From Chloroflexi bacterium GWB2_49_20 (GTDB lineage Bacteria > Chloroflexota > Anaerolineae > Anaerolineales > Villigracilaceae): a DNA stretch of 64,000 bases. The notes beneath the pieces were generated by a model, which did no database searches, was not told where the DNA came from, and saw nothing but the letters and a program-made list of their open reading frames with translations. The position numbers were made by a program, and so were the translations under genes. Position 1 is the stretch's first letter. Each line of letters begins with the position of its first letter. The stretch lies in assembly GCA_001796335.1 (NCBI GenBank), contig MGMF01000026.1, forward strand, positions 124,001 through 188,000. The letters run 5' to 3'. Below are positions 1-64,000 of the stretch, piece by piece.

Positions 1-304
1 GGATGGTTACTCCCTGGGTTTCGCAATACGTCCTCCCCAGCCGGTCATGATTACCACGAATCAAAAACAATTTTCCATTCAGCAAGTTGGTAAGTAGCTC
101 AAAATTACTTTTCTTACCCAGCGCAAAATCGCCCAGGTGAAGAACCTGTTCATCCCGAGATATCAGAACATTCCAATTCTTAATGATCACGTCCTGCCAG
201 TTTTCAGGCCTACTGCAATAGTTCCCAATATTCTCATGAAAGAAATGGGTGTCCGAAATGATCCAAGTATCAGGAGTTATCTCAAAAATATTTTCTATAT
301 CCAT
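1..304 (-). CDS. Calcineurin-like metallophosphoesterase, partial (runs off left edge)
   Basis: The reverse strand is open from an ATG at 302-304 to the window edge, giving about 101 residues without a stop. It carries the N-terminal metal-binding blocks of the calcineurin-like phosphoesterase family: ISDTHFFH near residue 16, HLGDFALG near residue 61, and the RGNHD signature near residue 87. Enzymes of this family hydrolyse phosphomono- or diesters using two metal ions. The short spacing between blocks resembles the small single-domain phosphoesterases often found near phage or defence genes, but the substrate cannot be inferred. The C-terminal histidine block lies outside the window. It is separated from the BREX operon by about 480 bases of scarred sequence, so a functional link is not supported. 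Confidence 0.85.
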   Translation of the reverse strand, partial: MDIENIFEITPDTWIISDTHFFHENIGNYCSRPENWQDVIIKNWNVLISRDEQVLHLGDFALGKKSNFELLTNLLNGKLFLIRGNHDRLGRTYCETQGVTI

Positions 305-429
305 CCTATAATTATAGTCTGATCGTCAGCTTATCAAACTTTCACTGGAAAATCTATTATATGGGGAATTGCTTCCAAGGGACGATATTCTTACTCAGTG
401 ATCTGGTTCAGAGGTTTTCGGTTGTATTC

Positions 430-462
430 CCCCAGGTGGGCTCACTTTCAATGTTAAAAAAC
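430..462 (-). mobile_element. Isolated IS21-type terminal repeat (scar)
   Basis: The segment CCCCAGGTGGGCTCACTTTC followed by AATGTTAAA is repeated at the istA-side end of the complete IS21-type element (36320-36356), in the same orientation. No transposase or opposite end lies nearby. It is therefore a leftover end from a lost or rearranged copy, or an imprecise deletion product. Positions 305-429 hold nothing I can recognise. Confidence 0.6.
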
Positions 463-561
463 ACCTCTAATTGTCGCATAGCTTGAAAATACAATGCTTA
501 AATATTTTTCGATAAACCGGCTGTTGCAGATCTTGATCATCCTTAGCCGTAACGCTTTCAT
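454..561 (-). pseudogene. Truncated small ORF with a strong ribosome-binding site, ending in the IS21 scar
   Basis: On the minus strand a perfect AGGAGGT sequence lies 6 bases before an ATG at 559-561. The ORF reads MKALRLRMIKICNSRF and onward for 35 codons, and its stop codon lies inside the IS21-type terminal repeat. The very strong Shine-Dalgarno sequence and the abrupt end at a transposon boundary suggest the 5' end of a real gene cut by the insertion. The basic residues near the start do not identify a family. The identity of the lost gene is unknown. Confidence 0.4.
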
Positions 562-593
562 AACAATACCTCCTGTATAAAATTGAATTCCGA

Positions 594-618
594 TTCAGTT
601 AATATAGACTTAACTGAA
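594..618. promoter_or_regulatory. 9-bp perfect inverted repeat, operator-like
   Basis: TTCAGTTAA, a 7-base spacer (TATAGAC), then TTAACTGAA. The site lies about 30 bases upstream of the ribosome-binding site of the truncated minus-strand ORF, where a repressor operator would be expected. No regulator is assigned. Positions 619-786, between this site and the end of the BREX operon, hold nothing I recognise. Confidence 0.35.
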
Positions 619-786
619 GTGGTTTATTAAACTAATACAAGTTTTTTCAGATGTGAATCTGCACGAAGCGCTTAGTTCAAGTACACTTATACGAAGGTAT
701 TTCCCTAAAACCTGTCATAAAAGAGTGGTCTTGAGGCTCACAATGTGGTAATTTCCCGCCGTGAAAGAAAGGTCAATTGAAAAGTT

Positions 787-1527
787 TTATTTCAACATAA
801 CCATTTCTTCATTCAATCCCTGGCGAAACAGTTCTAAGCCGGAATGTTGCCCTGGTATGAAAGGTTCTTCGAATTGAAAAGGAAATAACCGGGGTGAACG
901 CAACACTGTCTTTAGAGGCGCAATGTTTTTACCTTCACTGATCAACAAAGCTTTCATTAGCCATTCCTGCAATTGCTGGTCTATTAGACTTTTCGAAGCA
1001 GATAACCGGTAAACACCTCTTTCAGACATATCGTTCAAAACACCCCAATGAGTAAACGAATCCATTACATATCGAGTGGAACGCGCCACTTGTTGCCTTT
1101 CACCGTACAATTCGCGCATTCTGTTCTTTAGCATGACGGTGGCAACTGAACCCTGTAAGTTTAACATTCGCCCTGCGCTCTCTGCAACAACACCAAAAAA
1201 TGGGTAGGCAGTCATTGTCATTCCCCAATGTAAGACGATGTGCTCGCTAGTGGAGAGTCGCTTCAACAAGGACAATGCTTCATTCCTTAATTCAATCAGA
1301 TGTTTGGGCACAGTGACCCAAATACTTAACAAGATAGAAATTGTTTTTCCACGGCTTCCACGGACAGCATTGCTGCCAACCGACAACTGCTCTTGAAGAA
1401 ACAATTCCAGAGCGTCCTTTATCTCTTGTGTTGATCGGCCGGATGCCATCATGCTGGATGTTAAATCCAACCATTCCAGTCGGACTTGGCGGTTATATCC
1501 AATTTGATTGTCTCTGTTATTTTTCAT
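787..1527 (-). CDS. brxA: BrxA-like protein of type 3 BREX (terminal gene)
   Basis: A 246-residue protein encoded last in the BREX operon. In type 3 BREX the operon ends pglZ-brxA, and BrxA-family proteins are about 200-250 residues. They are all-alpha with winged-helix character and are reported to bind DNA. Length, position and the tyrosine/arginine-rich central region (SVATVMLKNRMRELYGER and following, near residues 127-144) agree with this, but I see no short diagnostic motif, so the name rests mainly on context. The start overlaps the last four bases of pglZ (ATGA arrangement), which implies translational coupling. The protein has no signal peptide or membrane segment and should act in the cytoplasm with the BREX complex. 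Confidence 0.6.
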   Translation of the reverse strand: MKNNRDNQIGYNRQVRLEWLDLTSSMMASGRSTQEIKDALELFLQEQLSVGSNAVRGSRGKTISILLSIWVTVPKHLIELRNEALSLLKRLSTSEHIVLHWGMTMTAYPFFGVVAESAGRMLNLQGSVATVMLKNRMRELYGERQQVARSTRYVMDSFTHWGVLNDMSERGVYRLSASKSLIDQQLQEWLMKALLISEGKNIAPLKTVLRSPRLFPFQFEEPFIPGQHSGLELFRQGLNEEMVMLK

Positions 1528-3569
1528 GGTTTCTCAATCCGCACAAACGGTACGATCACTTCTTCTAACGATAATCCGCCGTGACATATTGTATGTTTTT
1601 CGTTCCGTACAAATGCGGTTCGGCCTGGTGCTAATAATGGGAAATAATTTACAGGCAATCCGATCGGCTTCCATTCAATAGCTTCCGGATATTTTGCTTT
1701 GATTGAACTCCGTAAAACTTCATCCGAATAAATTCGAGCTCGCTCGCCTCGCAGATCAGCGGTAGCACCCTCATTCGGACCACCCCGACCGGTCGCCTCT
1801 ATATTACCATGATCAGATGATATCATTACTCGATAACGATTTTCGCTCAGGAACTGGATTAGCTTTGCAAGGTGACCCTGTTCAGCCCATTGGCGTACTT
1901 GGTTTAACATCCCCGCTGTGCCCAATTCCATACCATGCATGATCTTATCCACTTTATCGATCACCAATCCCAAAACTCGCACTTGTCGTTCAGCGATTTC
2001 ATCCTTAATCCGCTCTAATTTCGCATACTCTCCGGTCATTAGGCGGTAATGAATCTGATAGTCCGATAAACCGGCATCCGACCAAAATTGTGTCCATAAG
2101 GATTTTTCTGATTTGGTATCCCAAATGCGTTCCGGAAAAAACATGGGCGGCTTTCCTGAAAAAATGGATTGTCGAGAAACTGATGTTAGGGTTGGGATCC
2201 AGGCAAAGGCTCCATTCGTGGAGAATTTAAACCCTGCAAGCTGGTTCTGTAATATATCTCTGATAACAACCCATTGATCAAAAGACATTCCATCAATGAT
2301 CACAAGTGCCATTCGGGATTCATCAGATCGCAGGCCTTTAGCCATATAGCGTGGGATTTGATGGATCATGACAGGCTCAGAACCAGGTACATTATAGAGT
2401 GTCCCATAACTGTGCTGCAGCCAGACGGGGAAACTTTCATCGATATGCTTCCGTAGAGCCTCAAATTTTGATTTTAAAGGATCGTACGCATCATGGTTCG
2501 GCCTGGGTTGGGGCGCACTGTACCATAACATACTAGCTTCTGCCCAGCGTCCGGCAAGATTCAACCAATCCGTATGCCTGGCAGTCAAAGGTTGAAATTC
2601 AGCCTCAATTACCTGCAATATTCTTTGCATCCGGGCCTGGCGTTCCGCCTCCGGATCCGATTGGATGCCTATCTTGATCCAGGCGGGAGTGGATTGACTG
2701 TTGATTTTACCTGTTCCACCCTGGTTACTCCGGGATGGATATGTGATTGGTTTAAGCAATCCTTCCGCAAACAGGTTGTCGATATAAACTCTTACGTCAT
2801 CATGCTCAAATGGGAGAACAGCCGGACCCGAAAATACTGGATGATAGCTGGTTCCCAATTCACGGACAGCAGTTTCTTGATCCGTTTCTAATGAATTGAG
2901 ATAAGCAGGCCAGCGTTCTTGTAAAAAAGCAAGAAACGCGTCACGCTCAGGGACTATCTTTTCCAACGGCCAATCGCTAAAACGGTTGGTTTTCCGCAAC
3001 ATTTGTATCAGCCAGGTATCAAGGCTGGCAGGGATAATTTGCGCACGATAATGTTTGCGCAGCAGGTTCCTCAACAGATCTGCCGGCGTTTTGATCGTCT
3101 CAGGCGCGATTTCAAACACATGCCGCAGAATAAAATCTTTTGTGGCATTTTCACTTAATTGATGAGGTGTATAAAGTGTCTGGGCTTGATACAAAGCATC
3201 CAACCAACTTCGATCCAATGCTTCAAGAACGCCGCGATTTATTTGCGGGAATAAACGGTCCAGTCCAAACTTCAGCTTTCGGGCACAAACCAGAATGTCA
3301 TAAGGAACGCTTGCATAACTGTCTTCTTCACCTCGCAGTAGGATGATTATTTCTTTCATCTCACCACTTACCTGAGTAGCGCGAAGTTTGGATTCATATA
3401 GATAGCGAAAGGGGATCGGTTCTTCGTATATAACCAGTTCGAATCCTCGTGCTTGGATCTCCTGCAGGATGAATTCCTCGGAGAGTAAAGCATCCGGATC
3501 GGCGACAACTGTCAGTCTGGCAACCTGCGGTGCAAATTCCTTAAGGATCGTTTCTCGCCAGTTTCCCAT
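1524..3569 (-). CDS. pglZ: BREX alkaline-phosphatase-superfamily protein PglZ
   Basis: A 681-residue protein with the alkaline-phosphatase-like PglZ domain in its C-terminal half. Visible metal-ligand blocks are ALVIIDGMSFDQW around residue 425 and ISSDHGNIEATGRGGP around residue 590, followed by a late CHGGLSLEE block near the C-terminus, as in other PglZ proteins. PglZ is a core component of every BREX type and interacts with the methyltransferase and BrxC. Phage exclusion requires it, although the in vivo substrate is not settled. The N-terminal 300 residues are a helical region with no recognised motif. The gene lies 14 bases after brxHII and overlaps brxA by four bases, so it sits in a tight operon. 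Confidence 0.88.
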   Translation of the reverse strand: MGNWRETILKEFAPQVARLTVVADPDALLSEEFILQEIQARGFELVIYEEPIPFRYLYESKLRATQVSGEMKEIIILLRGEEDSYASVPYDILVCARKLKFGLDRLFPQINRGVLEALDRSWLDALYQAQTLYTPHQLSENATKDFILRHVFEIAPETIKTPADLLRNLLRKHYRAQIIPASLDTWLIQMLRKTNRFSDWPLEKIVPERDAFLAFLQERWPAYLNSLETDQETAVRELGTSYHPVFSGPAVLPFEHDDVRVYIDNLFAEGLLKPITYPSRSNQGGTGKINSQSTPAWIKIGIQSDPEAERQARMQRILQVIEAEFQPLTARHTDWLNLAGRWAEASMLWYSAPQPRPNHDAYDPLKSKFEALRKHIDESFPVWLQHSYGTLYNVPGSEPVMIHQIPRYMAKGLRSDESRMALVIIDGMSFDQWVVIRDILQNQLAGFKFSTNGAFAWIPTLTSVSRQSIFSGKPPMFFPERIWDTKSEKSLWTQFWSDAGLSDYQIHYRLMTGEYAKLERIKDEIAERQVRVLGLVIDKVDKIMHGMELGTAGMLNQVRQWAEQGHLAKLIQFLSENRYRVMISSDHGNIEATGRGGPNEGATADLRGERARIYSDEVLRSSIKAKYPEAIEWKPIGLPVNYFPLLAPGRTAFVRNEKHTICHGGLSLEEVIVPFVRIEKP

Positions 3570-3583
3570 GCAGGCTTCTCCTG

Positions 3584-6466
3584 TTAAACCACTGCAGGCT
3601 GAATTTTTAGAATTAGCAACGCATTCAACTCAGGTTGGATTAATGTTCTCTGGTTGATTTCCGCTGTCCAGGATTGTTGTTCCTGAGCTAACAGTGCCAG
3701 GCGATGAGCTCTCACCGCCGGTAATCCAACTCGTTCAATCACCCTGTGCCGAACCTGAAAAGCATATTCTCCTTTTTGATGGTCCAGATCAAGCTGGTGC
3801 TGGTGCAGGTGCGACAATTCGACAAATAAACTTTTTCCATGGCTTTCCGCCGCCACTCGACATTGTTCAAACGCTGCAAGCGATACTGATCGCTCCAGAT
3901 AGCTTTGTACTTCGAAACATCCTGTACCGCTCTGGATATCCTGCCCGAGTAGGATATCCCATAGCGAACGTCCTGTAGGCAGAAAAGTGCGACCCTGGTC
4001 ATTAATAAAGAGAGGCAATAAACGTTGAGCCGACCAACCAGCAGAGAAAACGGAAACCTGCCACAACGACCATAGTCCATGTAAAGTCTCAGGGATGCCA
4101 ACCAGCGAAATGACAGGAATTGGCTCTTCAGATACAAAGCTTGGAATTTTTTGCAGGATTGAGCGCAGGAGGGCAGAATCCAGACTTAGATGTGTCGATT
4201 CGGAAGTGTTCAATTTATCTTGAGGCGTAAACCAAAAAGATTTCCCATCAAGGTTTTGAACAAGAGCGTCATGAGATTTTTCTACTGCTTTATGTTTCGT
4301 TTTGACCCTTGTTTGGTCAACCTTCAAAATCCAGGCATTGTCCTCGTGCACCGGGCAATGCCCCTGAGCCCGCAAATATTGGATGGTCATCTTCTCCAAC
4401 CAGTAGGGAATCGGGTTATCCAGTGATTGTTTCGCAAACGCAGGATCCAGTATGCCCTGTGAACCAATCAAATGCGTGCTCTCCAAACCGATTCTTGCCT
4501 GTTCTTCTACAAGGCGCGCGGCTAACTCCACATTTTCTTCCAGTTGGTCCGGGTTGACCATGGCTTGGATATACAGCTTATCAAACAGTGCTTCTGCCTG
4601 ACTGGAATCAAGCACATCACCGGTTTTATCAATGCCAAATTCGTCAAAGATAATTTTGAGCTTTGCCTCAAGAACTTCCTGCACGCGGTTCTCGACTGTG
4701 TCTTGCAACAGGAAATTTAAAGCGCGCACAGCATGCGCTTGCCCAATTCGATCCACCCGACCAATGCGCTGCTCAAGCCGCATGGGGTTCCAGGGAACAT
4801 CGTAATTTATGACCACATGACAGAATTGGAGATTCAAGCCTTCACCGCCCGCCTCGGTTGAAATCAAAATTTGAGTCATACCTGCAAATTCAACCTGGAC
4901 CTGCTGCCGTTCATCCATACCCATCGAACCGTTCAGGCAAACCACCGAAAAACCGCGTAACCTCAGATATTCGCTCAGCATCTTCTGGGTAGACACAAAT
5001 TCAGTGAAAATCAGTACTTTCAGATCGGGGGCGCTTTCTTCCTGCTGGATTTTATATATCCATTCCAGCAAGGCTTCTGCCTTGACATCCGGCCCTTGCT
5101 GCTCGCAACGCCTGGCAGTTTCCAGTAGTAGTTCAACTTCTTTTTGTTCGTTCTTTAGTCCCGAAAGACGAGCGTGAACCAGTGATTCCACTTCCTCTTC
5201 GCTGTCCAGTTCGCCCCAGTCGGCATCATCCAGCATAGGGAACAAGCTGAGCTGTTCTTCCGGAGAGCGCAGCACTTCCAAGCGGCGTTCTAATGTGGTA
5301 CGGATAGCTGCCGTAGAAGAGGTGACCAACCGCTGCATTAATGTCATCAAAAATCCAATATAGTTTCGCTTTTCCAACAGCGCTTGGTTATAGCCCTGTC
5401 GAACATATTCACTGACTGCAGCATAGAGCAAGCGTTGCGTTTGATGACGCGGCAGCCATGCGATAGGGATACGGCGCGTGGTACGCGGTTTAAACAGAGG
5501 TTGTCCATACTGATCGATTGCCTGCCGTTTTTCGGTACGGATGACATACGGCTGCACGCGCTCATGTGTTACACTGTTTTCTTCCGGAAACTGCTCGTCA
5601 TCAAGGAGATTCACCAGGCGAAAGAAAGCGTCAGTCTTTCCCTGATGAGGGGTGGCAGAAAGGAATAGTACATAGGGCGCCGCTCCGGTGAGACCCTCCC
5701 CCAAGCGGTAACGCGCTACCTGATCGGTACTGCCCCCCAGGCGATGGGCTTCATCCACAATCACCAGATCCCACCCTGCAGTGACCAGGTCTTCAAAGCG
5801 CTCTCGGTTATAAGCCTGTACTTGCGCCTGGCTCCAACCCTTCCGTCGCTCCATCGGTTTGACAGAATCCATCGGTACAATGACTTGATCATAGGTTTTC
5901 CACAGGTTTTCATCATTATTTATACGTTGTGAAACGCCAAGTTCACCCGGTACAATCAGGCGAAAGTCTTCTCCAAAGCGATTCTTCATTTCAGCCACCC
6001 ATTGAAGAGTAATCCCCCTGGGTGCCACGATCAACGTTCTCTTAATCCGTCCGCGCAGCTTTAACTCGCGCAAGATAAGCCCGGCTTCGATGGTCTTTCC
6101 CAGGCCAACCTCATCCGCCAGCAGGTAGCGTACCCGTCCCCCGGCGACCGCCCGGCTGAGTGCGCGGATCTGGTGTGACAAAGGGATGATATCTGCTTCC
6201 AGTGGTGCCAGAAGAACATTTTGAGTCAGCGCTTCAGAAACACGCGCCGCAGCGCTAATCCAACCAATCTCTTCGACCTTCTTACCCCGGATGCCCAGAA
6301 TGGGTTCCAAATCATCCGCCGGCACTTGGATAACTACATTGGTTGTGGGCAGCCACAATCGCACAATATGATTCTCCCAAAGTGTTTGAGTTTCAATTAC
6401 CAAACAGGATTGACGATGCTTTTTGCTCCAGACCCAGGCACCAGTAAAGATATCGGTTATTACCAT
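3584..6466 (-). CDS. brxHII: SNF2-type helicase BrxHII of type 3 BREX (DrmD-like)
   Basis: A 960-residue superfamily 2 helicase. The N-terminal portion is followed by the SNF2 motor: DEVGLGKTIEAG (Walker A near residues 121-125), VIVDEAHRLGG (DEAH box near residue 237), LFLSATPHQGK (motif III), then the second RecA lobe with VLIFTEFVSTQKM, STEAGGEGLNLQ and QRIGRVDRIGQ (motif VI). Length and motif order match the helicase shared by type 3 BREX (BrxHII) and DISARM (DrmD). It probably translocates on duplex DNA to support discrimination or exclusion of phage DNA. It starts one base after the stop of the upstream methyltransferase and precedes pglZ, the usual type 3 position. Confidence 0.88.
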   Translation of the reverse strand: MVITDIFTGAWVWSKKHRQSCLVIETQTLWENHIVRLWLPTTNVVIQVPADDLEPILGIRGKKVEEIGWISAAARVSEALTQNVLLAPLEADIIPLSHQIRALSRAVAGGRVRYLLADEVGLGKTIEAGLILRELKLRGRIKRTLIVAPRGITLQWVAEMKNRFGEDFRLIVPGELGVSQRINNDENLWKTYDQVIVPMDSVKPMERRKGWSQAQVQAYNRERFEDLVTAGWDLVIVDEAHRLGGSTDQVARYRLGEGLTGAAPYVLFLSATPHQGKTDAFFRLVNLLDDEQFPEENSVTHERVQPYVIRTEKRQAIDQYGQPLFKPRTTRRIPIAWLPRHQTQRLLYAAVSEYVRQGYNQALLEKRNYIGFLMTLMQRLVTSSTAAIRTTLERRLEVLRSPEEQLSLFPMLDDADWGELDSEEEVESLVHARLSGLKNEQKEVELLLETARRCEQQGPDVKAEALLEWIYKIQQEESAPDLKVLIFTEFVSTQKMLSEYLRLRGFSVVCLNGSMGMDERQQVQVEFAGMTQILISTEAGGEGLNLQFCHVVINYDVPWNPMRLEQRIGRVDRIGQAHAVRALNFLLQDTVENRVQEVLEAKLKIIFDEFGIDKTGDVLDSSQAEALFDKLYIQAMVNPDQLEENVELAARLVEEQARIGLESTHLIGSQGILDPAFAKQSLDNPIPYWLEKMTIQYLRAQGHCPVHEDNAWILKVDQTRVKTKHKAVEKSHDALVQNLDGKSFWFTPQDKLNTSESTHLSLDSALLRSILQKIPSFVSEEPIPVISLVGIPETLHGLWSLWQVSVFSAGWSAQRLLPLFINDQGRTFLPTGRSLWDILLGQDIQSGTGCFEVQSYLERSVSLAAFEQCRVAAESHGKSLFVELSHLHQHQLDLDHQKGEYAFQVRHRVIERVGLPAVRAHRLALLAQEQQSWTAEINQRTLIQPELNALLILKIQPAVV

Positions 6467-6467
6467 C

Positions 6468-9158
6468 TTATATCCCGCTGCGGGTTAACGCCTGGTCATA
6501 CCACATTAACAACTTGGGATCCTCTTGCAGGATGTCTTCGGGGATCTTGGCTGCCAGGGAAAGAATGGATTTATAATCTTGCCGTTTCCAGGCATCCTTA
6601 AACCCAACCTGGACAGCTTCCAAACGGAAAACTTTCAGCTTCTTTTCCTTGTCCGTCAGATACCGTTCAAACTCGCGTAACAGACTATGCTCTCTAAGTT
6701 TTTCCAAATCTTGCGCACGATTGGGGTCTGGTACATACCAACGATCACAGGCGTATTGCAAAACTCTTTCACCTGGGGACTGCGGGGTCAAAGTTTTTAA
6801 TTGTTCTTTGAATTCCGGAACATCGCTCATCCAATTCCAAATTTGTTCTGGAACTGGTCCGCTAGCATTGTAGATCAAGTAGTTCTCTTTTAGCATATCC
6901 AACAGTTCTATCGACTTCTCATTCTTTTGCCATGCAGCCAACTCCCGTATGAAATCAGGGTGCAGTTCTTGAAGAGTCTGTGGATGACCATCCAATTGTC
7001 GTCTAAGCCAAAGAATGGCACTGGCCTCATTTGTAACCATGAGCGGCAGTTGGGATGGTTTTTCACAATTCGCCCGCTTCTGGTCATAAATGCCAACCTG
7101 TTCGTTCAGGAAAAACATTCCATCTCTTTCAGGGAATCGCTGGATCAGACCAGCATAGAACTCATGTGCAGAAAGTGGAATCGCTACTTGGCGCTGAATA
7201 TGAAAAGCGACCATACGGTCGAAAATCAGGTAATTTTGGCGTTCGGCGACCACTTCCAATTGGCTTTCCTTTTCAACAAATACCGGGAGCCGGCCAAGAT
7301 GTTCATGCACAAATTCCCAGGCAGCTTCTACACTGCCCGGATGAAGCGCATACTCTTTTTCCAAATTGACACTCGGTTTATAGGCTGAGATTACCAGGTC
7401 CTGTTTAACCGCCCCGGCAGCCACCGCCTGCTTAAACGACTCGTGCTCTTTATCCAGAACACGGACATCCGCCACGATAAAACCGGCAGCCTGTAATCCG
7501 TCCTGAATGGCATTCCAGATGCTATTTTTTGAGTTATGGAATTCAACGGTCATCCAGCGCCCCGGCATAAGGATCCGGAAGAATTCTTTAAAGCAGTCAG
7601 TCATCAGAATCTGATACTCGGATAAGCCTTTCTTCTGATTTCCATCCATGATCGCTTCATTAGATTGGACCGTAAAAACCTTCAATAAACTTTCCCAGAT
7701 GAAATTGACCTCGGAATAAATGATGTTGCTACCGAACGGTGGATCAGTAAAAATATAATCAATGCTCATGTCCGGGATGTTCGACAGGCTCGTACTGGAT
7801 TGAGTAGAAATCGCCGTTGAATTATCCATAGGCAACGAGCTCATTACCTGGGTGAGTTGATCCAGCTTGCCCTCAATCGTCCGGATGGCATTCACTTCGC
7901 GCCGCATCCTGGGAATATACAAGACCAGAGGCAGAATACCCTGATATGCCCGACGCATACGGGTCATTCCCGGGGCAAGATTGACAACCGTACTACGCAG
8001 GAAAACACGTATGCCGGGGGAAACATCCAATTCATCAATAAATTGAAGTGCAGCAGCCAACACCCATAATGTTCTTTTGTAGAAAAAGTCAGAAACTTTC
8101 CACATTCCACTATGATATCCCCGCCGCCACATCGTTCCCCATCCTTCTTCGGAAGGGGAAATGTGCATCATCCAGTCATCCGGATAAACATGTGGAATGG
8201 GTTGTGCTTCAGTGCGCTCCACCCAGTCCAGGTCTGCGGGAGAAGGGTTATGCTCACTGATCCGTTTTCGGCTGAGATATTTGACTCGAACAGGTTTTTC
8301 AATCGTCCTGCCCGTATGGTCCAGGCAGCGTTCCAGACGTAGGTTATCTATTGCGGCATCACATTTGGGGCAATGAACTTCGCTGCGCGGCTCCCGTTTG
8401 ATAAGATCGTAACCAGCCTCTGCAAACAAAAATTCTGAGAGGCAATTCGAACAACGGTATTGCTCACTCCAAATCACATAATCGACTTCGGCATGGAGTA
8501 AAGTTTTTTCATCCACAACTTCATATAACGATCCGCATTCTTTTCTAAGCCTGTTCACCAGCAATTGCGAAGCGGCTTTCAATTCAACAGTATCGATGGG
8601 ACGGCAATGAGCAGCGCCGATCGAAGTAGCCGCGGGTGATAAGTCAACCAGCACAGCCTTCCTACCTGCCAGGCGGGCAGTCAGGCCAACCATACCAGAC
8701 CCGCAAAAACCGTCGAATACCACACCGTCTGCAGGACAGAAATGATTTAGAAAGCCAATGATCGCCTTGGGCGGCACCTTGGTGTGGTAAGAAAGCGCCT
8801 GGTACAGCGGGTCGTAATTCCCAGCGCTGACATCTTTAGCAAAAGGTTGAACATCAACCGTCTGAATGTCTGCACCAGGAGTTTTTCCCTGCCATTCCTG
8901 CAGGAGTTCAGTCAAAAAAGGATTCGGGCAGGCTGTGTAATAGGGTGGGTCCGACAGGCGCAGAATTTCTTCATCATCACCTTGCGGGAAACCCGCAATC
9001 TTGCGAAACCCCGGGGCTTGTAATTTTTTGCGCAGCTTTTCAATAAAATAGTTCCGACGCGCTTCGTCATCTGCAAAAGTCATGCCCAGGCATTCTACCG
9101 GGCCTTTTTCTCTTTTTGACTTTTCCTCAAATAACGGTGCTTGTTGAGATGAATTCAT
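6468..9158 (-). CDS. pglXI: Type 3 BREX adenine-specific methyltransferase, second copy
   Basis: An 896-residue N6-adenine methyltransferase of the family found in type 3 BREX. The N-terminal block has KGPVECLGMTF and SDPPYYTACPNPFL. The SAM-binding motif FDGFCGSGM is at about residues 138-146, a zinc-ribbon-like insert (CSNCLSEF ... CPKCD) is near residues 240-270, and the catalytic TDPPFGSNI motif is near residue 472. The C-terminal 300 residues carry no known motif. It is clearly paralogous to the adjacent upstream gene along its whole length, separated from it by only 17 bases, and about 55 residues shorter. Canonical type 3 BREX has one pglXI. Two may give two methylation specificities or a hetero-oligomer. 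Confidence 0.85.
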   Translation of the reverse strand: MNSSQQAPLFEEKSKREKGPVECLGMTFADDEARRNYFIEKLRKKLQAPGFRKIAGFPQGDDEEILRLSDPPYYTACPNPFLTELLQEWQGKTPGADIQTVDVQPFAKDVSAGNYDPLYQALSYHTKVPPKAIIGFLNHFCPADGVVFDGFCGSGMVGLTARLAGRKAVLVDLSPAATSIGAAHCRPIDTVELKAASQLLVNRLRKECGSLYEVVDEKTLLHAEVDYVIWSEQYRCSNCLSEFLFAEAGYDLIKREPRSEVHCPKCDAAIDNLRLERCLDHTGRTIEKPVRVKYLSRKRISEHNPSPADLDWVERTEAQPIPHVYPDDWMMHISPSEEGWGTMWRRGYHSGMWKVSDFFYKRTLWVLAAALQFIDELDVSPGIRVFLRSTVVNLAPGMTRMRRAYQGILPLVLYIPRMRREVNAIRTIEGKLDQLTQVMSSLPMDNSTAISTQSSTSLSNIPDMSIDYIFTDPPFGSNIIYSEVNFIWESLLKVFTVQSNEAIMDGNQKKGLSEYQILMTDCFKEFFRILMPGRWMTVEFHNSKNSIWNAIQDGLQAAGFIVADVRVLDKEHESFKQAVAAGAVKQDLVISAYKPSVNLEKEYALHPGSVEAAWEFVHEHLGRLPVFVEKESQLEVVAERQNYLIFDRMVAFHIQRQVAIPLSAHEFYAGLIQRFPERDGMFFLNEQVGIYDQKRANCEKPSQLPLMVTNEASAILWLRRQLDGHPQTLQELHPDFIRELAAWQKNEKSIELLDMLKENYLIYNASGPVPEQIWNWMSDVPEFKEQLKTLTPQSPGERVLQYACDRWYVPDPNRAQDLEKLREHSLLREFERYLTDKEKKLKVFRLEAVQVGFKDAWKRQDYKSILSLAAKIPEDILQEDPKLLMWYDQALTRSGI

Positions 9159-9175
9159 CCTTTATATTTCCTGGT

Positions 9176-12031
9176 TCACAATTTCGAGCGGGTCAACGCC
9201 TGGTCATACCACATCAGGAGTTTGGGGTCTTCTTGAAGGGCATCCTCAGAAATTTTTTCAGCCACAGCAATGATCAGCTTATAATCTCGATCTTGCCATG
9301 CTTTTTTAAATCCGGCGCGCACAGCCTCAATTCGAAATACCTTTAATTTCTTTCCGGGGAAATTTTTATATCCCTCAAAATCCTTTAATAACGTTCTCTC
9401 ACGAAGTTTCTCCAACTGTTGAGCGTTATTCAGATCGGGTACGTACCAGCGCCCTTTTACCAGTGTGTGAATATGATTGGATGCAATTTCACGGCTCTGA
9501 CTTTTAACCATATTTCGCATCTCATCATCTCGCATCATCCAAGTCCAAATTTGCTCTGGAATCAGTCCGGTGCCATCAAAGGACAGGAAGTTTTGTTCCA
9601 ATATTTCTGAAAGTTCCAAAGTTTTTTCATGTTTTTCCCAAGCATTGGTCTCGCGAATGAATTTTGGAAAGAGATCCTGGTAAGTTTGGGGATGGGCTTC
9701 CAACTGCTGACGTAACCAGAGTATGGCACTAGATTCATCAGTGACAAATAGTTGAAGTTGATGCACCTGTTGCACCTGCAAGCGCGCCTGGTCATATTCA
9801 CCCACTTGATCCGGTAAAAAATACATTCCATCTCGTTCAGGAAAGCGTTGTTCTAACCCTGCAAAAAATTCTGTAGTAGACATCGGCACTAGGAAATTAC
9901 GCTGTACATGAAAGGCAACCATGCGATCAAATAGCAGAAATCCTTGACGCTCAAGATTGACCATCAGGTTATTTTCTACTTGATTGATTATTGGCAATTT
10001 GCCCAAATGATAACGCACGAACTCCCAGGCACTTTCTTCGGTGCCGGCTGTTAGGCGAGTGCGTTCTTCCAGATTGCCATTCGGTTTGTATGCTGAGATA
10101 ACAAGATCTTCTTTTGTTGCTGTAGGACCTATCATCGACTGAAGGCCACCTCTGGTTTTATCAAGAATTCTTACATCTGCAATTATGAAACCTACAAATT
10201 GAAGCGCTTCTTGTATTGCATTCCAAACACTATATTTTGAATTATGGAATTCAACCGTTATCCATCGACCGGGCTTTAACGCATCATAGAACTTCATAAA
10301 ACACAAGGTCATCAGAGTTTGGTATTTGCTTAAACTTTTTCCTTGTGATTTACTTTCAATTGCTTCAGGAGATTGATTAGTTATACATTTCAACCAATAT
10401 TCACGGATCGAATTTAACTCTGAATACATAATATTTGCACCAAAAGGAGGATCTGTGAAAATATAATCAACTGAATTCGATATTGATATTGCTTGAGCGG
10501 CACAAGTGGATATAGTACTACTTGAATGGTTTGGTATTGCTTGGATTATTTTCTTAAATTGAAACTCATATTGGTCCAGAACATTATTTTCGACCCACAT
10601 TGAAGGTAAGTAATAAGTGTTTGCCATCGGACCTACTAAAGCTCTACTACCATGTTGGGGCATATATCTATTCATCTTGGTAATTTTTGGTAACACACTT
10701 CCATGTAGAAAATCCAAAACCATATTTAATCTATATGAAAAATTATTCAACTTTCTAAAATACTCACCTAATACCCATAGATTGCGGCGAGTATAAAAAT
10801 GGTGCACATGGCTAATACCTGCATGAACTCCTGCACGCCAAGTATCTCCCCATTCCGTGCCTTTAAACATCATCAGCTGAGTCGGGATTGGGTTAGGAAT
10901 CTCACTTTCCTCAATTTTAATAATCAAATCCAAATCAGTGGCATCAAGCCGTTTCTCAAAGCGTTTCTTTCCCACTCTGTAATTGATTAGTACCGGTATT
11001 TGCTTAGCTTGGCGAATGGTCTGTTTTAATTCCCGATCAAAACGAGTTTCCCATACACGCTCAACACGCAGAGAGCCACTGTCTTTTCTTGGATTTTTTG
11101 CCAAAAGAGTGGCACAGCTCGGACAGCTCCATTCCTCACGCATGGCACCACATTCATGATCTACCGCTATTTCCCAATACACCATTTCTTTTCCGCAATT
11201 GGGACACAAATACACATCTGACCAGACTGTGTAATTAATTTTCCCTTTTTTCCGGTTTAAGGCATCGCAGTGCGGATGCCAAGTTTCATACATCCAGCCA
11301 CATTCCTGTTCCATTTCCATCAAAATACGCTGAAATTCGACCACAAAAGCGACCGGATCCACTGGCGTATTGTAGTTGTACGATATAAAGGTAGCCGCTG
11401 GTGAAAGATCGTTCAGAACTGCCTTACGAGCTCCAATATGAGCAATGATTTTGTTTCCATCCCAGACCACACCCTTCTCATCCACGCGGTAACCCAATTC
11501 TTCCACGCTTTTCTTATCACTGCATAACTGTGCTGCAACCCCCGCCATACCAGTGCCACAAAAGCCGTCAAAAACGATATCACCGGGGTCGGTGTAGTGC
11601 AAAATATAGCGCATGATAGCTTTGTGAGGTACTTTAGTATGGTAAGAATGAGCATTATAGATTGGATCATTCTTCCCTTCAGAGATATCTGCTGCGTAAG
11701 GTTCCCGCTGGTTGGCCTCTTCTTGTAAACCCAGATCAGAGCGGGTAATCTGGCGTTCTTTTTGCCATGTTGCCATCACTTCCTCTAAAAATGGGTTGGG
11801 GCAAGCTGTGTAATAGGGCGGATCGGAGAGGCGCAGAATATCTTCATCTTCTCCAATTGGAAAGCCCTCTATATTGCGAAATTCCGGGTCCTGCAATTTT
11901 TCACGCAACAGTTCAATAAAGTACTTCCGGCGCACTTCATCATTTTCAAAAGTCATGCCCAGGCATTCCACCGGTCCCTGTTTTTTTTCGATGTGCTCAT
12001 TGAATAATTGATCTTGTTGCGCGGTAGTCAT
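9176..12031 (-). CDS. pglXI: Type 3 BREX adenine-specific methyltransferase, first copy
   Basis: A 951-residue N6-adenine methyltransferase. The N-terminal block KQGPVECLGMTF and SDPPYYTACPNPFL is shared with the next gene. FDGFCGTGM (SAM binding) is at residues 154-162, a zinc-ribbon region (CPNCGKEM ... CPSC) follows, and TDPPFGANI (catalytic) lies near residue 525. It should modify host DNA at a BREX recognition site and provide the self/non-self mark. The segment encoded by roughly 10130-10960 (residues about 357-634) is strikingly AT-rich compared with the rest of the gene, which suggests exchange of an internal segment. An SD-like GGAG precedes the ATG. Confidence 0.85.
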   Translation of the reverse strand: MTTAQQDQLFNEHIEKKQGPVECLGMTFENDEVRRKYFIELLREKLQDPEFRNIEGFPIGEDEDILRLSDPPYYTACPNPFLEEVMATWQKERQITRSDLGLQEEANQREPYAADISEGKNDPIYNAHSYHTKVPHKAIMRYILHYTDPGDIVFDGFCGTGMAGVAAQLCSDKKSVEELGYRVDEKGVVWDGNKIIAHIGARKAVLNDLSPAATFISYNYNTPVDPVAFVVEFQRILMEMEQECGWMYETWHPHCDALNRKKGKINYTVWSDVYLCPNCGKEMVYWEIAVDHECGAMREEWSCPSCATLLAKNPRKDSGSLRVERVWETRFDRELKQTIRQAKQIPVLINYRVGKKRFEKRLDATDLDLIIKIEESEIPNPIPTQLMMFKGTEWGDTWRAGVHAGISHVHHFYTRRNLWVLGEYFRKLNNFSYRLNMVLDFLHGSVLPKITKMNRYMPQHGSRALVGPMANTYYLPSMWVENNVLDQYEFQFKKIIQAIPNHSSSTISTCAAQAISISNSVDYIFTDPPFGANIMYSELNSIREYWLKCITNQSPEAIESKSQGKSLSKYQTLMTLCFMKFYDALKPGRWITVEFHNSKYSVWNAIQEALQFVGFIIADVRILDKTRGGLQSMIGPTATKEDLVISAYKPNGNLEERTRLTAGTEESAWEFVRYHLGKLPIINQVENNLMVNLERQGFLLFDRMVAFHVQRNFLVPMSTTEFFAGLEQRFPERDGMYFLPDQVGEYDQARLQVQQVHQLQLFVTDESSAILWLRQQLEAHPQTYQDLFPKFIRETNAWEKHEKTLELSEILEQNFLSFDGTGLIPEQIWTWMMRDDEMRNMVKSQSREIASNHIHTLVKGRWYVPDLNNAQQLEKLRERTLLKDFEGYKNFPGKKLKVFRIEAVRAGFKKAWQDRDYKLIIAVAEKISEDALQEDPKLLMWYDQALTRSKL

Positions 12032-12087
12032 ATAGCTATTCTCCGAATGCAGGTTTGTCAGTGATCAAGGTAATGATGTCCAATCGG

Positions 12088-13164
12088 CTATTCAAAAATG
12101 ATCAATTCTTTCTTTGGACCTATATTCGCAAATTCAATGACACCATCGGCTGTTGTCCAAAACATGAGACGAAAGCCTTCATTACTCTTTGTAAGGTGTG
12201 TACGCCAGGCTAGTGCTCGATCTGATCCTCTTGTCCTTTGAGCCGATTGAGAACGTTCATCCTCTCGAAATTCTTCCACATCATTCTTGGGTATTCCAAG
12301 AATGATCCTAGCGCAACTTTCTATCAATAATCTCGCCCAATCATGGCGAGCGTGGAATCCATATGAATGAATTGAACCTAAGAAGTGAGCTCCGAATGTG
12401 TATATAGAAAATTCTTTTCTGTCAGTTGGTAAACCAATTTCACGGTGAAGAATTATCATTTTATTGATCGCATCAGTCACATTACCTACCGAAGATGCTT
12501 CATCCCATAAATCTAGCACATCCATAGATATAAGAACATTGTTGTATCCAAAACAAACAGTTAGCTCATGATTTAGTTTTATTGGAAAATCCGCATCATT
12601 AACGAAAAATTGACTGTTTTCTGAAAGCTCAATTAATAGGACTTCAACATTTGAAGAAACTTTATCATTTTCATCGACATCTAAACATTCATTGGTGGCA
12701 AAATAACACTCGGGTTGGATGGATTCTAAATATTTTTCTCCTATCCCGACCAAAGCCAAAGTTTCAGTTAATGCTTTAGATGTGTTTTCCCCTAACCTAT
12801 TTAGAAATAAATCTGGAGAGATATTTACAGTTTTCTCTTCAAAACAAATATCTTGGATTTCTAAATGATCTTCCAATCGTGGAGTTCTATCTAGTATATT
12901 TCTAAGGACAAGATTGATTGTCTCTTCGTCTGCATTATCTGCATCAAACTTGTTGAGTAAAGTAGTCAATCGACCATCAAACGGAATCCATTTATCTTGA
13001 TAAAGCCCATTAACACATGTGTCAGATATGAAAACTGGTAATTCTTTTCGATAGATAGCCTCTGACCAATTTAGTAAGCCTTCCACGAAATTATCCAATT
13101 GATCCGATGAATTACAAGGGTTTGGTAATAAAACTAAATAGGGATCAATAACAATGCATGTCAT
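12088..13164 (-). CDS. Unknown protein embedded in BREX operon, partner of the AAA ATPase
   Basis: A 358-residue protein I do not recognise. It begins MTCIVIDPYLVLLP, an Asp-containing hydrophobic strand reminiscent of PIN-like or other alpha/beta nuclease starts. The C-terminal block (RGSDRALAWRTHL ... FRLMFWTTADGVIEFANI, about residues 310-350) has the look of a compact beta-rich domain with conserved Arg, Trp and Glu. No signal peptide or membrane segment is visible. It starts 13 bases after the ATPase gene, so the two are translated together. Base composition is low in GC (for example 18 of 60 at 12601-12660) relative to brxC. A toxic effector controlled by the ATPase is a reasonable inference; an adaptor is equally possible. 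Confidence 0.55.
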   Translation of the reverse strand: MTCIVIDPYLVLLPNPCNSSDQLDNFVEGLLNWSEAIYRKELPVFISDTCVNGLYQDKWIPFDGRLTTLLNKFDADNADEETINLVLRNILDRTPRLEDHLEIQDICFEEKTVNISPDLFLNRLGENTSKALTETLALVGIGEKYLESIQPECYFATNECLDVDENDKVSSNVEVLLIELSENSQFFVNDADFPIKLNHELTVCFGYNNVLISMDVLDLWDEASSVGNVTDAINKMIILHREIGLPTDRKEFSIYTFGAHFLGSIHSYGFHARHDWARLLIESCARIILGIPKNDVEEFREDERSQSAQRTRGSDRALAWRTHLTKSNEGFRLMFWTTADGVIEFANIGPKKELIIFE

Positions 13165-13177
13165 ATGTTTTCTCCCC

Positions 13178-15076
13178 TTATTTAACCTTTTGTTTATCTA
13201 CCTTTTTTTTCTCCAGACCAGCTCGAAGTATTTCTTCTGCTGCGCGTTGGGATTGGTCAAAAAAGCCTTCAGGCCAATCTTTTATAGCTCCATATTTATT
13301 GACATCAACAGGACGAAAAACAGAGTTTTCACCTTTTTTTTCTACAAAATACATTTTCATTAGAGACGAAATAGTTTCAGCTTGAGCACCAGCAGCACGG
13401 AACCGCAATCGATTAATGATGTATTCGCTATGAGTTTCAATTATGCATTGCTTTCCCAATATTGCCATTGAGAGAAAGAAATCCCCCAAGAGTGTTTGAA
13501 CCTTCGGATGCAAATGTAATTCAGGTTGTTCAATGATTAAGGTTGTATCCGGTTCTGCCAATAAACACATCACTAGGATGGGTAATACCTGGCTAATTCC
13601 AACACCGACATGGGTTAAATCATGAAAAACGCTGGTGCCTGGAGTTGTTACTTGAAGCTTATGACCATATTTTCCGCTGTCCTCAGTGTGAATCTTTTCT
13701 GCCACCCCCATATATTGTAACCAATCAATAACGGCTGCTTCAAGAGATCGTGAAATTACATCCGAACCAACGTTAGGTTCCGTAAAATTGCTCGTAGGTA
13801 TATATTTTATCTTTCGTTCTTTATTTAGATCTAAAACCGCTGCAGTAAATTCACCCTTCAAGCCAATATCGGCTGGATCAACGGAAGTAGCCAATGGGTA
13901 GAGAGGCTTAGGTTCATCACGCAATGGACCTAAGTATTTAACTCGATTTGAAAAAACAGACTCAATGAATCGCACTGCATACGATAAATACGAAGGCAGC
14001 TGGTTGATTTGAACTGAATTCTCGGACTCTTCAGAATCCATCACAAGTTCATGAATTTCTTCCCTAAGTTCAGGTTCATTCAGCTGGATTGCTTTCCGTA
14101 AGTTTAAACGGTCATTAGGATTAATTCGTCTTACCCCATCAATCCAATCTTCCAACGAAATCAGTGGATACTGATTATCCTGAATTAGAGTAGGTTGTCG
14201 CAATCCAGGAAGAACTTGCAGAATCAGCTCTTTGCTTATTCGATTAACTAGTAAATTAATTACCGGTTCCGGAATTAATGTATCTCCATCTAAAGATCTG
14301 CGGTATGATAAAAGATGCGAAGAAAAATCTGTAATTGTGTCGGAAATAATATTTGCCTTCTGTTCTCTGATATCGAACCTTGCTGCTACAATCCTTGGTA
14401 AAAAGTGACGTAATGTGCAACCAATTGGGGTCAAAGATTTTAGATCATCTTTGAATTCATTCAAAGATGAAGCATCGAGTTCTAAATCATACGCTAAGCT
14501 CTGTTGTGCTATCTCATCGTCTGGTTCTTCAACATCTAGCTCGCGGAGTTTTTCAGCATATGGTTTAGACCTTGTAACTTGGATTGATGCTTGATGTTCC
14601 AGGCCATCTTCTGTTTGATATATTGAGGAAATCTTGCTGGCGAAAAGCCGAGGATTTAATTGCAATAAATCCTGCTGAGGAAAGGTAGGATCGACATCGA
14701 ATGACACCTCACATGAAATGCTGCGAAGTGTGCTTTTTCTCCTTTTTCCATACAGCCTTGAGTAGGGCATTATCTCATCGGAATCGCTGGGTTTACATTC
14801 CCAACCGATAGCAATTTGATTTGAGTCGCTACCAAATGAACGTAAATCATCAAATTGACCAAGCTTTGTCAGAGGTCCATTTAAAACAACAGAACGAGAC
14901 TCTACTCTGCTTATAATAGTTTGATTTATTAAGAGCATGGATTGGAGAATTGTGCTTTTCCCACTACTATTAGGTCCGGCAAAAATAGTTAATTGTCCCA
15001 GAGGAAGGTAATCATCATTGTCTACTATTAAATTTCTTACTGATTTGAAATTAAACAATTTCCATTTCGTAATCAT
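13178..15076 (-). CDS. AAA/ABC-type ATPase (OLD-like, DUF3696-type) embedded in BREX operon
   Basis: A 632-residue SMC/OLD-like ATPase. The Walker A motif FAGPNSSGKST is at residues 32-42. The Walker B region IIEQPELHLHP lies near residue 510 and the switch histidine region IIETHSEYIINRLR near residue 545. The C-terminal KDWPEGFFDQ block is typical of DUF3696 proteins. A 330-residue insertion separates Walker A from Walker B. No TOPRIM nuclease domain follows, unlike full OLD enzymes, so the effector is probably the next gene. ATPases of this class commonly sense infection and release or activate a partner in antiphage systems. The gene lies between brxC and pglXI, 20 bases after brxC, and shares the AT-rich composition of its partner. 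Confidence 0.8.
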   Translation of the reverse strand: MITKWKLFNFKSVRNLIVDNDDYLPLGQLTIFAGPNSSGKSTILQSMLLINQTIISRVESRSVVLNGPLTKLGQFDDLRSFGSDSNQIAIGWECKPSDSDEIMPYSRLYGKRRKSTLRSISCEVSFDVDPTFPQQDLLQLNPRLFASKISSIYQTEDGLEHQASIQVTRSKPYAEKLRELDVEEPDDEIAQQSLAYDLELDASSLNEFKDDLKSLTPIGCTLRHFLPRIVAARFDIREQKANIISDTITDFSSHLLSYRRSLDGDTLIPEPVINLLVNRISKELILQVLPGLRQPTLIQDNQYPLISLEDWIDGVRRINPNDRLNLRKAIQLNEPELREEIHELVMDSEESENSVQINQLPSYLSYAVRFIESVFSNRVKYLGPLRDEPKPLYPLATSVDPADIGLKGEFTAAVLDLNKERKIKYIPTSNFTEPNVGSDVISRSLEAAVIDWLQYMGVAEKIHTEDSGKYGHKLQVTTPGTSVFHDLTHVGVGISQVLPILVMCLLAEPDTTLIIEQPELHLHPKVQTLLGDFFLSMAILGKQCIIETHSEYIINRLRFRAAGAQAETISSLMKMYFVEKKGENSVFRPVDVNKYGAIKDWPEGFFDQSQRAAEEILRAGLEKKKVDKQKVK

Positions 15077-15096
15077 CAGTCCTCCCGAATATTAGT

Positions 15097-18000
15097 TTAT
15101 TCAACAACGATCCTGATCTTGTTCGAATCTTTCCCCTTGGTCAAGTTTGCGAGATGTTCTTCAAAACGCTTACGATATTCCTGAACAGTCACAGGCGATC
15201 CACCGTTTTGCAGAACCAGGCGAAGATCATCCATCTTGATTGTGATCTTGGCTAAAGTGGATAGCGCTTCCTGTGCTGCCAGGATAAATTCATTGGGTAC
15301 CGGATCAGGTAGCTGACGATCGGTGAGAAATGCTCGAATAACTTTCTGGTATTCCGGACGCAGAAGTTCCAGGTTCACCTGGGTCATCGGATCTTCCAGA
15401 TTGTCCAACAACCCTTTGTTCCAATCCAGTATCAAGGCATCTAATTCTTGGTCCAATTGTTTGAGTTGGGCGCCGGCATTAATATTCACCGGCTCTGCTG
15501 CCGGTTTGAAACCGCAATGTGGGCAAACCGGATTTGATTGGAGACCCGATTCGGTTAATGCAAAGCAGGTTTTTAACCCAATTATCCGATTCTGAACATC
15601 ATTCAACTGACCGGAATGCATTAATTCGATAGTTGCCAGTTTGCGTAGCTGCTCAAGGCGGCTGTCGTGAAGTAGCGCTGCCTTGCGTTTATCTTCGTTC
15701 AGATTTAACCGGGCTTTGGTATGCAGGCCGCTGTATATAGTTTGATATTCCTTTTTGAGCTGCGCCAAGCTTTGAACAACTTGTTGACGGAAACCGGGTT
15801 GGTTGCGTTTTGCCGGAGACTTTAACTGGGCAATATTCTGTGCCTGCAGATCGTGCATTTTCTCGACCCAGGCATTCTCCGAAGGTAAAGCCAGAGCTGC
15901 CTGCGAACAGTAACTCGCCTGCGGATTCAAGTCAGTTACAAGGGTTTGAATGGCTTCCAATTCCTTGAGTGTAACTAGTGCCAACATATGTCCTTGAATA
16001 GTGGCTGTGTCCACGTTGAAATTCTTCAGTTTTCCGGGTGTGTTAAAAGCCTGCGCTGTTTCCAGGAAACCTTTTGCTGAAGTGATGCGTGACAAGAATT
16101 CGCTGCGTTCATTCTCTGCATAAAGGGGAGTTCCCCAGAAAGACAATCCAGATTGAATTGTCTGCTGAGCCATCACCAGGCGGTTGACCATTTCGCTGAT
16201 TTTAGGGGTTAATTCTTGCATCACAATTTCATCGGCGTTTGAACCACCTTGTGTAACCAATATTGCTTTACCCGGTTCCAGACCCACCAGGTCAAAGAGC
16301 AATTTGAGAGCTGGGGTGTTCCAATCCTTAGGAAATTCGATATATTTGAATCGGCTCAAATCATCAATCGATGTCGTTGCCAGGGTATCCAGCATACTCG
16401 CATCGAATTTCTTGCCAGGAATGGCAAGCACAAGATCTCCATTAAATACCAGCGCTGCCAGCAGAACAGTCACCCACTCTGGCTCAAGGCGATAGCGATC
16501 TGGCGACATATACTCAACGCCGTTTTCTTCAGTGATCAACTCTCCCCGGTTAAGTACCTGACCACTTCCCTTTTTTCTTAGCAGGTCCATAATGTAATTC
16601 GCATAATCCGAATTCCCGGGAGTTAATCTGTCACCATCCAATAAATTCAAGGCATCCAACACCGCGGTTGCCTGTTGTGTTTTGGTAACACCGCGGACCC
16701 AGCGTATGGCATCTTGTGCTGCTTGAGCGCGATTGTCATTGGTGATTGTTACCGAAAAAGTAGGATATTCCGGCGCATCATTTTGGAATGTGGGTGCCAG
16801 GCAAATACTGCTGATCATGTTCACCAGATCGCGAACATTCAGCTTGCTGGTGTTTAGCGCGATACCTACCTGGCCACTTTTGGCCCATTCAGCCACAGTC
16901 CGGCTGACACCCTGGCAGGTTACTTCATACGAAGTTGTGATATGTTGCAGCAACCATTTAACCATCGTATTTGAAGATTCGCTGGCTTTGTCTTCATAAG
17001 TTTTCTTATCCTGTCCGGAAGAAGTAGCAGCCAGATCCAGTGCTGCTGCATAACGCTTTAAGGCCAGGTGGAAATCATCATCCCCTTTGACCAGGCGCCA
17101 AAAAACTTCATCATTGCGTTTTTCATCCGTGAACACTGGGGCATCGTTGGGCTGGATAAAATAGATATAGAAATCTCGCTCTGGTTGAGCGGTCGATCGC
17201 TGGTTGGGAGTACCAAAGAACAGATATCCTTTTCTGGCAGCATGTCGCTCACGCCATTCCAATTCATACTCCCAGGCCATGTGCGTTCCTGGATAATAGC
17301 TATCTGTACGCTCCAGAATACGTGTTAATGCACCGAAGTAAGCCAGATCCAGACGGTCGGCATCTAAAGACTCGATACGCTTATCGATCAGTGTGGCATG
17401 ATCAACATCCTTATCCACATCCAGAAACATCTGCCCGCTGTCTTCCACCCTGGAAATAAATTGACCGTTGACCGTTTTAAGAATTTCCCGCAATACGGTT
17501 TCCACCTGGGTTAGCAGGTTGTCTGCCGGCTCGCCACCCATATCTTCTATACCAGTCTGGTAAAGGCATAATGTATCGCGTAGCTCCGATGCCGTTGGAC
17601 CCGTTTTTGCGCGAATATTATTCGTGGAAAGGCGATGTACCGAAAGTGCTTGAATGATCCTGCGCGCCATTGGCAAATAAGCCTTGCGCGTGAAACCCTG
17701 CTCGATGCGAGTTTCGAGTGTCAGACTGACATCAATTACTTTGCGTATATCTGGAACTGCACGGAATGCCGGGTTCTCGCGCAAGTTGTTCCAATAACTA
17801 TCGTAGGCAATAAATTTGGGTGTATCCTGGGGCACATCGTCATCCAAAATACGCTTCATGGCCAAAGAAAGGGTCTTTAGAACTTCGCGTTTTTCAACCA
17901 CCGTTATGCGGTCAAATATTTCAAAGTAATCAGGATGGATGGGGAACATATTGACATACTCGTCCAATCTTTCATTCATGTTCCCATAACAACGTGCAAA

Positions 18001-18861
18001 GCGTAACAGATATTCACGCACCTTAGATTGCTGTTCTATTGTTTTCTTTAACAATCTTTCAGAGATAACATACTTGACATCTTGGCGGGCAATCGTCACT
18101 TGTTCAAAACGAGCCTGTACACGCCGCATGCTATCCGAAACAAAAGAGAAACGCTCATTATCAAACAAGGTTTCCTGCACACCAGCCATAAAACGGAAGC
18201 GCAAGTCCTTCGATATCTCCCCGATCTCGCGTAAGAAACTCAAATCAAGGATCAATTCCTGGTCACGTCTTGTACGCAAATAATCCAACAGCTCATCTGC
18301 CACCAATAATAGACCCTGGTCAGGATACTTTTTCTCGAAGGAGACCATCATCTGTTCAAAGGCTTCTTTGTAAGAAGAGACCTGGTTTGCCTCAGGAAAA
18401 GTAAACTTCACCCCGAGCGTGGCGAGGTATTCTTCTAATTCAGCCACCAGGATATCGCGTAACGGCATGGTGGTATAGCCGATTTCCGTACGAATGACCT
18501 TGAATTTTCCGGAAATCTTTTTCAATTCATCTGCTACGGATGTATATTGTCCGTCTGGCTTTTTTACTTTTTCTGATGGACGGATAAATGCGGCCAGCTC
18601 AGAATGTTCAACAACTGCTGAGAGAAAAGACATCAAATGCGATTTACCTGTACCATAATTCCCCACCACCATCAGGCCTTTATTGTCAAAAGGTTCATCG
18701 AATTGCAGGTTGGGGATCACCAGGTTAACAATTCGATCCGCCATGTCTTTGGAGATCACATAAGACCCTACCAACCGTTGCGCATTCATAAGTTGATCGG
18801 CAGATCGGAGTTGAATAACAGATTCGATTGGCTCAAATTGGATTAATTCGCGATACTTCAT
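15097..18861 (-). CDS. brxC: BREX ATPase BrxC
   Basis: About 1254 residues, the largest BREX component. The P-loop [11 protein letters not shown] is at residues 67-77 and a Walker B-like [12 protein letters not shown] lies near residue 190. A long helical body follows, and a late zinc-finger-like CPHCGFKP is near residue 1110. BrxC/PglY is an AAA+ ATPase that forms large assemblies with other BREX proteins and is needed for phage exclusion. I chose the ATG at 18861 because AGGAG lies 6 bases upstream and the protein then begins [16 protein letters not shown], the usual BrxC start; an upstream ATG at 18900 would overlap brxF. The segment is GC-richer than the two genes downstream. Confidence 0.9.
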
Positions 18862-18883
18862 GCTAGCTCCTGGTACATTTGCA

Positions 18884-19363
18884 TTAATTTGAATAATCAA
18901 GAAGCGAAATTATATTTAGATCCCCGATCGGGTATCTTCGATATTCCGGATGTTCTGGTACTGCATATGTAAGATAACCTTTCGTAATTAAACCATTCCA
19001 CATGACAATGATAATTTTATTGCGAGAAAGCCCTTGCAACAATCGCAACGGATCTTGTCTGAGTTCCGGTTCAAAAAGAATTTCAATATGGTCGAGTAGA
19101 ACTGAATTGCCGTCAAAACGATTTATGATTTGATCAACTAGTTGCGGCAATTTTAAAGCCCTCTGGCGCTCGGTTAGATCAAGGAGCATCTGGCTCAGTT
19201 CTAACCCAAGATTGATATAACCAGATCCCAATTGGTTTACCAAATCTTTTATGTCGAAATCTATAGCCTGGATATTTGGATTAAGGACAATTATGAGTCG
19301 GTGATATTGCTGTGGTGCGTGCTCTATTCGATCACGCAGTGCATCTTGTAAAGTCTTCATCAT
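18884..19363 (-). CDS. brxF: BrxF-like protein of type 3 BREX lacking Walker A
   Basis: A 159-residue protein at the brxF position, directly before brxC. The C-terminal part has the family signatures [27 protein letters not shown] (Walker B-like), [18 protein letters not shown] and the HPEYRRY motif. BrxF is described as a small P-loop protein of type 3 BREX. Here the first beta strand reads [14 protein letters not shown] where a GxxGxGK[ST] loop is expected, so the nucleotide-binding motif looks lost or replaced. It may act as an inactive subunit with BrxC, or use another site. The start is one of two adjacent ATGs (19363 or 19360). Confidence 0.75.
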
Positions 19364-19366
19364 GGT

Positions 19367-19570
19367 TTATGGATTTTGTTGTATATATGAACGTTTTTCT
19401 TCCAACCAGTGATCAATTGCCTCTTTGCGAAAGCGCCAATGACGCCCGACCTTTTGGCAAGGGATTCTTCCCTCCTGAGCCAATTTATAGAGAGATGAAG
19501 AAGAAATTCTCAAATATTGAGCTGTTTCAGATATATTCATGATTTCTGGTGGGTTATTAATAATCGTCAT
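19367..19570 (-). CDS. Excisionase/MerR-type helix-turn-helix protein, first gene of BREX operon
   Basis: A 67-residue DNA-binding protein. Nearly all of it is one excisionase-type HTH_17 domain: ISETAQYLRISSSSLYKLA, then IPCQKVGRHWRFRKEAID. Such proteins either regulate their own operon or act as recombination directionality factors. It is the first gene downstream of a good minus-strand promoter and ends 3 bases before brxF, so autoregulation of the BREX operon is the likelier role. The ATG at 19570 is preceded by a GAGG ribosome-binding sequence at normal spacing. Confidence 0.75.
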   Translation of the reverse strand: MTIINNPPEIMNISETAQYLRISSSSLYKLAQEGRIPCQKVGRHWRFRKEAIDHWLEEKRSYIQQNP

Positions 19571-19613
19571 ATCAACCTCGGCAGATAATTGAACCTTTCA
19601 CCCGCTTACTGTC

Positions 19614-19643
19614 AATATAGCAGATATTAGTAGTTATTGTCAA
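19614..19643 (-). promoter_or_regulatory. Sigma70-type promoter for the BREX operon
   Basis: On the minus strand there is a TTGACA -35 box (19638-19643), an 18-base spacer, and a TATATT -10 box (19614-19619), about 45 bases upstream of the first ATG of the BREX operon. The -35 box is a full consensus match. The region 19644-19861 between this and the divergent promoter contains no gene I can support. Confidence 0.6.
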
Positions 19644-19861
19644 CTGAAAATAAGTAACTGTCTTTTGTGGCTGCTTTATTGCCAGCAGTTAAACAACCCG
19701 CTGCCTTGTACCGTGCATTTTAACCTGTTGCCGGCTACATTTCCAGTTTACTCGAATCTTTAATATACATATGTAGCAGTTCATCCAGTTTCTTATTCTT
19801 TCCGAGGGCTTTGCCCTATTCTTGAAAAACGGGACATTACTACTTATATATAACAATACTA

Positions 19862-19890
19862 TTGACTTTTTTGCGGATTATACGTAAAAT
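19862..19890 (+). promoter_or_regulatory. Sigma70-type promoter for rloAB
   Basis: TTGACT (-35, 19862-19867), exactly 17 bases, then TAAAAT (-10, 19885-19890). The first ATG follows at 19944 with a GAGGG ribosome-binding sequence. The promoter is divergent from the BREX promoter and lies about 220 bases away. Confidence 0.55.
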
Positions 19891-19943
19891 AAAACATAGT
19901 ATTACATTAATATGCAATATTGATCTTCTGCGAGGGTACATCC

Positions 19944-21227
19944 ATGTTAATCGAATTAAAAATCAAGAATTTTCGCTCTTTTCGCGAAGAAACCATATTT
20001 TCGATGGTAGCTAGTGGTGATAAGACACTTCCCGAGAACACCGTCTATACGCCTGAGTTTGGTGGACGTAGTTTACTATGCAGCGCGGTAATTTATGGGT
20101 CTAATGCTGCCGGCAAATCGAATTTGATGGCTGCTGTGAATTTTATTGGCAAATTTATCCACTCATCGACGGAGCGGAAATTAAACAGCCCGATTGAAAT
20201 ATCGCCCTTCTTGCTGGTTTCTGAACCAAATACTTCACCATCTGAATTTGAAATCACTTTCATCGATAGTGAGAATGTGCGCTATCAGTATGGTTTTCAT
20301 GTGAACGCTAAACAAATCACACGTGAATGGTTGGTAGCACACCCCAAAGGTTTACCGCAAACCTGGTTTGAACGGGATTACGTAAATGGAGTCGAACCAA
20401 CTTGGTATTTCGGCCGCAATCTAAAAGGGAAAAACAGCCAGGTGGCTGAATTAACTCGGCCAGATGTGTTGTTTCTATCAAACGCTGCCAAGTTGAACCA
20501 CCATCAGCTCGGGAATGTTTTTGAGTGGTTCCAAAACAGCCTGCGAGTGATTGGCGCTGATGAGTTGAGCCCTTACTTGTCTACATATTCAGCTGCTCGT
20601 GCCAAACATGATGAACAGACGCAGGAACGTATTCGCCGCCTGCTGGCGGTCGCTGATTTCGGTATTTCGGACTTTGAAGTTCGTGAAGAAACATACACTG
20701 AAAAAGATTTACCTGAAGATATGCCAACGGAGCTGCGCAGCAAATTGGTTAACAAAAAGCGGTTGGATGTTTATATGCGCCATCCTGTCGGAACAGGGAA
20801 TGAAGTTACGCTTCCATTGGAAGAAGAATCGAACGGTACCCAGCGTCTTTTTGCACTGAGTGGTCCTCTGGCAGATGTTTTAGAGAATGGTTGGACGCTG
20901 TTTGTGGATGAACTGGACGCCAGCTTGCATCCGCTTTTGGTGCGTTATTTAGTTGAGTTATTCCATAATCAGAAAATCAATCCCAAAGGGGCACAGTTGA
21001 TTTTCAATACACACGATACCACATTGATGGATTGTTGCTTGTTCCGACGTGACCAGATTTGGTTTATAGAGAAAGACCGCCAAGGCTGCTCGCACTTGTA
21101 TCCGCTGCTCGATTATAGTCCACGCAAGGATGAAGCATTGGCAAGAGGCTACTTATTAGGCCGTTACGGAGCCATCCCATTCCTCGGAGAACCGCAGTGG
21201 GGGGAGCTACAACATGCCGAAGCGTAA
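19944..21227 (+). CDS. rloA: AAA15-family ATPase, RloA-type
   Basis: About 427 residues. It begins MLIELKIKNFRSFREET, the usual start of AAA15/RloA ATPases. Walker A is VIYGSNAAGKSNLM near residue 50, Walker B is LFVDELDASLHPLL near residue 325, and the switch region IFNTHDTTLMD lies near residue 355. This class pairs with RloB-type TOPRIM-like proteins, first named as restriction-linked ORFs and related in design to PARIS (AriA/AriB) and other two-gene abortive systems. The ATPase probably senses infection and controls the partner. The downstream gene overlaps its end by 14 bases. I chose the internal ATG at 19944 rather than 19920 for its ribosome-binding site and family-typical start. Confidence 0.85.
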   Translation: MLIELKIKNFRSFREETIFSMVASGDKTLPENTVYTPEFGGRSLLCSAVIYGSNAAGKSNLMAAVNFIGKFIHSSTERKLNSPIEISPFLLVSEPNTSPSEFEITFIDSENVRYQYGFHVNAKQITREWLVAHPKGLPQTWFERDYVNGVEPTWYFGRNLKGKNSQVAELTRPDVLFLSNAAKLNHHQLGNVFEWFQNSLRVIGADELSPYLSTYSAARAKHDEQTQERIRRLLAVADFGISDFEVREETYTEKDLPEDMPTELRSKLVNKKRLDVYMRHPVGTGNEVTLPLEEESNGTQRLFALSGPLADVLENGWTLFVDELDASLHPLLVRYLVELFHNQKINPKGAQLIFNTHDTTLMDCCLFRRDQIWFIEKDRQGCSHLYPLLDYSPRKDEALARGYLLGRYGAIPFLGEPQWGELQHAEA

Positions 21228-21909
21228 ACCTGGTAGCCGAAGAAAGCGCATCTACGAACGGTCGATTAATTCATATGATCGCCGACCAGGCAGTCGCCCG
21301 CCGGGCAAGTGTATCCTTATTGTTTGTGAAGGAGCCGAAACAGAGCCGAATTATTTTGAAAGCTTGCGACGCTACCTCAAGCTTTCTACAGTCCAGATTA
21401 GAATTAAAGATCGCGCCGGTGCGCCGATCAGTGTAGTGGATGAAGCGCAGAACCAGATTAAAAAACGAGAACAGGATATTCGAGATGGTCGCACAGATAT
21501 TCTGTCGTTTGAATCTGTCTGGTGTGTGTTTGATGTTGAGAATCCTCACCACAACCAAACATTCGATCGCGCTGTATTTCTAGCCGATCAAAATAATTAT
21601 CAACTGGCTGTCTCCAATCCAGCTTTTGAATTCTGGTATATCTTGCACTTTGAGCGCACCACTCGCCCATTTGCAAATGGAGATGAACTCAAGGAGCATT
21701 TGAGGCATCACATACCAAGATACCAGCCTGCCTTGCCGGTTTTTGACAGCCTGGTGGCTTCAACGCAGACTGCTGTGCAGCATGCGAATAGCATCTTGGA
21801 GAAACACCCAGAAGGTGAACTGCGTTTTCCGAACCCTTCCACGCAAGTGCATTTACTGGTACAAGAAATGATCGAAATGAGTCCAAGCGGAAGAGAACAT
21901 TTTAAATAA
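21214..21909 (+). CDS. rloB: RloB-like TOPRIM-fold protein
   Basis: A 231-residue RloB-family protein. The N-terminus is basic (KRKPGSRRKRIYERSI). It is followed by the TOPRIM-like strand with the acidic motif LIVCEGAETEPNYFESL near residue 35, the second acidic block SVWCVFDVENPHHN near residue 105, and the SNPAFEFWYILHFE block near residue 135 that is characteristic of RloB. It is the likely effector nuclease of the pair. The gene overlaps rloA by 14 bases, so the two are co-translated. Transcription ends at the strong hairpin 20 bases downstream. Confidence 0.85.
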   Translation: MPKRKPGSRRKRIYERSINSYDRRPGSRPPGKCILIVCEGAETEPNYFESLRRYLKLSTVQIRIKDRAGAPISVVDEAQNQIKKREQDIRDGRTDILSFESVWCVFDVENPHHNQTFDRAVFLADQNNYQLAVSNPAFEFWYILHFERTTRPFANGDELKEHLRHHIPRYQPALPVFDSLVASTQTAVQHANSILEKHPEGELRFPNPSTQVHLLVQEMIEMSPSGREHFK

Positions 21910-21927
21910 TTGGAAAGGTAAGAATAT

Positions 21928-21962
21928 GCCCGGTTTCAGCAAATGTTGAAACCGGGCTTTTT
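21928..21962 (+). terminator. Rho-independent terminator after rloAB
   Basis: GCCCGGTTTCA and TGAAACCGGGC form a perfect 11-bp stem with an 8-base loop, followed by TTTTT. It lies 19 bases after the rloB stop codon. Confidence 0.9.
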
Positions 21963-21975
21963 AGTGAAAACCTTT

Positions 21976-22428
21976 TCACCTTATTGCAACTGCTCGAAAT
22001 TGACACCCATAGGCAGCCGGCTTACCCAACATCGTCCAGGATAATCGTTCCACAACACTCCACCAGATTCCGGGAACTTCAAACCACTTCGCCCTTGCCA
22101 CACCGATAGGAATATCGGGATCCGGAGCTGTGACTTTGTCGAGAAACCCTCCAGGGTGAATTGCCACTTCGGTGTATACACCACTATAAATGGGTCCAAG
22201 AGCAACCAATGACAGCATCATTCCCCAACCGCATCGTGAAGGTTGGACGGTTTTGGCTGCATCCAAGCGATCCTGAATAAATTCCACATAAGTCATACCT
22301 TGCGGAACTCCGGTCACTGCCATAGGCTGGTTGGCTTTATAACCAACAAAAACCAGACTAGAGCAAACCAGGATCACAAACGTATTCCAAACAACTTTCC
22401 AAACCAAGTGAAACAACCCGGCAATCAT
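21976..22428 (-). CDS. Small membrane protein of unknown function
   Basis: A 150-residue protein I do not recognise. It begins with a hydrophobic helix (residues about 4-28, LFHLVWKVVWNTFVILVCSS) with few flanking charges, followed by a soluble domain with a second hydrophobic stretch near residues 68-82 (MMLSLVALGPIYSG). The C-terminal part is rich in Trp and Pro and ends WFEVPGIWWSVVERLSW and a short tail. It starts two bases after the stop of the small ribbon-helix-helix-like gene upstream, so the two form a bicistron. The role is unknown; an accessory protein of a mobile element is plausible from the setting. Confidence 0.5.
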   Translation of the reverse strand: MIAGLFHLVWKVVWNTFVILVCSSLVFVGYKANQPMAVTGVPQGMTYVEFIQDRLDAAKTVQPSRCGWGMMLSLVALGPIYSGVYTEVAIHPGGFLDKVTAPDPDIPIGVARAKWFEVPGIWWSVVERLSWTMLGKPAAYGCQFRAVAIR

Positions 22429-22430
22429 CT

Positions 22431-22658
22431 TTACTCCTCCTTCTTTTCTGTCTTGTAGAGATCTTCCGGTTTTTGCCCTTCACCGATCATCAAATCTCCA
22501 AAACGAATTTCTTCCCGATACATCCGGTCGATGGAAACCTCGACGACATCACCTTCGCTGCGACCCATATTGCCGGCCAGATCTTTCAATTGCCGAATAC
22601 ATCCGTAACTAAGACGAAAAGAACATACAGGTTTGTTGGATGAATTTTTCTTGGGCAT
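22431..22658 (-). CDS. Small CopG/ribbon-helix-helix-like protein
   Basis: A 75-residue protein. The segment SFRLSYGCIRQLKDLAG followed by MGRSEGDVVEVSIDRMY (residues about 12-49) fits a strand-helix-helix of the CopG/Arc type, with the usual acidic C-terminal tail. It probably binds DNA and may control itself and the membrane protein downstream. AAGGAG precedes the ATG, and a perfect 7-bp inverted repeat lies about 32 bases upstream of the start, which suits autoregulation. Confidence 0.5.
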   Translation of the reverse strand: MPKKNSSNKPVCSFRLSYGCIRQLKDLAGNMGRSEGDVVEVSIDRMYREEIRFGDLMIGEGQKPEDLYKTEKKEE

Positions 22659-22689
22659 TTTTTTGCTCCTTAATCAAGATGATATTATT

Positions 22690-22707
22690 GTAATACATAA
22701 GTATTAC
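22690..22707. promoter_or_regulatory. Inverted repeat upstream of the RHH-like gene (operator candidate)
   Basis: GTAATAC, four bases (ATAA), then GTATTAC form a perfect 7-bp dyad. It lies just upstream of the 22658 start codon. The spacing suits binding of a small dimeric repressor. Confidence 0.45.
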
Positions 22708-22894
22708 TTAATTAAGGGTATTTTCTCATGGCTTCACATATATAAAAATAATCCTTGGACATAAAAAGCATCTATCTTAAACTCTTTTTTGTCCAATGCT
22801 CGTATAATAAAAGGGAATATTAGTTTTTTTAAGATCATTTCTGAAAGTTATTTTATTAAAAGTCAGGGTGTGAAGAAATTCGGAAAATACAATA

Positions 22895-23597
22895 GTGGAT
22901 AACGTAATAACCATCTTTGAGCGGCAATCAGTTCCCTACCATGCTCTTTGCTTGACAGCCACTGATCCATTGTTGGAAATCCTGGATCGTTTAAATCAAA
23001 ATTCAGGAAAGGAATTGATCCACCTTGAACGCAAGGGATTGCGTGCCACTCAATTTGTAGGGGTGATCCAGGCAGGGGGATGCACGATTCAAATCTTGCC
23101 CAAAATTGATTGTGACCCAGAAGCCAATGCTGAAGCAGTCATAGGCTCAACAGCTTTTGAAAAGGCGACTGTATCTGCATCGCAAAACTTTATGCACTTA
23201 TTAACCCATGCGCGCCGCCTGAAATTGCATAATCAATCCCTGGCATCTTTAAGTACCAATCGTGGCACATGGCTTGAAATGCTTACTCGTCTGTTCGCAA
23301 TCGAACCGCTAACCCAATTACAACAGGGTTTTCACCAGGATTATGTTCGTAGAGAAGATCTCCTCCTGTATGTGCGCGGGCGATGGAACATTGCGCGGCA
23401 ATTTTCCCGCCAACCGAATTTAACTCAAGGATTGGATGTCTCTTACGATGATTATTTGCCAGATACTTTACTTAACCGGGTTTTCCGTCTTGCAGTAGAT
23501 CGGTTACAGCGGATTACACGTGATACACAAAATCGTCAGATGTTGGCGGATCTTGAAAGCTGGTTGCAGCCAGTTCACCTACCTGCGCAGTTAAGTT
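22895..23597 (+). pseudogene. mcrC: 5' part of mcrC (McrBC specificity/nuclease subunit), truncated
   Basis: About 235 codons match the N-terminal half of McrC: LERKGLRATQFVGVI, then the CTIQILPKID segment, and the YVRREDLLLYVRGRWN motif near residue 150 followed by DDYLPDTLLNRVFRLAV. McrC supplies the nuclease in McrBC-type modification-dependent restriction, and its PD-(D/E)xK catalytic residues lie in the C-terminal half. Here the reading frame breaks at about 23597, where group II intron sequence begins, and no C-terminal mcrC sequence reappears after the intron. No mcrB lies upstream. It is therefore a non-functional relic. The annotated start is a GTG with no clear ribosome-binding site. 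Confidence 0.75.
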
Positions 23598-24206
23598 CCG
23601 TAGTTATGCGGACGATTGCAATATCTACGTGAAAACGCAACGCGCTGGAGAACGGGTAATGGAAAGCGTGAAAGAGTTTCTGGAAAAGAAGCTGAACCTG
23701 AAAGTCAACCCGAAGAAGAGCAAGGTGGAACGTGCTTGGCGGGTGAAATTTCTGGGATACAGTTTCCATAAACGTAACGGGGAAACAATGCTCCGCATAG
23801 CGAACCGGACAAAGGAACGTTTCATGGAGAAGATACGCCACCTGACCAAGCGTACCCGGTCAGGCAAGCTGGAAGACATTGTGAAAAGTGTGAACCAGTA
23901 TGTAATCGGCTGGATAGGCTACTACCGGCTGGCGACTACGCCGAGTGTGTACAAGGAACTGGATGAATGGATAAGGCGGAGGTGAGACAGATGGTCTGGA
24001 AGCGCTGGAAACGGGGCACAACACGTTATCAGGAGCTACGGAAACTTGGAGTACCCAAAGAACGAGCTGCACTTGGAGCAGTTGGGAAAAGCCCGTGGCG
24101 CATGTCCCGAACACCTGTGGTACACGAAGCTCTGAGCAACGCCTTTTGGCGCAGCACAGGGCTTGAAAGCATCGAAAAACGATACTTTATACTGCATTCT
24201 TGTTGA
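23598..24206 (+). pseudogene. Group II intron reverse transcriptase/maturase, 3' fragment, frameshifted
   Basis: The frame opens in the middle of the reverse-transcriptase active site: SYADDCNIYVKTQRAGERVM, with the catalytic YADD. It continues through the conserved KSKVERAWRVKFLGYSF and the maturase (X) domain YVIGWIGYYRLATTPSVYKE, and stops at DEWIRRR (23985). The next frame continues as VRQMVWKRWKRGTTRYQELRKLG, so one base is missing near 23984. The first RT blocks and all upstream intron domains are absent. This is a 5'-truncated, decayed intron-encoded protein fused to the mcrC relic. Confidence 0.85.
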
Positions 24207-24279
24207 ACCGCCGGATGCGGACCCGCATGTCCGGTGGTATGAGAGGGGGCTGTTAATCACCTCTCCCTACTCGATTTTA
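24204..24279 (+). mobile_element. Group II intron domains V-VI (3' end)
   Basis: GAACCGCCGGATGCGG, a three-base loop, then CGCATGTCCGGTGG form the domain V hairpin typical of bacterial group II introns. A domain VI-like stem (GAGAGGGGG ... CACCTCTCCCTAC) with an unpaired A follows. The 3' splice boundary is likely at about 24275-24279. Together with the maturase fragment this marks the intron's 3' end; the 5' half is missing. Positions 24280-24491 carry no gene I can support. Confidence 0.7.
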
Positions 24280-24505
24280 TATTCAGATGATATTTGTAAA
24301 TTCCATGCTTATTGGTCTCAAAATATTTACTCAAGTAAGATGAAAATTGTGCTATCATACCTCTGCATGTAGAGCAGACTTGTTGGCCATTATTTTCAGA
24401 CAGTAGCCATTCAGAGTATAAATCTAAAAAATTCACCTTTCCGGTTTTCCTCACTATCAACGATTATGATTAGTGGACAGGCTGAAAGGTTAGGAGGATA
24501 AAAAG

Positions 24506-25333
24506 TTGGCTCAAAAGCCTTCCAATAATAAAAACAGCACCCTTGAGCCTCTCACTGGCAGGAATGCAAAAGGGTACGATTATGAGAGATCTTCGGAAGT
24601 TGAGAGGCAAATCCTTGCCTGCTTATCTTTGAGTGACACAAAAATCGTTGCAAAAGCAAAGCTAGAAAACAAGGAAGAAAACGGATACCTCCAGGAAGAA
24701 GCTCTGGTGTACCTGATTAAAAAAAGTCATAAAGAACAAAATCCGGGTCTGTATAACGACCTGGCACAGATGCTGGTAGATCGTTGCCATAAGCGGTTAA
24801 TTTTTCGACATCGAAATATTGATTCAGAAGCAAAGGATGATGCCTATGCAAATGTATTCCTGAACTTGTTTGAAGAAATTTGCGCTAAAGACAAAAAAGG
24901 AGATTTTCTGCAGGTTCGTTTTTGGGTAACATTTGATCGAATGGCAATCGATGTTTTCCGTACATATTCTCGCAAACAATCAAAAGATCGTGCAAATTTG
25001 CATCCTGATTCCTTTATAGGAGCAGATGAGACTGGGGAAAGCGAGGATTTGTGGGAAACTGCAGTTCCACTAATTGATCAAAATATCCCAGACAATCGTA
25101 GAGGATCCTCCGCTGAAATGGAAGGATTAAAAAAGGATGCGTACCAGGTTCTTAAAGAGCCCATCCGCACTATTTTTCTTTTATACCACTATGAAGGTTG
25201 GCCAATTGGTTCCATTGATCCAGATGATTGGACTTTAAGTAAACAATATAAGGTGTCTGAAAAAACTATTGGCAACTGGTTGCGTAAGGCTGAAAAAGAC
25301 TTACAAGAATGGCGAGGAGACCATCATGAATAA
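24506..25333 (+). CDS. ECF-like sigma-70 family RNA polymerase sigma factor
   Basis: A 275-residue protein with a TTG start preceded by AGGAGG (24492-24497) at 8-base spacing. The region from about residue 90 resembles sigma region 2 (DDAYANVFLNLFEEI ... VRFWVTFDRMAIDVFRTYSRK). The C-terminal part resembles region 4: PIRTIFLLYHYEGWPI followed by a helix-turn-helix KQYKVSEKTIGNWLRKAEKDL. The N-terminal 80 residues are not conserved in standard ECF factors. It probably directs RNA polymerase to a small regulon, perhaps this operon itself. It overlaps the next gene by 8 bases, so the products are translationally coupled. Confidence 0.7.
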   Translation: MAQKPSNNKNSTLEPLTGRNAKGYDYERSSEVERQILACLSLSDTKIVAKAKLENKEENGYLQEEALVYLIKKSHKEQNPGLYNDLAQMLVDRCHKRLIFRHRNIDSEAKDDAYANVFLNLFEEICAKDKKGDFLQVRFWVTFDRMAIDVFRTYSRKQSKDRANLHPDSFIGADETGESEDLWETAVPLIDQNIPDNRRGSSAEMEGLKKDAYQVLKEPIRTIFLLYHYEGWPIGSIDPDDWTLSKQYKVSEKTIGNWLRKAEKDLQEWRGDHHE

Positions 25334-25973
25334 CCCAATCGGGCAGTATTCCCTTCAAGTGGTGCTCGATGCTTATATTGCAGCAATAGCTAAACCCAGT
25401 CGTGAAACATTAGCGGAATGGGTTAAACGTTATCCGCAATACGCGGATGAATTAGCAGAATTCACAATGGCTTGGATTCAATCAGAGTTTTCTACGGAGG
25501 TCGAAGAAAAAACGGAAATCTCGAATAGAAGAATTCAGATCGGCATGGATATGGCACGGAAAGTTTACGAACAAAGACCTGTGGAGGATGTTAAACAATC
25601 CTCCCAAGTCAATTCGCAGTTGGATTCTTTGTTGCAAACAGCAAGTTTTGTCGGATTATCCCCTGATCAATTTAAAGACGAATGCAATCTGTCAATGGCA
25701 ATGATGCGAAGGATTGAGAACAGATTGATACTGGTCGAATCGATACCCTTGGACTTGATTCAAAGAATTGCGCAAACGCTTCATCAAAGCGCTCAAGATA
25801 TCCTTACCTATTTAAATCGACAGCCTATAATCCCCGCCGGTTTGAGATTCACATCACATCAACCGCCAAAAATTAATCAAAGGGAAAATTTTTTCGATGC
25901 ACTTAGAAAAGATGATACATTAGGTGAGGATCAGTTTACTTATTGGCTTTCATTTGAAGATAAGAATAAATGA
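25326..25973 (+). CDS. HTH (XRE-like) protein between sigma factor and IrrE-helicase fusion
   Basis: About 215 residues from the ATG at 25326, with GAGGAGA just upstream. The N-terminal third (VLDAYIAAIAKPSRETLAEW, then YPQYADELAEF) looks like a short helical sensor or anti-sigma-like segment. The middle (LSPDQFKDECNLSMAMMRRIEN, then SIPLDLIQRIAQTL) has the layout of an XRE-type helix-turn-helix. The C-terminus (NFFDALRKDD ... FTYWLSFEDK) is a short acidic tail. Because it sits between a sigma factor and an IrrE-type metallopeptidase, I infer a repressor or anti-sigma factor that the peptidase cleaves, as ImmR is by ImmA and DdrO by IrrE. No membrane segment is visible, so it is cytoplasmic. 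Confidence 0.55.
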   Translation: MNNPIGQYSLQVVLDAYIAAIAKPSRETLAEWVKRYPQYADELAEFTMAWIQSEFSTEVEEKTEISNRRIQIGMDMARKVYEQRPVEDVKQSSQVNSQLDSLLQTASFVGLSPDQFKDECNLSMAMMRRIENRLILVESIPLDLIQRIAQTLHQSAQDILTYLNRQPIIPAGLRFTSHQPPKINQRENFFDALRKDDTLGEDQFTYWLSFEDKNK

Positions 25974-25989
25974 TTTAGAGATAATACTA

Positions 25990-28900
25990 ATGAATCAATG
26001 GGATTTTGTACGCAACCTAGCTCGCAAAAAACGGGCAGAAATCGATCTATTATCTCCGAGCAATTCCGCAATTGATCTCATTGGTGCAATATCTATTTCC
26101 CTGCCAATTAAATGTGAACCCCTTCGCAAGAATGACCCATTATTATATGGAGCAGAAGCAGTATTAGATGCGGCGTCTCAAAGAATTTGGTATAACGCAG
26201 AGATTGATCCTCCGCAATTAGCTACCTACATTATCCACGAATATGGTCATTACTGGCTCGAAGGGAGTGATTATTCGTGTAAAGAACCCGACGTTGATAC
26301 CCGTCTGTCTGAAGAGATTTCTCCCGTGGGGACTGACCGTGTGGAAAATTACAATCCCAGGGAACGTCGTGAGGCGTTAGCGAATGTTTTCGCGCGTGAA
26401 TTTCTTCTGCCGGCAGATCGTTTGCAATTTTGGTTCATTCGCGAGAAATGGACTGCATCCCAAATTGCCAGCCACGTTGGGTTGACTGAAAATCTTGTTT
26501 TCAATCAACTCACCGACATCTTGCTTATCCCATCTAATGGAGATGGGGAAGTAAAAACAGAAACACCTTTTGTAGATACTGGACTTGATTCCAGCCAATC
26601 TGACGCAGCATACACAACTGAAGGACCGCTTCTGGTTGAGGCAGGTCCTGGTACTGGAAAGACTCGGACCTTGGTTGGAAGGATCGAATTTCTTGTTACG
26701 AAACAGAATGTCGATCCGCAATCCATTTTGGTATTAACCTTCTCCAACAAGGCTGCTGAGGAAATGAGGGGACGGCTTGCCAAGGTATTACCTGATATTG
26801 CTCCTACCGTATGGATGGGCACCTTCCATGCGTTTGGATTGGAGTTACTGCGGAAATATGGACACGCTTTGGGACTTCCACCTTCCCCAAAACTTCTTGA
26901 TCCGATCAGTGCAATATTGTTAATGGAACAACTTTTACCGAAGTTAAATCTGGACTACTATCAGGATTTATACGAACCAGCCAGATATTTACCGGACTTT
27001 CTTAAAGCCATCTCACGGGCGAAGGATGAATTGGTCACCCCGGAAAAATATCGCCAGATGGCAATGCAAACCATTAGTGAGGCTGCATCTGACGAAGAAA
27101 GGGAACGGGCGGAAAAGACACTTGAAGTCGCTGGGGTTTACGAGGTATATCAGTCTTATCTCGATCAGGAGTATTATATTGATTTTGGCGATCTGATTGC
27201 CAAGTCTGTTCAGTTACTTGCCGAGCATCCTGACGTTCAACAAGATGTTCGTAAAACATACCGTCATGTTCTGGTTGACGAATATCAGGATGTCAACCGT
27301 GCCTGCGCAATATTGCTTCAGCAGCTCGCCGGCGATGGAAAGGGGTTATGGGTGGTCGGGGATGCGCGCCAATCCATCTATCGCTTTCGGGGTGCTTCTC
27401 CCCAAAATATGGCATTATTTCCTCAGGATTTTCCCGGGGCAACAACTTTGCCATTACAGGTAAACTATCGCTCCCAGCCACCTGTAATTAAGGCATTTTC
27501 GGCTCTGGCAAAACAGATGGCAATCTCAACCGTTTTGCCTTTTAGCGAATGGCGGGCTAATCGAACCGATGAGGGCGGCATGGTTCTTCTAAAGGAAGCC
27601 GATAATCTTGAAGTGGAAGGTGAATCCATTGCAAGGGAAATCCGTCATTGGGTGGAACAAGGTTTCCCATATAAGGATCAGGCAATTTTATGCCGCACCC
27701 ACACGCAGCTCGCAAGAATGGCTGCGTTGATGGAGCGCTACGGAATCCCCACACTCTACATTGGAGATTTGTTTGAACGATCTGAAATCCAGGATTTACT
27801 TGCTTTCTTGAGCCTGATTACTGGAGATGCACGCGGCTTGGTGCGCGTGTCAAAGTTCCCAGAATATCGCCTATCTTCTTCTGATGTTCACAAAATATTT
27901 TTCCTGGCTGAGGATGAGCAAATTCCTTTCCCGGAAGCTATTGAACAATTCAAGAACGACCCAGGAATTTCAATGCCGGGTCGGCAAACACTTAACTTGA
28001 TGGGTCAACATCTGCGAAATCATTCAAACAATAATGGCTCATGGTATTTTCTGGCTAATTACTTATTCAACCACAGTTCATACTTGAGAACCATCATGCA
28101 ATCCGATGGCAATGCAAATTACCATCAGCGCGTTGCCATTTATCAATTCCTTCGGTTTGCCTATGAACAGGACAAGGTAAATTCCAATAGAGAAAATCCC
28201 AAGCTCAGGTTGCTTGACTATGTGCGAAGATTGGAAATTCATGGAGAAGAGAAACAATTACGGCAAATTCCTGAAGCCGGGCATTTGGTGGACGCGGTTC
28301 GCTTATTAACTATTCATGGCAGTAAAGGCTTGGAGTTCAGAGCAGTCTACATTCCCCTGCTTGGGAAGGGACACGTACCATTAAAAATACAGCCACAGAC
28401 CTGTTACCACCCAAAAGGGCTTGTGTCGCAGGACCTTAGGCAAATACATGCAGATGAGGAGATTTGTTTGTTCTTCGTAGCCGTATCCAGGGCAAGGGAT
28501 GTCTTATATCTCTCTCGTGCAACGCGATATAACGGAAAGAGGAGCAATCCCTCCGAATTCTTTTTCCTGCTTTCATCTGTCATAGTCCCCCAGAAGACGC
28601 AATCGGGAACGATTACTGGCGCAATTACAGACGAAAATAATGTGGTTGGTGATCAGTATGAGGATGAATATCTAACGGTCTCCTCACGCGATTTTGAAGT
28701 GAATCAATTGGACTTGTATTTACGCTGTCCCAGAAGGTACTACTATGATTTAGTTATGGGGTTTTCTCGCAAGACCGAAGCTTCACCTTTTTTGCGTTTT
28801 CATCGTTGTGTATATCAGGTGATGGATTGGATTGCAGAAATCTATCTGCAAACGGGAAATGTAGATGTTTCTGCTGCCTTGGAAAAATTGGAGACTCTGT

Positions 28901-29421
28901 GGCCGACAACAGCACTGGAGGGACATCCTTTCGACGCAGTGTATCGAAAAACAGCCGAAAACATGGTGGTTGCAGTCGTGCAAATGTATTCAGGTTCGCG
29001 AAATATCAAAAAGGTCGAACGTATCCCAATAAAACTGAAAAATGGGACTGTTTTATTTTTCCCCGAATACCATGAAGTGACAGGGGATGGGCGACATATC
29101 TTCCGTAGGATAAGAACTGGGAAATTGAGGAAAGATGAGGCTGAACAGGGTGTGTATGGCCTATATTATGCTGCAGCCAGGCAGGTAGCAGGCGATGCTT
29201 TTGATATCGAGGTGGTTTCGCTAACAAGCGAGACGACATTACCGATTCAACTTACCGATCAGAAGGTGGTTTTGAGGCTCGATGAATATGATCAGGCAAT
29301 AAAACAGGTCCTGGCAGGTGAATTTCCTCCTACCCCCAAGGATGCGCGACATTGTCCGCGTTGTTCCAATTACTTTATTTGTCCGACAATTCCCGGGAAA
29401 CAGAAAAAAAACGCCTCCTAA
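25990..29421 (+). CDS. IrrE/ImmA metallopeptidase fused to UvrD-type helicase with Fe-S nuclease-like C-terminus
   Basis: An 1143-residue fusion; the ATG at 25990 gives the natural start. Residues 1-180 are an ImmA/IrrE metallopeptidase: HEYGH at 83-87, and the third-ligand helix EALANVFAREFLLP near residue 128. Residues 200-900 are a UvrD-family superfamily 1A helicase: AGPGTGKT (218-225), TFSNKAAEEM, DEYQD (Walker B from 430), GDARQSIYRFRGA, TIHGSKGLEF and VAVSRARDVLYLS. Residues 900-1143 resemble the AddB/RecB-type Fe-S nuclease fold, with one Cys in RCPRRYYYD (near 914) and a CPRCSNYFIC cluster at the end. The expected nuclease acidic/Lys residues read PEY and RIRTGK instead, so cleavage is doubtful. 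It probably senses abnormal DNA ends and signals by proteolysis. Confidence 0.85.
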   Translation: MNQWDFVRNLARKKRAEIDLLSPSNSAIDLIGAISISLPIKCEPLRKNDPLLYGAEAVLDAASQRIWYNAEIDPPQLATYIIHEYGHYWLEGSDYSCKEPDVDTRLSEEISPVGTDRVENYNPRERREALANVFAREFLLPADRLQFWFIREKWTASQIASHVGLTENLVFNQLTDILLIPSNGDGEVKTETPFVDTGLDSSQSDAAYTTEGPLLVEAGPGTGKTRTLVGRIEFLVTKQNVDPQSILVLTFSNKAAEEMRGRLAKVLPDIAPTVWMGTFHAFGLELLRKYGHALGLPPSPKLLDPISAILLMEQLLPKLNLDYYQDLYEPARYLPDFLKAISRAKDELVTPEKYRQMAMQTISEAASDEERERAEKTLEVAGVYEVYQSYLDQEYYIDFGDLIAKSVQLLAEHPDVQQDVRKTYRHVLVDEYQDVNRACAILLQQLAGDGKGLWVVGDARQSIYRFRGASPQNMALFPQDFPGATTLPLQVNYRSQPPVIKAFSALAKQMAISTVLPFSEWRANRTDEGGMVLLKEADNLEVEGESIAREIRHWVEQGFPYKDQAILCRTHTQLARMAALMERYGIPTLYIGDLFERSEIQDLLAFLSLITGDARGLVRVSKFPEYRLSSSDVHKIFFLAEDEQIPFPEAIEQFKNDPGISMPGRQTLNLMGQHLRNHSNNNGSWYFLANYLFNHSSYLRTIMQSDGNANYHQRVAIYQFLRFAYEQDKVNSNRENPKLRLLDYVRRLEIHGEEKQLRQIPEAGHLVDAVRLLTIHGSKGLEFRAVYIPLLGKGHVPLKIQPQTCYHPKGLVSQDLRQIHADEEICLFFVAVSRARDVLYLSRATRYNGKRSNPSEFFFLLSSVIVPQKTQSGTITGAITDENNVVGDQYEDEYLTVSSRDFEVNQLDLYLRCPRRYYYDLVMGFSRKTEASPFLRFHRCVYQVMDWIAEIYLQTGNVDVSAALEKLETLWPTTALEGHPFDAVYRKTAENMVVAVVQMYSGSRNIKKVERIPIKLKNGTVLFFPEYHEVTGDGRHIFRRIRTGKLRKDEAEQGVYGLYYAAARQVAGDAFDIEVVSLTSETTLPIQLTDQKVVLRLDEYDQAIKQVLAGEFPPTPKDARHCPRCSNYFICPTIPGKQKKNAS

Positions 29422-29529
29422 GGTACTAGACTTTACTTGGCATTTCCGGTTTCTCCAACTCCCAACGATTAAGGATGATAGGACAGCAGGAGATAAAACG
29501 CCGCTCCTCAGTCCAATATTCTATATCGT

Positions 29530-29543
29530 TGCCCCCAGGGGCA
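29530..29543 (+). promoter_or_regulatory. Small hairpin touching the bilA ribosome-binding site
   Basis: TGCCCC CA GGGGCA is a perfect dyad that ends directly before GAGGAG, the ribosome-binding site of the ubiquitin-like gene. It lies in the 135-base gap after the helicase fusion, the largest gap within this operon. It could tune translation or mark RNA processing; the rest of the gap shows nothing. Confidence 0.35.
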
Positions 29544-29556
29544 GAGGAGAAACCTT

Positions 29557-30054
29557 ATGAAAGATACAGTCGAAGTTTTTTTACAAGGACCAGGTCTTGC
29601 TATTACCCTGGTCAAGTTGCCAATAGATGGCAAAATCAGTGACCTTATTGAGCAGGCACGTGAAAAAGGTCTGAAAATTGGGGCGGATGAAAAGCCGGAT
29701 GTCTGGCTTGAAAACGCGGAAGAGCCTTTGAAGTCCGGTTCTTCATTGGCGGAAGCCGGCATCAAATCCCGCAGCAGAGTCCATGTGCATACCTGCCGGC
29801 AGATTCATGTCACCGTTAATTTCAACAATCAATCCCATCAACATCCTTTTATTCCATCTTCGACAGTTGGTGATGTCAAAGAATGGGCTGCCAAGAAGTT
29901 CAACCTGAAAGAGGTTGACGTTTCCGAATATGTTTTGCAGGTATGTAGAACGTCAAACCGCCCCAAGGAAGACACTCAAGTTGGGTACTTTGCCGAACCA
30001 GGTCAATGCACTGCGTGCTTTGATTTAGTCCCTGAGCAACGCGTGGAAGGCTGA
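29557..30054 (+). CDS. bilA: Two-domain ubiquitin-like protein (BilA-like)
   Basis: A 165-residue protein built of two beta-grasp (ubiquitin-like) repeats, about residues 3-80 and 84-158. Signs are the strand-turn-strand pattern TVEVFLQGPGLAITLVKL with the following helix SDLIEQAREKG, and in the second domain IHVTVNFNNQSHQHPF with helix VGDVKEWAAKKFNL. The two-domain plan is that of ISG15 and of BilA in bacterial ISG15-like antiphage systems. The chain ends in ...EQRVEG, so a glycine is already C-terminal and could be activated by the E1 without trimming. GAGGAG precedes the ATG. It is followed by E2, JAB and E1 genes in the order of bilABCD. Confidence 0.72.
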   Translation: MKDTVEVFLQGPGLAITLVKLPIDGKISDLIEQAREKGLKIGADEKPDVWLENAEEPLKSGSSLAEAGIKSRSRVHVHTCRQIHVTVNFNNQSHQHPFIPSSTVGDVKEWAAKKFNLKEVDVSEYVLQVCRTSNRPKEDTQVGYFAEPGQCTACFDLVPEQRVEG

Positions 30055-30068
30055 GGGAATTTGCTCCA

Positions 30069-30542
30069 ATGACACTGGACGAGCAGATTTTCCGCGAACA
30101 TATTGAGGGTGGTCCATTCCAAAGCGGGGTGGATCTTGGTAAATGGCAGTTAAACGACATCGCTTGGCCATATGTGTATATCAACGTCACAGCTATTTCA
30201 CATGAGGAATGGCCACCCTACTATTGTTTCCAATTTGAATGTGCAAACTATCCTGTGGCAGGTGTGACCGCCCGTCCCTGGGACTTGGAAAAGAAAGAGC
30301 CTTTGGATACGAAGAAATGGCCCGGTGGGAAAGACCGGGTCCCAAAGGTGTTCAACCCAGGTTGGAATAATGCGCAATGCTTGTACCTGCCCTGTGACAA
30401 GAATGCAATTAATGGTCATTCTGATTGGACCACCAAATACCCAAACTGGATTTGGAAAACTGACAGCGATATTACCCTTTACCTGGATGTGGTTTATGGA
30501 TTACTCAATTCAAGCGACTATACGGGACCTCGTGGCGCCTGA
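30069..30542 (+). CDS. bilB: E2-like ubiquitin-conjugating protein (BilB-like)
   Basis: A 157-residue protein with the look of bacterial E2-fold proteins from Ubl-E1-JAB operons: the block WPYVYINVTAISHEEWPPYY, then a central PGWNNAQCLYLPCDKNAI segment, and a C-terminal helix with DITLYLDVVYGLLNSSDYTG. The LYLPCD cysteine (Cys109) is the best candidate for the thioester-forming catalytic residue. It would take the ubiquitin-like protein from the E1 and pass it to a target; in the described Bil system the target is a phage structural protein. The gene begins 14 bases after bilA, and its 3' end overlaps the JAB gene. Assignment rests on context plus this cysteine block. Confidence 0.65.
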   Translation: MTLDEQIFREHIEGGPFQSGVDLGKWQLNDIAWPYVYINVTAISHEEWPPYYCFQFECANYPVAGVTARPWDLEKKEPLDTKKWPGGKDRVPKVFNPGWNNAQCLYLPCDKNAINGHSDWTTKYPNWIWKTDSDITLYLDVVYGLLNSSDYTGPRGA

Positions 30543-31017
30543 GCATCAAATCAGTTGTTCTTCAAGGTTATGGCGCCAGGGATTGACCGAATTAAGAAGA
30601 CGGGGCAAAAATCGCCATGAAAGTGGAGCATTTTTGCTTGGGCATCAGGAAGGAAGCAAACGCAGAATTTCCAAGTTCATCTATTACGATGATCTCGACC
30701 CACACTGCCTCGATACAGGTATAGTCGTCCTTGATGGTTCGGTCTTTGGAAAACTATGGAAAATTTGCCGGGACGTGGACATGAAAGTGATTGCAGATGT
30801 ACACACCCATCCCGGCATTCCACTCCAAAGTTTCACGGATCGAGCCAATCCCATGATCGGTGTCCCTGGTCATATTGCCATTATTGTTCCGGACCTGGCA
30901 CGCCGCATTGTAGGAGCTGAGGAACTCGGGGTTTATGAATATCTCGGTAATCATCGCTGGAAGGCATATTTGAAAAAAGATGTCCCCAGATTCTTTTATA
31001 TTGGTATGTGGAGTTAA
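30496..31017 (+). CDS. bilC: JAB/MPN-type deubiquitinase-like metallopeptidase (BilC-like)
   Basis: 173 residues if translation starts at the ATG at 30496; a GTG at 30532 overlapping the E2 stop codon is an alternative. It has the JAMM metal site: the catalytic glutamate in RHESGAFLLG, then VHTHPGIPLQSFTDRANP carrying His-x-His-Pro and the Ser/Asp ligands. JAB peptidases in bacterial ubiquitin-like operons trim the Ubl precursor or remove it from targets. Since the ubiquitin-like protein here already ends in glycine, deconjugation is the likelier task. It overlaps the E2 gene by 47 bases (or 11 with the GTG start) and ends one base before the E1 gene. Confidence 0.8.
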   Translation: MDYSIQATIRDLVAPEHQISCSSRLWRQGLTELRRRGKNRHESGAFLLGHQEGSKRRISKFIYYDDLDPHCLDTGIVVLDGSVFGKLWKICRDVDMKVIADVHTHPGIPLQSFTDRANPMIGVPGHIAIIVPDLARRIVGAEELGVYEYLGNHRWKAYLKKDVPRFFYIGMWS

Positions 31018-31018
31018 T

Positions 31019-32410
31019 ATGTCACAAGATGAAATCACCGGTGGTAAATTACACCGGCTCGCAAAACTTTTGATGGATACAGGCGAAGCATCCACTGTCA
31101 ATGAAGCCGAAGAAAAGCTGAAAGGATATCGTCTGGGTATCCATGTTGATAGGGATGTACTTGATTCGCCAGCTTATCAGGCTGGACTGCTAACGGCCAT
31201 CAATACGGGCCGGCGGTGTTTTCTTGGTGGAATTCTCATATTTGGAGACTTGAATGTGCCATTGAAAATACCGTGGCGACATTTTCAAACGGTTGCTGAT
31301 GCAGTCAAAGATTTGCAAGGAAAAGTCGTTGATAAATTGGATGCTTCAATTCCCCTGATTTCCTTCTCGGATGAATTACCTGAGGGTTGGGAAGGAGATT
31401 TCGGGGTAAAGCCTGCCATTCATGGCTGGTCGGGAGGCATCCTGCCCATTCAAGATCAATTTGATTTTTCAGGAAAAGAAATGTTCACACCTGCAGGTGT
31501 ACTTGCTGGTGCACTTGCTGTGTCCGAGGCATTTCAATTTGTCCGTGGAGGCAATTCAACCGTAGGGCACCGATCTGTCGGTATCTCTTTATGGAAACCT
31601 GCACGGGATGTTGATTGGTTGAATGCTGACCTCGGACCCAATCTTGCTTTTTTACCTCAAAAATTGTGGTTGATCGGATTGGGAAATCTTGGTCAAGCCT
31701 ATCTATGGACACTGGGTTTCCTCCCATATAAAGCAAAACATAAAATGAAAGATGATGTCAAATTGGTCCTTCAAGATACCGATTGTCTGGAGGAAGCCAA
31801 CGATAGCACTTCGCTTTTGACGGATCTTAATATGGTGGGGATGAAGAAGACAAGGGCAATGTCTGATTGGTGCGAACAATATGGGTTTCAAACATCGCTT
31901 ATTGAAAGAAAATTTGCGAATGATTTAAATGCAAACGATGAAGAGCCATATCTTTCATTGTGTGGAGTGGATAATGCCAAGGCGCGAGGAACCTTGGAAA
32001 AAGCAGGTTTTAAGAGGGTCCTCGAAGCCGGCTTGGGTAAAGGCGTGGAAGAATATTTATGTTTTCGGATGCACACTTTCCCAGCAAGTAAATCTGCGGA
32101 AAGCTACTGGGGTCAAAAGTTGGGCAAGGATGATGCTGAAAAACTGATCCAGCAACCTGCATATCAAGATCTTCATGAGCGAGGACTTGATCGGTGCGGT
32201 CTCACGGAATTAGCAGGTCGCAGTGTAGGAGCGCCTTTTGTTAGCGCAATTGCATCGACATTGGTTATCGCTGAGGCGCTACGAATGCTGAATGGTGGAG
32301 ATGCCATCGAAGTAATTGATGGCGATTTGAGATCTTTTCCAACATTGAACAAAGTGATTCCTATACAAATCAAACTGAAGGCTTTCAATCCAGGAATGAT
32401 TAAGGTATAG
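31019..32410 (+). CDS. bilD: E1-like ThiF-family activating enzyme (BilD-like)
   Basis: About 463 residues, with the ATG at 31019 one base after the JAB gene stop. The N-terminal 210 residues form an unassigned domain. The ThiF/E1 adenylation domain follows: KLWLIGLGNLGQAYL (glycine-rich nucleotide loop near residue 220), LVLQDTDCLEEAN (acidic strand), then SLCGVDNAKARGTLE. Near residue 393 the block DRCGLTELAGRSVGAPFVSA contains the best candidate catalytic cysteine. It would adenylate the C-terminal glycine of the ubiquitin-like protein and hand it to the E2. Order and content match bilABCD; related Bub-type operons cannot be excluded without a search. Confidence 0.78.
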   Translation: MSQDEITGGKLHRLAKLLMDTGEASTVNEAEEKLKGYRLGIHVDRDVLDSPAYQAGLLTAINTGRRCFLGGILIFGDLNVPLKIPWRHFQTVADAVKDLQGKVVDKLDASIPLISFSDELPEGWEGDFGVKPAIHGWSGGILPIQDQFDFSGKEMFTPAGVLAGALAVSEAFQFVRGGNSTVGHRSVGISLWKPARDVDWLNADLGPNLAFLPQKLWLIGLGNLGQAYLWTLGFLPYKAKHKMKDDVKLVLQDTDCLEEANDSTSLLTDLNMVGMKKTRAMSDWCEQYGFQTSLIERKFANDLNANDEEPYLSLCGVDNAKARGTLEKAGFKRVLEAGLGKGVEEYLCFRMHTFPASKSAESYWGQKLGKDDAEKLIQQPAYQDLHERGLDRCGLTELAGRSVGAPFVSAIASTLVIAEALRMLNGGDAIEVIDGDLRSFPTLNKVIPIQIKLKAFNPGMIKV

Positions 32411-32440
32411 CGATCCAATCAGATAAAGAAGAACCAGAAG

Positions 32441-32674
32441 ATGATGTCTATAATGCAATTAATTGTGGATAGTGTTATCGAAGGATCTTTTCATGGTTTT
32501 GAAGGTGGTCGAGTATACAAGTTCATCAATGGTCAGATTTGGGAGCAAGCAGAATACAAATACCTCTATCGTTATGCGTATCGTCCTAATGCCCAGGTGA
32601 TTGCAGAACGAGGAGTTTATTATCTTCATTTAGAAGGGCTTAAGGACCGTGTTTTAGTTAAGAAAGTTCGATAA
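32441..32674 (+). CDS. Small conserved-looking protein downstream of the Ubl cassette
   Basis: A 77-residue protein beginning MMSIMQLIVDSVIEGSF, then FEGGRVYKFINGQIWEQAEYKYLYRYAYRPN. It is a compact all-beta domain with an aromatic-rich core and a basic end (LVKKVR). I have seen similar short proteins in scattered bacterial genomes but cannot name a function. It lies 30 bases after the E1 gene on the same strand and 22 bases before the next gene, so it belongs to the transcription unit. An in-frame ATG three codons later (MQLIVD) is a possible alternative start. Confidence 0.6.
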   Translation: MMSIMQLIVDSVIEGSFHGFEGGRVYKFINGQIWEQAEYKYLYRYAYRPNAQVIAERGVYYLHLEGLKDRVLVKKVR

Positions 32675-32696
32675 TCCCATATACGTTCAGGCGAAC

Positions 32697-33473
32697 ATGA
32701 CTCAAGCCGATGAAAAAATTGCCTTTGAAAATTGGGGGTTCTATATAAATCCTTCCGAATATTCCCAATCATTCCCAAGTATCCCAGATTGGGCAAACCC
32801 TTCGCAAGTTCAGGACTGGAAAATGCGTGGTCTGATTATTTGGGATTCCAATATCAAAATTGTCACTCATTTGTTTGCAGTTTATGCCATCAAAATAATG
32901 ATGAAAATGAAGGCAGAAGGAAATTGGAAAACTGAAGGAATTGTTATTGGCACGCCTGCTTACGAATTTTCCATCCAACTTAAAAGGAAGAAAAGAAAAA
33001 AGAACGAAGAGGAAGAACCAGAAGAAAAACCGAATGGGAAATGGATCTTAGCGAACCAGATTCCATTGTCGCCGTTACAAGCTGAGGAATTCCTCAATTT
33101 TCTTGCAAGAAATGAAGATAGTCTGCAACGAGTTGCTCTTGCCGAGGAAGAAGACAGGAAGAGAAGGCTTTCCCAAGTTTATGAGATCCTATTTCGAGAT
33201 GGGATGGATGAAATAGTGGAAACACCTACTCCACCAAAAGTGTCTCCTGTCTCGATTCCAGAAGGAGATTACCTGACTGTTGCTCAAATAGCGGAATATT
33301 GCAAAGTAACAGTCAGGAAAATCAATAATTGGATAGAGAAAGAGCAAATAGCCTTTCTTGAATTACCATTAACTGGCAGATTGTTGCATCTCAAGGATGT
33401 CAATATACTTCTTGCAAAAAAAGGTGTGTCAGAGATCAATTTTGGGGAAGAGAAAGAAACTAAAGATATTTGA
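32697..33473 (+). CDS. Excisionase-type HTH protein at end of the Ubl operon
   Basis: A 258-residue protein. The C-terminal third (YLTVAQIAEYCKVTVRKINN ... IAFLELPLTGRLLHLKDVNILL) is an HTH_17/excisionase-type DNA-binding domain. The N-terminal 100 residues hold aromatic strands (ENWGFYINPSEYSQSFPSIP). A highly basic-then-acidic linker (KRKKRKKNEEEEPEEK) lies near residue 100. No family name can be given for the N-terminal domain. It is the last gene of the run that starts with the sigma factor, so it may regulate the operon or tether a product to DNA. Positions 33474-33599 contain no gene I can support. Confidence 0.6.
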   Translation: MTQADEKIAFENWGFYINPSEYSQSFPSIPDWANPSQVQDWKMRGLIIWDSNIKIVTHLFAVYAIKIMMKMKAEGNWKTEGIVIGTPAYEFSIQLKRKKRKKNEEEEPEEKPNGKWILANQIPLSPLQAEEFLNFLARNEDSLQRVALAEEEDRKRRLSQVYEILFRDGMDEIVETPTPPKVSPVSIPEGDYLTVAQIAEYCKVTVRKINNWIEKEQIAFLELPLTGRLLHLKDVNILLAKKGVSEINFGEEKETKDI

Positions 33474-33599
33474 TGTAGCAACCTTCTCAAATCATCCAAG
33501 TTCGACTAATATAGAAAACTATAAGATACCTTTTATTTACAGAATGCTTCGAAGATTCTCTTAATTGCCTGAGATTGATGTAAATCGATTATAAGGAGG

Positions 33600-33916
33600 A
33601 ATTTATTTTTCCTTGGTTTTAATAGACACGCAAACGCAACAAGTCAATTATTGGTTTTTATAGGTTTTTTCTATATTGGGGTTTTGCCTGATAACTTTCT
33701 TCAAATTAGATTGCTCAATAACGGCAGAATACTTCTTGCGATTCTTGTATGTGCAACATGGGCCAGAGATTTTGGGGGATACATCACTGGCTTATTTTTC
33801 AGAAATGGTCACCCAATTGCAATACATATAAACTCCAAGAAGACATATGAGGGGGCAATTATGGGAGGGCTTTTTACTTTTGTCACTATTGTGTTTTTTA
33901 ACTTTGAAATTGAGCC
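33600..33916 (+). pseudogene. cdsA-like (phosphatidate cytidylyltransferase) gene, left fragment
   Basis: An open frame encodes membrane segments (LLVFIGFFYIGVLPD; RILLAILVCATWARDFGGYI) and the CdsA-type block HINSKKTYEGAIMGGLF, which matches the SPKKTWEG-like region of CDP-diacylglycerol synthases. No start codon with a ribosome-binding site is visible and the usual N-terminal membrane helices are missing. The right side is cut by the IS21-type element; the remainder resumes at 36381. It is a broken gene, not a functional synthase. Confidence 0.75.
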
Positions 33917-34012
33917 CATTTTAACATCGAAAATGCACCCACCTTTGGTAATTGTACACGAAAATTAATATTGAAACTGCACCCTTTTTAACATTGAAAA
34001 CGCACCCACCTG

Positions 34013-34762
34013 CTAAGCCTCCTTCTCTTGCATGCGCTGGCGGAAGCGGAAAGACTCTCCAGTCAGTTCAACAATATGAGCATGATGGGTCAATCGATCC
34101 AGCAGAGCAGCAGTGAGGCGTTCATCACCAAAGAGTTGGATCCAATTGGCAAACTGCAAATTGGTAGTAAGGATCATGGCGGTTCTTTCATAAAGCTCAG
34201 AGCAAAAGGTAAATAGTGCATGAGCGCCATTGGGGGTAAAGGGGATGAACCCCAATTCATCCAAAACGATCAGATCCTGTTTGTGAGCCATTGAAATAAG
34301 TCGATGCAGGCGATTCTCTTCTTGAGCCAGTAACAACTCATTCACCAATCCAGCGGCTGTCCAGAAACGGACACGACGACCCATGCGGCAGGCTGCCAAT
34401 GCCAGTGAAATGGAAAGGTGGGTTTTTCCCAGGCCGGGATTGCCGATGAAGATCAGGGTTTCGTGTTTGGCAATGTAATCTCCACGTGCCAGATCCAGGA
34501 TACGGGCTTTGTTGAGGTTGGGGAGTGCTGAGAAATCAAAGTCGGCCAATTCTTTATGGGTTGGGAAATGAGCTGCTTTTACCCGATGTTGAATACGGTT
34601 TTGTTCACGAGATTGGACTTCGTTTTCAACCAGGGCTAACAAGTAGCGGTGATATTCCATGTTTTTTTGAGCAGCATCCTTTGCATAGGAGCGATAATAT
34701 TTGACAAAGGCTGGCAGATGAAGTTGGCGCAGATAGGTTTCCAATAAGGGGTCTGATTCCAT
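34013..34762 (-). CDS. istB: IS21-family helper ATPase IstB
   Basis: A 249-residue AAA+ ATPase of the IstB/DnaC type. Walker A is FIGNPGLGKTHLSISLA near residue 105 and Walker B is LIVLDELGFIPFT near residue 165. ILTTNLQFANW (sensor 1) follows near residue 200. IstB assembles on DNA and assists the IstA transposase in target selection. The start codon overlaps the istA stop. The protein is full length for the family and shows no disruption, so the element may be active. Confidence 0.93.
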   Translation of the reverse strand: MESDPLLETYLRQLHLPAFVKYYRSYAKDAAQKNMEYHRYLLALVENEVQSREQNRIQHRVKAAHFPTHKELADFDFSALPNLNKARILDLARGDYIAKHETLIFIGNPGLGKTHLSISLALAACRMGRRVRFWTAAGLVNELLLAQEENRLHRLISMAHKQDLIVLDELGFIPFTPNGAHALFTFCSELYERTAMILTTNLQFANWIQLFGDERLTAALLDRLTHHAHIVELTGESFRFRQRMQEKEA

Positions 34763-36276
34763 TAGCGCACCCCCACCAATTGATCATAGATACGTAGATC
34801 CACGGACTGACAGCCAACATTGGCCAGTTGGGGAAGGTTTGTCAAATCGATTGGATTAGCTTGGCGAACAGGCAATAACAACCTGTTCAGTTGATACATG
34901 ACCCCGTCCAACCCCAACATGCCACTCTCAACAGCGGCATCCACTGCTTTTTTGATCACGTCAGAAGAATGGATTTGGTGTAGTTTGAGGATGGAGATGA
35001 ATTCACGAACCCCAGGTCCTTCGGGTTTGTTTTCTTGAAGGCTGCGTAATAATTGTTCGTAACTTGCAGGCCATTTTTTGCGCCAATGGCGGACTGGTTG
35101 AGCATGTTCAAATGCTCCAGGACGTTGCTCAAGTAAAGAGATATAGTGCATTGGATCAAAAATATCCTCTTCACGGCCAAAACTGCGTCCATGGCTGGCA
35201 ATAACGGCTTCCAGGGATAACACTTCGATCTTGAATGGATAGGCCCTCAAAACCAATTGTTTGCCTGCATACCTATTGGGTACTGAATAGCGGTTGGTAT
35301 CATAGACAACCTGGCTGTATGAATTAGCTTTCACCGGCCGGGTTACACAAGCCGGATAGTCTTGTTTGGGTAAGGGCAACAAATGAACTTTGTCCAATTC
35401 TGCAAGTTCGGCAACTGGTGCCACTTGTCCACGGACGTGGCGATTTAGATCATTCTGGCAGCAATCCAACAAGATCTGGTTGAGTTCTTCAAAGGTATTT
35501 ATTCTCAAGAAAGGCGTGAAAAAGTTGCGTTGCACATAGCCGACATCATTTTCCACGCCTCCTTTTTCATGGCCTTGGGCGGGTGTACAGTAGCGGCTAT
35601 CAAACAGGTAATAGCTGCGAAATGCTTTGAAGGTTTCTTGTTCTTGCCGGTTATGCCCTTCCAGTATCTTGAATACGGCTGTTTTGAGGTTGTCATACGT
35701 TATGCGATGCGGGACGCCTCCCATAAAATGGAACCCCGACTCATGTGCTTCCAGGAAAGCTTCTTGTTTTTGAAATGGATATGCTTTCACAAAGCGCATA
35801 CGAGAATAATTCAACCGCATTACAAAAAACTGTACTTTGACCTGTGCTCCGGCCAGAATGACAACTGCTTCTCCCCAATCCACCTGTGCGTCCTGCCCGG
35901 CATCAAATTCAAGAGGCAGATAAGCTTTGCCTGCTTTTAGTTTTTTCTTGGTCTGGCAGATCGTGTTGTGTATATATCCTTCACTGCCGCTGTATCCCTC
36001 TTTTGCCAAAATTTCATAGATCTTGTGCCCGGTATACCGCTGTTTCCGAGGTTGGTTTTCGCTCTCCTTCAGCAATTCTTGGATCCGTTCCCGGTACTCG
36101 CCCAGTATGCTCGCTTCCCGGGGTTCATTGATTTGATATGGATCAGGCACTGCATGAACCAGTGCTTTCCGAATCAATCTCCGCCCGTGTCCATATTGTC
36201 GGCTGATCTCTCGGATGCTGAGACCTTCGTTATGATATGCCTTTCTTATCCGTTCGTAGTTTTCCACCTTTTTCAT
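34762..36276 (-). CDS. istA: IS21-family transposase IstA
   Basis: A 504-residue DDE transposase. The N-terminal helix-turn-helix (NEGLSIREISRQYGHGRRLI) is at residues 16-35. The rve integrase core begins at DAGQDAQVDWGEA (first catalytic Asp) near residue 130, with the second Asp near RITYDNLKTAV and the Glu in HEKGGVENDVGYVQR near residue 240. The C-terminal part is the usual Mu-transposase-like domain. It is intact and of normal length. It catalyses cut-and-join of the element ends. Confidence 0.93.
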   Translation of the reverse strand: MKKVENYERIRKAYHNEGLSIREISRQYGHGRRLIRKALVHAVPDPYQINEPREASILGEYRERIQELLKESENQPRKQRYTGHKIYEILAKEGYSGSEGYIHNTICQTKKKLKAGKAYLPLEFDAGQDAQVDWGEAVVILAGAQVKVQFFVMRLNYSRMRFVKAYPFQKQEAFLEAHESGFHFMGGVPHRITYDNLKTAVFKILEGHNRQEQETFKAFRSYYLFDSRYCTPAQGHEKGGVENDVGYVQRNFFTPFLRINTFEELNQILLDCCQNDLNRHVRGQVAPVAELAELDKVHLLPLPKQDYPACVTRPVKANSYSQVVYDTNRYSVPNRYAGKQLVLRAYPFKIEVLSLEAVIASHGRSFGREEDIFDPMHYISLLEQRPGAFEHAQPVRHWRKKWPASYEQLLRSLQENKPEGPGVREFISILKLHQIHSSDVIKKAVDAAVESGMLGLDGVMYQLNRLLLPVRQANPIDLTNLPQLANVGCQSVDLRIYDQLVGVR

Positions 36277-36380
36277 CTCCTTGCCTCCAGCCTTATTGTG
36301 CCGGAGTTCTTATGATTTAGGTGGGCTCACTTTCAATGTTAAATCCTCCCCCAGGTGGGCTCGTTTTCAAAGTTAAAACA

Positions 36381-36618
36381 CACTATTGCATTATTTAATA
36401 ATCACTTTGCACTGTTCACTAATTTTCAAATCATTTTTTCAAGCATACTTGTTGCGATAATGGGGCAAATGGGTGACCTAATGGGCTCTATGTTCAAGAG
36501 ACTAGCAGGGAAGAAAGATTCTAGTACTATTATTCCCGGCCAAGGCGGTTTTCTAGATAAGCTTGATGGACTTATTTTTACTTCAACTTCTATTTTCATA
36601 CTACTTATAGCTCAATAG
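36381..36618 (+). pseudogene. cdsA-like gene, right fragment after IS21 insertion
   Basis: The open frame encodes FSSILVAIMGQMGDLMGSMF, then KRLAGKKDSSTIIPGQGGFLDKLDG. This is the C-terminal signature of CDP-diacylglycerol synthases (SxxKRxxxxKDxxxxxPGHGGxxDRxD), with Gln in place of His and Lys in place of Arg. A final membrane segment (IFTSTSIFILLIAQ) ends the protein. It is the continuation of the fragment at 33600-33916, separated from it by the IS element. Confidence 0.75.
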
Positions 36619-36752
36619 ATGATTTGAAACACACACATCCTGCTACGTAAATCCTAATTTTGGGCAAAATTCCTACAATAATTCATTAGATTCAATCTTA
36701 AAATCAATCTGTTATTCTTAGCCATGCAAGAAAAATTTTTCCGATTGTGTGT

Positions 36753-36786
36753 ATCCCTCCCCGAAGGATTCATGGCAGGGATTTTT
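36753..36786 (+). terminator. Possible rho-independent terminator
   Basis: ATCCCT and AGGGAT pair across an 18-base loop, followed by TTTTT. The stem is short. It lies downstream of the cdsA-like fragment. Confidence 0.4.
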
Positions 36787-36908
36787 CTATTTCCAATCGT
36801 ATGGTTTGAAACATTGATCAAAATGAAATAATGTCAACATAGTAAAGTTTCATTGGGATTCTAGAAAAAAGATCAACTACCAATCACCTACTTTCATAAT
36901 ACACGAAA

Positions 36909-36936
36909 AAACCGAGCAAACTGTCTGCCCGGTTTG
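36909..36936. terminator. Possible terminator hairpin
   Basis: AACCGAGCA and TGCCCGGTT pair with one mismatch. An A-run flanks the left side, so it could serve the minus strand; the plus-strand T-tract is weak. Confidence 0.35.
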
Positions 36937-37162
36937 ATTTAATCAAGGACTTTAATCATTGGAGGTCTGTAACTGACGTATTTGCCGAAAGCGACTGTCA
37001 CGAGTAACCTAAGCGAAAGACATGTTAATATCAAATTTATGTCCAAATTGCATATTTTTAATTTCAAAGCTGAACACAGAGTTGCCCAGAGCGGCATATA
37101 TCATGGATACGGGTATAAATTTAGGCCGGCTCTTCGAGCCCAGTATATAATAATATTAGATG

Positions 37163-37193
37163 AAGCGCCTTCAAGAGATGGAGGGCGCTTTTT
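37163..37193 (+). terminator. Rho-independent terminator
   Basis: AAGCGCC and GGCGCTT pair perfectly around a 14-base loop, followed by TTT. The stretch 36619-37309 holds this and the two weaker hairpins but no gene I can support. Confidence 0.55.
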
Positions 37194-37309
37194 GATTCTT
37201 ATGGCATAATTGCAGTTTATCAGAAATCCGGATAATTGATTCGCTGAATTGCTTTTTGCGATGTCACATTTAGATTCTACGTTCGTTTTTTTTCTGAGGT
37301 TGATTTTAT

Positions 37310-37846
37310 ATGCGTAATCGCTGGCTGATTTATTTAGTAGTGGGTATGGGTTTCGGATTTGCAGATTGGTATTTTCTCGATTTGTTGGCTTTGCTCAGTC
37401 AAAACCAATCCCTGAACGAGAATCTACTTCAAACACCTGAGTACATTCATATACTGATTTTGACGGTCTTGGTCATTTCAAACTATGGAATCTGGCTTAT
37501 ACCGGTAATCCCGACTGCTATCTACGAAATGAAACGCTCGCATTCACTGCTTAGGGCTGCAATATCAGCAGTCATAGTTTGGAGTGCAGCGATGTTGAGT
37601 TACTACGCCTACTATGCTTTTTTGCTCTTGTATGTTGGTCTACCAAATTTGAATTTTATGTTATTCTCAAACCGCCAATCTACAACATATTGGGCAGACT
37701 TGTGGCCTCCGTTCCGGAGAGTTATTCTGGTTCAATTCGTTGAATGGATCGGGATAGCGGTGATAGGTGGGATGATAGTAGGAACGTTGAGCGCATATGT
37801 TTACCAACAGATATCGAAGAAACGCAAACAAAGAGGGGCTTTTTGA
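37310..37846 (+). CDS. Four-helix membrane protein of unknown function
   Basis: A 178-residue protein with four predicted membrane segments: residues about 6-29 (IYLVVGMGFGFADWYFLDLL), 47-70 (HILILTVLVISNYGIWLIPV), 83-108 (AISAVIVWSAAMLSYYAYYA) and 139-164 (FVEWIGIAVIGGMIVGTLSA). A basic C-terminal tail (SKKRKQRG) is probably cytoplasmic. GAGGT precedes the ATG. No family is recognised. It stands alone between the IS-disrupted cdsA-like gene and the recombinases, so context gives no role. Confidence 0.6.
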   Translation: MRNRWLIYLVVGMGFGFADWYFLDLLALLSQNQSLNENLLQTPEYIHILILTVLVISNYGIWLIPVIPTAIYEMKRSHSLLRAAISAVIVWSAAMLSYYAYYAFLLLYVGLPNLNFMLFSNRQSTTYWADLWPPFRRVILVQFVEWIGIAVIGGMIVGTLSAYVYQQISKKRKQRGAF

Positions 37847-37943
37847 TCCATTAACTTTGGCGCTATTTCGAGGACAGCCCAACAATCGCTTGCGCCGTCG
37901 CCATTTCTGAGTCAATCCTCAGATAATTACACTCACATCTCCT

Positions 37944-38001
37944 GCGCGGACCGAGTCGTATATTCGGGTATAAGTTCCGACCTGTGTAACTCGGTCCGCG
38001 C
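37944..38001. repeat. 13-bp perfect inverted repeat, long stem-loop
   Basis: GCGCGGACCGAGT (37944-37956) and ACTCGGTCCGCGC (37989-38001) are perfect complements around a 32-base loop. There is no T-tract. The element is GC-rich in an AT-rich gap (37847-38220) that otherwise shows nothing. It could be a structured RNA, a mobile-element end pair or a protein-binding site. Confidence 0.5.
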
Positions 38002-38220
38002 TAGAACATTTCTATAATAGTTGAAGAAGGATAAGTCGGATTCACAGTGCGAAAACTCTTGCAAACATTCATTACTACACTTTAATTTTCGACCTATTAA
38101 GCAACTAAATTGGGGATCAAGCATTTAGTTGGTCAATCGTATGCTCGCGTTCTTTCACTAAGTCGTCAAAAGTCACACATTAAAAACGTACTTTGACCTA
38201 ATCTAAGATTTTCAAGCTAC

Positions 38221-39171
38221 TTACAACCCCGCATTGTCCACAGGACCAGCCCGCCGATGAGCAATCTCTGTATCCTGATTTGTTTGCTTCAAGTAGCGCT
38301 GTAAAACAGTAATCCCCTCATGCCCCATTAATTTTGCTAGAGTATAAAGATCAGTTCCATTCCGGAGCATCGAGAGAGCAAAAGCACGGCGAAAATCGTG
38401 GGGAGTAGGTTTATCCACACTGGCTTCATGTGCTCTTCGAGTTAAAATTTGTCGTAATCCATCATACCCCAAACGCTCAGAACTGAAGCGTGGGTGAGTG
38501 ACCCATAGAGCTGAATTGTCATCCTTGCGGTGTCTAAGGTAGCGCCTAAGGGCTCGCTTTGATTGCCTACCAATATAAACGGTGCGTGGTTTGCGCCCTT
38601 TACCCTGCCTAATAAGAATGTCCCCATGGATAAGATCAATATCATCCATGTTTATAGTTAAGAACTCATTTGCTCTGGCACCTGTGTCAAGCAAGAAAAG
38701 AAAAATCGCTATATCCCGAACTCCAGTGAAAGAATTAGGAGGACAAACTTTTATCATCTGAGTTACTGTCTCAAACGATACTGGTTCCAGTGGTTCGGTT
38801 GGTACTTTAGGTGCTTTAACTCTATGGATAGGATTTGTCCAATTCCCCGGATCGACCTCATTTTCGTACCAATATAAAAAAGCCCTTAGAGTACGAAACG
38901 CGGCAAGTTTTCCACCTGGATTATGGCCTTTCTCTTCCAAGAAAAGAAGGTATTGGCGGATAAGAGTTGGAGTAATTTGAGTAATGTTTTTTACAGCTTG
39001 AGCTTCGCAGAAATTTGCAAACATTTTGAGTTTTATACGGTAGAAGGAAAACGTTCCACTAGCAACCCCGCCAGCTTTTCGGTCAATCAAAAAGGCTTCC
39101 ATCCAAGTTTCCAGGTAATCATCAACGTTAGAAACTTGAATAGTCCTCCGGCTCTCGATTTTTACTGACAT
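38221..39171 (-). CDS. Tyrosine recombinase/integrase, first of a divergent pair
   Basis: About 316 residues from the ATG at 39171. The N-terminal SAM-like core-binding domain (AFLIDRKAGGVASGTFSFYR) is followed by the catalytic domain: Arg in DTGARANEFL near residue 165, HDFRRAF (His-x-x-Arg) near residue 262, LMGHEGI, and the nucleophile Tyr in TVLQRYLKQT. All catalytic residues are present, so the enzyme looks active. It is a close paralogue of the divergent gene at 39442, with near-identical C-termini. A conserved leader hairpin spanning its ribosome-binding site precedes the start. It probably integrates or excises an element at the tRNA-Leu site between the two genes. Confidence 0.88.
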   Translation of the reverse strand: MSVKIESRRTIQVSNVDDYLETWMEAFLIDRKAGGVASGTFSFYRIKLKMFANFCEAQAVKNITQITPTLIRQYLLFLEEKGHNPGGKLAAFRTLRAFLYWYENEVDPGNWTNPIHRVKAPKVPTEPLEPVSFETVTQMIKVCPPNSFTGVRDIAIFLFLLDTGARANEFLTINMDDIDLIHGDILIRQGKGRKPRTVYIGRQSKRALRRYLRHRKDDNSALWVTHPRFSSERLGYDGLRQILTRRAHEASVDKPTPHDFRRAFALSMLRNGTDLYTLAKLMGHEGITVLQRYLKQTNQDTEIAHRRAGPVDNAGL

Positions 39172-39172
39172 A

Positions 39173-39201
39173 CGGCACACTCCTTTGTTTTTTGTGTGCC
39201 G
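39173..39201 (-). promoter_or_regulatory. Leader hairpin over the ribosome-binding site of recombinase 1
   Basis: CGGCACAC and GTGTGCCG flank the minus-strand AAAGGA ribosome-binding sequence, and the ATG follows one base later. The same dyad precedes the divergent recombinase. It could be a translational switch or a protein-binding site. Confidence 0.6.
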
Positions 39202-39206
39202 AATCA

Positions 39207-39264
39207 CCCCATATATATAGAGTAAAACGCCATAATATCGCCATGTAATCTATATATGGGGGTA
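39207..39264. repeat. att-like module 1 (CCCCATATATAT ... ATATGGGGGTA)
   Basis: CCCCATATATAT at 39207-39218 and ATATGGGGGTA at 39254-39264 form an inverted pair. An equivalent module lies exactly 150 bases to the right with the same internal spacing. Each module sits beside the leader of one recombinase, so these are likely recombinase core- or arm-type sites. Confidence 0.55.
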
Positions 39265-39308
39265 TAGTTATTAAGCCAAAAACGACGAAAAAGTGGCTTA
39301 ACCGATGT

Positions 39309-39361
39309 ACTTAAAATCCACCGGCCGCAAGGCTGTGAGGGTTCGACCCCCTCTCGCCCCA
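39309..39361 (+). tRNA. 3' end of a tRNA-Leu(TAA) gene (fragment)
   Basis: From the anticodon loop on (CTTAAAATCC) the sequence has the class II variable arm (CCGGCCGCAAGG), the T-arm GAGGGTTCGACCCCCTC and an acceptor strand TCGCCCC plus discriminator A. The 5' half is absent: bases before the loop do not pair with the anticodon stem and no GGGGCGA acceptor strand lies upstream. This is the typical tRNA tail left or carried by an integrase attachment site. Confidence 0.75.
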
Positions 39362-39414
39362 TATATATGGATTATACTAGGTAAAATCCGGCAAACCACC
39401 CAGATATGGGGGTA
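39357..39414. repeat. att-like module 2 (CCCCATATATAT ... ATATGGGGGTA)
   Basis: CCCCATATATAT at 39357-39368 overlaps the end of the tRNA-Leu tail, and ATATGGGGGTA follows at 39404-39414. Spacing is identical to module 1. The interior is only partly similar (GTAAAA present in both). Confidence 0.55.
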
Positions 39415-39416
39415 CT

Positions 39417-39440
39417 CGGCACACTAAAAGGAGTGTGCCG
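39417..39440 (+). promoter_or_regulatory. Leader hairpin over the ribosome-binding site of recombinase 2
   Basis: CGGCACAC, eight bases (TAAAAGGA), then GTGTGCCG form a perfect 8-bp stem. The loop and stem edge contain AAAGGAG, the ribosome-binding site, and the ATG is at 39442. It mirrors the leader of the divergent gene. Confidence 0.6.
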
Positions 39441-39441
39441 A

Positions 39442-40404
39442 ATGCTTTTAACAACCGAGACCCAGAGGACTATTAAGAATTCTGTGTGTGAAGAATACCT
39501 TTGGACATGGGCGGAAGCTTTCTTGAATGACCGAAAGTCCCGCGGAGCTGCAGAAGGAACGATCTACTTTTACAGCATGAAGCTTAAACTTTTCTTTAAT
39601 TATTGTGAAGCCTTTGCGATCGAGCGCATATCTCAAATAACAACTCCCTTCATTCGTCAATATATGCTTTCCCTGGAAGAAGCCGGCCATAATCCTGGTG
39701 GACGGCACGCGGCATTTCGTGTCCTGCATGCCTTCCTGAACTGGTTTGAAGTCGAAGCCGAGATGGACGGTTGGGTAAACCCCATCCATAAATTAAAAGC
39801 TCCCAGGGTCCCGACCGAACCTTTGGAACCTGTCTCGGAACTAACGGTTGTCCAAATGGTAAAAGCCTGCAAAAGAAATACGTTTACTGGAGATCGGGAC
39901 GCGGCAATTTTGCTTTGCCTGATAGATACAGGTGCCAGGGCTAATGAATTCCTTAATATTGACATGGAAGATATCAATCAGGCAATTGGGGATATTCTCA
40001 TCCGAAAAGGGAAGGGGAGTAAACCACGTCATGTTTACCTCGGCAAGCATTCCCGGCGCGCATTGAGAAAATATCTAAAACATCGCAAAGATGATAACCC
40101 AGCCCTGTGGGTGACTCTGCCACGCTTTGGATCGGAGCGAATTAGGTATGGCGGACTGCGGGAAGTGCTTCGTCGTAGGGCAGTGGATGCGAAGGTTGAA
40201 GAACCAACCCCACATGATTTCCGCAGGGCATTTGCCTTATCCATGCTCCGGAATGGAACGGATCTTTATACTCTGGCAAAATTGATGGGGCATGAGGGGA
40301 TCACTGTACTTCAGAGGTACCTGAAACAAACCTACCAGGATACAGAAGCTGCTCACCGACGTGCAGGTCCAGTGGATAATTCTGATTCATTGCGGTTTGT
40401 TTAG
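39442..40404 (+). CDS. Tyrosine recombinase/integrase, second of a divergent pair
   Basis: About 320 residues from the ATG at 39442. The layout is the same as the divergent gene: core-binding N-domain (AFLNDRKSRGAAEGTIYFYS), Arg in DTGARANEFLNIDME, PTPHDFRRAFALSMLRNGTD, LMGHEGITVLQRYLKQT with the tyrosine nucleophile, and the AHRRAGPVDN tail. The C-terminal 60 residues are nearly identical to the first copy while the N-terminal DNA-binding halves differ more, so both may act on related but not identical sites. All catalytic residues are present. Duplication, or two related elements in one attachment region, would explain the arrangement. Confidence 0.88.
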   Translation: MLLTTETQRTIKNSVCEEYLWTWAEAFLNDRKSRGAAEGTIYFYSMKLKLFFNYCEAFAIERISQITTPFIRQYMLSLEEAGHNPGGRHAAFRVLHAFLNWFEVEAEMDGWVNPIHKLKAPRVPTEPLEPVSELTVVQMVKACKRNTFTGDRDAAILLCLIDTGARANEFLNIDMEDINQAIGDILIRKGKGSKPRHVYLGKHSRRALRKYLKHRKDDNPALWVTLPRFGSERIRYGGLREVLRRRAVDAKVEEPTPHDFRRAFALSMLRNGTDLYTLAKLMGHEGITVLQRYLKQTYQDTEAAHRRAGPVDNSDSLRFV

Positions 40405-40964
40405 AATGATATTTAACTCTCAACCAAGGGGATATTTTTAAATACACATTTAGTTTAAGCCCTTTTGAAGTTTCACATGTTTTAATGCTCTAAACATAAT
40501 TTGCAAGCGCTATTGAGTGTTAAATTAAACTAATAACAGGTAAAGAGTCTTTTGGCAAACAGATCTTTTTGCCCCATTTCCTTTGACGACATACAATTGA
40601 CCCACGATTCTTTCGCGAAACAGATTATTAAACAATCAAATTTCCAGATTTTGTGGGTAGCATGATGTTCCCATAAACTTTAGATTTAATTAGTAAAGTC
40701 GAAATCTGAATTTAATAATCAATATTTCCTGCTTCTTCGACACCTCGCAATATTGTTTGGAACTTGTTGTGGTCAACAAATTTGAGGTCCGGGTTGCGGG
40801 AAAAAGATATCAGCTTTATACTGAATACACACTGAGGGAATCTGAGTGATATTAATTGCACTCTTGAATAACACTGTTATTCAATGATAGGTAATGTCTG
40901 AAGGTGGATTGTAAATATTAACGTTACCAAAAATTTAGAAAAATTACAGGGAGAAGTTCTAATT
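40405..40964. other. Intergenic stretch with nothing recognised
   Basis: About 560 AT-rich bases after the second recombinase. I see no open frame with a ribosome-binding site, no RNA gene and no strong repeat. Confidence 0.5.
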
Positions 40965-41725
40965 ATGAGATTGATTAAGACTTGTCTGAACCCAAAGACC
41001 AAAAGCACAGCAGAAAAGAGGTTATTTCAGGAATTTCAGAAAAATAACTGGTCGGATACAATTCGCCTGCACTCATTGGAATTACCGGAACACGAATATA
41101 AAGGAATAGGAGAACTGGATTTTATTCGTTTCTCCACAGGGAATGTTTGCTCTGGAGGTGAAGGGAGGCCGAATTTCCTGTCAGGACGGAATATGGAAGT
41201 ATGAAGACCGCTGGGGGAACAAACACTCGAGCAGTGAAGGTCCTTTCCAACAAGTTAGATCAGGTATGTTCAGCTTATGGGAAAGGGTTAATGCCAAAAA
41301 CCAATCGTCAAAATTAAAAGACATCATCATGGGCTATGGAGTGGTCTTCCCGGATGTGGATTTCGAGGTGCAGGGAGAAGGATGGAATCAGGAACTCGTG
41401 CTCGATAGAATTAAGTGGACTGAAAAAGGAGTGGATGTCTATTCTAGGGAAAATCGCCGAAGACTTGAACGTAACCTCCCAGCTGGAATAATATTGTTGG
41501 AGTTTCATGATGCTTTTATAGTTTCTGTGGACTACGCCAAAGCAATTGAAATAAAGAATCTAATCCTAGATACAGAATGGGATATTGTTGTTATTGATGA
41601 AGCCCATCAAGTTGGTAAACCTCATCAATCCCAACCAAATGTAAAAATCAAAAAGGATCGCTGGTACCTCGCTGTTGACCTTTCGAAATCATTGAAAGTA
41701 AAACATCTTATAACCCGCAAGGGTA
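40965..41725 (+). pseudogene. Decayed NERD-domain / helicase relic
   Basis: The first frame (ATG 40965, AGGGAG upstream) encodes the start of a NERD nuclease-related domain ending GIGELDFIRFSTGN. A frameshift near 41143 moves to the next frame, which continues FALEVKGGRISCQDGIWKYE, with the NERD motif. After about 100 residues the frame becomes helicase-like: RNLPAGIILLEFHDAFIVSV, then EWDIVVIDEAHQVGKPHQ (DEAH box), a segment typical of SNF2/DEAH helicases of BREX/DISARM type. No ATP-binding loop or second lobe is present. It appears to be a chimera of two broken defence genes. The frame runs into the opposite-strand aldo/keto reductase at 41726, so its end is artificial. Confidence 0.65.
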
Positions 41726-42682
41726 TCATGGACGTAGCAGATTCTCGATTTTCACCACCTCTTCCTTGCTGAGTTGAAGATTCGTTGCACCGATGACACC
41801 CTCAACTTGTTTTGCACTGCGCGCTCCCACGATCGCGGCTGTAACTGCAGGGTGAAGAAGCGTCCATGCGATCGCTACCTCTCCCGGTGAACGTCCATGT
41901 TGCACTCCGATCACCCTTAGGCATTCAACCAGTGCAAGATTATGGGTGAGTTTGGGTTCATTAAACTCGGGATCGCGTTTCCGCCAGTCATTATCCGGGA
42001 GATTCGCAGCTCGTTCTCGTGTCATCGCGCCTGTGAGCAGTCCCGAGAACATCGGTGAATAGACGATCACCCCGATGCCTTCCCTTTTACAAAACGGAAG
42101 TATCTCCGTCTCAATCTCCCTTCGTATCAATGAATATGGGGGCTGCAATGAGGTGATCGGCGCGATCGCTTGCGCGCGCTGCATTTGCTCCACATTGAAA
42201 TTGGAGACACCGATCCACCGTATTTTCCCCTCACGTTGAAGCTTGGCCAGAACTCCCCAAGTAGCATCGATCTCGGCTGGGACGTCCGTAGGCCAATGAA
42301 CCTGATAGAGGTCGATGGTATCCACCTGTAAACGTCGCAGGCTCTCCTCGCATTCGCGGCGGATGGAATCACCTTCAAGTACCTTGAAAATTTTGCCCTC
42401 CTGATCCCAACGCAGGCCGCATTTCGTAAAGATGTAAGGGCGAGGTCCAGACCAATCCTTCAGCGCACGTGCCACAATCTCTTCAGAGTAGCCAAGTCCA
42501 TAAGCTGCTGCCGTGTCTATCCAGTTGATCCCAAGGTCTAGTGCGCGATGGATACCTTCAATGGAATCTTTATCCTCTTGCACACCCCATGCATATTCAT
42601 AGCCGGTGCCGCCAATAGCCCACGCGCCAAACCCGATGGTCGTGATTTGCAAATCAGAATTGCCAAGTCGTTCTTTTTTCAT
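41726..42682 (-). CDS. Aldo/keto reductase
   Basis: About 318 residues from the ATG at 42682 (MKKERLGNSDLQITTIGFGA). Family marks are GINWIDTAAAYGLGYSEEIV (Asp and Tyr of the catalytic tetrad near residues 50-58), PYIFTKCGLRWD (Lys), VDTIDLYQVHWP (His) and the late NADP-binding segment AIVGARSAKQVEGVIGATN. It reduces aldehydes or ketoses with NADPH. It is the last gene of the long minus-strand sugar operon, about 100 bases after the FGGY kinase, so it may process an aldehyde or ketose intermediate. The start chosen removes a 17-residue extension with no ribosome-binding site. Confidence 0.88.
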   Translation of the reverse strand: MKKERLGNSDLQITTIGFGAWAIGGTGYEYAWGVQEDKDSIEGIHRALDLGINWIDTAAAYGLGYSEEIVARALKDWSGPRPYIFTKCGLRWDQEGKIFKVLEGDSIRRECEESLRRLQVDTIDLYQVHWPTDVPAEIDATWGVLAKLQREGKIRWIGVSNFNVEQMQRAQAIAPITSLQPPYSLIRREIETEILPFCKREGIGVIVYSPMFSGLLTGAMTRERAANLPDNDWRKRDPEFNEPKLTHNLALVECLRVIGVQHGRSPGEVAIAWTLLHPAVTAAIVGARSAKQVEGVIGATNLQLSKEEVVKIENLLRP

Positions 42683-42779
42683 GGGATTACCCTCCAAGAT
42701 GATTGATAGAATTGGTCCGATTTTTAGGAGCAAAATTTACGTTGTGAAGATGCCATTCATTAACCACCAGTTTGGAATA

Positions 42780-44327
42780 TCAAACCCGAAAGAGATCATA
42801 AATTCGGCTGTTTACCTGCTGTAAAGCGGGATAAATTTCCCTGTAAATCTCGAACAATTCGGCATAGAAGGACGTCAACTTTAAGTTTGGTTCAAACAAC
42901 CTGCCTGGCTTATAAATTCGCTTTGCAGCTTCGGCCAAATTACTATAAACCCCAACACCCACGCCGGCCAGCATTGCGGCCCCGAGAGCAGTGGCTTCAT
43001 CGATCTCAAGCGTAATAACTGGGCGCCCAGACACATCCGCTTTATTCTGCATCCAGAACTCATTGCGCGCTCCGCCCCCGATCACAGTAATATGTTCAGC
43101 TTTTTGCCCCGCGCCTATCTCGAGAGCTTTCAGCATATCCAGAAAAGCATAATCCAGGCCTTCAACCATTGCCCGCACCATATCAGCTTTTTGGGTGGTG
43201 TCATTCAGACCCAGGAATGCACCAAGTGAACGTGGATCTAAATTCGGGCAGGCTGTACCATTGAAATGTGGCAGGAAGAAGATGCCGTTGGCTCCGGGCG
43301 GCGCGCTTCGCGCCTCATCCATAAGATTTGACCAAACATTCCCCAAGTCAGCTTGTGCTTGTCTCTGGGCTTCTAATCCGATCTGGTCTTTGTACCATTC
43401 CAGCATACTTGCAGCGGTCCCCCCGGCCCAGATGCAATAAGTGTCTGGGGCTGAATGCGCTTCTACCGTAAGTCCTAATCTACGTATTTCAGGTGTCCAT
43501 TGCGGTGCAGTCGTAGGTGTGATTACCAGTTCCCAGGTTCCAGTGACATCCAGAAACATACCAGGCGAGATCGCTCCGGCTGCTAGCGCCCCGACCAGGT
43601 AATCATGCCCTCCCTGGTAAATTGGCGTACCAGGCGCAAGTCCGGTCTTCTCAGCCGCCCGGGGTGTAATTTCGCCGATAAATGATCCACTGGGTTGGGG
43701 TGTTGGTAGGAGGTCTTTTTCGAGTCCAGCAATTTTTAACATTTCGTCCGACCATGCTAAGGAGCGTTGATCGAACAAAAGAGTAGGTGATGCATCCGTG
43801 TAATCGGTGGAATATTTTCCAGTCAGCTTATAGTTAACGAAATCTTCAACAATTAGCCATTTATAAACTCGGCGCGCCAGTTCTGGCTCATTTTCCTTCA
43901 GCCACTGGAAGCGCAGGGCAGTGCTCCATATAAAGGGCTGCCAGCCGGAGATCTGAAAGGTCTGTTCCAGACCAACATTCTCCATCCATTGTTCAAATTG
44001 CGGCGTAGTCCGTGTACATAGCCAGTTTATAAAAGGATAAACTGGTTCACCATTTTCATCCAGAGGTACCGCATCTGCACCAAGGCCCGTAACCGTAGCC
44101 GCTATGATGCGATTCTGCGGTCCAATCTGACTCACTGCATCGCTTATCGCAGATGCAATCCCGTCCCAAATATGGTCGGGCAAATAAACCTGCCAGTTTG
44201 GGTGATCCGGGTCGTTTTTAATGCTTTCGGTCGGGTGACTGCCGCGTGAAATGACGTTGCCATCCAGATCAAATACCAAGGCTTTCATGCTCGTCGAGCC
44301 GACATCAATGCCAAGTAAGTAATCCAT
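42780..44327 (-). CDS. FGGY-family carbohydrate kinase (xylulokinase-like)
   Basis: A 515-residue sugar kinase. The N-terminal ATPase-fold strand MDYLLGIDVGSTSMKALVFD is followed by the substrate-binding block GLGADAVPLDENGEPVYP. The FGGY family region GTPIYQGGHDYLVGAL is near residue 240, and the C-terminal GGGARNEFWMQNKADVSGRPV adenosine block is near residue 415. It phosphorylates a sugar or polyol taken in by the ABC transporter encoded upstream. Length and layout suit xylulokinase-like members, but the substrate is not fixed. It lies 237 bases after the substrate-binding protein gene, with a large palindrome in the gap. Confidence 0.9.
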   Translation of the reverse strand: MDYLLGIDVGSTSMKALVFDLDGNVISRGSHPTESIKNDPDHPNWQVYLPDHIWDGIASAISDAVSQIGPQNRIIAATVTGLGADAVPLDENGEPVYPFINWLCTRTTPQFEQWMENVGLEQTFQISGWQPFIWSTALRFQWLKENEPELARRVYKWLIVEDFVNYKLTGKYSTDYTDASPTLLFDQRSLAWSDEMLKIAGLEKDLLPTPQPSGSFIGEITPRAAEKTGLAPGTPIYQGGHDYLVGALAAGAISPGMFLDVTGTWELVITPTTAPQWTPEIRRLGLTVEAHSAPDTYCIWAGGTAASMLEWYKDQIGLEAQRQAQADLGNVWSNLMDEARSAPPGANGIFFLPHFNGTACPNLDPRSLGAFLGLNDTTQKADMVRAMVEGLDYAFLDMLKALEIGAGQKAEHITVIGGGARNEFWMQNKADVSGRPVITLEIDEATALGAAMLAGVGVGVYSNLAEAAKRIYKPGRLFEPNLKLTSFYAELFEIYREIYPALQQVNSRIYDLFRV

Positions 44328-44500
44328 ACACTACCTCCGCGATTGATTAACCCGTGAGTCCACCCATCCCATGCCCTAGACCAGATAGCGCAAGAGAGTC
44401 TCGGGCTGGAGGAGGAAGAGAGCTTGTTTCCTATTCGCAACGCGGCTCACCAAGACCAGGTAGTTACACTGTAACCGGATTTCGTTGGTAGCCACCACAT

Positions 44501-44532
44501 GGGGCGGATAGCGGATATCCGCTATCCGCCCC
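44501..44532. repeat. Perfect 32-base palindrome
   Basis: GGGGCGGATAGCGGAT (44501-44516) is followed directly by its exact reverse complement, with no spacer. It lies between the substrate-binding protein gene and the kinase gene, where a processing or attenuation hairpin would make the binding protein more abundant than downstream products. There is no T-tract. A REP-like repeat is an alternative. The rest of the gap (44328-44564) shows nothing. Confidence 0.6.
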
Positions 44533-44564
44533 TACTAATAAACTCTTCTAACCAAGATCTAGTG

Positions 44565-45788
44565 CTACTGGCCTGCCATATAGTCTTTCAGGTTCTGTCC
44601 AGGATAGTAGTGCTCGAAAGCTGCTTCCACGTTGTCCTTTGTGATTGCCATGTTGGCAAAGAAGACTATACCCGGGATAGGCGCGCCATTGAGCAGGTTG
44701 ACCATTTCGCTCATAGCCCATCTCGCAGGTGCGATGGAGGAGTAGGCTGCGGTGCCAACGATTGTGCCATTGTAAATGCCCTCCAGGATAGGCTTGTCGT
44801 TGTCCACAGAGGACAGGAGGACTTTACTTCCGGCAGCTTTCGCGGCATTCATCATGCCAATCGTGGCCGAAGAGTACAGACCCCACGCGCCAATCATGTC
44901 GGGGTACGCCTTGAGGGCTCCGTCAAATGCAGTGAAATGATCTTCGGGTGAAATACCGGTTAACTCAACGATCTTTATATCAGGATATTTTTTAAAGACG
45001 TCAACGAATCCCTTGGCACGGGTGGCGGCGTTGGGGTGCACGAAGGGCAGTGTCTGATATACGACTGTGCCTTTCATTGGTGTGTTGCTTGCCAGTAGAG
45101 CTCCTTCGAGCATTTCACCTGCGATCGTACCTTGCTCAACAGTGTCTGAAATGACTGCAGCGTATGTGCCTCCTGCAAGAGGCGCATTCAGTGTAACCAC
45201 AGGTATATTGGCTGCCTCAAGCGCATCGAGAGCGGTCTTCACGCCAGTGAAATCGCACGGGGCAAGGATCACGCCGTCAACCCCTTGCAGGATCCACTGC
45301 TCAATAGCCTGATTTTGAATATTCTGGTCGTAGTTCGCGTCGTTGACCAGCAGCTCAACACCGGCCTCGACTGCTGCAGTTTTCATGCTTTCAAGAATCA
45401 TAGAACCAACTTCGTCCACCGTATAGTAGACAGAGAAGCCGATCGTGAACTTCTTGTTACCAATTGGCATTGCGGTGGTCATATCGTCGGGGACTTTTAC
45501 CAAGCCAGCTGACTTAATGGTTGTGTTGGCGTCGACGCCAACGTCCGCGTACCAACCATTCAGGTCAAATACAACATTCGGGTCTCCCACGTATGTGAAA
45601 TCGGCTAGGTTGGCATTCACTGGAGTCGCCGGTTCGGTAGGTTGGGCGGGAGCAGTTGTTGGCTCTGCAGTCGGGGCAGTTGTTGGCTCTGCAGTCGGGG
45701 CAGTTGTTGGCTCTGCAGCCGGGGAGCAAGCTGATAGAATTAGTACTAGAATCAGCAAGATCATTGCAAACTGTGTAAGTTTTTTCAT
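44565..45788 (-). CDS. Sugar ABC transporter substrate-binding lipoprotein
   Basis: A 407-residue periplasmic-binding-protein type 1 (RbsB-like) lipoprotein. The signal peptide ends in the lipobox LILSAC, with Cys21 as the lipidated residue. A Thr/Pro/Ala linker follows, containing three AEPTTAP repeats (encoded by near-identical 24-base units at about 45655-45725). The binding domain has KKFTIGFSVYYTVDEVG, DGVILAPCDFTGVKTALDAL and IVGTAAYSSIAP. It delivers a sugar to the permease encoded upstream. The gene follows the ATPase and permease genes on the same strand. Confidence 0.9.
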   Translation of the reverse strand: MKKLTQFAMILLILVLILSACSPAAEPTTAPTAEPTTAPTAEPTTAPAQPTEPATPVNANLADFTYVGDPNVVFDLNGWYADVGVDANTTIKSAGLVKVPDDMTTAMPIGNKKFTIGFSVYYTVDEVGSMILESMKTAAVEAGVELLVNDANYDQNIQNQAIEQWILQGVDGVILAPCDFTGVKTALDALEAANIPVVTLNAPLAGGTYAAVISDTVEQGTIAGEMLEGALLASNTPMKGTVVYQTLPFVHPNAATRAKGFVDVFKKYPDIKIVELTGISPEDHFTAFDGALKAYPDMIGAWGLYSSATIGMMNAAKAAGSKVLLSSVDNDKPILEGIYNGTIVGTAAYSSIAPARWAMSEMVNLLNGAPIPGIVFFANMAITKDNVEAAFEHYYPGQNLKDYMAGQ

Positions 45789-45928
45789 TTTCTTTCTCCT
45801 TTGGATTCTTCAGATAGGTTCCGATGGTCGAGTTTCCTCGATACAAGATCGAACAGAATTATGTCATGTTCCTCCTTTCTTTGGTTCTTACGACTGCCTT
45901 CATCAGTGTCATTCGTGGAACGCGGTCA

Positions 45929-46906
45929 TCATTTTCTGGATTTGAAAGCGTTGTCCATCAGTACTGCGAAGATAATGACCAGTCCTTTAACAAATATTTG
46001 TACATGGTACTGGGCTCCCATTAACGACATACCGTTGTTGAGTACGGCCATAATCAGGCAGCCTCCCAGTGTTCCAAATATCGAACCGACTCCTCCTGAA
46101 ATCGCTGTTCCACCAAGGATAACGCCTGAGATACTGTCAAGCGCCAAGTCGGATCCCACGTTTGGAAGCCCACCGTTCATCAGCGCTCCGAGTATCAGGC
46201 CGGAAATACAAGCGAACAACCCGCTCATCGTGTAAACCGCTATCTTGACCCGACTTATGTCTATTCCAGCTACCCTCGCCGCTTCTGGGTTGCCACCAAT
46301 GCTTCGCACATAGAATCCGAATTTGGTGTGCCTGAAGAGGAACCAGGATATCAGCAACACAACCAGCGATATAATAGCAGGTGAAGGGATGAGATTGAAT
46401 AACTTGCCGTTACCGAAAAGGTCTGCAAAATGTGGTATCACGATTGGGACCGGTCTGCCCGTCGTAAGCATGAGGGCAATTCCCCTATAAATATACAAAG
46501 TAGCCAGAGTCACAAGAAAGGGCTCGATCTTTCCTTTGACAGAGACGAACCCGTTGATGAAGCCAAGGAGCATGGCCCCGATCATCACGATGAGCAGTGC
46601 CGGGATCGCCGGCATAAACCCGCCCCTTATAAGCATTGCGAAACCGACACCCACAACAGCCGCTATTGAGCCCACGGAGAGGTCCAGCCCCCCTAGCGTG
46701 ATGATGAACGTCATCCCCAATCCGGCTATGAGCACGTAGCTCATGTTCTTAATTATTGCGAGCAGGTTTATGGGATTGAGGAATACTGGCTTCAGTAGGG
46801 AAAATACGGCCATGAGTGCAACTAAGATCAAGATTGTGCGATACTGGATGATAAGTTTTCCGATTATGGATCTGGATGTCTTGTCAGTCTTGGCTTGTGC
46901 TTGCAT
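45929..46906 (-). CDS. Sugar ABC transporter permease (RbsC-like)
   Basis: A 325-residue membrane protein with about eight to ten helices. The BPD_transp_2 family block GLGMTFIITLGGLDLSVGSI is at residues 62-81, GNPEAARVAGI lies near residue 210 and AISGGVGSIFGTLGGCLIMA near residue 275. It forms the channel for the ribose/galactose-type transporter with the neighbouring ATPase and binding protein. It lies 35 bases after the ATPase gene. Confidence 0.92.
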   Translation of the reverse strand: MQAQAKTDKTSRSIIGKLIIQYRTILILVALMAVFSLLKPVFLNPINLLAIIKNMSYVLIAGLGMTFIITLGGLDLSVGSIAAVVGVGFAMLIRGGFMPAIPALLIVMIGAMLLGFINGFVSVKGKIEPFLVTLATLYIYRGIALMLTTGRPVPIVIPHFADLFGNGKLFNLIPSPAIISLVVLLISWFLFRHTKFGFYVRSIGGNPEAARVAGIDISRVKIAVYTMSGLFACISGLILGALMNGGLPNVGSDLALDSISGVILGGTAISGGVGSIFGTLGGCLIMAVLNNGMSLMGAQYHVQIFVKGLVIIFAVLMDNAFKSRK

Positions 46907-46941
46907 CGTTATCTATTCCTTTCGGTTGATACCTGGGATGG

Positions 46942-48447
46942 CTACTGTGTCTTCTGAGTGGCCAGGCTCATCACATGCTCCTGTGTCATCTCTTCTTTCG
47001 ATACGATCCCTTTCATCCGGCCTTCTTGCATCACCATAATCCTGTCCGCCACACTAATGAGCTCGGGCAATTCGGAAGAGACCATCACGATCGCCGTGCC
47101 TTGTGCGGCAAATTCCCCGATAAACGAATAGATCTCCGTTTTTGCTCCGATGTCGATGCCGCGGGTAGGCTCATCAAAGATGATTACCTCCGGAGAAAAA
47201 TCCAGCCATTTGGCAAGCACCACTTTTTGCTGGTTGCCACCTGAAAGCGAATTCACTAATTGCTCGATACTGCTAACTCTTATGTTCAATGTGTTCCGAT
47301 GCCTGTTAGCAACACCTTTGAGCTTTGACCAATTTAGGTATCCCGCGAAAGATGGCTGCTGCGCGTTGACCATATTGATGTTCTCGTGTACCGGAAGACA
47401 TAGCACCAGACCTGACTTCTTTCTATCTTCGGTAACAAACGCGATTCTGTGTTTGATAGCCTGCCGCGGGTTCTTTGGATCGAATTCTTCGCCATTAAGA
47501 AATATCTTCCCGTCAGTTATCGGTCGCATTCCAAAAAGTGCTTCCAGCATTTCGGTTCGCCTTGAGCCAACCAGTCCACCGATGCCAAAGATTTCACCCT
47601 TGTGTACGTCGAACGAAATCCCTTTGAACAATTCGCCGCTGGCCAGGTTCTCCACTCTCAGCACGATATCACCGATTGGAACCTTTCTCTTGGGATATAC
47701 GTTCTTTAATTCGCGCCCGACCATCATAGTGATAAGGTCTTTTTCAGTGACGTCCGAATTGTTTACCGTACCCACAAGTTCTCCATCCCGAAGAACCGTG
47801 ATTCGATCCGCGATGCCGCCGATCTCGTGTAGCCTGTGGGATATATAGATAATCGCGACGCCATTGGCCCTTAGACCGCGGATAATGTCCATGAGTCTGT
47901 CGGCATCATTCTGAGATAAGGATGACGTCGGTTCATCCATTAGGACAATTTTTGCTTTGGAAGTGACGGCTTTTGCGATCTCCACAACCTGCTGCTGGGC
48001 AATGGAGAGATCCTTTACAAGCCAGTTAGGGTCTATCTCACTCTGGCCCATGTCTTCCAGTGCTCGGGCAGCGATAGCCTGGTATTCATGCCTTTTTTGC
48101 ATGAAGCCTTTGAACTGACTTTGTTTATCCAGAACAATGTTCTCTGCCACAGTCATATGAGGGCATAGCGTCAATTCCTGATAGATTGTGTGGATGGATG
48201 CATCCATCGCATCCTTGGGGTTTCTAAAAGTTACCGGCCTGCCGGTGATGAGCATTTCGCCACCTTTGTCAGGCTGGTGATATCCGCTCAAAATCTTAAT
48301 CAGTGTAGACTTGCCAGCACCATTCTCGCCCAGCAATGCATGGACTTCGCCATTCCTCACGGTCATATCAACGTTCTTGAGGGCTACGACGCCAGGAAAC
48401 GTTTTGCTGATATGCCTCAGTTCAAGTATGTTCTCACCCAAGGTCAC
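46942..48447 (-). CDS. Sugar ABC transporter ATP-binding protein (RbsA/MglA-like)
   Basis: A 501-residue protein with two fused ABC domains, as in RbsA and MglA. The first domain has LLGENGAGKSTLIKILSG (Walker A near residue 39), a modified signature and VLMDEPTSSLSQND. The second has a degenerate Walker A (IGGLVGSRRTEMLEALFG) with the intact signature VNSLSGGNQQKVVLAKWL and VIIFDEPTRGIDIGAK. It powers sugar uptake. It lies upstream of the permease and downstream of two PIG-L genes, so the transporter seems tied to deacetylation of its substrate or of an intermediate. Confidence 0.94.
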   Translation of the reverse strand: MTLGENILELRHISKTFPGVVALKNVDMTVRNGEVHALLGENGAGKSTLIKILSGYHQPDKGGEMLITGRPVTFRNPKDAMDASIHTIYQELTLCPHMTVAENIVLDKQSQFKGFMQKRHEYQAIAARALEDMGQSEIDPNWLVKDLSIAQQQVVEIAKAVTSKAKIVLMDEPTSSLSQNDADRLMDIIRGLRANGVAIIYISHRLHEIGGIADRITVLRDGELVGTVNNSDVTEKDLITMMVGRELKNVYPKRKVPIGDIVLRVENLASGELFKGISFDVHKGEIFGIGGLVGSRRTEMLEALFGMRPITDGKIFLNGEEFDPKNPRQAIKHRIAFVTEDRKKSGLVLCLPVHENINMVNAQQPSFAGYLNWSKLKGVANRHRNTLNIRVSSIEQLVNSLSGGNQQKVVLAKWLDFSPEVIIFDEPTRGIDIGAKTEIYSFIGEFAAQGTAIVMVSSELPELISVADRIMVMQEGRMKGIVSKEEMTQEHVMSLATQKTQ

Positions 48448-48570
48448 GCACTCCTCCTACGAGTTGGTTCCCGTATTATAAGCTTGGACCATTTGGCAAA
48501 ACCGCTTGTATTGCCTTAATGCCCATACATCCTCTTTTTCCTATTCTGCCCATATTTGACTTCCAGCCGA

Positions 48571-49323
48571 TTATTGATAGTGTGAATCGAACTGCACAGG
48601 AGGGAGCAGCCGGTAAGCTTTATGGTTCGGCCAGGTTTGCACAACGCGGAAAGCCTCCGCATATTTGCAGCCACACTGGAAACCACGCATCTTGTTGACG
48701 ATTTCCACATATTCGAACCAGTCCTTGAAACCAAACTGCTTCTCGAGGAAATCACCATGCTGGCTGGAGTGCTGCCGAAAAGCCAGGCACTTTTGTTCAA
48801 ATTCCTGGGAGATGTCAACATAATGGTCAGGTGGAGCGATACGGTTCGTACCGGAGGTTTCGAAGTAAAATACGGTCGGGATATGGTCGATGGGCGGGTA
48901 TTGGGTGTCAGGAATGTTGGCAACACTTGCCCAAATGGCAGCCCGATAAGCCAGCTCGCCGACGTTTGAATGGTCATGGGTATAGTCATCCCGATCATGG
49001 GTTAGGATCACATCCGGGTTGGTACGGCGGATCACATCTACGACCTTCTTCCAAGTTGGGTTGTCTAACCAGACCTCGCCATCTTGGTATCCCAGCATGA
49101 TCAGCTCAGCACCGATCACATTAGCAGCCTTCTGTGCTTCAACAGCGCGAATTGCTTCGATCTCTGGACCGCTTAAAGTTTTGGAGCCTACATTACCCGT
49201 ACATGCAGTCGCGATGAAAACCTTGTGGCCTTCTTTGACATAACGGATCAGCGTGCCAGCGCAAGCTACTTCAATATCATCCGGGTGAGCACCAACTGCC
49301 AGGACGGTAATTTTTTCACGCAT
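48571..49323 (-). CDS. PIG-L family deacetylase, copy 1
   Basis: About 250 residues from the ATG at 49323. The zinc motif VGAHPDDIEVACAGTL is at residues 9-24, and ILTHDRDDYTHDHSNVGELA carries the second His/Asp pair near residue 100. PIG-L (LmbE-like) enzymes remove acetyl groups from GlcNAc-containing or other N-acyl sugars. It is strongly similar to the next gene upstream throughout, so this is a tandem duplication. It sits between the dehydrogenase genes and the ABC transporter. The gap to the ABC ATPase (48448-48570) holds no gene. Confidence 0.88.
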   Translation of the reverse strand: MREKITVLAVGAHPDDIEVACAGTLIRYVKEGHKVFIATACTGNVGSKTLSGPEIEAIRAVEAQKAANVIGAELIMLGYQDGEVWLDNPTWKKVVDVIRRTNPDVILTHDRDDYTHDHSNVGELAYRAAIWASVANIPDTQYPPIDHIPTVFYFETSGTNRIAPPDHYVDISQEFEQKCLAFRQHSSQHGDFLEKQFGFKDWFEYVEIVNKMRGFQCGCKYAEAFRVVQTWPNHKAYRLLPPVQFDSHYQ

Positions 49324-49440
49324 GATGTTATTTTCTCCTTTCAAAGGTCTGCACTCGTCGAAAAGCAGAAACTAACCGGTCGGGCGAATTGACAGGGTCT
49401 TTACTATTTTGATGTAGACTCAATTCAAGATTGCGCGATG

Positions 49441-50187
49441 TCAACGCGTACCAAGCTGGACTGGTGGGAGCAGCCGGTAAGCTTTCTGGTTTGGCCAGGT
49501 TTGCACGATGCGGAAGGCTTCCGCATATTTGCACCCGCACTGGAAACCGCGAAATTTATTGACCACTTCCAGAGCTTCGAACCAGTCTTTCACGCCAAAT
49601 TGTTTCTCAAGGAAATCACCATGCTGGCTTTCGTGCTGTCGAAAGGCTTCCACTTTTTGCTCATATTCCTGAGAAATATCAACGTAATAATCTGGTGGCG
49701 CTACGCGATGTGCGCCGACGGTCTCGAAATAGAATACGGTCGGGATATGGTCGATAGGTGGGTATTCAGTGTCGGGAATATTTGCAACACTGGCCCAGAT
49801 TGCCGCCCGGTAGACCATCTCACCCACGTTGGTATGATCGTGAACATAATCATCTCGTTCGTGAGTAATGATTATATCGGGGTTGGTGCGCCGGACGAGG
49901 TCAACATACTTTTTCCAGGTTGAGTTCTCCTGCCAGACTTCGCCATCCGGAAAACCTAGCATGATCAGTTCGGCCCCGATCACATCAGCAGCCTTCTGCG
50001 CCTCGATGGCGCGGATGGCTTCGATCTCCGGCCCGGTATGCACTTTGGAGCCAACGTTACCGGTGCAGGCTACCGCCATATAGACTTTGTGACCTTCTTT
50101 GACATAACGGATGAGAGTGCCAGCACACTGCAACTCAATATCATCTGGATGTGCCGATGCACATAAAACAGTCAATTTTTTAGTCAT
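49441..50187 (-). CDS. PIG-L family deacetylase, copy 2
   Basis: A 248-residue paralogue of the adjacent copy: ASAHPDDIELQCAGTLIRYV at the N-terminus, ITHERDDYVHDHTNVGEMVY near residue 105, and the shared C-terminal block FRGFQCGCKYAEAFR. Both copies keep all zinc-site residues, so both are probably active N-deacetylases; divergence may give different substrates. GGAGG precedes the ATG. About 92 bases separate it from the dihydrolipoamide acyltransferase gene. Confidence 0.88.
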   Translation of the reverse strand: MTKKLTVLCASAHPDDIELQCAGTLIRYVKEGHKVYMAVACTGNVGSKVHTGPEIEAIRAIEAQKAADVIGAELIMLGFPDGEVWQENSTWKKYVDLVRRTNPDIIITHERDDYVHDHTNVGEMVYRAAIWASVANIPDTEYPPIDHIPTVFYFETVGAHRVAPPDYYVDISQEYEQKVEAFRQHESQHGDFLEKQFGVKDWFEALEVVNKFRGFQCGCKYAEAFRIVQTWPNQKAYRLLPPVQLGTR

Positions 50188-50279
50188 ATGAAGAACCTCC
50201 TGAAATAGAATCTGTAATGAACAGTTCGCAGTAAATGGGAAAAACGGATTCTAATATATGAGTGATCAGTGTCTCCTTT

Positions 50280-51530
50280 CTACAATAGCAAGTAAGGGTT
50301 TTCCAGGGTTGCTTTCAGCTCAGATAAAAAACCAGCGGCTGCGACCCCATCGATGACGCGATGGTCTGCACTGAGGGTCAAGTTCATCATTGGTTTCAGA
50401 ACCAGGCCGTCTTCTCCCTCTGTCTGCCGTTTGTCTATCTTCCCGACCCCCAGGATGGCTGATTCGGGTGGATTGATGATGGCGGTGAACGATTCGATGC
50501 CAAACATGCCCAGGTTGGAGATTGTAAACGTGCTACCACTCATTTCCGCCGGGGATAACCTGTGGCTCCGAGCGCGCTCCACTAAATCGGCCAGCGCCAC
50601 CACCAGCTGTTCCAGGTTCTTAGTCTGGGCCTGGTGGATCACCGGGACGATTAGATAATCCTTTAGGCTGGTGGCAATGCCCAAGTGGACATCTTCCCAG
50701 CAAATGATCTCATCACCGTTAAATGATGCATTGATGAACGGGTGGCGTGGCAGGACAGCAGCAACGGCGCGCACCAATATTGCGGTGAAGGACAGGCGCT
50801 GCCCGGTGCTTTCCTCGATCTTCTCCAGCAAGCTTGCGCGCAGGTGCGTTGCCTCGCTCATATCCACATATAGTGAGAGGGTGATGTGTGGTGCAGTGGC
50901 AGCGCTATAGGCCATGCGCTCTGCAATGATCTTGCGTGGTCCAGTCAGCGGAATCACTTCCTTGCGACGCGCATCGGGTAAGGGGATCTTAAGCGCCGAC
51001 ATTCCACTCGGTCTTATAGTAGCCCGCGTTTCAGCGGCGGCGACCACATCAGCACGTTGGATACGCCCACGCGGGCCTCGTCCAGACAGGGTGTCCAGAT
51101 TCAAGCCCAATTCGGCAGCCATACGGCGCGCCAAAGGAGACGCACGCACCTTACCCGTTGGAGTTGTCGGATTAGCTGTCGGCTCTACGACCACTGCCCC
51201 TGCAGAAGTCTCAGCAGGAACCACTGAAATTGCTGTTTTGTTTGTTTTTCTGGTTGCGATAGCGCTTCTGCGCCTTTCCGGTTGCTGTTCACCAGGCGCA
51301 AGAATATACGCGATCGTCTCGGATACCGGGATCACATCATTGGGTTTGGCGCTTACCCCGGCCAATATCCCACTTGCCGGGGATTCGATCTCAATGGCTG
51401 CCTTGTCGGTAAGAATAGTGAATAATGGTTCACCTTTGACGACCTGCTGGCCTTCCTGTTTCAACCATTCAACGAAGGTGCCAGTCTCCATCACCATATC
51501 CACTTTGGGAAGAATCACCTCATATGCCAT
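50280..51530 (-). CDS. 2-oxoacid/acetoin dehydrogenase E2 (dihydrolipoamide acyltransferase)
   Basis: A 416-residue E2. The lipoyl domain is at residues 1-78 with the lipoylation lysine in LTDKAAIEIESP. A peripheral-subunit-binding domain (VRASPLARRMAAELGLNLD ... GRIQRADV) is near residues 128-165. The catalytic domain ends with the SADHRVIDGVAAA motif. It transfers an acyl group from lipoate to CoA. E1alpha and E1beta genes are directly upstream (2-base gap), as in acetoin dehydrogenase clusters. No E3 (dihydrolipoyl dehydrogenase) is seen in the window. Confidence 0.92.
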   Translation of the reverse strand: MAYEVILPKVDMVMETGTFVEWLKQEGQQVVKGEPLFTILTDKAAIEIESPASGILAGVSAKPNDVIPVSETIAYILAPGEQQPERRRSAIATRKTNKTAISVVPAETSAGAVVVEPTANPTTPTGKVRASPLARRMAAELGLNLDTLSGRGPRGRIQRADVVAAAETRATIRPSGMSALKIPLPDARRKEVIPLTGPRKIIAERMAYSAATAPHITLSLYVDMSEATHLRASLLEKIEESTGQRLSFTAILVRAVAAVLPRHPFINASFNGDEIICWEDVHLGIATSLKDYLIVPVIHQAQTKNLEQLVVALADLVERARSHRLSPAEMSGSTFTISNLGMFGIESFTAIINPPESAILGVGKIDKRQTEGEDGLVLKPMMNLTLSADHRVIDGVAAAGFLSELKATLENPYLLL

Positions 51531-51532
51531 AC

Positions 51533-52534
51533 TTATTTGCCTTCTTTCGCCAAAATCCGCGCCGCCGCCACAATATCTTCCACCTGCGGTACTGTGGCTC
51601 GTTCCAGGGTGCGGTTGTATGGGATGGGGATATCGAGACCGGCCAGACGGCGGATCGGCGCATCCAGGAAGTCGAATGCCTCTCCCCCGGCAATCAGCGC
51701 TGCCAGTTCACCACCAAAGCCGCCAGTAAGCGGGGCTTCATGCACAATCAGCACACGCCCGGTCTTGCACACAGATGCTATCAGGGTCGCTTCATCCAAA
51801 GGCTTTAGCGTACGCAAATCCACCACTTCGATCTCAATATTTTCAACAGCCAGTATTTCCGCTGCTTCCAGAGCGCGCACTACCATATTGGAATAGGCTA
51901 TCACCGTTAAATCCCGTCCGGGCCGTTTAACTTCCGCCTGCCCGAAAGGAATGCTGTATAGATCCTCCGGCACTTGGCCTTTTGTACGGTATAACAGCTT
52001 ATGTTCCATGAAGAACACCGGGTTGTTATCACGGATGGAAGTCACCAACAGCCCTTTTGCATCGTAAGGTGTCGAAGGCGCAACCACTTTGATACCCGGT
52101 GCATGCACGAGCCAGGCTTCCAGACTCTGACAGTGCTGGGCGGCTGCCCCCGTACCGGAACCGGCTGGCGCACGGCAGACCAGGGGGACACTGGTCTGCC
52201 CTCCGAACATAAAGCGAATCTTGGCGGCTTGGTTCGCCAATTGATCCATCGCAAGGGTTAAAAAATCCATAAACATAATCTCAATGATCGGCCGCATACC
52301 CATCATGGCCGCACCAGTAGCTGCTCCTGCAATCGCCTCTTCTGAGATAGGTGTTTCACGAATACGTTCCGGCCCGAATTCATCCAGCATCCCTTGGCTG
52401 ACACCAAATGCACCGCCGTAGACACCAATATCTTCGCCCATCAGAAATACGTCCGGATCGCTACGCATTTCCTGCACCATCGCCTCACGCACTGCTTCTA
52501 AATAAGTGATCTCACGCGTCTTCTGGTCGCTCAT
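51533..52534 (-). CDS. 2-oxoacid/acetoin dehydrogenase E1 beta subunit
   Basis: A 333-residue transketolase-like pyrimidine-binding subunit. Typical blocks are [20 protein letters not shown] near residue 30, [20 protein letters not shown] near residue 60, and [17 protein letters not shown] near residue 235. With the alpha subunit it binds thiamine diphosphate and decarboxylates or cleaves the oxo-substrate. It overlaps the E1alpha gene by four bases and lies two bases before E2. Acetoin, pyruvate or branched-chain substrates cannot be told apart here. Confidence 0.92.
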
Positions 52535-53571
52535 GGTGCGTATACCTCATCTTCCATGTTTTCCGGAGAAGGTTCAGGCATCAACACAGCCTCCTCGGCT
52601 GATTGGTCAATCGTCTCTTTAGCCTGCAGATCGATATCTTCCACCTCAACCTCATCCATGATGTGCTCAGTCACCAGCAGCTGCTTGAAGCGCTTGATAG
52701 GGCAACGCTCCATCCACTCGGCGATCTCTTCCTGCGTGCGGTAGAGATTGCGATCGCTTTTCGAATGGCCACGCCAGCGGTACGTCAAATTCTCAACCAA
52801 CATTGGTCCTTCACCAGCGCGAGCCCGGGCAATGGCCTCACCGATCACCTGGTAGACGGTCAACACATCATTACCATCAATGGAGACTCCTGGAATGCCG
52901 TATGAGGCAGCGCGCTCCGAAATGTACTCAATATTCATCACCTGATGCACATCCATCGACATGCCATATTTGTTGTTATCACAGATAAAGACGATCGGCA
53001 GTTTCCAAATGGAAGCCAAGTTCAATGCTTCATGGAATGCGCCTTCGTTCGTCGTCCCGTCTCCAAAGAAACTCAAAAGCACCTGGCTCGAACGGCGCAT
53101 ATGCAGCGCAAGGCCGATCCCCACCGCGATGGGAATCCCGCCGCCAACAATGCCGGTGGCTCCGAAGTTACCGCCCTGCATATCGGCGATGTGCATCGAA
53201 CCGCCGCGGCCACGGCAATAACCCGGTTCCTTACCCAAAAACTCACCCATCATTATGGCAATATCCGCCCCTTTGGCGATGGTATGTCCATGCCCGCGGT
53301 GATGATGGATGATCAAATCGTCCGGCTCCAAGGCACCGATGCTTCCAATTGGAGAAGCTTCCATACCGATGGATAGGTGCATCGTCCCATGCACCAGCCC
53401 GCGTGTATACAACTCTTCGGCTTTTTCCTCGAAATAGCGTGTTTCACACATCTTGCGGAGCATCCAGGCTAGCTTCTCATGCGGTAACTGGTGGGACAAA
53501 GACGCCGAATCGACGGTGCGGAGGAATGCGCCCCCGCCTGAGGGTGGAACGGCTATACTCGCATTTTCCAT
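52531..53571 (-). CDS. 2-oxoacid/acetoin dehydrogenase E1 alpha subunit
   Basis: A 346-residue thiamine-diphosphate-binding subunit: [20 protein letters not shown] near residue 115, the TPP motif [20 protein letters not shown] near residue 165, and [12 protein letters not shown]. It is full length and of AcoA/PdhA type. It starts the E1alpha-E1beta-E2 block inside a sugar operon, which implies that the pathway yields an alpha-keto or acetoin-like fragment oxidised to acyl-CoA. The gene lies 14 bases after the epimerase gene. Confidence 0.92.
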
Positions 53572-53585
53572 ACTTTTCCTTCTTC

Positions 53586-54458
53586 CTAATTTTTTATTGG
53601 TAATTCACTCCAGGCATCAGCAATCCATCGATCAAGAATTGCGCGAGCTCGAGTGACTGAACCAATAGGATCGCCGGTGGGATCGAGATGCGCCCACATT
53701 TCCATCACCAGCGGACCAGCAAAACCTGTGCGGGCTAACAACCGGAAAGTTTCTTGAAACCGGACAATTCCTTGCCCAAGCGGTACTCCGCGCAGTTCGC
53801 CTGGGCGGGTATCTTTGACATGGACACCAACCAGGTGGCCCTCAGTTAATGGAAGTTGTTCGAGTGGGCTGTAACCGGCTGCGGTCATGTTACCAATATC
53901 AGGGTACACTTGAAACCAGGGAGAATTGAGTAATTTGACAAAGCGCATGGCTTTTTCAACCGAGTCGACCAGCTCGCTATCGCCGTTCTCCAAGGCCAAA
54001 AGTACTCCGGCAGCGCTCGCCCAACTGACACCCGTGCGTAGTCCTTCCAGGTATCTCGCCTGTGTCTCGGCGTTGCTAGGCTCATAAAAGGCGTCATAGC
54101 CCATGATCTGGATGACTTTAACTCCCAAATCTGCAGCCAGTTCAATCGACCGGTAAAGAATACTCAGGCCCTGCCGGCGCAGATCGGATGAAGCGCTGCC
54201 GAGCGGGAACTTACGGTGGGCGCTAATCCCCATTCCCCAAACTGGCATCTCGGTATTGAAGATCGCTTGTCGCAGCACGGCCCGGTCGGAATGCGACCAA
54301 TCCAGCCGATCCAGGCGCTCCGGACTCTCATCGATCGATATTTCCACAAAATCATATCCGGCCTGTTTGGCGGAAGTCAGAATCTGCTCCCAGGAATACT
54401 CGGCTGGGAAGGCTTTCTCGTAAACACCTACAGGAATTTTGGTTAGTGAGTACATCAT
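53586..54458 (-). CDS. L-ribulose-5-phosphate 3-epimerase-like TIM-barrel protein (UlaE/SgbU type)
   Basis: A 290-residue xylose-isomerase-like TIM barrel. Family features are YDFVEISIDESPERLDRLDW near residue 35, the metal ligand region LLALENGDSELVDS near residue 155 (Glu), YPDIGNMTAAG (Asp) near residue 188, VGVHVKDTRPGEL (His) and GPLVMEMWAH (Glu). It should invert C3 of a ketose phosphate such as L-ribulose or L-xylulose 5-phosphate. Immediately upstream in the operon is a class II aldolase-type epimerase, a common pair in L-ascorbate, L-xylulose and similar pathways. Confidence 0.85.
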   Translation of the reverse strand: MMYSLTKIPVGVYEKAFPAEYSWEQILTSAKQAGYDFVEISIDESPERLDRLDWSHSDRAVLRQAIFNTEMPVWGMGISAHRKFPLGSASSDLRRQGLSILYRSIELAADLGVKVIQIMGYDAFYEPSNAETQARYLEGLRTGVSWASAAGVLLALENGDSELVDSVEKAMRFVKLLNSPWFQVYPDIGNMTAAGYSPLEQLPLTEGHLVGVHVKDTRPGELRGVPLGQGIVRFQETFRLLARTGFAGPLVMEMWAHLDPTGDPIGSVTRARAILDRWIADAWSELPIKN

Positions 54459-54589
54459 CTAGCCGCCTTGAGGGATAGCTTGCAGTTCCATCACGCCTTG
54501 TGCTGCATTTTCGTAAGCGCTTCCGGCGGACGGTTCAGACACGGTTTGTACCTTTCAAGAATGACGTCAAGGGCTATTGGGAAGACTTA

Positions 54590-55258
54590 TTATTCTTTTT
54601 GCCCGTAGTGCGTGCGGTATATAGTCTGAAATTCCTCTATCTGTTCGGGGGTCAAAACGATCGGATCTCCATGCAACATGGCAAAATGAGCGATTTTTGC
54701 CATATCTTCCACTTCCACCGCATCAATGGTGGCTTGCCAAACGGTAGAGGCGATGGTGTAGACGCCGTGATTCTGCATGACAATCGCCGAACACTTACCG
54801 ACCTTGCGGATGATCTCCGAGCCAATTTCTTCGCCGCCCACCGCAGCATAACCGCCAATGGGAATCTCGCCGCCGAGCAGCGCCGCCGAGGTCATCACCG
54901 CCGGGATTGGCCGACCCAGTACCGCGAAGATACATGCATAGGGAGAGTGGGTATGTACGATGCCAAAGATATCCGGTCGATGCCGATATAAATACAGGTG
55001 GGTTTCGGTATCGCTGGAAGGCCGCAGAGTGCCTTCCAGGATCTTCCCGAAGCCGTCCATTACCAGAAGATCGGATGTAGTCAGACGGTCATAACGAAAA
55101 CCGGTGGGTTTGATCACGACATAGCCGGTTTCGGGGTCGCGGCCGCTGACCGTTCCACTGTGCATTGTCACCAGACGATTCTTGGGCAATTCCATCAGAG
55201 ATTCAAAGACTTCCTGGCGCAGTTTTTCGAGCATCATGGTTTCAATCCTTTCGTGCAT
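54590..55258 (-). CDS. Class II aldolase/L-ribulose-5-phosphate 4-epimerase family (AraD-like)
   Basis: A 222-residue zinc enzyme of the class II aldolase/adducin family: RLVTMHSGTVSGRDPETGYV near residue 30, the zinc-binding HTHSPYACIFAVLGRPIPA near residue 98, and the late MQNHGVYTIAST with the third His. Either 4-epimerisation of a ketopentose phosphate or aldol cleavage is possible. With the adjacent 3-epimerase it can feed the pentose phosphate route. A 131-base gap downstream (54459-54589) shows nothing notable. Confidence 0.85.
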   Translation of the reverse strand: MHERIETMMLEKLRQEVFESLMELPKNRLVTMHSGTVSGRDPETGYVVIKPTGFRYDRLTTSDLLVMDGFGKILEGTLRPSSDTETHLYLYRHRPDIFGIVHTHSPYACIFAVLGRPIPAVMTSAALLGGEIPIGGYAAVGGEEIGSEIIRKVGKCSAIVMQNHGVYTIASTVWQATIDAVEVEDMAKIAHFAMLHGDPIVLTPEQIEEFQTIYRTHYGQKE

Positions 55259-55291
55259 TAGTCGGCAGTCCCGGAAATCCGGGCGAGTTAT

Positions 55292-56125
55292 TTATCGCAC
55301 GTAACCGCCCAAACCGCCGCCATCAATGACCAGAGCGTTGCCGGTCATTTTGGCTGAACGGTCGCTGGCGAGAAAGACGACCAATTCCGCTATCTCGGTG
55401 GGGTCGATGATTACGCCCAGAGCGTTGTTTTTCTTATATTCTTCTTCCAGCAATTCCGGCTCAAAACCGTGGATCTTCGCACGGGCGGCGCGCAGTTCCG
55501 ACGTCCACATGGCGCTGCCCCCAAAAACAGCTCCCGGTAGAACACTGTTTGCGCGAATGTGATACTGGCCGAACTCATTGGCAATGGTGCGGGCCATTTG
55601 CAATACTGCCGCTTTAGAAGAGTTATATGCCAGAAAGTGCTTGCTGGGTTTGAGAGCATTATCGCTGTTGATAAAAACCAGCGCTCCGCCATCCGGCTGA
55701 CGTTTAAATACTTTAATCACCTCGCGGGAGATCAGGAAACTGCCGGTGCAGTTGACGTTCATCACCCAGTTCCACTGTTCCAAGGTGCACTCGTCGGAAG
55801 GGACGCTGACCGAGACGCCGGCGTTGTTCACGGCGATGTTCAACCTGCCATAGTGTTCGGCGATGGTTTGCACGGCTGAAACAACATTGGCTTCGTTTGT
55901 AATGTCGCAAGGTACGGTTAGGATCTGCGCCGCGCTGTTCATTTGCAGCAACTCATCCCTGGAACGATTCAACTTCTCTAAGTTAAAATCAACCATTGCC
56001 ACCGAGGCTTGCTCTCTCAAGAATCGGCGGGTAATCGCCAGACCGATCCCGGATGCCGCACCAGTGATTAATGCCACCTTACCGGTCAGTTCGCCTTCTT
56101 TCGTGCCAGCAAGATTATCGTTCAT
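55292..56125 (-). CDS. Short-chain dehydrogenase/reductase
   Basis: A 277-residue SDR. Nucleotide-binding GKVALITGAASGIGLAITRR is near residue 14, NNAGVSV near residue 100, and the active-site YNSSKAAVLQMARTI (YxxxK) near residue 165. The C-terminal GNALVIDGGGLGG is intact. It probably oxidises or reduces a sugar or polyol. It is the second gene of the operon, two bases after the GntR regulator. Confidence 0.9.
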   Translation of the reverse strand: MNDNLAGTKEGELTGKVALITGAASGIGLAITRRFLREQASVAMVDFNLEKLNRSRDELLQMNSAAQILTVPCDITNEANVVSAVQTIAEHYGRLNIAVNNAGVSVSVPSDECTLEQWNWVMNVNCTGSFLISREVIKVFKRQPDGGALVFINSDNALKPSKHFLAYNSSKAAVLQMARTIANEFGQYHIRANSVLPGAVFGGSAMWTSELRAARAKIHGFEPELLEEEYKKNNALGVIIDPTEIAELVVFLASDRSAKMTGNALVIDGGGLGGYVR

Positions 56126-56127
56126 GA

Positions 56128-56931
56128 TTAAGCTCCCTGGGTGGATCGATAGATGTAAAACCTGAACGCATCCGCAACATAATACTCGTCCGATAGTGCC
56201 ACGGGTTCTCCATTCGTATCAAAATCCACTTGTTCGATGTGTAAAATATTGCTACCAGTGCGGATTTGCAGCTTATCGGAAATATAATCCCCGGCGGAGT
56301 AAGGACGAATCCAAGCTATACCGTGATGTATTTCAAGCGAGAGGCGTTGACGCAAAAAATCATAGAAAGATTGGTGCTCTAGGATATATTCTTCTATGTC
56401 AGCCAGCGGTATGTCACAATTCGGATTATGGAACAAGCTGAGTGGTAGAAAATCCACTGTGAAGACTACCCGCTGATCGTTTGCCAGCCTGACACGCTCA
56501 AGCACCAGGGTCGGGGCACCTAATTCGATTGAAAGTTGGTTAGAAACCCGCTCACTGGCTGGACGCGTGGCCAGCAGTAGCTCTACACAGCCTGGTTCCT
56601 CCCCCGAGGATCTGATTAGTTGGGTGACGCCGGAGTTAAGGCTCAGGTTATTGTAGGTGGGCGGGTTCTTTGTGACAAATGTACCCACCCCCCAGCGGCG
56701 TTGGATGAATCCCGCTTGCTCTAAAATGGCCAACGCCGAGCGCATTGTGCTGCGGCTCACGTTGAGGAGGGTAGACAGGTCAAACTCATTCGGCAGTTGA
56801 GTTTCCGGCAGGAGTTCGCCATCCATGATCATTTTACGCAGATGTTCAGTCACACGCTGCACTAGTTGTGTGCCGTCGCGAGTGTCTCCCTCCCACAGGG
56901 TATTCGGTTCAAATTTTGACAAAACGCTCAT
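56128..56931 (-). CDS. GntR-family regulator (HutC/UTRA type)
   Basis: A 267-residue regulator and the first gene of the minus-strand operon. The winged helix (LPNEFDLSTLLNVSRSTMRS ... GFIQRRWGVGTFV) is at residues about 45-90. A UTRA effector domain follows (NQLSIELGAPTLVLERVRLA ... RTGSNILHIEQVDFDTNGEPV). It likely represses the sugar operon and is relieved by a sugar phosphate. A palindrome at 56954-56966, between the -10 box and the start, is a candidate operator. Confidence 0.9.
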   Translation of the reverse strand: MSVLSKFEPNTLWEGDTRDGTQLVQRVTEHLRKMIMDGELLPETQLPNEFDLSTLLNVSRSTMRSALAILEQAGFIQRRWGVGTFVTKNPPTYNNLSLNSGVTQLIRSSGEEPGCVELLLATRPASERVSNQLSIELGAPTLVLERVRLANDQRVVFTVDFLPLSLFHNPNCDIPLADIEEYILEHQSFYDFLRQRLSLEIHHGIAWIRPYSAGDYISDKLQIRTGSNILHIEQVDFDTNGEPVALSDEYYVADAFRFYIYRSTQGA

Positions 56932-56953
56932 ATTACCGTCCGATTAGAGGTAT

Positions 56954-56966
56954 GACATCATATGTC
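56954..56966. promoter_or_regulatory. Candidate GntR operator
   Basis: GACAT CAT ATGTC is a dyad located just downstream of the -10 box of the minus-strand promoter, at or near the transcription start. This is a classical repressor position for GntR autoregulation. Confidence 0.45.
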
Positions 56967-56970
56967 CAAT

Positions 56971-56999
56971 ATAATAATGAATTAATTATATTTTGTCAA
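56971..56999 (-). promoter_or_regulatory. Promoter of the GntR/sugar operon
   Basis: On the minus strand, TTGACA (56994-56999), 17 bases, then TATTAT (56971-56976). The start codon of the GntR gene lies 40 bases downstream. Confidence 0.6.
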
Positions 57000-57050
57000 G
57001 AATCAAACGATTTTTGGCGTTTTTTAGCTATTTTTCTGGTTTATCCGGTC

Positions 57051-57079
57051 TTGACATGGACTTTTTCCATTGATATACT
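57051..57079 (+). promoter_or_regulatory. Promoter of the divergent aminotransferase operon
   Basis: TTGACA (57051-57056), 17 bases, then TATACT (57074-57079). The match to the sigma70 consensus is near perfect. A leader of about 260 bases (57080-57346) precedes the ATG; I see no gene or clear riboswitch in it. Confidence 0.65.
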
Positions 57080-57346
57080 AATATTAGGCACAAAAATGAA
57101 ATCTAGATGTCATACTTCTACCGTGAAACTTAGCCAAATCATTGGCCTGCACGCTATATTTTACCACCTTGTCGGACAACAAATTCTCTAAGAGATGATG
57201 ATAATAAAGTTGCGGATTATGACTGAGGCTAATGGCTCTTCAAGCACGCGGGCACTGATTCCCTGGATGCAAATTCCATTCCGGAAGATAAATCAATATT
57301 TTCAATTACCGCACATCCAATAATGTGAGATAAAGGAGTTGAAGTC

Positions 57347-58654
57347 ATGGAAAAACTAGCTATCGACGGTGGACCGCAGGTTCGTACCCAAGGGCCTATC
57401 GTTGAGACGGACGTCTTCGAAAAAGAAGAGCTTGACGCCTTGATCGAAGTAGCGCAACAAAAGAAGTTGCGCCGTGCCGAGGCCACCATAGAATACGAGC
57501 GCGTCATCGCCGAGTGGTTCGGTGTTAAATATGCCATCGCCGTTTCGAGCGGCACTACCGCTCTGCATATCGCCCTGGCTGCCTTCGGGATCGGCCCCGG
57601 GGATGAGGTGATTGTCTCGCCGTACACCTTCGTTGCTTCCGATACGGCGGTGCTGGAACAAAATGCCATCCCCATCTTTGCCGATATCGATCCGATTACT
57701 CTGACGCTCGACCCAAATGACATCGCTCGTCGCATTACCCCGCGCACCAAAGCCATCATCCCGGTGACCATTTCCGGCACTCTGCAGGATATGGATCCGA
57801 TCATGGAGTTGGCGCACAAACACAATTTGTGGGTTTTAGAGGATGCCTGCCAATCGTTTGGAGCCACCTACAAGGGCAAGATGGTCGGCACAATCGGACA
57901 TGTGGGGGTGTTCAGCTCCATCACCGGCAAGATCATCAACACCGGCGAGGGCGGTATCGTGATCACTAATGACACCGATCTGTATGAGAAAATGTGGGGT
58001 TTCATGGACTTTGCCCGCAAAAAATCTCTTGGCCCGGCCTCCAAATATCACTGGGGATTGCCCTGCACCAACTACCGCATCACCAACATGCAGGCTGCCG
58101 TTGGCATACAGCAGATGAAACGCGCCTGGGACATGATTCATAAACGCACCGAAAACGCAGAATATCTCCGGACGCTGTTAGCGGATGTTCCCGGCATCGT
58201 CCTGCCCAGTGAGCAGTCGTATGGCGAGCGTGTCTATTTTTACTTCTTGATCCGCCTGCTGCCAGAAATTTTGGGGACCGACATGCTCAACTTTGCCATC
58301 GCCCTGGCCGCCGAAGGTACCTACAACCTGGACTACCTCAGCACAACCCGCTGGATGATCCCGCAGCACCTGGAACCGATGTTTGTTGACAAGATCGGCT
58401 ACGGTGGCACCAAATGCCCATTTGAATGCCCGTGGTATGAAGGCGAGGTAAGTTATTACAAAGGGCTGTGTCCAACCGCAGAAAAAGCCTGCGATGAGGT
58501 CTTCTGGCTCGCCAGCGTCCATCCGCTGCTGGAAAAACATGACCTCGACGATATTGCTGCGGCAGTACGTAAGGTTGTTTTCGCCTTCATCGAGAAGAAA
58601 GAAAAAGGAATACCAATCAATTACGCCACCGATGAAATCCGGGCGCGCCTGTAA
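57347..58654 (+). CDS. DegT/DnrJ/EryC1-family PLP aminotransferase
   Basis: A 435-residue aminotransferase of the sugar-aminotransferase family. The N-terminal KLAIDGGPQVRTQ is followed by VKYAIAVSSGTTALHIALAA (PLP phosphate site), PGDEVIVSPYTFVASDTAVL, WVLEDACQSFGATYKGKMVG (Asp pairing with the pyridine nitrogen) and SSITGKIINTGEGG with the Schiff-base lysine near residue 195. It could install or remove an amino group on a keto-sugar. AAGGAG precedes the ATG. It is divergent from the sugar operon and probably co-controlled. Confidence 0.9.
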   Translation: MEKLAIDGGPQVRTQGPIVETDVFEKEELDALIEVAQQKKLRRAEATIEYERVIAEWFGVKYAIAVSSGTTALHIALAAFGIGPGDEVIVSPYTFVASDTAVLEQNAIPIFADIDPITLTLDPNDIARRITPRTKAIIPVTISGTLQDMDPIMELAHKHNLWVLEDACQSFGATYKGKMVGTIGHVGVFSSITGKIINTGEGGIVITNDTDLYEKMWGFMDFARKKSLGPASKYHWGLPCTNYRITNMQAAVGIQQMKRAWDMIHKRTENAEYLRTLLADVPGIVLPSEQSYGERVYFYFLIRLLPEILGTDMLNFAIALAAEGTYNLDYLSTTRWMIPQHLEPMFVDKIGYGGTKCPFECPWYEGEVSYYKGLCPTAEKACDEVFWLASVHPLLEKHDLDDIAAAVRKVVFAFIEKKEKGIPINYATDEIRARL

Positions 58655-58675
58655 AATGCACGGCCAGAGGTGATC

Positions 58676-59215
58676 ATGACAGATTCATCATCCTTAATTG
58701 GCGGAGCTGACCTGGATCAAATCGGGATTGTAGTGAATGATCTGCACGCCGTCACCCAGGAACTCTCCCGGCTATTTGGCATTGGACCTTTTCGTATTTT
58801 CGAATGGCCGCTCGAAGGGGTTGACCCACAAGCCACATATCACGGGCAGCCGGCTAACTTCCGCCTTCTATTGGCTTTTGTTACGGTGGGCAAGATCCAA
58901 ATTGAAATAGTTCAACCCTTGGAAGGCCAAAACATATACAGCGATTTCCTGCGCGACCACGGGCCTGGTTTGCATCACTTCCGGCTAACCGTTCCTGAGT
59001 TCGAGCAAGGGGTAGCTGCGCTGATCGGAGCCGGGATCGAAAACATCGCCAGCGGTACAGGCGTCCACGTCGGTTCCAAGTGGGCATATTTTGACACCAC
59101 CCACCTGTTGGAAGGGGTGGTAGTGGAGTTGAGAACCCGGCTGGAAGAAGAAGGCGGAAAAGGCCAGTGGGTGCAATCCATCCCGCCGCCCACTTTACCA
59201 GCGAATGACCGATAA
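58676..59215 (+). CDS. VOC-family (glyoxalase/epimerase-like) protein
   Basis: About 179 residues from the ATG at 58676. It has the VOC beta-alpha-beta repeats: LDQIGIVVNDLHAVTQELSR at the start, KIQIEIVQPLEG near residue 85, HHFRLTVPEFEQGVAALI near residue 103 and FDTTHLLEGVVVELRTR near residue 142. His and Glu residues at the usual metal positions are present. Members include methylmalonyl-CoA epimerase and glyoxalase-type lyases; the exact reaction is open. It lies 21 bases after the aminotransferase gene and is co-transcribed. Confidence 0.8.
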   Translation: MTDSSSLIGGADLDQIGIVVNDLHAVTQELSRLFGIGPFRIFEWPLEGVDPQATYHGQPANFRLLLAFVTVGKIQIEIVQPLEGQNIYSDFLRDHGPGLHHFRLTVPEFEQGVAALIGAGIENIASGTGVHVGSKWAYFDTTHLLEGVVVELRTRLEEEGGKGQWVQSIPPPTLPANDR

Positions 59216-59298
59216 GTTCAGCCGATAGCAAATACCGTAGGTATCCCTGCATGCTTGGATCGTTGGACTTGCTGCCACACCTGGAGAATGGTGACAAA

Positions 59299-59594
59299 AT
59301 GAGCATCGAAGAACATGTCTTTATCCAGGTAAAAGCCTTTAAGAAATATTTTCCAACCCAGCACGTTAAATTCCAGTGGGATGTCGGCGACCTGAAAGTG
59401 GTGAAGATGTCACCTCTGACATTATCAAAGTTGACACGCTGGGACTAGAAGGTGAGAGCTGTTGTGGCAAAACAGCTATTAGGTACCCATTCTTTCAGGT
59501 ATACGGCGTTAATTCGGGTAATGTGCAGTTGGATTGCATTGGCTTGACCCAATTCAAACCCATACATTTATTTCTTGTGTGCTTAAGGATTTAG
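59299..59594 (+). pseudogene. Relic of an oligopeptide-type ABC ATPase (OppF/DppF-like) N-terminus
   Basis: An ATG at 59299 with GGAG upstream opens a frame beginning MSIEEHVFIQVKAFKKYFP, like the start of OppF/DppF ATPases. Around 59395 the frame shifts and continues EDVTSDIIKVDTLGLEGESC, then CGKTAIRY, which aligns with the family block DDVSFDIKKGETLGLVGESG. The Walker A has a Cys in place of Gly. Continuation to SGNVQLDCIGLTQFKP matches the next segment, after which similarity ends. It is a short, mutated N-terminal fragment. Positions 59595-59684 hold nothing else. Confidence 0.65.
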
Positions 59595-59684
59595 ATAATT
59601 TTCAAAACCAATATGCCTTATTCTATAGACGAATGATTGTCGGCGAAATCGTTGCTGCCTAGTGTATGATGTTAGGATACGAAT

Positions 59685-61250
59685 ATGCCATCAAACAAGA
59701 TTGTCTCACCCGAAGAAGCTGTCCGACATATCCAAAGCGGCATGACGGTCGCGACGGAGGGATTTGTAGGCATCGGTTTTGCGGAAGAAATTGCGTTGGC
59801 CCTGGAAAAACGCTTTCTGGAATCCGGCGAGCCCCGCGATTTAACGTTGATCTATGCCGCTGGGCAGGGCGACGGAAACGAGCGTGGGCTTAACCACCTG
59901 GGATATGAAGGCCTGCTCAAACGAGTGATTGGCGGGCATTGGGGTCTAGCGCCAAAGATTGGAAAACTCGCCCTCGAAAACAAGATTGAAGCCTATAACT
60001 TGCCCCAAGGTTGCATATCTCATCTCTTCCGCGCCATCGCTGGACACCGTCCCGGTCATATTACCCATGTGGGGCTTAAGACCTTTGTAGATCCGCGGAA
60101 TGGCGGCGGGAAAATGAACGCTTGCACAACAGAGGAGATCGTTGAACTGGTCAGGTTAGGTGATAAGGAGTATCTCTGGTACAAATCTCTGCCGATCCAC
60201 GCTGCCATCCTACGTGCCACAACTGCTGACACAGCTGGCAACCTAACATTCGAACGCGAGGCACTGATCCTTGAGAACCTGGCAATTGCCCAGGCGGTTC
60301 ATAATTCGGGTGGGATCGTGATTGCACAAGTTGAGCGGATTGCAGATTACGGCACACTTAATCCTCGTCATGTCAAAGTGCCTGGTATCCTGGTCGATTT
60401 CGTCGTTATTTCTCAACCCGAAAACCACTTGCAGACCTTTGCGGAAGCATACAACCCAGCCTATTCAGGGGAAATCAAAATTCCAGCAGCCAATTTCCAC
60501 GCACTGCCGCTGGATGAGCAGAAAATTATCTCCCGCAGGGCAGTTCTGGAGTTGAAACCAGGTGCAATTGTGAATCTTGGAATTGGTGTGCCCGAAGGGG
60601 TTGCTAATGTGGCCGCCGAAGAGGGGATCCTGGCAGATATTACGCTCACCTTAGAGCCTGGTCCAATTGGAGGGATACCTGCCGGGGGTCTCTCCTTTGG
60701 AGCGGCAAGCAATATGGAGTGCTTGATCGACCAGCCTTCCCAATTTGATTTTTACGATGGCGGCGGCCTCGATCTGGCTTTCTTGGGCTTGGCCCAGGTG
60801 GACAGTTGTGGCAATATCAACGTCAGCAAGTTCGGCAACCGGTTCTCGGGTGCGGGAGGATTCATTAACATCTCTCAAAATGCCAAGCATGTCATTTTTC
60901 TTGGCACATTTACTGCAAACGGCCTGAAGGTAGCCATTGAGGACGGAAAGTTGCGCATACTCCGGGAAGGCACAATAAGGAAGTTCATTCAAGAAGTTGA
61001 GCACCGCACCTTTTCGGGAGACCACGCAATCGAGACAGGGCAGCCTGTTCTTTATGTCACAGAGCGCGCCGTCTTCGAGCTTTCGAGTGAAGGCCTCGTC
61101 CTGACGGAAGTTGCACCTGGCATCGACATACAAGACAATATACTGCCCTTTATGGATTTTCCGCCAGTTATCCGTGGTCGACCAAAAGAGATGGATGTGC
61201 GGATATTCCGCGCAGGGTTGATGGGAATAGGCGCCAAACAGTATCTTTAA
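59685..61250 (+). CDS. Acetate/propionate CoA-transferase family protein
   Basis: A 521-residue family I CoA-transferase with alpha and beta halves fused. The N-terminal half has [20 protein letters not shown] and the [19 protein letters not shown] block. The C-terminal half has the catalytic glutamate in [19 protein letters not shown] near residue 305, and [20 protein letters not shown] near residue 335. It moves CoA between acyl-CoAs and short-chain acids such as acetate, propionate or 3-oxoacids. It is transcribed alone or with the SDR 178 bases downstream; it could help use acyl-CoA made by the dehydrogenase of the neighbouring operon. Confidence 0.9.
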
Positions 61251-61322
61251 TAAAAGTGCCGCGCCCTTACCATACCCGCTCAAATCCGAAGCTATTCAGA
61301 TCGGCACACTTTTGATTGTATG

Positions 61323-61342
61323 CTTAATCAAATTTGATTAAG
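61323..61342. promoter_or_regulatory. 20-base perfect palindrome, operator candidate
   Basis: CTTAATCAAATTTGATTAAG reads the same on both strands. It lies 85 bases upstream of the SDR start codon, in the gap after the CoA-transferase. It is a plausible binding site for a dimeric regulator. Confidence 0.45.
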
Positions 61343-61427
61343 GCGAAACGGAAAAATCTACCTGGCATTTAAGGCTTTGTAATCAGTAGATAAACCGAGA
61401 GTGGAAAAAAACTATTCAGGAGTTCCC

Positions 61428-62150
61428 ATGCGCATGAAAGATAAGGTTGTCCTTGTTACTGGCGGAGCGTCAGGGATTGGTAAAGCCACGGCATTGCGTT
61501 TTAACGAAGAGGGTGCGAAAGTGGTTATTTGCGATGTCAATCAAGTAAATGGGCAGGAGACCGTCCAACTGCTTAGTGCGCAGGCGTCGTTTTACAAAGT
61601 CAATGTCACCAGCCGTACCGATGTGCAGGCCTGGATCGATGCAGTGGTCACCAAATATAGCCGGATCGATGTTATCGTCAATAACGCAGGGATTCTACTC
61701 GACGGACAGTTGATTAAGTTCAAGGATGGTCAGCTCGTCGGGCAAATGGCTGAAACCGATTTTGACCTGGTCATATCGGTCAACCTGAAGGGTGTTTTTA
61801 ACTGCACCCAGGCAGTAGCTCCAGTGATGGCTAAACAGGGCAGCGGAGTGATACTCAACGCAACCTCCGTCGTCGGTCTGGATGGGAACTTCGAGCAGAC
61901 CAACTATGTTGCCACCAAATCAGGCGTCATCGGTATGACCAAGGTCTGGTCGCGTGAACTCGGCAAGTTCGGCATACGCGTCAATGCAATTGCGCCCGGT
62001 TTCACTGCCACCGAAATGGTCACCGCCATGCCCGAGAAAATCCTGAATGGGATGAAAGCTCGCACCCCGCTCGGCCGCCTGGGCGATCCTCGTGATATCG
62101 CCAATGCTTACCTATTCCTGGCCTCCGACGAAGCCTCCTTTATGGCGTAA
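61428..62150 (+). CDS. FabG-like short-chain dehydrogenase, C-terminally clipped
   Basis: About 240 residues from the ATG at 61428 (GGAG upstream). Marks are KVVLVTGGASGIGKATALRF (NAD(P) loop), NNAGILLD, the catalytic Ser in LNATSVVGLDG and YVATKSGVIGMTKV (YxxxK). The end reads LASDEASFMA and stops, whereas SDRs of this type usually continue about 15 residues through a ...GxxxxVDGG segment. The missing tail normally shapes the dimer interface, so activity may be affected. A large hairpin begins 11 bases after the stop. Confidence 0.8.
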   Translation: MRMKDKVVLVTGGASGIGKATALRFNEEGAKVVICDVNQVNGQETVQLLSAQASFYKVNVTSRTDVQAWIDAVVTKYSRIDVIVNNAGILLDGQLIKFKDGQLVGQMAETDFDLVISVNLKGVFNCTQAVAPVMAKQGSGVILNATSVVGLDGNFEQTNYVATKSGVIGMTKVWSRELGKFGIRVNAIAPGFTATEMVTAMPEKILNGMKARTPLGRLGDPRDIANAYLFLASDEASFMA

Positions 62151-62160
62151 TAGCCGCTCC

Positions 62161-62205
62161 GGCTAACCCCCAGTAGGACACAGGACGTCCTACCGGGGGT
62201 TAGCC
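62161..62205. repeat. Large imperfect hairpin after the clipped SDR
   Basis: GGCTAACCCCC (62161-62171) pairs with GGGGGTTAGCC (62195-62205), and inner TAGGAC pairs with GTCCTA, leaving a 7-base loop and a 2-base internal bulge. There is no T-tract. It may be a dispersed repeat or inserted element end, or act as a processing or terminator structure for the SDR transcript. Confidence 0.55.
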
Positions 62206-62231
62206 CTCATGTTTTGCTATAAACATGAATT

Positions 62232-62531
62232 TTACTTTCCGTCCTTGGAGAACATTTCCAGTACTTTTTTTAGGATGTCTTTATCCTGCCTGAGCAGCAA
62301 ATTCTCCCGTTCCAGCTGGCGGATACGAGCATCCGTGTCCATCATTTTCCCGTTCCCTGGAAAGGCTTCCTCTTTCTTACTAACTTTATCAAATTGTTGT
62401 TTCCACCTGCTCAGCAAACCTGAGGTGATCCCCAACTTACGTTCGATTTCTGAGGCAGGCCGTTCGCTATTCTCGTACATTTGTATTGCTTCGAGTTTGA
62501 ATTCTTGGGTATATTGTTTCCGGTCTATCAT
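62232..62531 (-). CDS. IS3-family OrfA (transposase N-terminal part), remnant
   Basis: About 99 residues from the ATG at 62531. It has the helix-turn-helix of IS3/IS911 OrfA (YTQEFKLEAIQMYENSERPA, then KLGITSGLLSRWKQQF) and the leucine-zipper-like tail RIRQLERENLLLRQDKDILKK. It ends FSKDGK as OrfA normally does, but no OrfB (DDE domain) follows; the hairpin and clipped SDR lie there instead. It is therefore an isolated remnant. Positions 62532-62869 contain no gene I can support. Confidence 0.75.
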   Translation of the reverse strand: MIDRKQYTQEFKLEAIQMYENSERPASEIERKLGITSGLLSRWKQQFDKVSKKEEAFPGNGKMMDTDARIRQLERENLLLRQDKDILKKVLEMFSKDGK

Positions 62532-62869
62532 GATCTTCCTCCACAGCCAATTATAGGTTCGGCTTAACTTGCTGTCCACTTTTACCGGGGAAGATCACCG
62601 CTCCGTTGACTGGTACGATGGCCTTGGCAAGTGGGCGGAAAAATTGGCAGATTCATGTTCTGCATGGTGTGGATCATCATCCCTGGTTGCGTGCGCCTGA
62701 AATCTGTCAGAGGAATGTAGACACTGGTTATATATTAAGAATACTCATGCAAGAGTGGAAGGCATTACAGCAAGATAAGCTTATCGCTGCATAAAGCCTT
62801 TTACATGTGTTAGTTATCGATATCCAAAATGACAGAGGGGGATTAAACTTCTTGAAGTAAAATGATGAT

Positions 62870-63481
62870 ATGGCGCTTCACGAAATCACAGTTTCGGTCG
62901 GTGGCGGCCGTGAACTTTACAGGGCTGGGTTGGCGGCGTTGATTACCAGCCTGCCGGGACTGCGCGTTGTTCCATTGGATAAGACTCCGCCTCCGCAGGT
63001 TTTGGTTTGGAATGCGCAGACAGAAGCAGATGAATTGCCATCTGTTACATTAGATACAGCCATATTGCTTCTCACTGAAACCGCAGGGTTTGAGTCGCTT
63101 CCAGAAACAGTAACAGGTCTCTTGTCCAGAAATGAACCGCCGGCTGTGCTTGGTATTGCCATCCGCCAGGTGGCGCGCGGTGAGCAGTATCTCAGTCCCT
63201 CATTGGCAATTGCAATCCTGCAAAAGAGTGAGTCAAAACCGTCTCTCACAGAATCCCAAAAATCGATCATCGAGTCGCTGACCGACCGCGAACGTGAGAT
63301 CCTCGAATTGCTCGCGCAGGGTTTGAGCAACAAGACGATTGCAGCGCGGCTGTATCTGAGCGTCCGCACGGTGGAAGGTCATCTGGCAAATATCTATTCA
63401 CAGTTGGGCGTGCATTCGCGCATCGAAGCCATGCTGGTGGCTGCCAAAATCCCAAAGAGCATCGGGACTATAGTCAGGTAG
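62870..63481 (+). CDS. LuxR/NarL-type regulator with non-canonical receiver
   Basis: A 203-residue two-domain regulator. The C-terminal LuxR/GerE helix-turn-helix is clear (LTDREREILELLAQGLSNKT, then IAARLYLSVRTVEGHLANIY) at residues about 137-180. The N-terminal 120 residues follow the receiver fold in rough outline (GRELYRAGLAALITSLPGLR; VLGIAIRQVARGEQYLSPSL), but the strand that should end in the phosphoacceptor Asp reads QVLVWNAQ. Phosphorylation in the usual way is thus unlikely. No histidine kinase is nearby. It probably regulates transcription in response to a ligand or constitutively. Confidence 0.8.
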   Translation: MALHEITVSVGGGRELYRAGLAALITSLPGLRVVPLDKTPPPQVLVWNAQTEADELPSVTLDTAILLLTETAGFESLPETVTGLLSRNEPPAVLGIAIRQVARGEQYLSPSLAIAILQKSESKPSLTESQKSIIESLTDREREILELLAQGLSNKTIAARLYLSVRTVEGHLANIYSQLGVHSRIEAMLVAAKIPKSIGTIVR

Positions 63482-63549
63482 TTTTACTTGATGACTTCAA
63501 GCGGCTTTGCGCTTCCCCTTATTCGAGTTCGGCGTTATCCTTTTTGAAA

Positions 63550-64000
63550 ATGAGATATTCTTCCCAAACCCGTCTTGCTATCCTCGGAACGATGTCTGAC
63601 CTTCATAGACAACCAATCGCTTATGACTTGGACTGTCTGCGCAAGGTTGTCGCCGATCTTGCACCTGACCTGCTGTGCGCCGAAATCACAATGGAATCAT
63701 GGGAGCGCGAGGATTTTTCAAAAGCGTCTCTCGAAGTTCGTGAGGCAGTGGCTCCAATTATTGCTTCAACAGACATCGTCCTGATTCCGGTCGCGCCGAC
63801 CCCGGAGCGATATACCGATTTCACGCCGGTCTCTGGCTGGAGGCGCCGCCTCATGCGGACCTTCGACCGGCTTCTGCGCTGGGGGCAGATCCAAGCTGAC
63901 GATGTGCAAACCGTCAACGGGCCATGGTTCGGCGCGTTCTGCCATGCAGTTTGTTGGTTGACCGAATCGCTTTGGACTACAAAGGATCGCGCCGCGTGGG
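63550..64000 (+). CDS. Unidentified protein, partial (runs off right edge)
   Basis: An ATG at 63550 opens a frame without stop to the window end (150 residues so far). The sequence starts MRYSSQTRLAILGTMSDLHR and continues through strand-helix units (DLLCAEITMESWER; STDIVLIPVAPTPERYTDF). A later GWRRRLMRTFDRLLRW amphipathic helix precedes GPWFGAFCHAVCWL. It has an alpha/beta look, but I do not recognise a family. It lies 68 bases after the LuxR-type gene on the same strand. Confidence 0.6.
   Translation, partial: MRYSSQTRLAILGTMSDLHRQPIAYDLDCLRKVVADLAPDLLCAEITMESWEREDFSKASLEVREAVAPIIASTDIVLIPVAPTPERYTDFTPVSGWRRRLMRTFDRLLRWGQIQADDVQTVNGPWFGAFCHAVCWLTESLWTTKDRAAW

Follow-up and report, generated by a model that had tools for sequence, protein, structure and literature searches.

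A probable junction of two genomic islands at tRNA-Leu(UAA), with divergent integrase genes and leader hairpins, in an Anaerolineales genome

Results

Two divergent integrase genes and a tRNA-Leu fragment

The stretch of DNA analysed here (the window, 64,000 bp) corresponds to positions 124001–188000 of contig C26 in a draft genome of 3.37 Mb. Two tyrosine recombinase genes within it, int1 (38221–39171, reverse strand; 316 aa, XerA/XerC-like; Pfam Phage_integrase, 8e-30) and int2 (39442–40404, forward strand; 320 aa; Phage_integrase, 1.3e-27), are both intact, are 69% identical to each other, and diverge from a 270-bp region between them. They have the catalytic domain with R-K-HxxR-H-Y residues that identifies tyrosine recombinases; these positions are present in int1, and the catalytic residues are invariant in alignment A1. 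The initial annotation had described twin divergent recombinases, and these, together with all of the other elements it named, are indeed found where it placed them. Nearly all of the named relatives of the integrases come from Anaerolineales/Anaerolineaceae metagenome genomes, the single isolate being Bellilinea caldifistulae. Scans of the genome and viral contigs with a single protein returned no relative, but an alignment query did find relatives, and these are also present in contigs classed as viral; in plasmid and phage collections the relatives are distant only (<30% identity).

When searched as DNA against its own genome the region matched four further places. A tRNA-Leu(UAA) gene is represented in the region by its 3′ part, which begins in the anticodon loop and ends with the discriminator base (39309–39361, forward strand); the complete gene is situated 71 kb upstream at C26:92184–92267, and further tRNA-Leu fragments lie at 114 kb and 163 kb on the same contig and at 47.5 kb and 70 kb on contig C28. 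ARAGORN and Rfam detected no tRNA in the window, because the tRNA there consists of the 3′ part alone. On either side are two 55-bp modules of the form CCCCATATATAT...ATATGGGG, module 1 at 39207–39261 (reverse strand) and module 2 at 39357–39411 (forward strand), with identical internal spacing and with starts exactly 150 bp apart; the window has only two occurrences of CCCCATATATAT and the whole 3.37-Mb genome has three. In each module a repeat of roughly 10 bp, of the AGGC.....TGGC type (TGGCG-type in module 1), is present twice in tandem. The same module is present behind the full tRNA-Leu gene, and module 1 is an inverted copy of it (its reverse complement is 76% identical over 75 bp, E 8e-4). 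The first five bases of module 2 are the 3′ end of the tRNA and, because the window carries the tRNA-Leu 3′ part, its CCCC is the acceptor end. The earlier account of the modules was thus right as to their positions and spacing, and missed the tRNA fragment, of which CCCC is the 3′ end, and the inverted nature of module 1. We considered the 150-bp spacing as a designed feature and rejected this, since the spacing is 131 bp at a homologous twin locus on C28 and is therefore without special meaning.

The core TACTTAAAATCC (39308–39319, forward strand) is situated at the boundary between the element and the tRNA-Leu anticodon loop and would contain the crossover region. Its start is within about 1 bp of the midpoint between the modules, which are almost symmetric about the tRNA anticodon-arm core. 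Because they are inverted and disposed nearly symmetrically around the core, modules 1 and 2 resemble the P and P′ arms respectively of an attachment site, and the term att-like, used of them previously, is apt in that they flank the tRNA-Leu core. The layout is that of an attachment site with a pair of arms, although the role of arms is one that we infer, since a lambda-type arm-binding domain would not fit into proteins of Xer size. On such a scheme Int would recombine the tRNA anticodon-arm core, with the paired inverted modules serving as the arms. The spacer between module 1 and the core contains an additional inverted repeat, TTAAGCCA...TGGCTTAA (39271–39301), and a similar one is found at the ends of tRNA-Met islands.

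A probable junction of two islands

A check proposed with the initial annotation was to look for single-copy versions in relatives, and these exist. The order tRNA-Leu, module, hairpin, int is present as a single copy in three genomes (G005, G080 and G274), together with a degraded tRNA-module-hairpin-int locus in G077 and a tRNA-hairpin-int locus without the module in G083. A genome of a different family, G353, contains a frameshifted copy of int1 that is 96% identical in protein and 92.9% identical in DNA over 1,144 bp. The match begins at the stop codon of int1 and extends to the final base of the tRNA fragment, with unrelated sequence past both limits: beyond the tRNA end other sequence replaces module 2, and the opposite side holds different cargo. 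In G353 chromosomal sequence follows the int1 end, and the tRNA end has a different integrase. Since the similarity stops exactly at the tRNA end, we read the twin set as a junction of two tRNA islands. The extent of the match defines the right end of the int1 island, and it shows that the int-att unit was transferred recently without adjoining cargo.

The sequence shows a left island that ends with int1, its leader, module 1 and the spacer, joined in the anticodon loop to the 3′ part of the tRNA, and a right island that starts with module 2, a leader and int2, with a polarity opposite to that of the int1 island. The earlier suggestion of two related integrative elements is in keeping with this, as single-element relatives exist and the int1 end alone adjoins chromosome in another family. 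On the contig, the far (right) end of the int2 island could not be located. In both the G383 element and the 22-kb island at C28:47.5–70 kb, int is at one end and the other is a D end, which lacks int, and the tRNA-Met group has D-type right ends, again with one int and one D end per island. Islands of this kind appear, then, to be bounded by int at one end and by a D end at the other, in either polarity, so that int-int and D-D junctions would be expected where islands abut; a D-D junction is present at C28:47.5 kb. The borders that characterize a tRNA island, one with a full tRNA and one with a 3′ fragment, are seen both at C26:92184–92267 with its associated fragments, and in G353 (contigs C15 and C17).

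Two other arrangements need to be weighed. The window could represent an attP-like joint, from a tandem array or a circular form, of a single element in which two divergent integrases share one attP. The second twin locus on C28, where int2 is a pseudogene, is compatible with this, as is the presence in G353 of integrases at both tRNA-Leu borders, but all of the better-bounded elements (G383 and C28 47.5–70 kb) have one int and one D end, and the chromosome next to the int1 end of G353 and the differing integrase at its tRNA end argue in the same direction, such that we regard a single twin-integrase element as improbable. The inversion system envisaged in the initial annotation, in which the segment between the integrases would flip, has almost no likelihood in our estimation. 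Although the modules and the early-codon sites described below are inverted relative to each other, DNA inversion calls for two complete inverted recombination sites and there is a single core (39308–39319) between the integrases; the half sites within the genes are not complete core sites, each half of the region is explained as the end of a separate island, and two abutting islands account for the arrangement. We thus think it likely that this region is the junction of two genomic islands integrated at tRNA-Leu(UAA), an assessment that takes in the roles we propose for the Int site, the hairpins and the half sites.

Several related loci differ in their arrangement. A degenerate tRNA-Leu fragment and module at C26:114161–115550 of the genome under study (G000; loci L014 and L002) accompany a third intact integrase in the opposite orientation, 75% identical to int2 and without a leader hairpin or modules. 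In G383 (C2:173529–179304; L152/L173) two full-length tRNA-Leu genes 5.7 kb apart bound an element that looks as if it brings a complete tRNA. Contigs break near tRNA-integrase sites in four genomes (G005 C288, G080 C209, G083 C215 and G079 C122), as expected if such sites are repeated or variable in the population.

The int1 island contains a BilABCD ubiquitin-like conjugation defence operon (29557–32410, forward strand; PADLOC BilA-D, E 6.6e-52 to 8.6e-169) and, near its right end, an IS21-type transposase pair (IstB and a protein with a Mu-type C-terminal domain; 34013–36276, reverse strand). A NERD/SNF2-type helicase fragment beside int2 (41143–41772, forward strand) is probably a remnant of the int2 island cargo. 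The cargo of the C28 island is metabolic (branched-chain amino acid ABC transport, M20 peptidase, amidohydrolase, MTTB and GDC-P), and there are no virion or conjugation genes among ten of its proteins. Elsewhere in the window are an Rfam match to a group II intron domain (RF00029, 43 bits; 24206–24275, forward strand) and tandem duplicated LmbE-like deacetylase genes (48592–50154, reverse strand; 77% identical in DNA).

Leader hairpins of the integrase genes

Both integrase genes are preceded by a hairpin that contains the Shine-Dalgarno sequence, with arms CGGCACAC and GTGTGCCG separated by 13 nt at int1 (39173–39201, reverse strand; z -3.7) and by 8 nt at int2 (39417–39440, forward strand; z -5.6), where z compares the folded 45-nt leaders with dinucleotide shuffles. 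In each leader AAGGAG is at the loop/stem border and the stem ends 1 nt before the ATG. These hairpins had been pointed out at the start, and their stability is above that expected by chance. In the tRNA-Leu clade the hairpin loop leaves the Shine-Dalgarno sequence exposed. We rejected a terminator as an explanation, as there is no U-tract, the hairpin abuts the start codon, and its distance to the tRNA varies.

Leader structure was surveyed in 50 non-redundant tRNA-adjacent integrases and the displaced copy at C26:115550 by folding the 45 nt before the chosen start, the starts being picked automatically by a Shine-Dalgarno rule that probably misplaced some of them (e.g. L033, L055 and L276). 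For integrases that follow a tRNA on the same strand the mean z is -3.07 (n=29), and for the three G000 genes beside tRNA fragments it is -3.42; 72% of these 32 downstream integrases are at z<-2. Divergent integrases upstream of a tRNA have a mean z of -0.57 (n=18; 11% at z<-2), and control genes from the same contigs have a mean of -0.08 (n=138; 5% at z<-2). The same-strand set differs from the divergent set (p=2e-5) and from the controls (p=2e-13), with the qualification that position relative to the tRNA is clustered on the tree (four changes) and the loci are therefore not fully independent. There are exceptions, in that L159 and L160 are downstream and have no hairpin and the divergent L128 has one. 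Shine-Dalgarno pairing does not differ between same-strand and divergent loci (p 0.24), leaving occlusion of the Shine-Dalgarno sequence as such unsupported; it is in the stability of the leader structure as a whole that the sets differ significantly. A scan of viral contigs with the leader-hairpin pattern gave no match.

The hairpin arms are wholly different between clades (e.g. GGTGGTCTC/GAGATCACC, AAACTCCTTTCATC/GATGAAAGGAGTTT and CCTTCCTC/GAGGAAGG), the loop is variable, and the stem usually ends 0–2 nt before the start codon, a combination that argues for selection on RNA structure at sites where read-through from a tRNA would be expected. Were the palindromes instead DNA operators for Int or another repressor, their near perfection and the conservation of the CGGCACAC arms inside the tRNA-Leu clade would be readily understood, but a loop that ranges from 6 to 14 nt, arms that change via G-U pairs, unrelated arm sequences in other clades, adjacency to the start codon and enrichment only downstream of tRNAs are difficult to reconcile with operators, which we consider a rather unlikely explanation. 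The initial annotation had suggested that a recombinase could switch its own expression by binding its leader; the leader palindrome resembles an RNA hairpin more closely than it does a protein operator, and a separate candidate site for Int binding is present within the early codons of each gene (see below). In several clades that differ in their tRNA target (e.g. L034, L135, L159 and L305), a CCATATATGG-like palindrome recurs 20–40 bp ahead of the integrase leader.

Structure at the start region of a gene that lies downstream of a host promoter, as in the same-strand loci, is what is anticipated for an element gene protected from read-through, and we propose with moderate confidence that the hairpins typical of tRNA-downstream integrases provide such protection: by covering the start region, the hairpin would prevent read-through transcripts from the tRNA promoter from yielding integrase. 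Our confidence is moderate because of the clustering on the tree, the Shine-Dalgarno comparison and the automatic choice of starts, and because no promoter giving a hairpin-free int transcript was identified.

Copies of the target tRNA in the first codons of int

The first 20 or so codons of int contain a copy of half of the anticodon arm of its own target tRNA. At the locus described here these candidate Int half sites are in codons 6–10 of both genes, with GAGAGCCGGAGGACT in int1 (39142–39156, reverse strand), a weak match to the host tRNA-Leu, and AGACCCAGAGGACT in int2 (39458–39471, forward strand), to be compared with AGACGCAGTGGACT in tRNA-Leu. Comparing the first 60 nt of int with the anticodon arm of its own tRNA in 36 non-redundant integrases gives a mean of 8.93, against 6.03 for other tRNA types (0/300 permutations), 5.7–6.3 for later windows of the gene, and 5.9 for codon-shuffled versions (0/300). 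A separate set of 17 integrases replicates this (7.76 against 5.93; 0/300). Examples are AGACGCAGCGGA for tRNA-Leu, ATAAGCCCTTGGTC for tRNA-Met (14/14, reverse strand) and TAGAGCGCCTGACT for tRNA-Arg (14/14). For the most part, the coding strand has the copies of the 5′ side and the opposite strand those of the 3′ side; because the core is symmetric, an Int protomer would then have the same orientation in each case. The simplest reading is that the copy is probably an Int-binding half site, which would serve in autoregulation or as an accessory att site.

The int1 half-site sequence is repeated at the D end of the array (C26:92340–92362), and the D ends of tRNA-Leu islands match the 5′ region of int, strand for strand, at up to 22/23 bases, the match following the local int. 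One explanation would be that the D end encodes an RNA antisense to int mRNA, as in IS10, IS30, IS200 or ISPpu9. When D ends are read outward from the tRNA, they show complementarity to int codons 3–12 or thereabouts (up to 22/23, for the G079 D end and the G005 int) and co-vary with the local int, but the similarity is also expected from a shared Int-binding site or if D is a relic of the int 5′ end, and for G383, G011 and G096 it is not above that of shuffles; we therefore view an antisense RNA as unlikely.

Discussion

Many integrative elements are situated directly 3′ of a highly expressed tRNA gene and, to our knowledge, how an integrase is silenced next to a tRNA gene has rarely been addressed. 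A position-dependent hairpin offers a directly testable answer. The half site within int, for its part, ties the integrase to its target within one gene. If Int binds the half site, then the half site of a new integrase could predict its tRNA target, and bacteria would have a counterpart of the archaeal integrases that have an att site in int. Taken as a whole, these features may describe a bacterial integrase family in which the early codons of int include a half site of the target tRNA that follows every switch of target, and in which a start-codon hairpin is present mainly when int is downstream of the tRNA. Target recognition, self-regulation and insulation from the host tRNA promoter would then travel together as a single movable unit of about 1.1 kb, passed between islands whose cargo differs. 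We are evenly balanced on this proposal in its entirety. Searches of open full texts, which cover few of the subscription papers, turned up neither an integrase leader hairpin that depends on position relative to a tRNA nor a bacterial integrase gene that contains a half site of its target.

The islands have points in common with several known systems. Tycheposons are described, in a paper that cites the work on Prochlorococcus, as tRNA-associated cargo elements with tyrosine recombinases (PMC10872708), and the likeness, which is one of outline, is in the tRNA border, the adjoining tyrosine recombinase and the metabolic cargo (the C28 island). Differences from the tycheposons are the Anaerolineales host, the leader hairpin, the tRNA half site in int, and the possible location of int at either end.

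In IS10 and IS50, fold-back of the RNA protects the transposon gene from outside transcription. In Tn916 the T1 terminator insulates the element from flanking host transcription (PMC11658703). The likeness to both is that an element gene would be guarded against a flanking host promoter, as we propose here from sequence; the difference is that here a tyrosine integrase is beside a tRNA and the structure is at the start codon rather than being a terminator. In ISPpu9 a 5′-UTR structure blocks the ribosome-binding site and an antisense RNA acts as an activator (PMC8450116), which is similar in the 5′-UTR structure and a possible antisense partner, although the gene there is a transposase and not a tRNA integrase.

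Recombinase binding sites beyond the core have precedents. The attI site of integrons has the DR1 and DR2 sites for IntI, and as in that system there would be a recombinase without an arm-binding domain and extra candidate binding sites beside the core, whereas the candidate sites here lie within the recombinase gene and mimic the tRNA target. The archaeal SSV-type 'suicidal' integrases have an att site in int, and gene-disrupting integrases are described as exclusive to archaea (PMC8371274). The integrases described here resemble them in having tRNA target sequence near the 5′ end of the integrase gene and in cleavage that would border the anticodon loop. However, a suicidal integrase has the attP core in int and integration splits the gene, while int here is intact when integrated, with only a half site in the gene and the core outside it.
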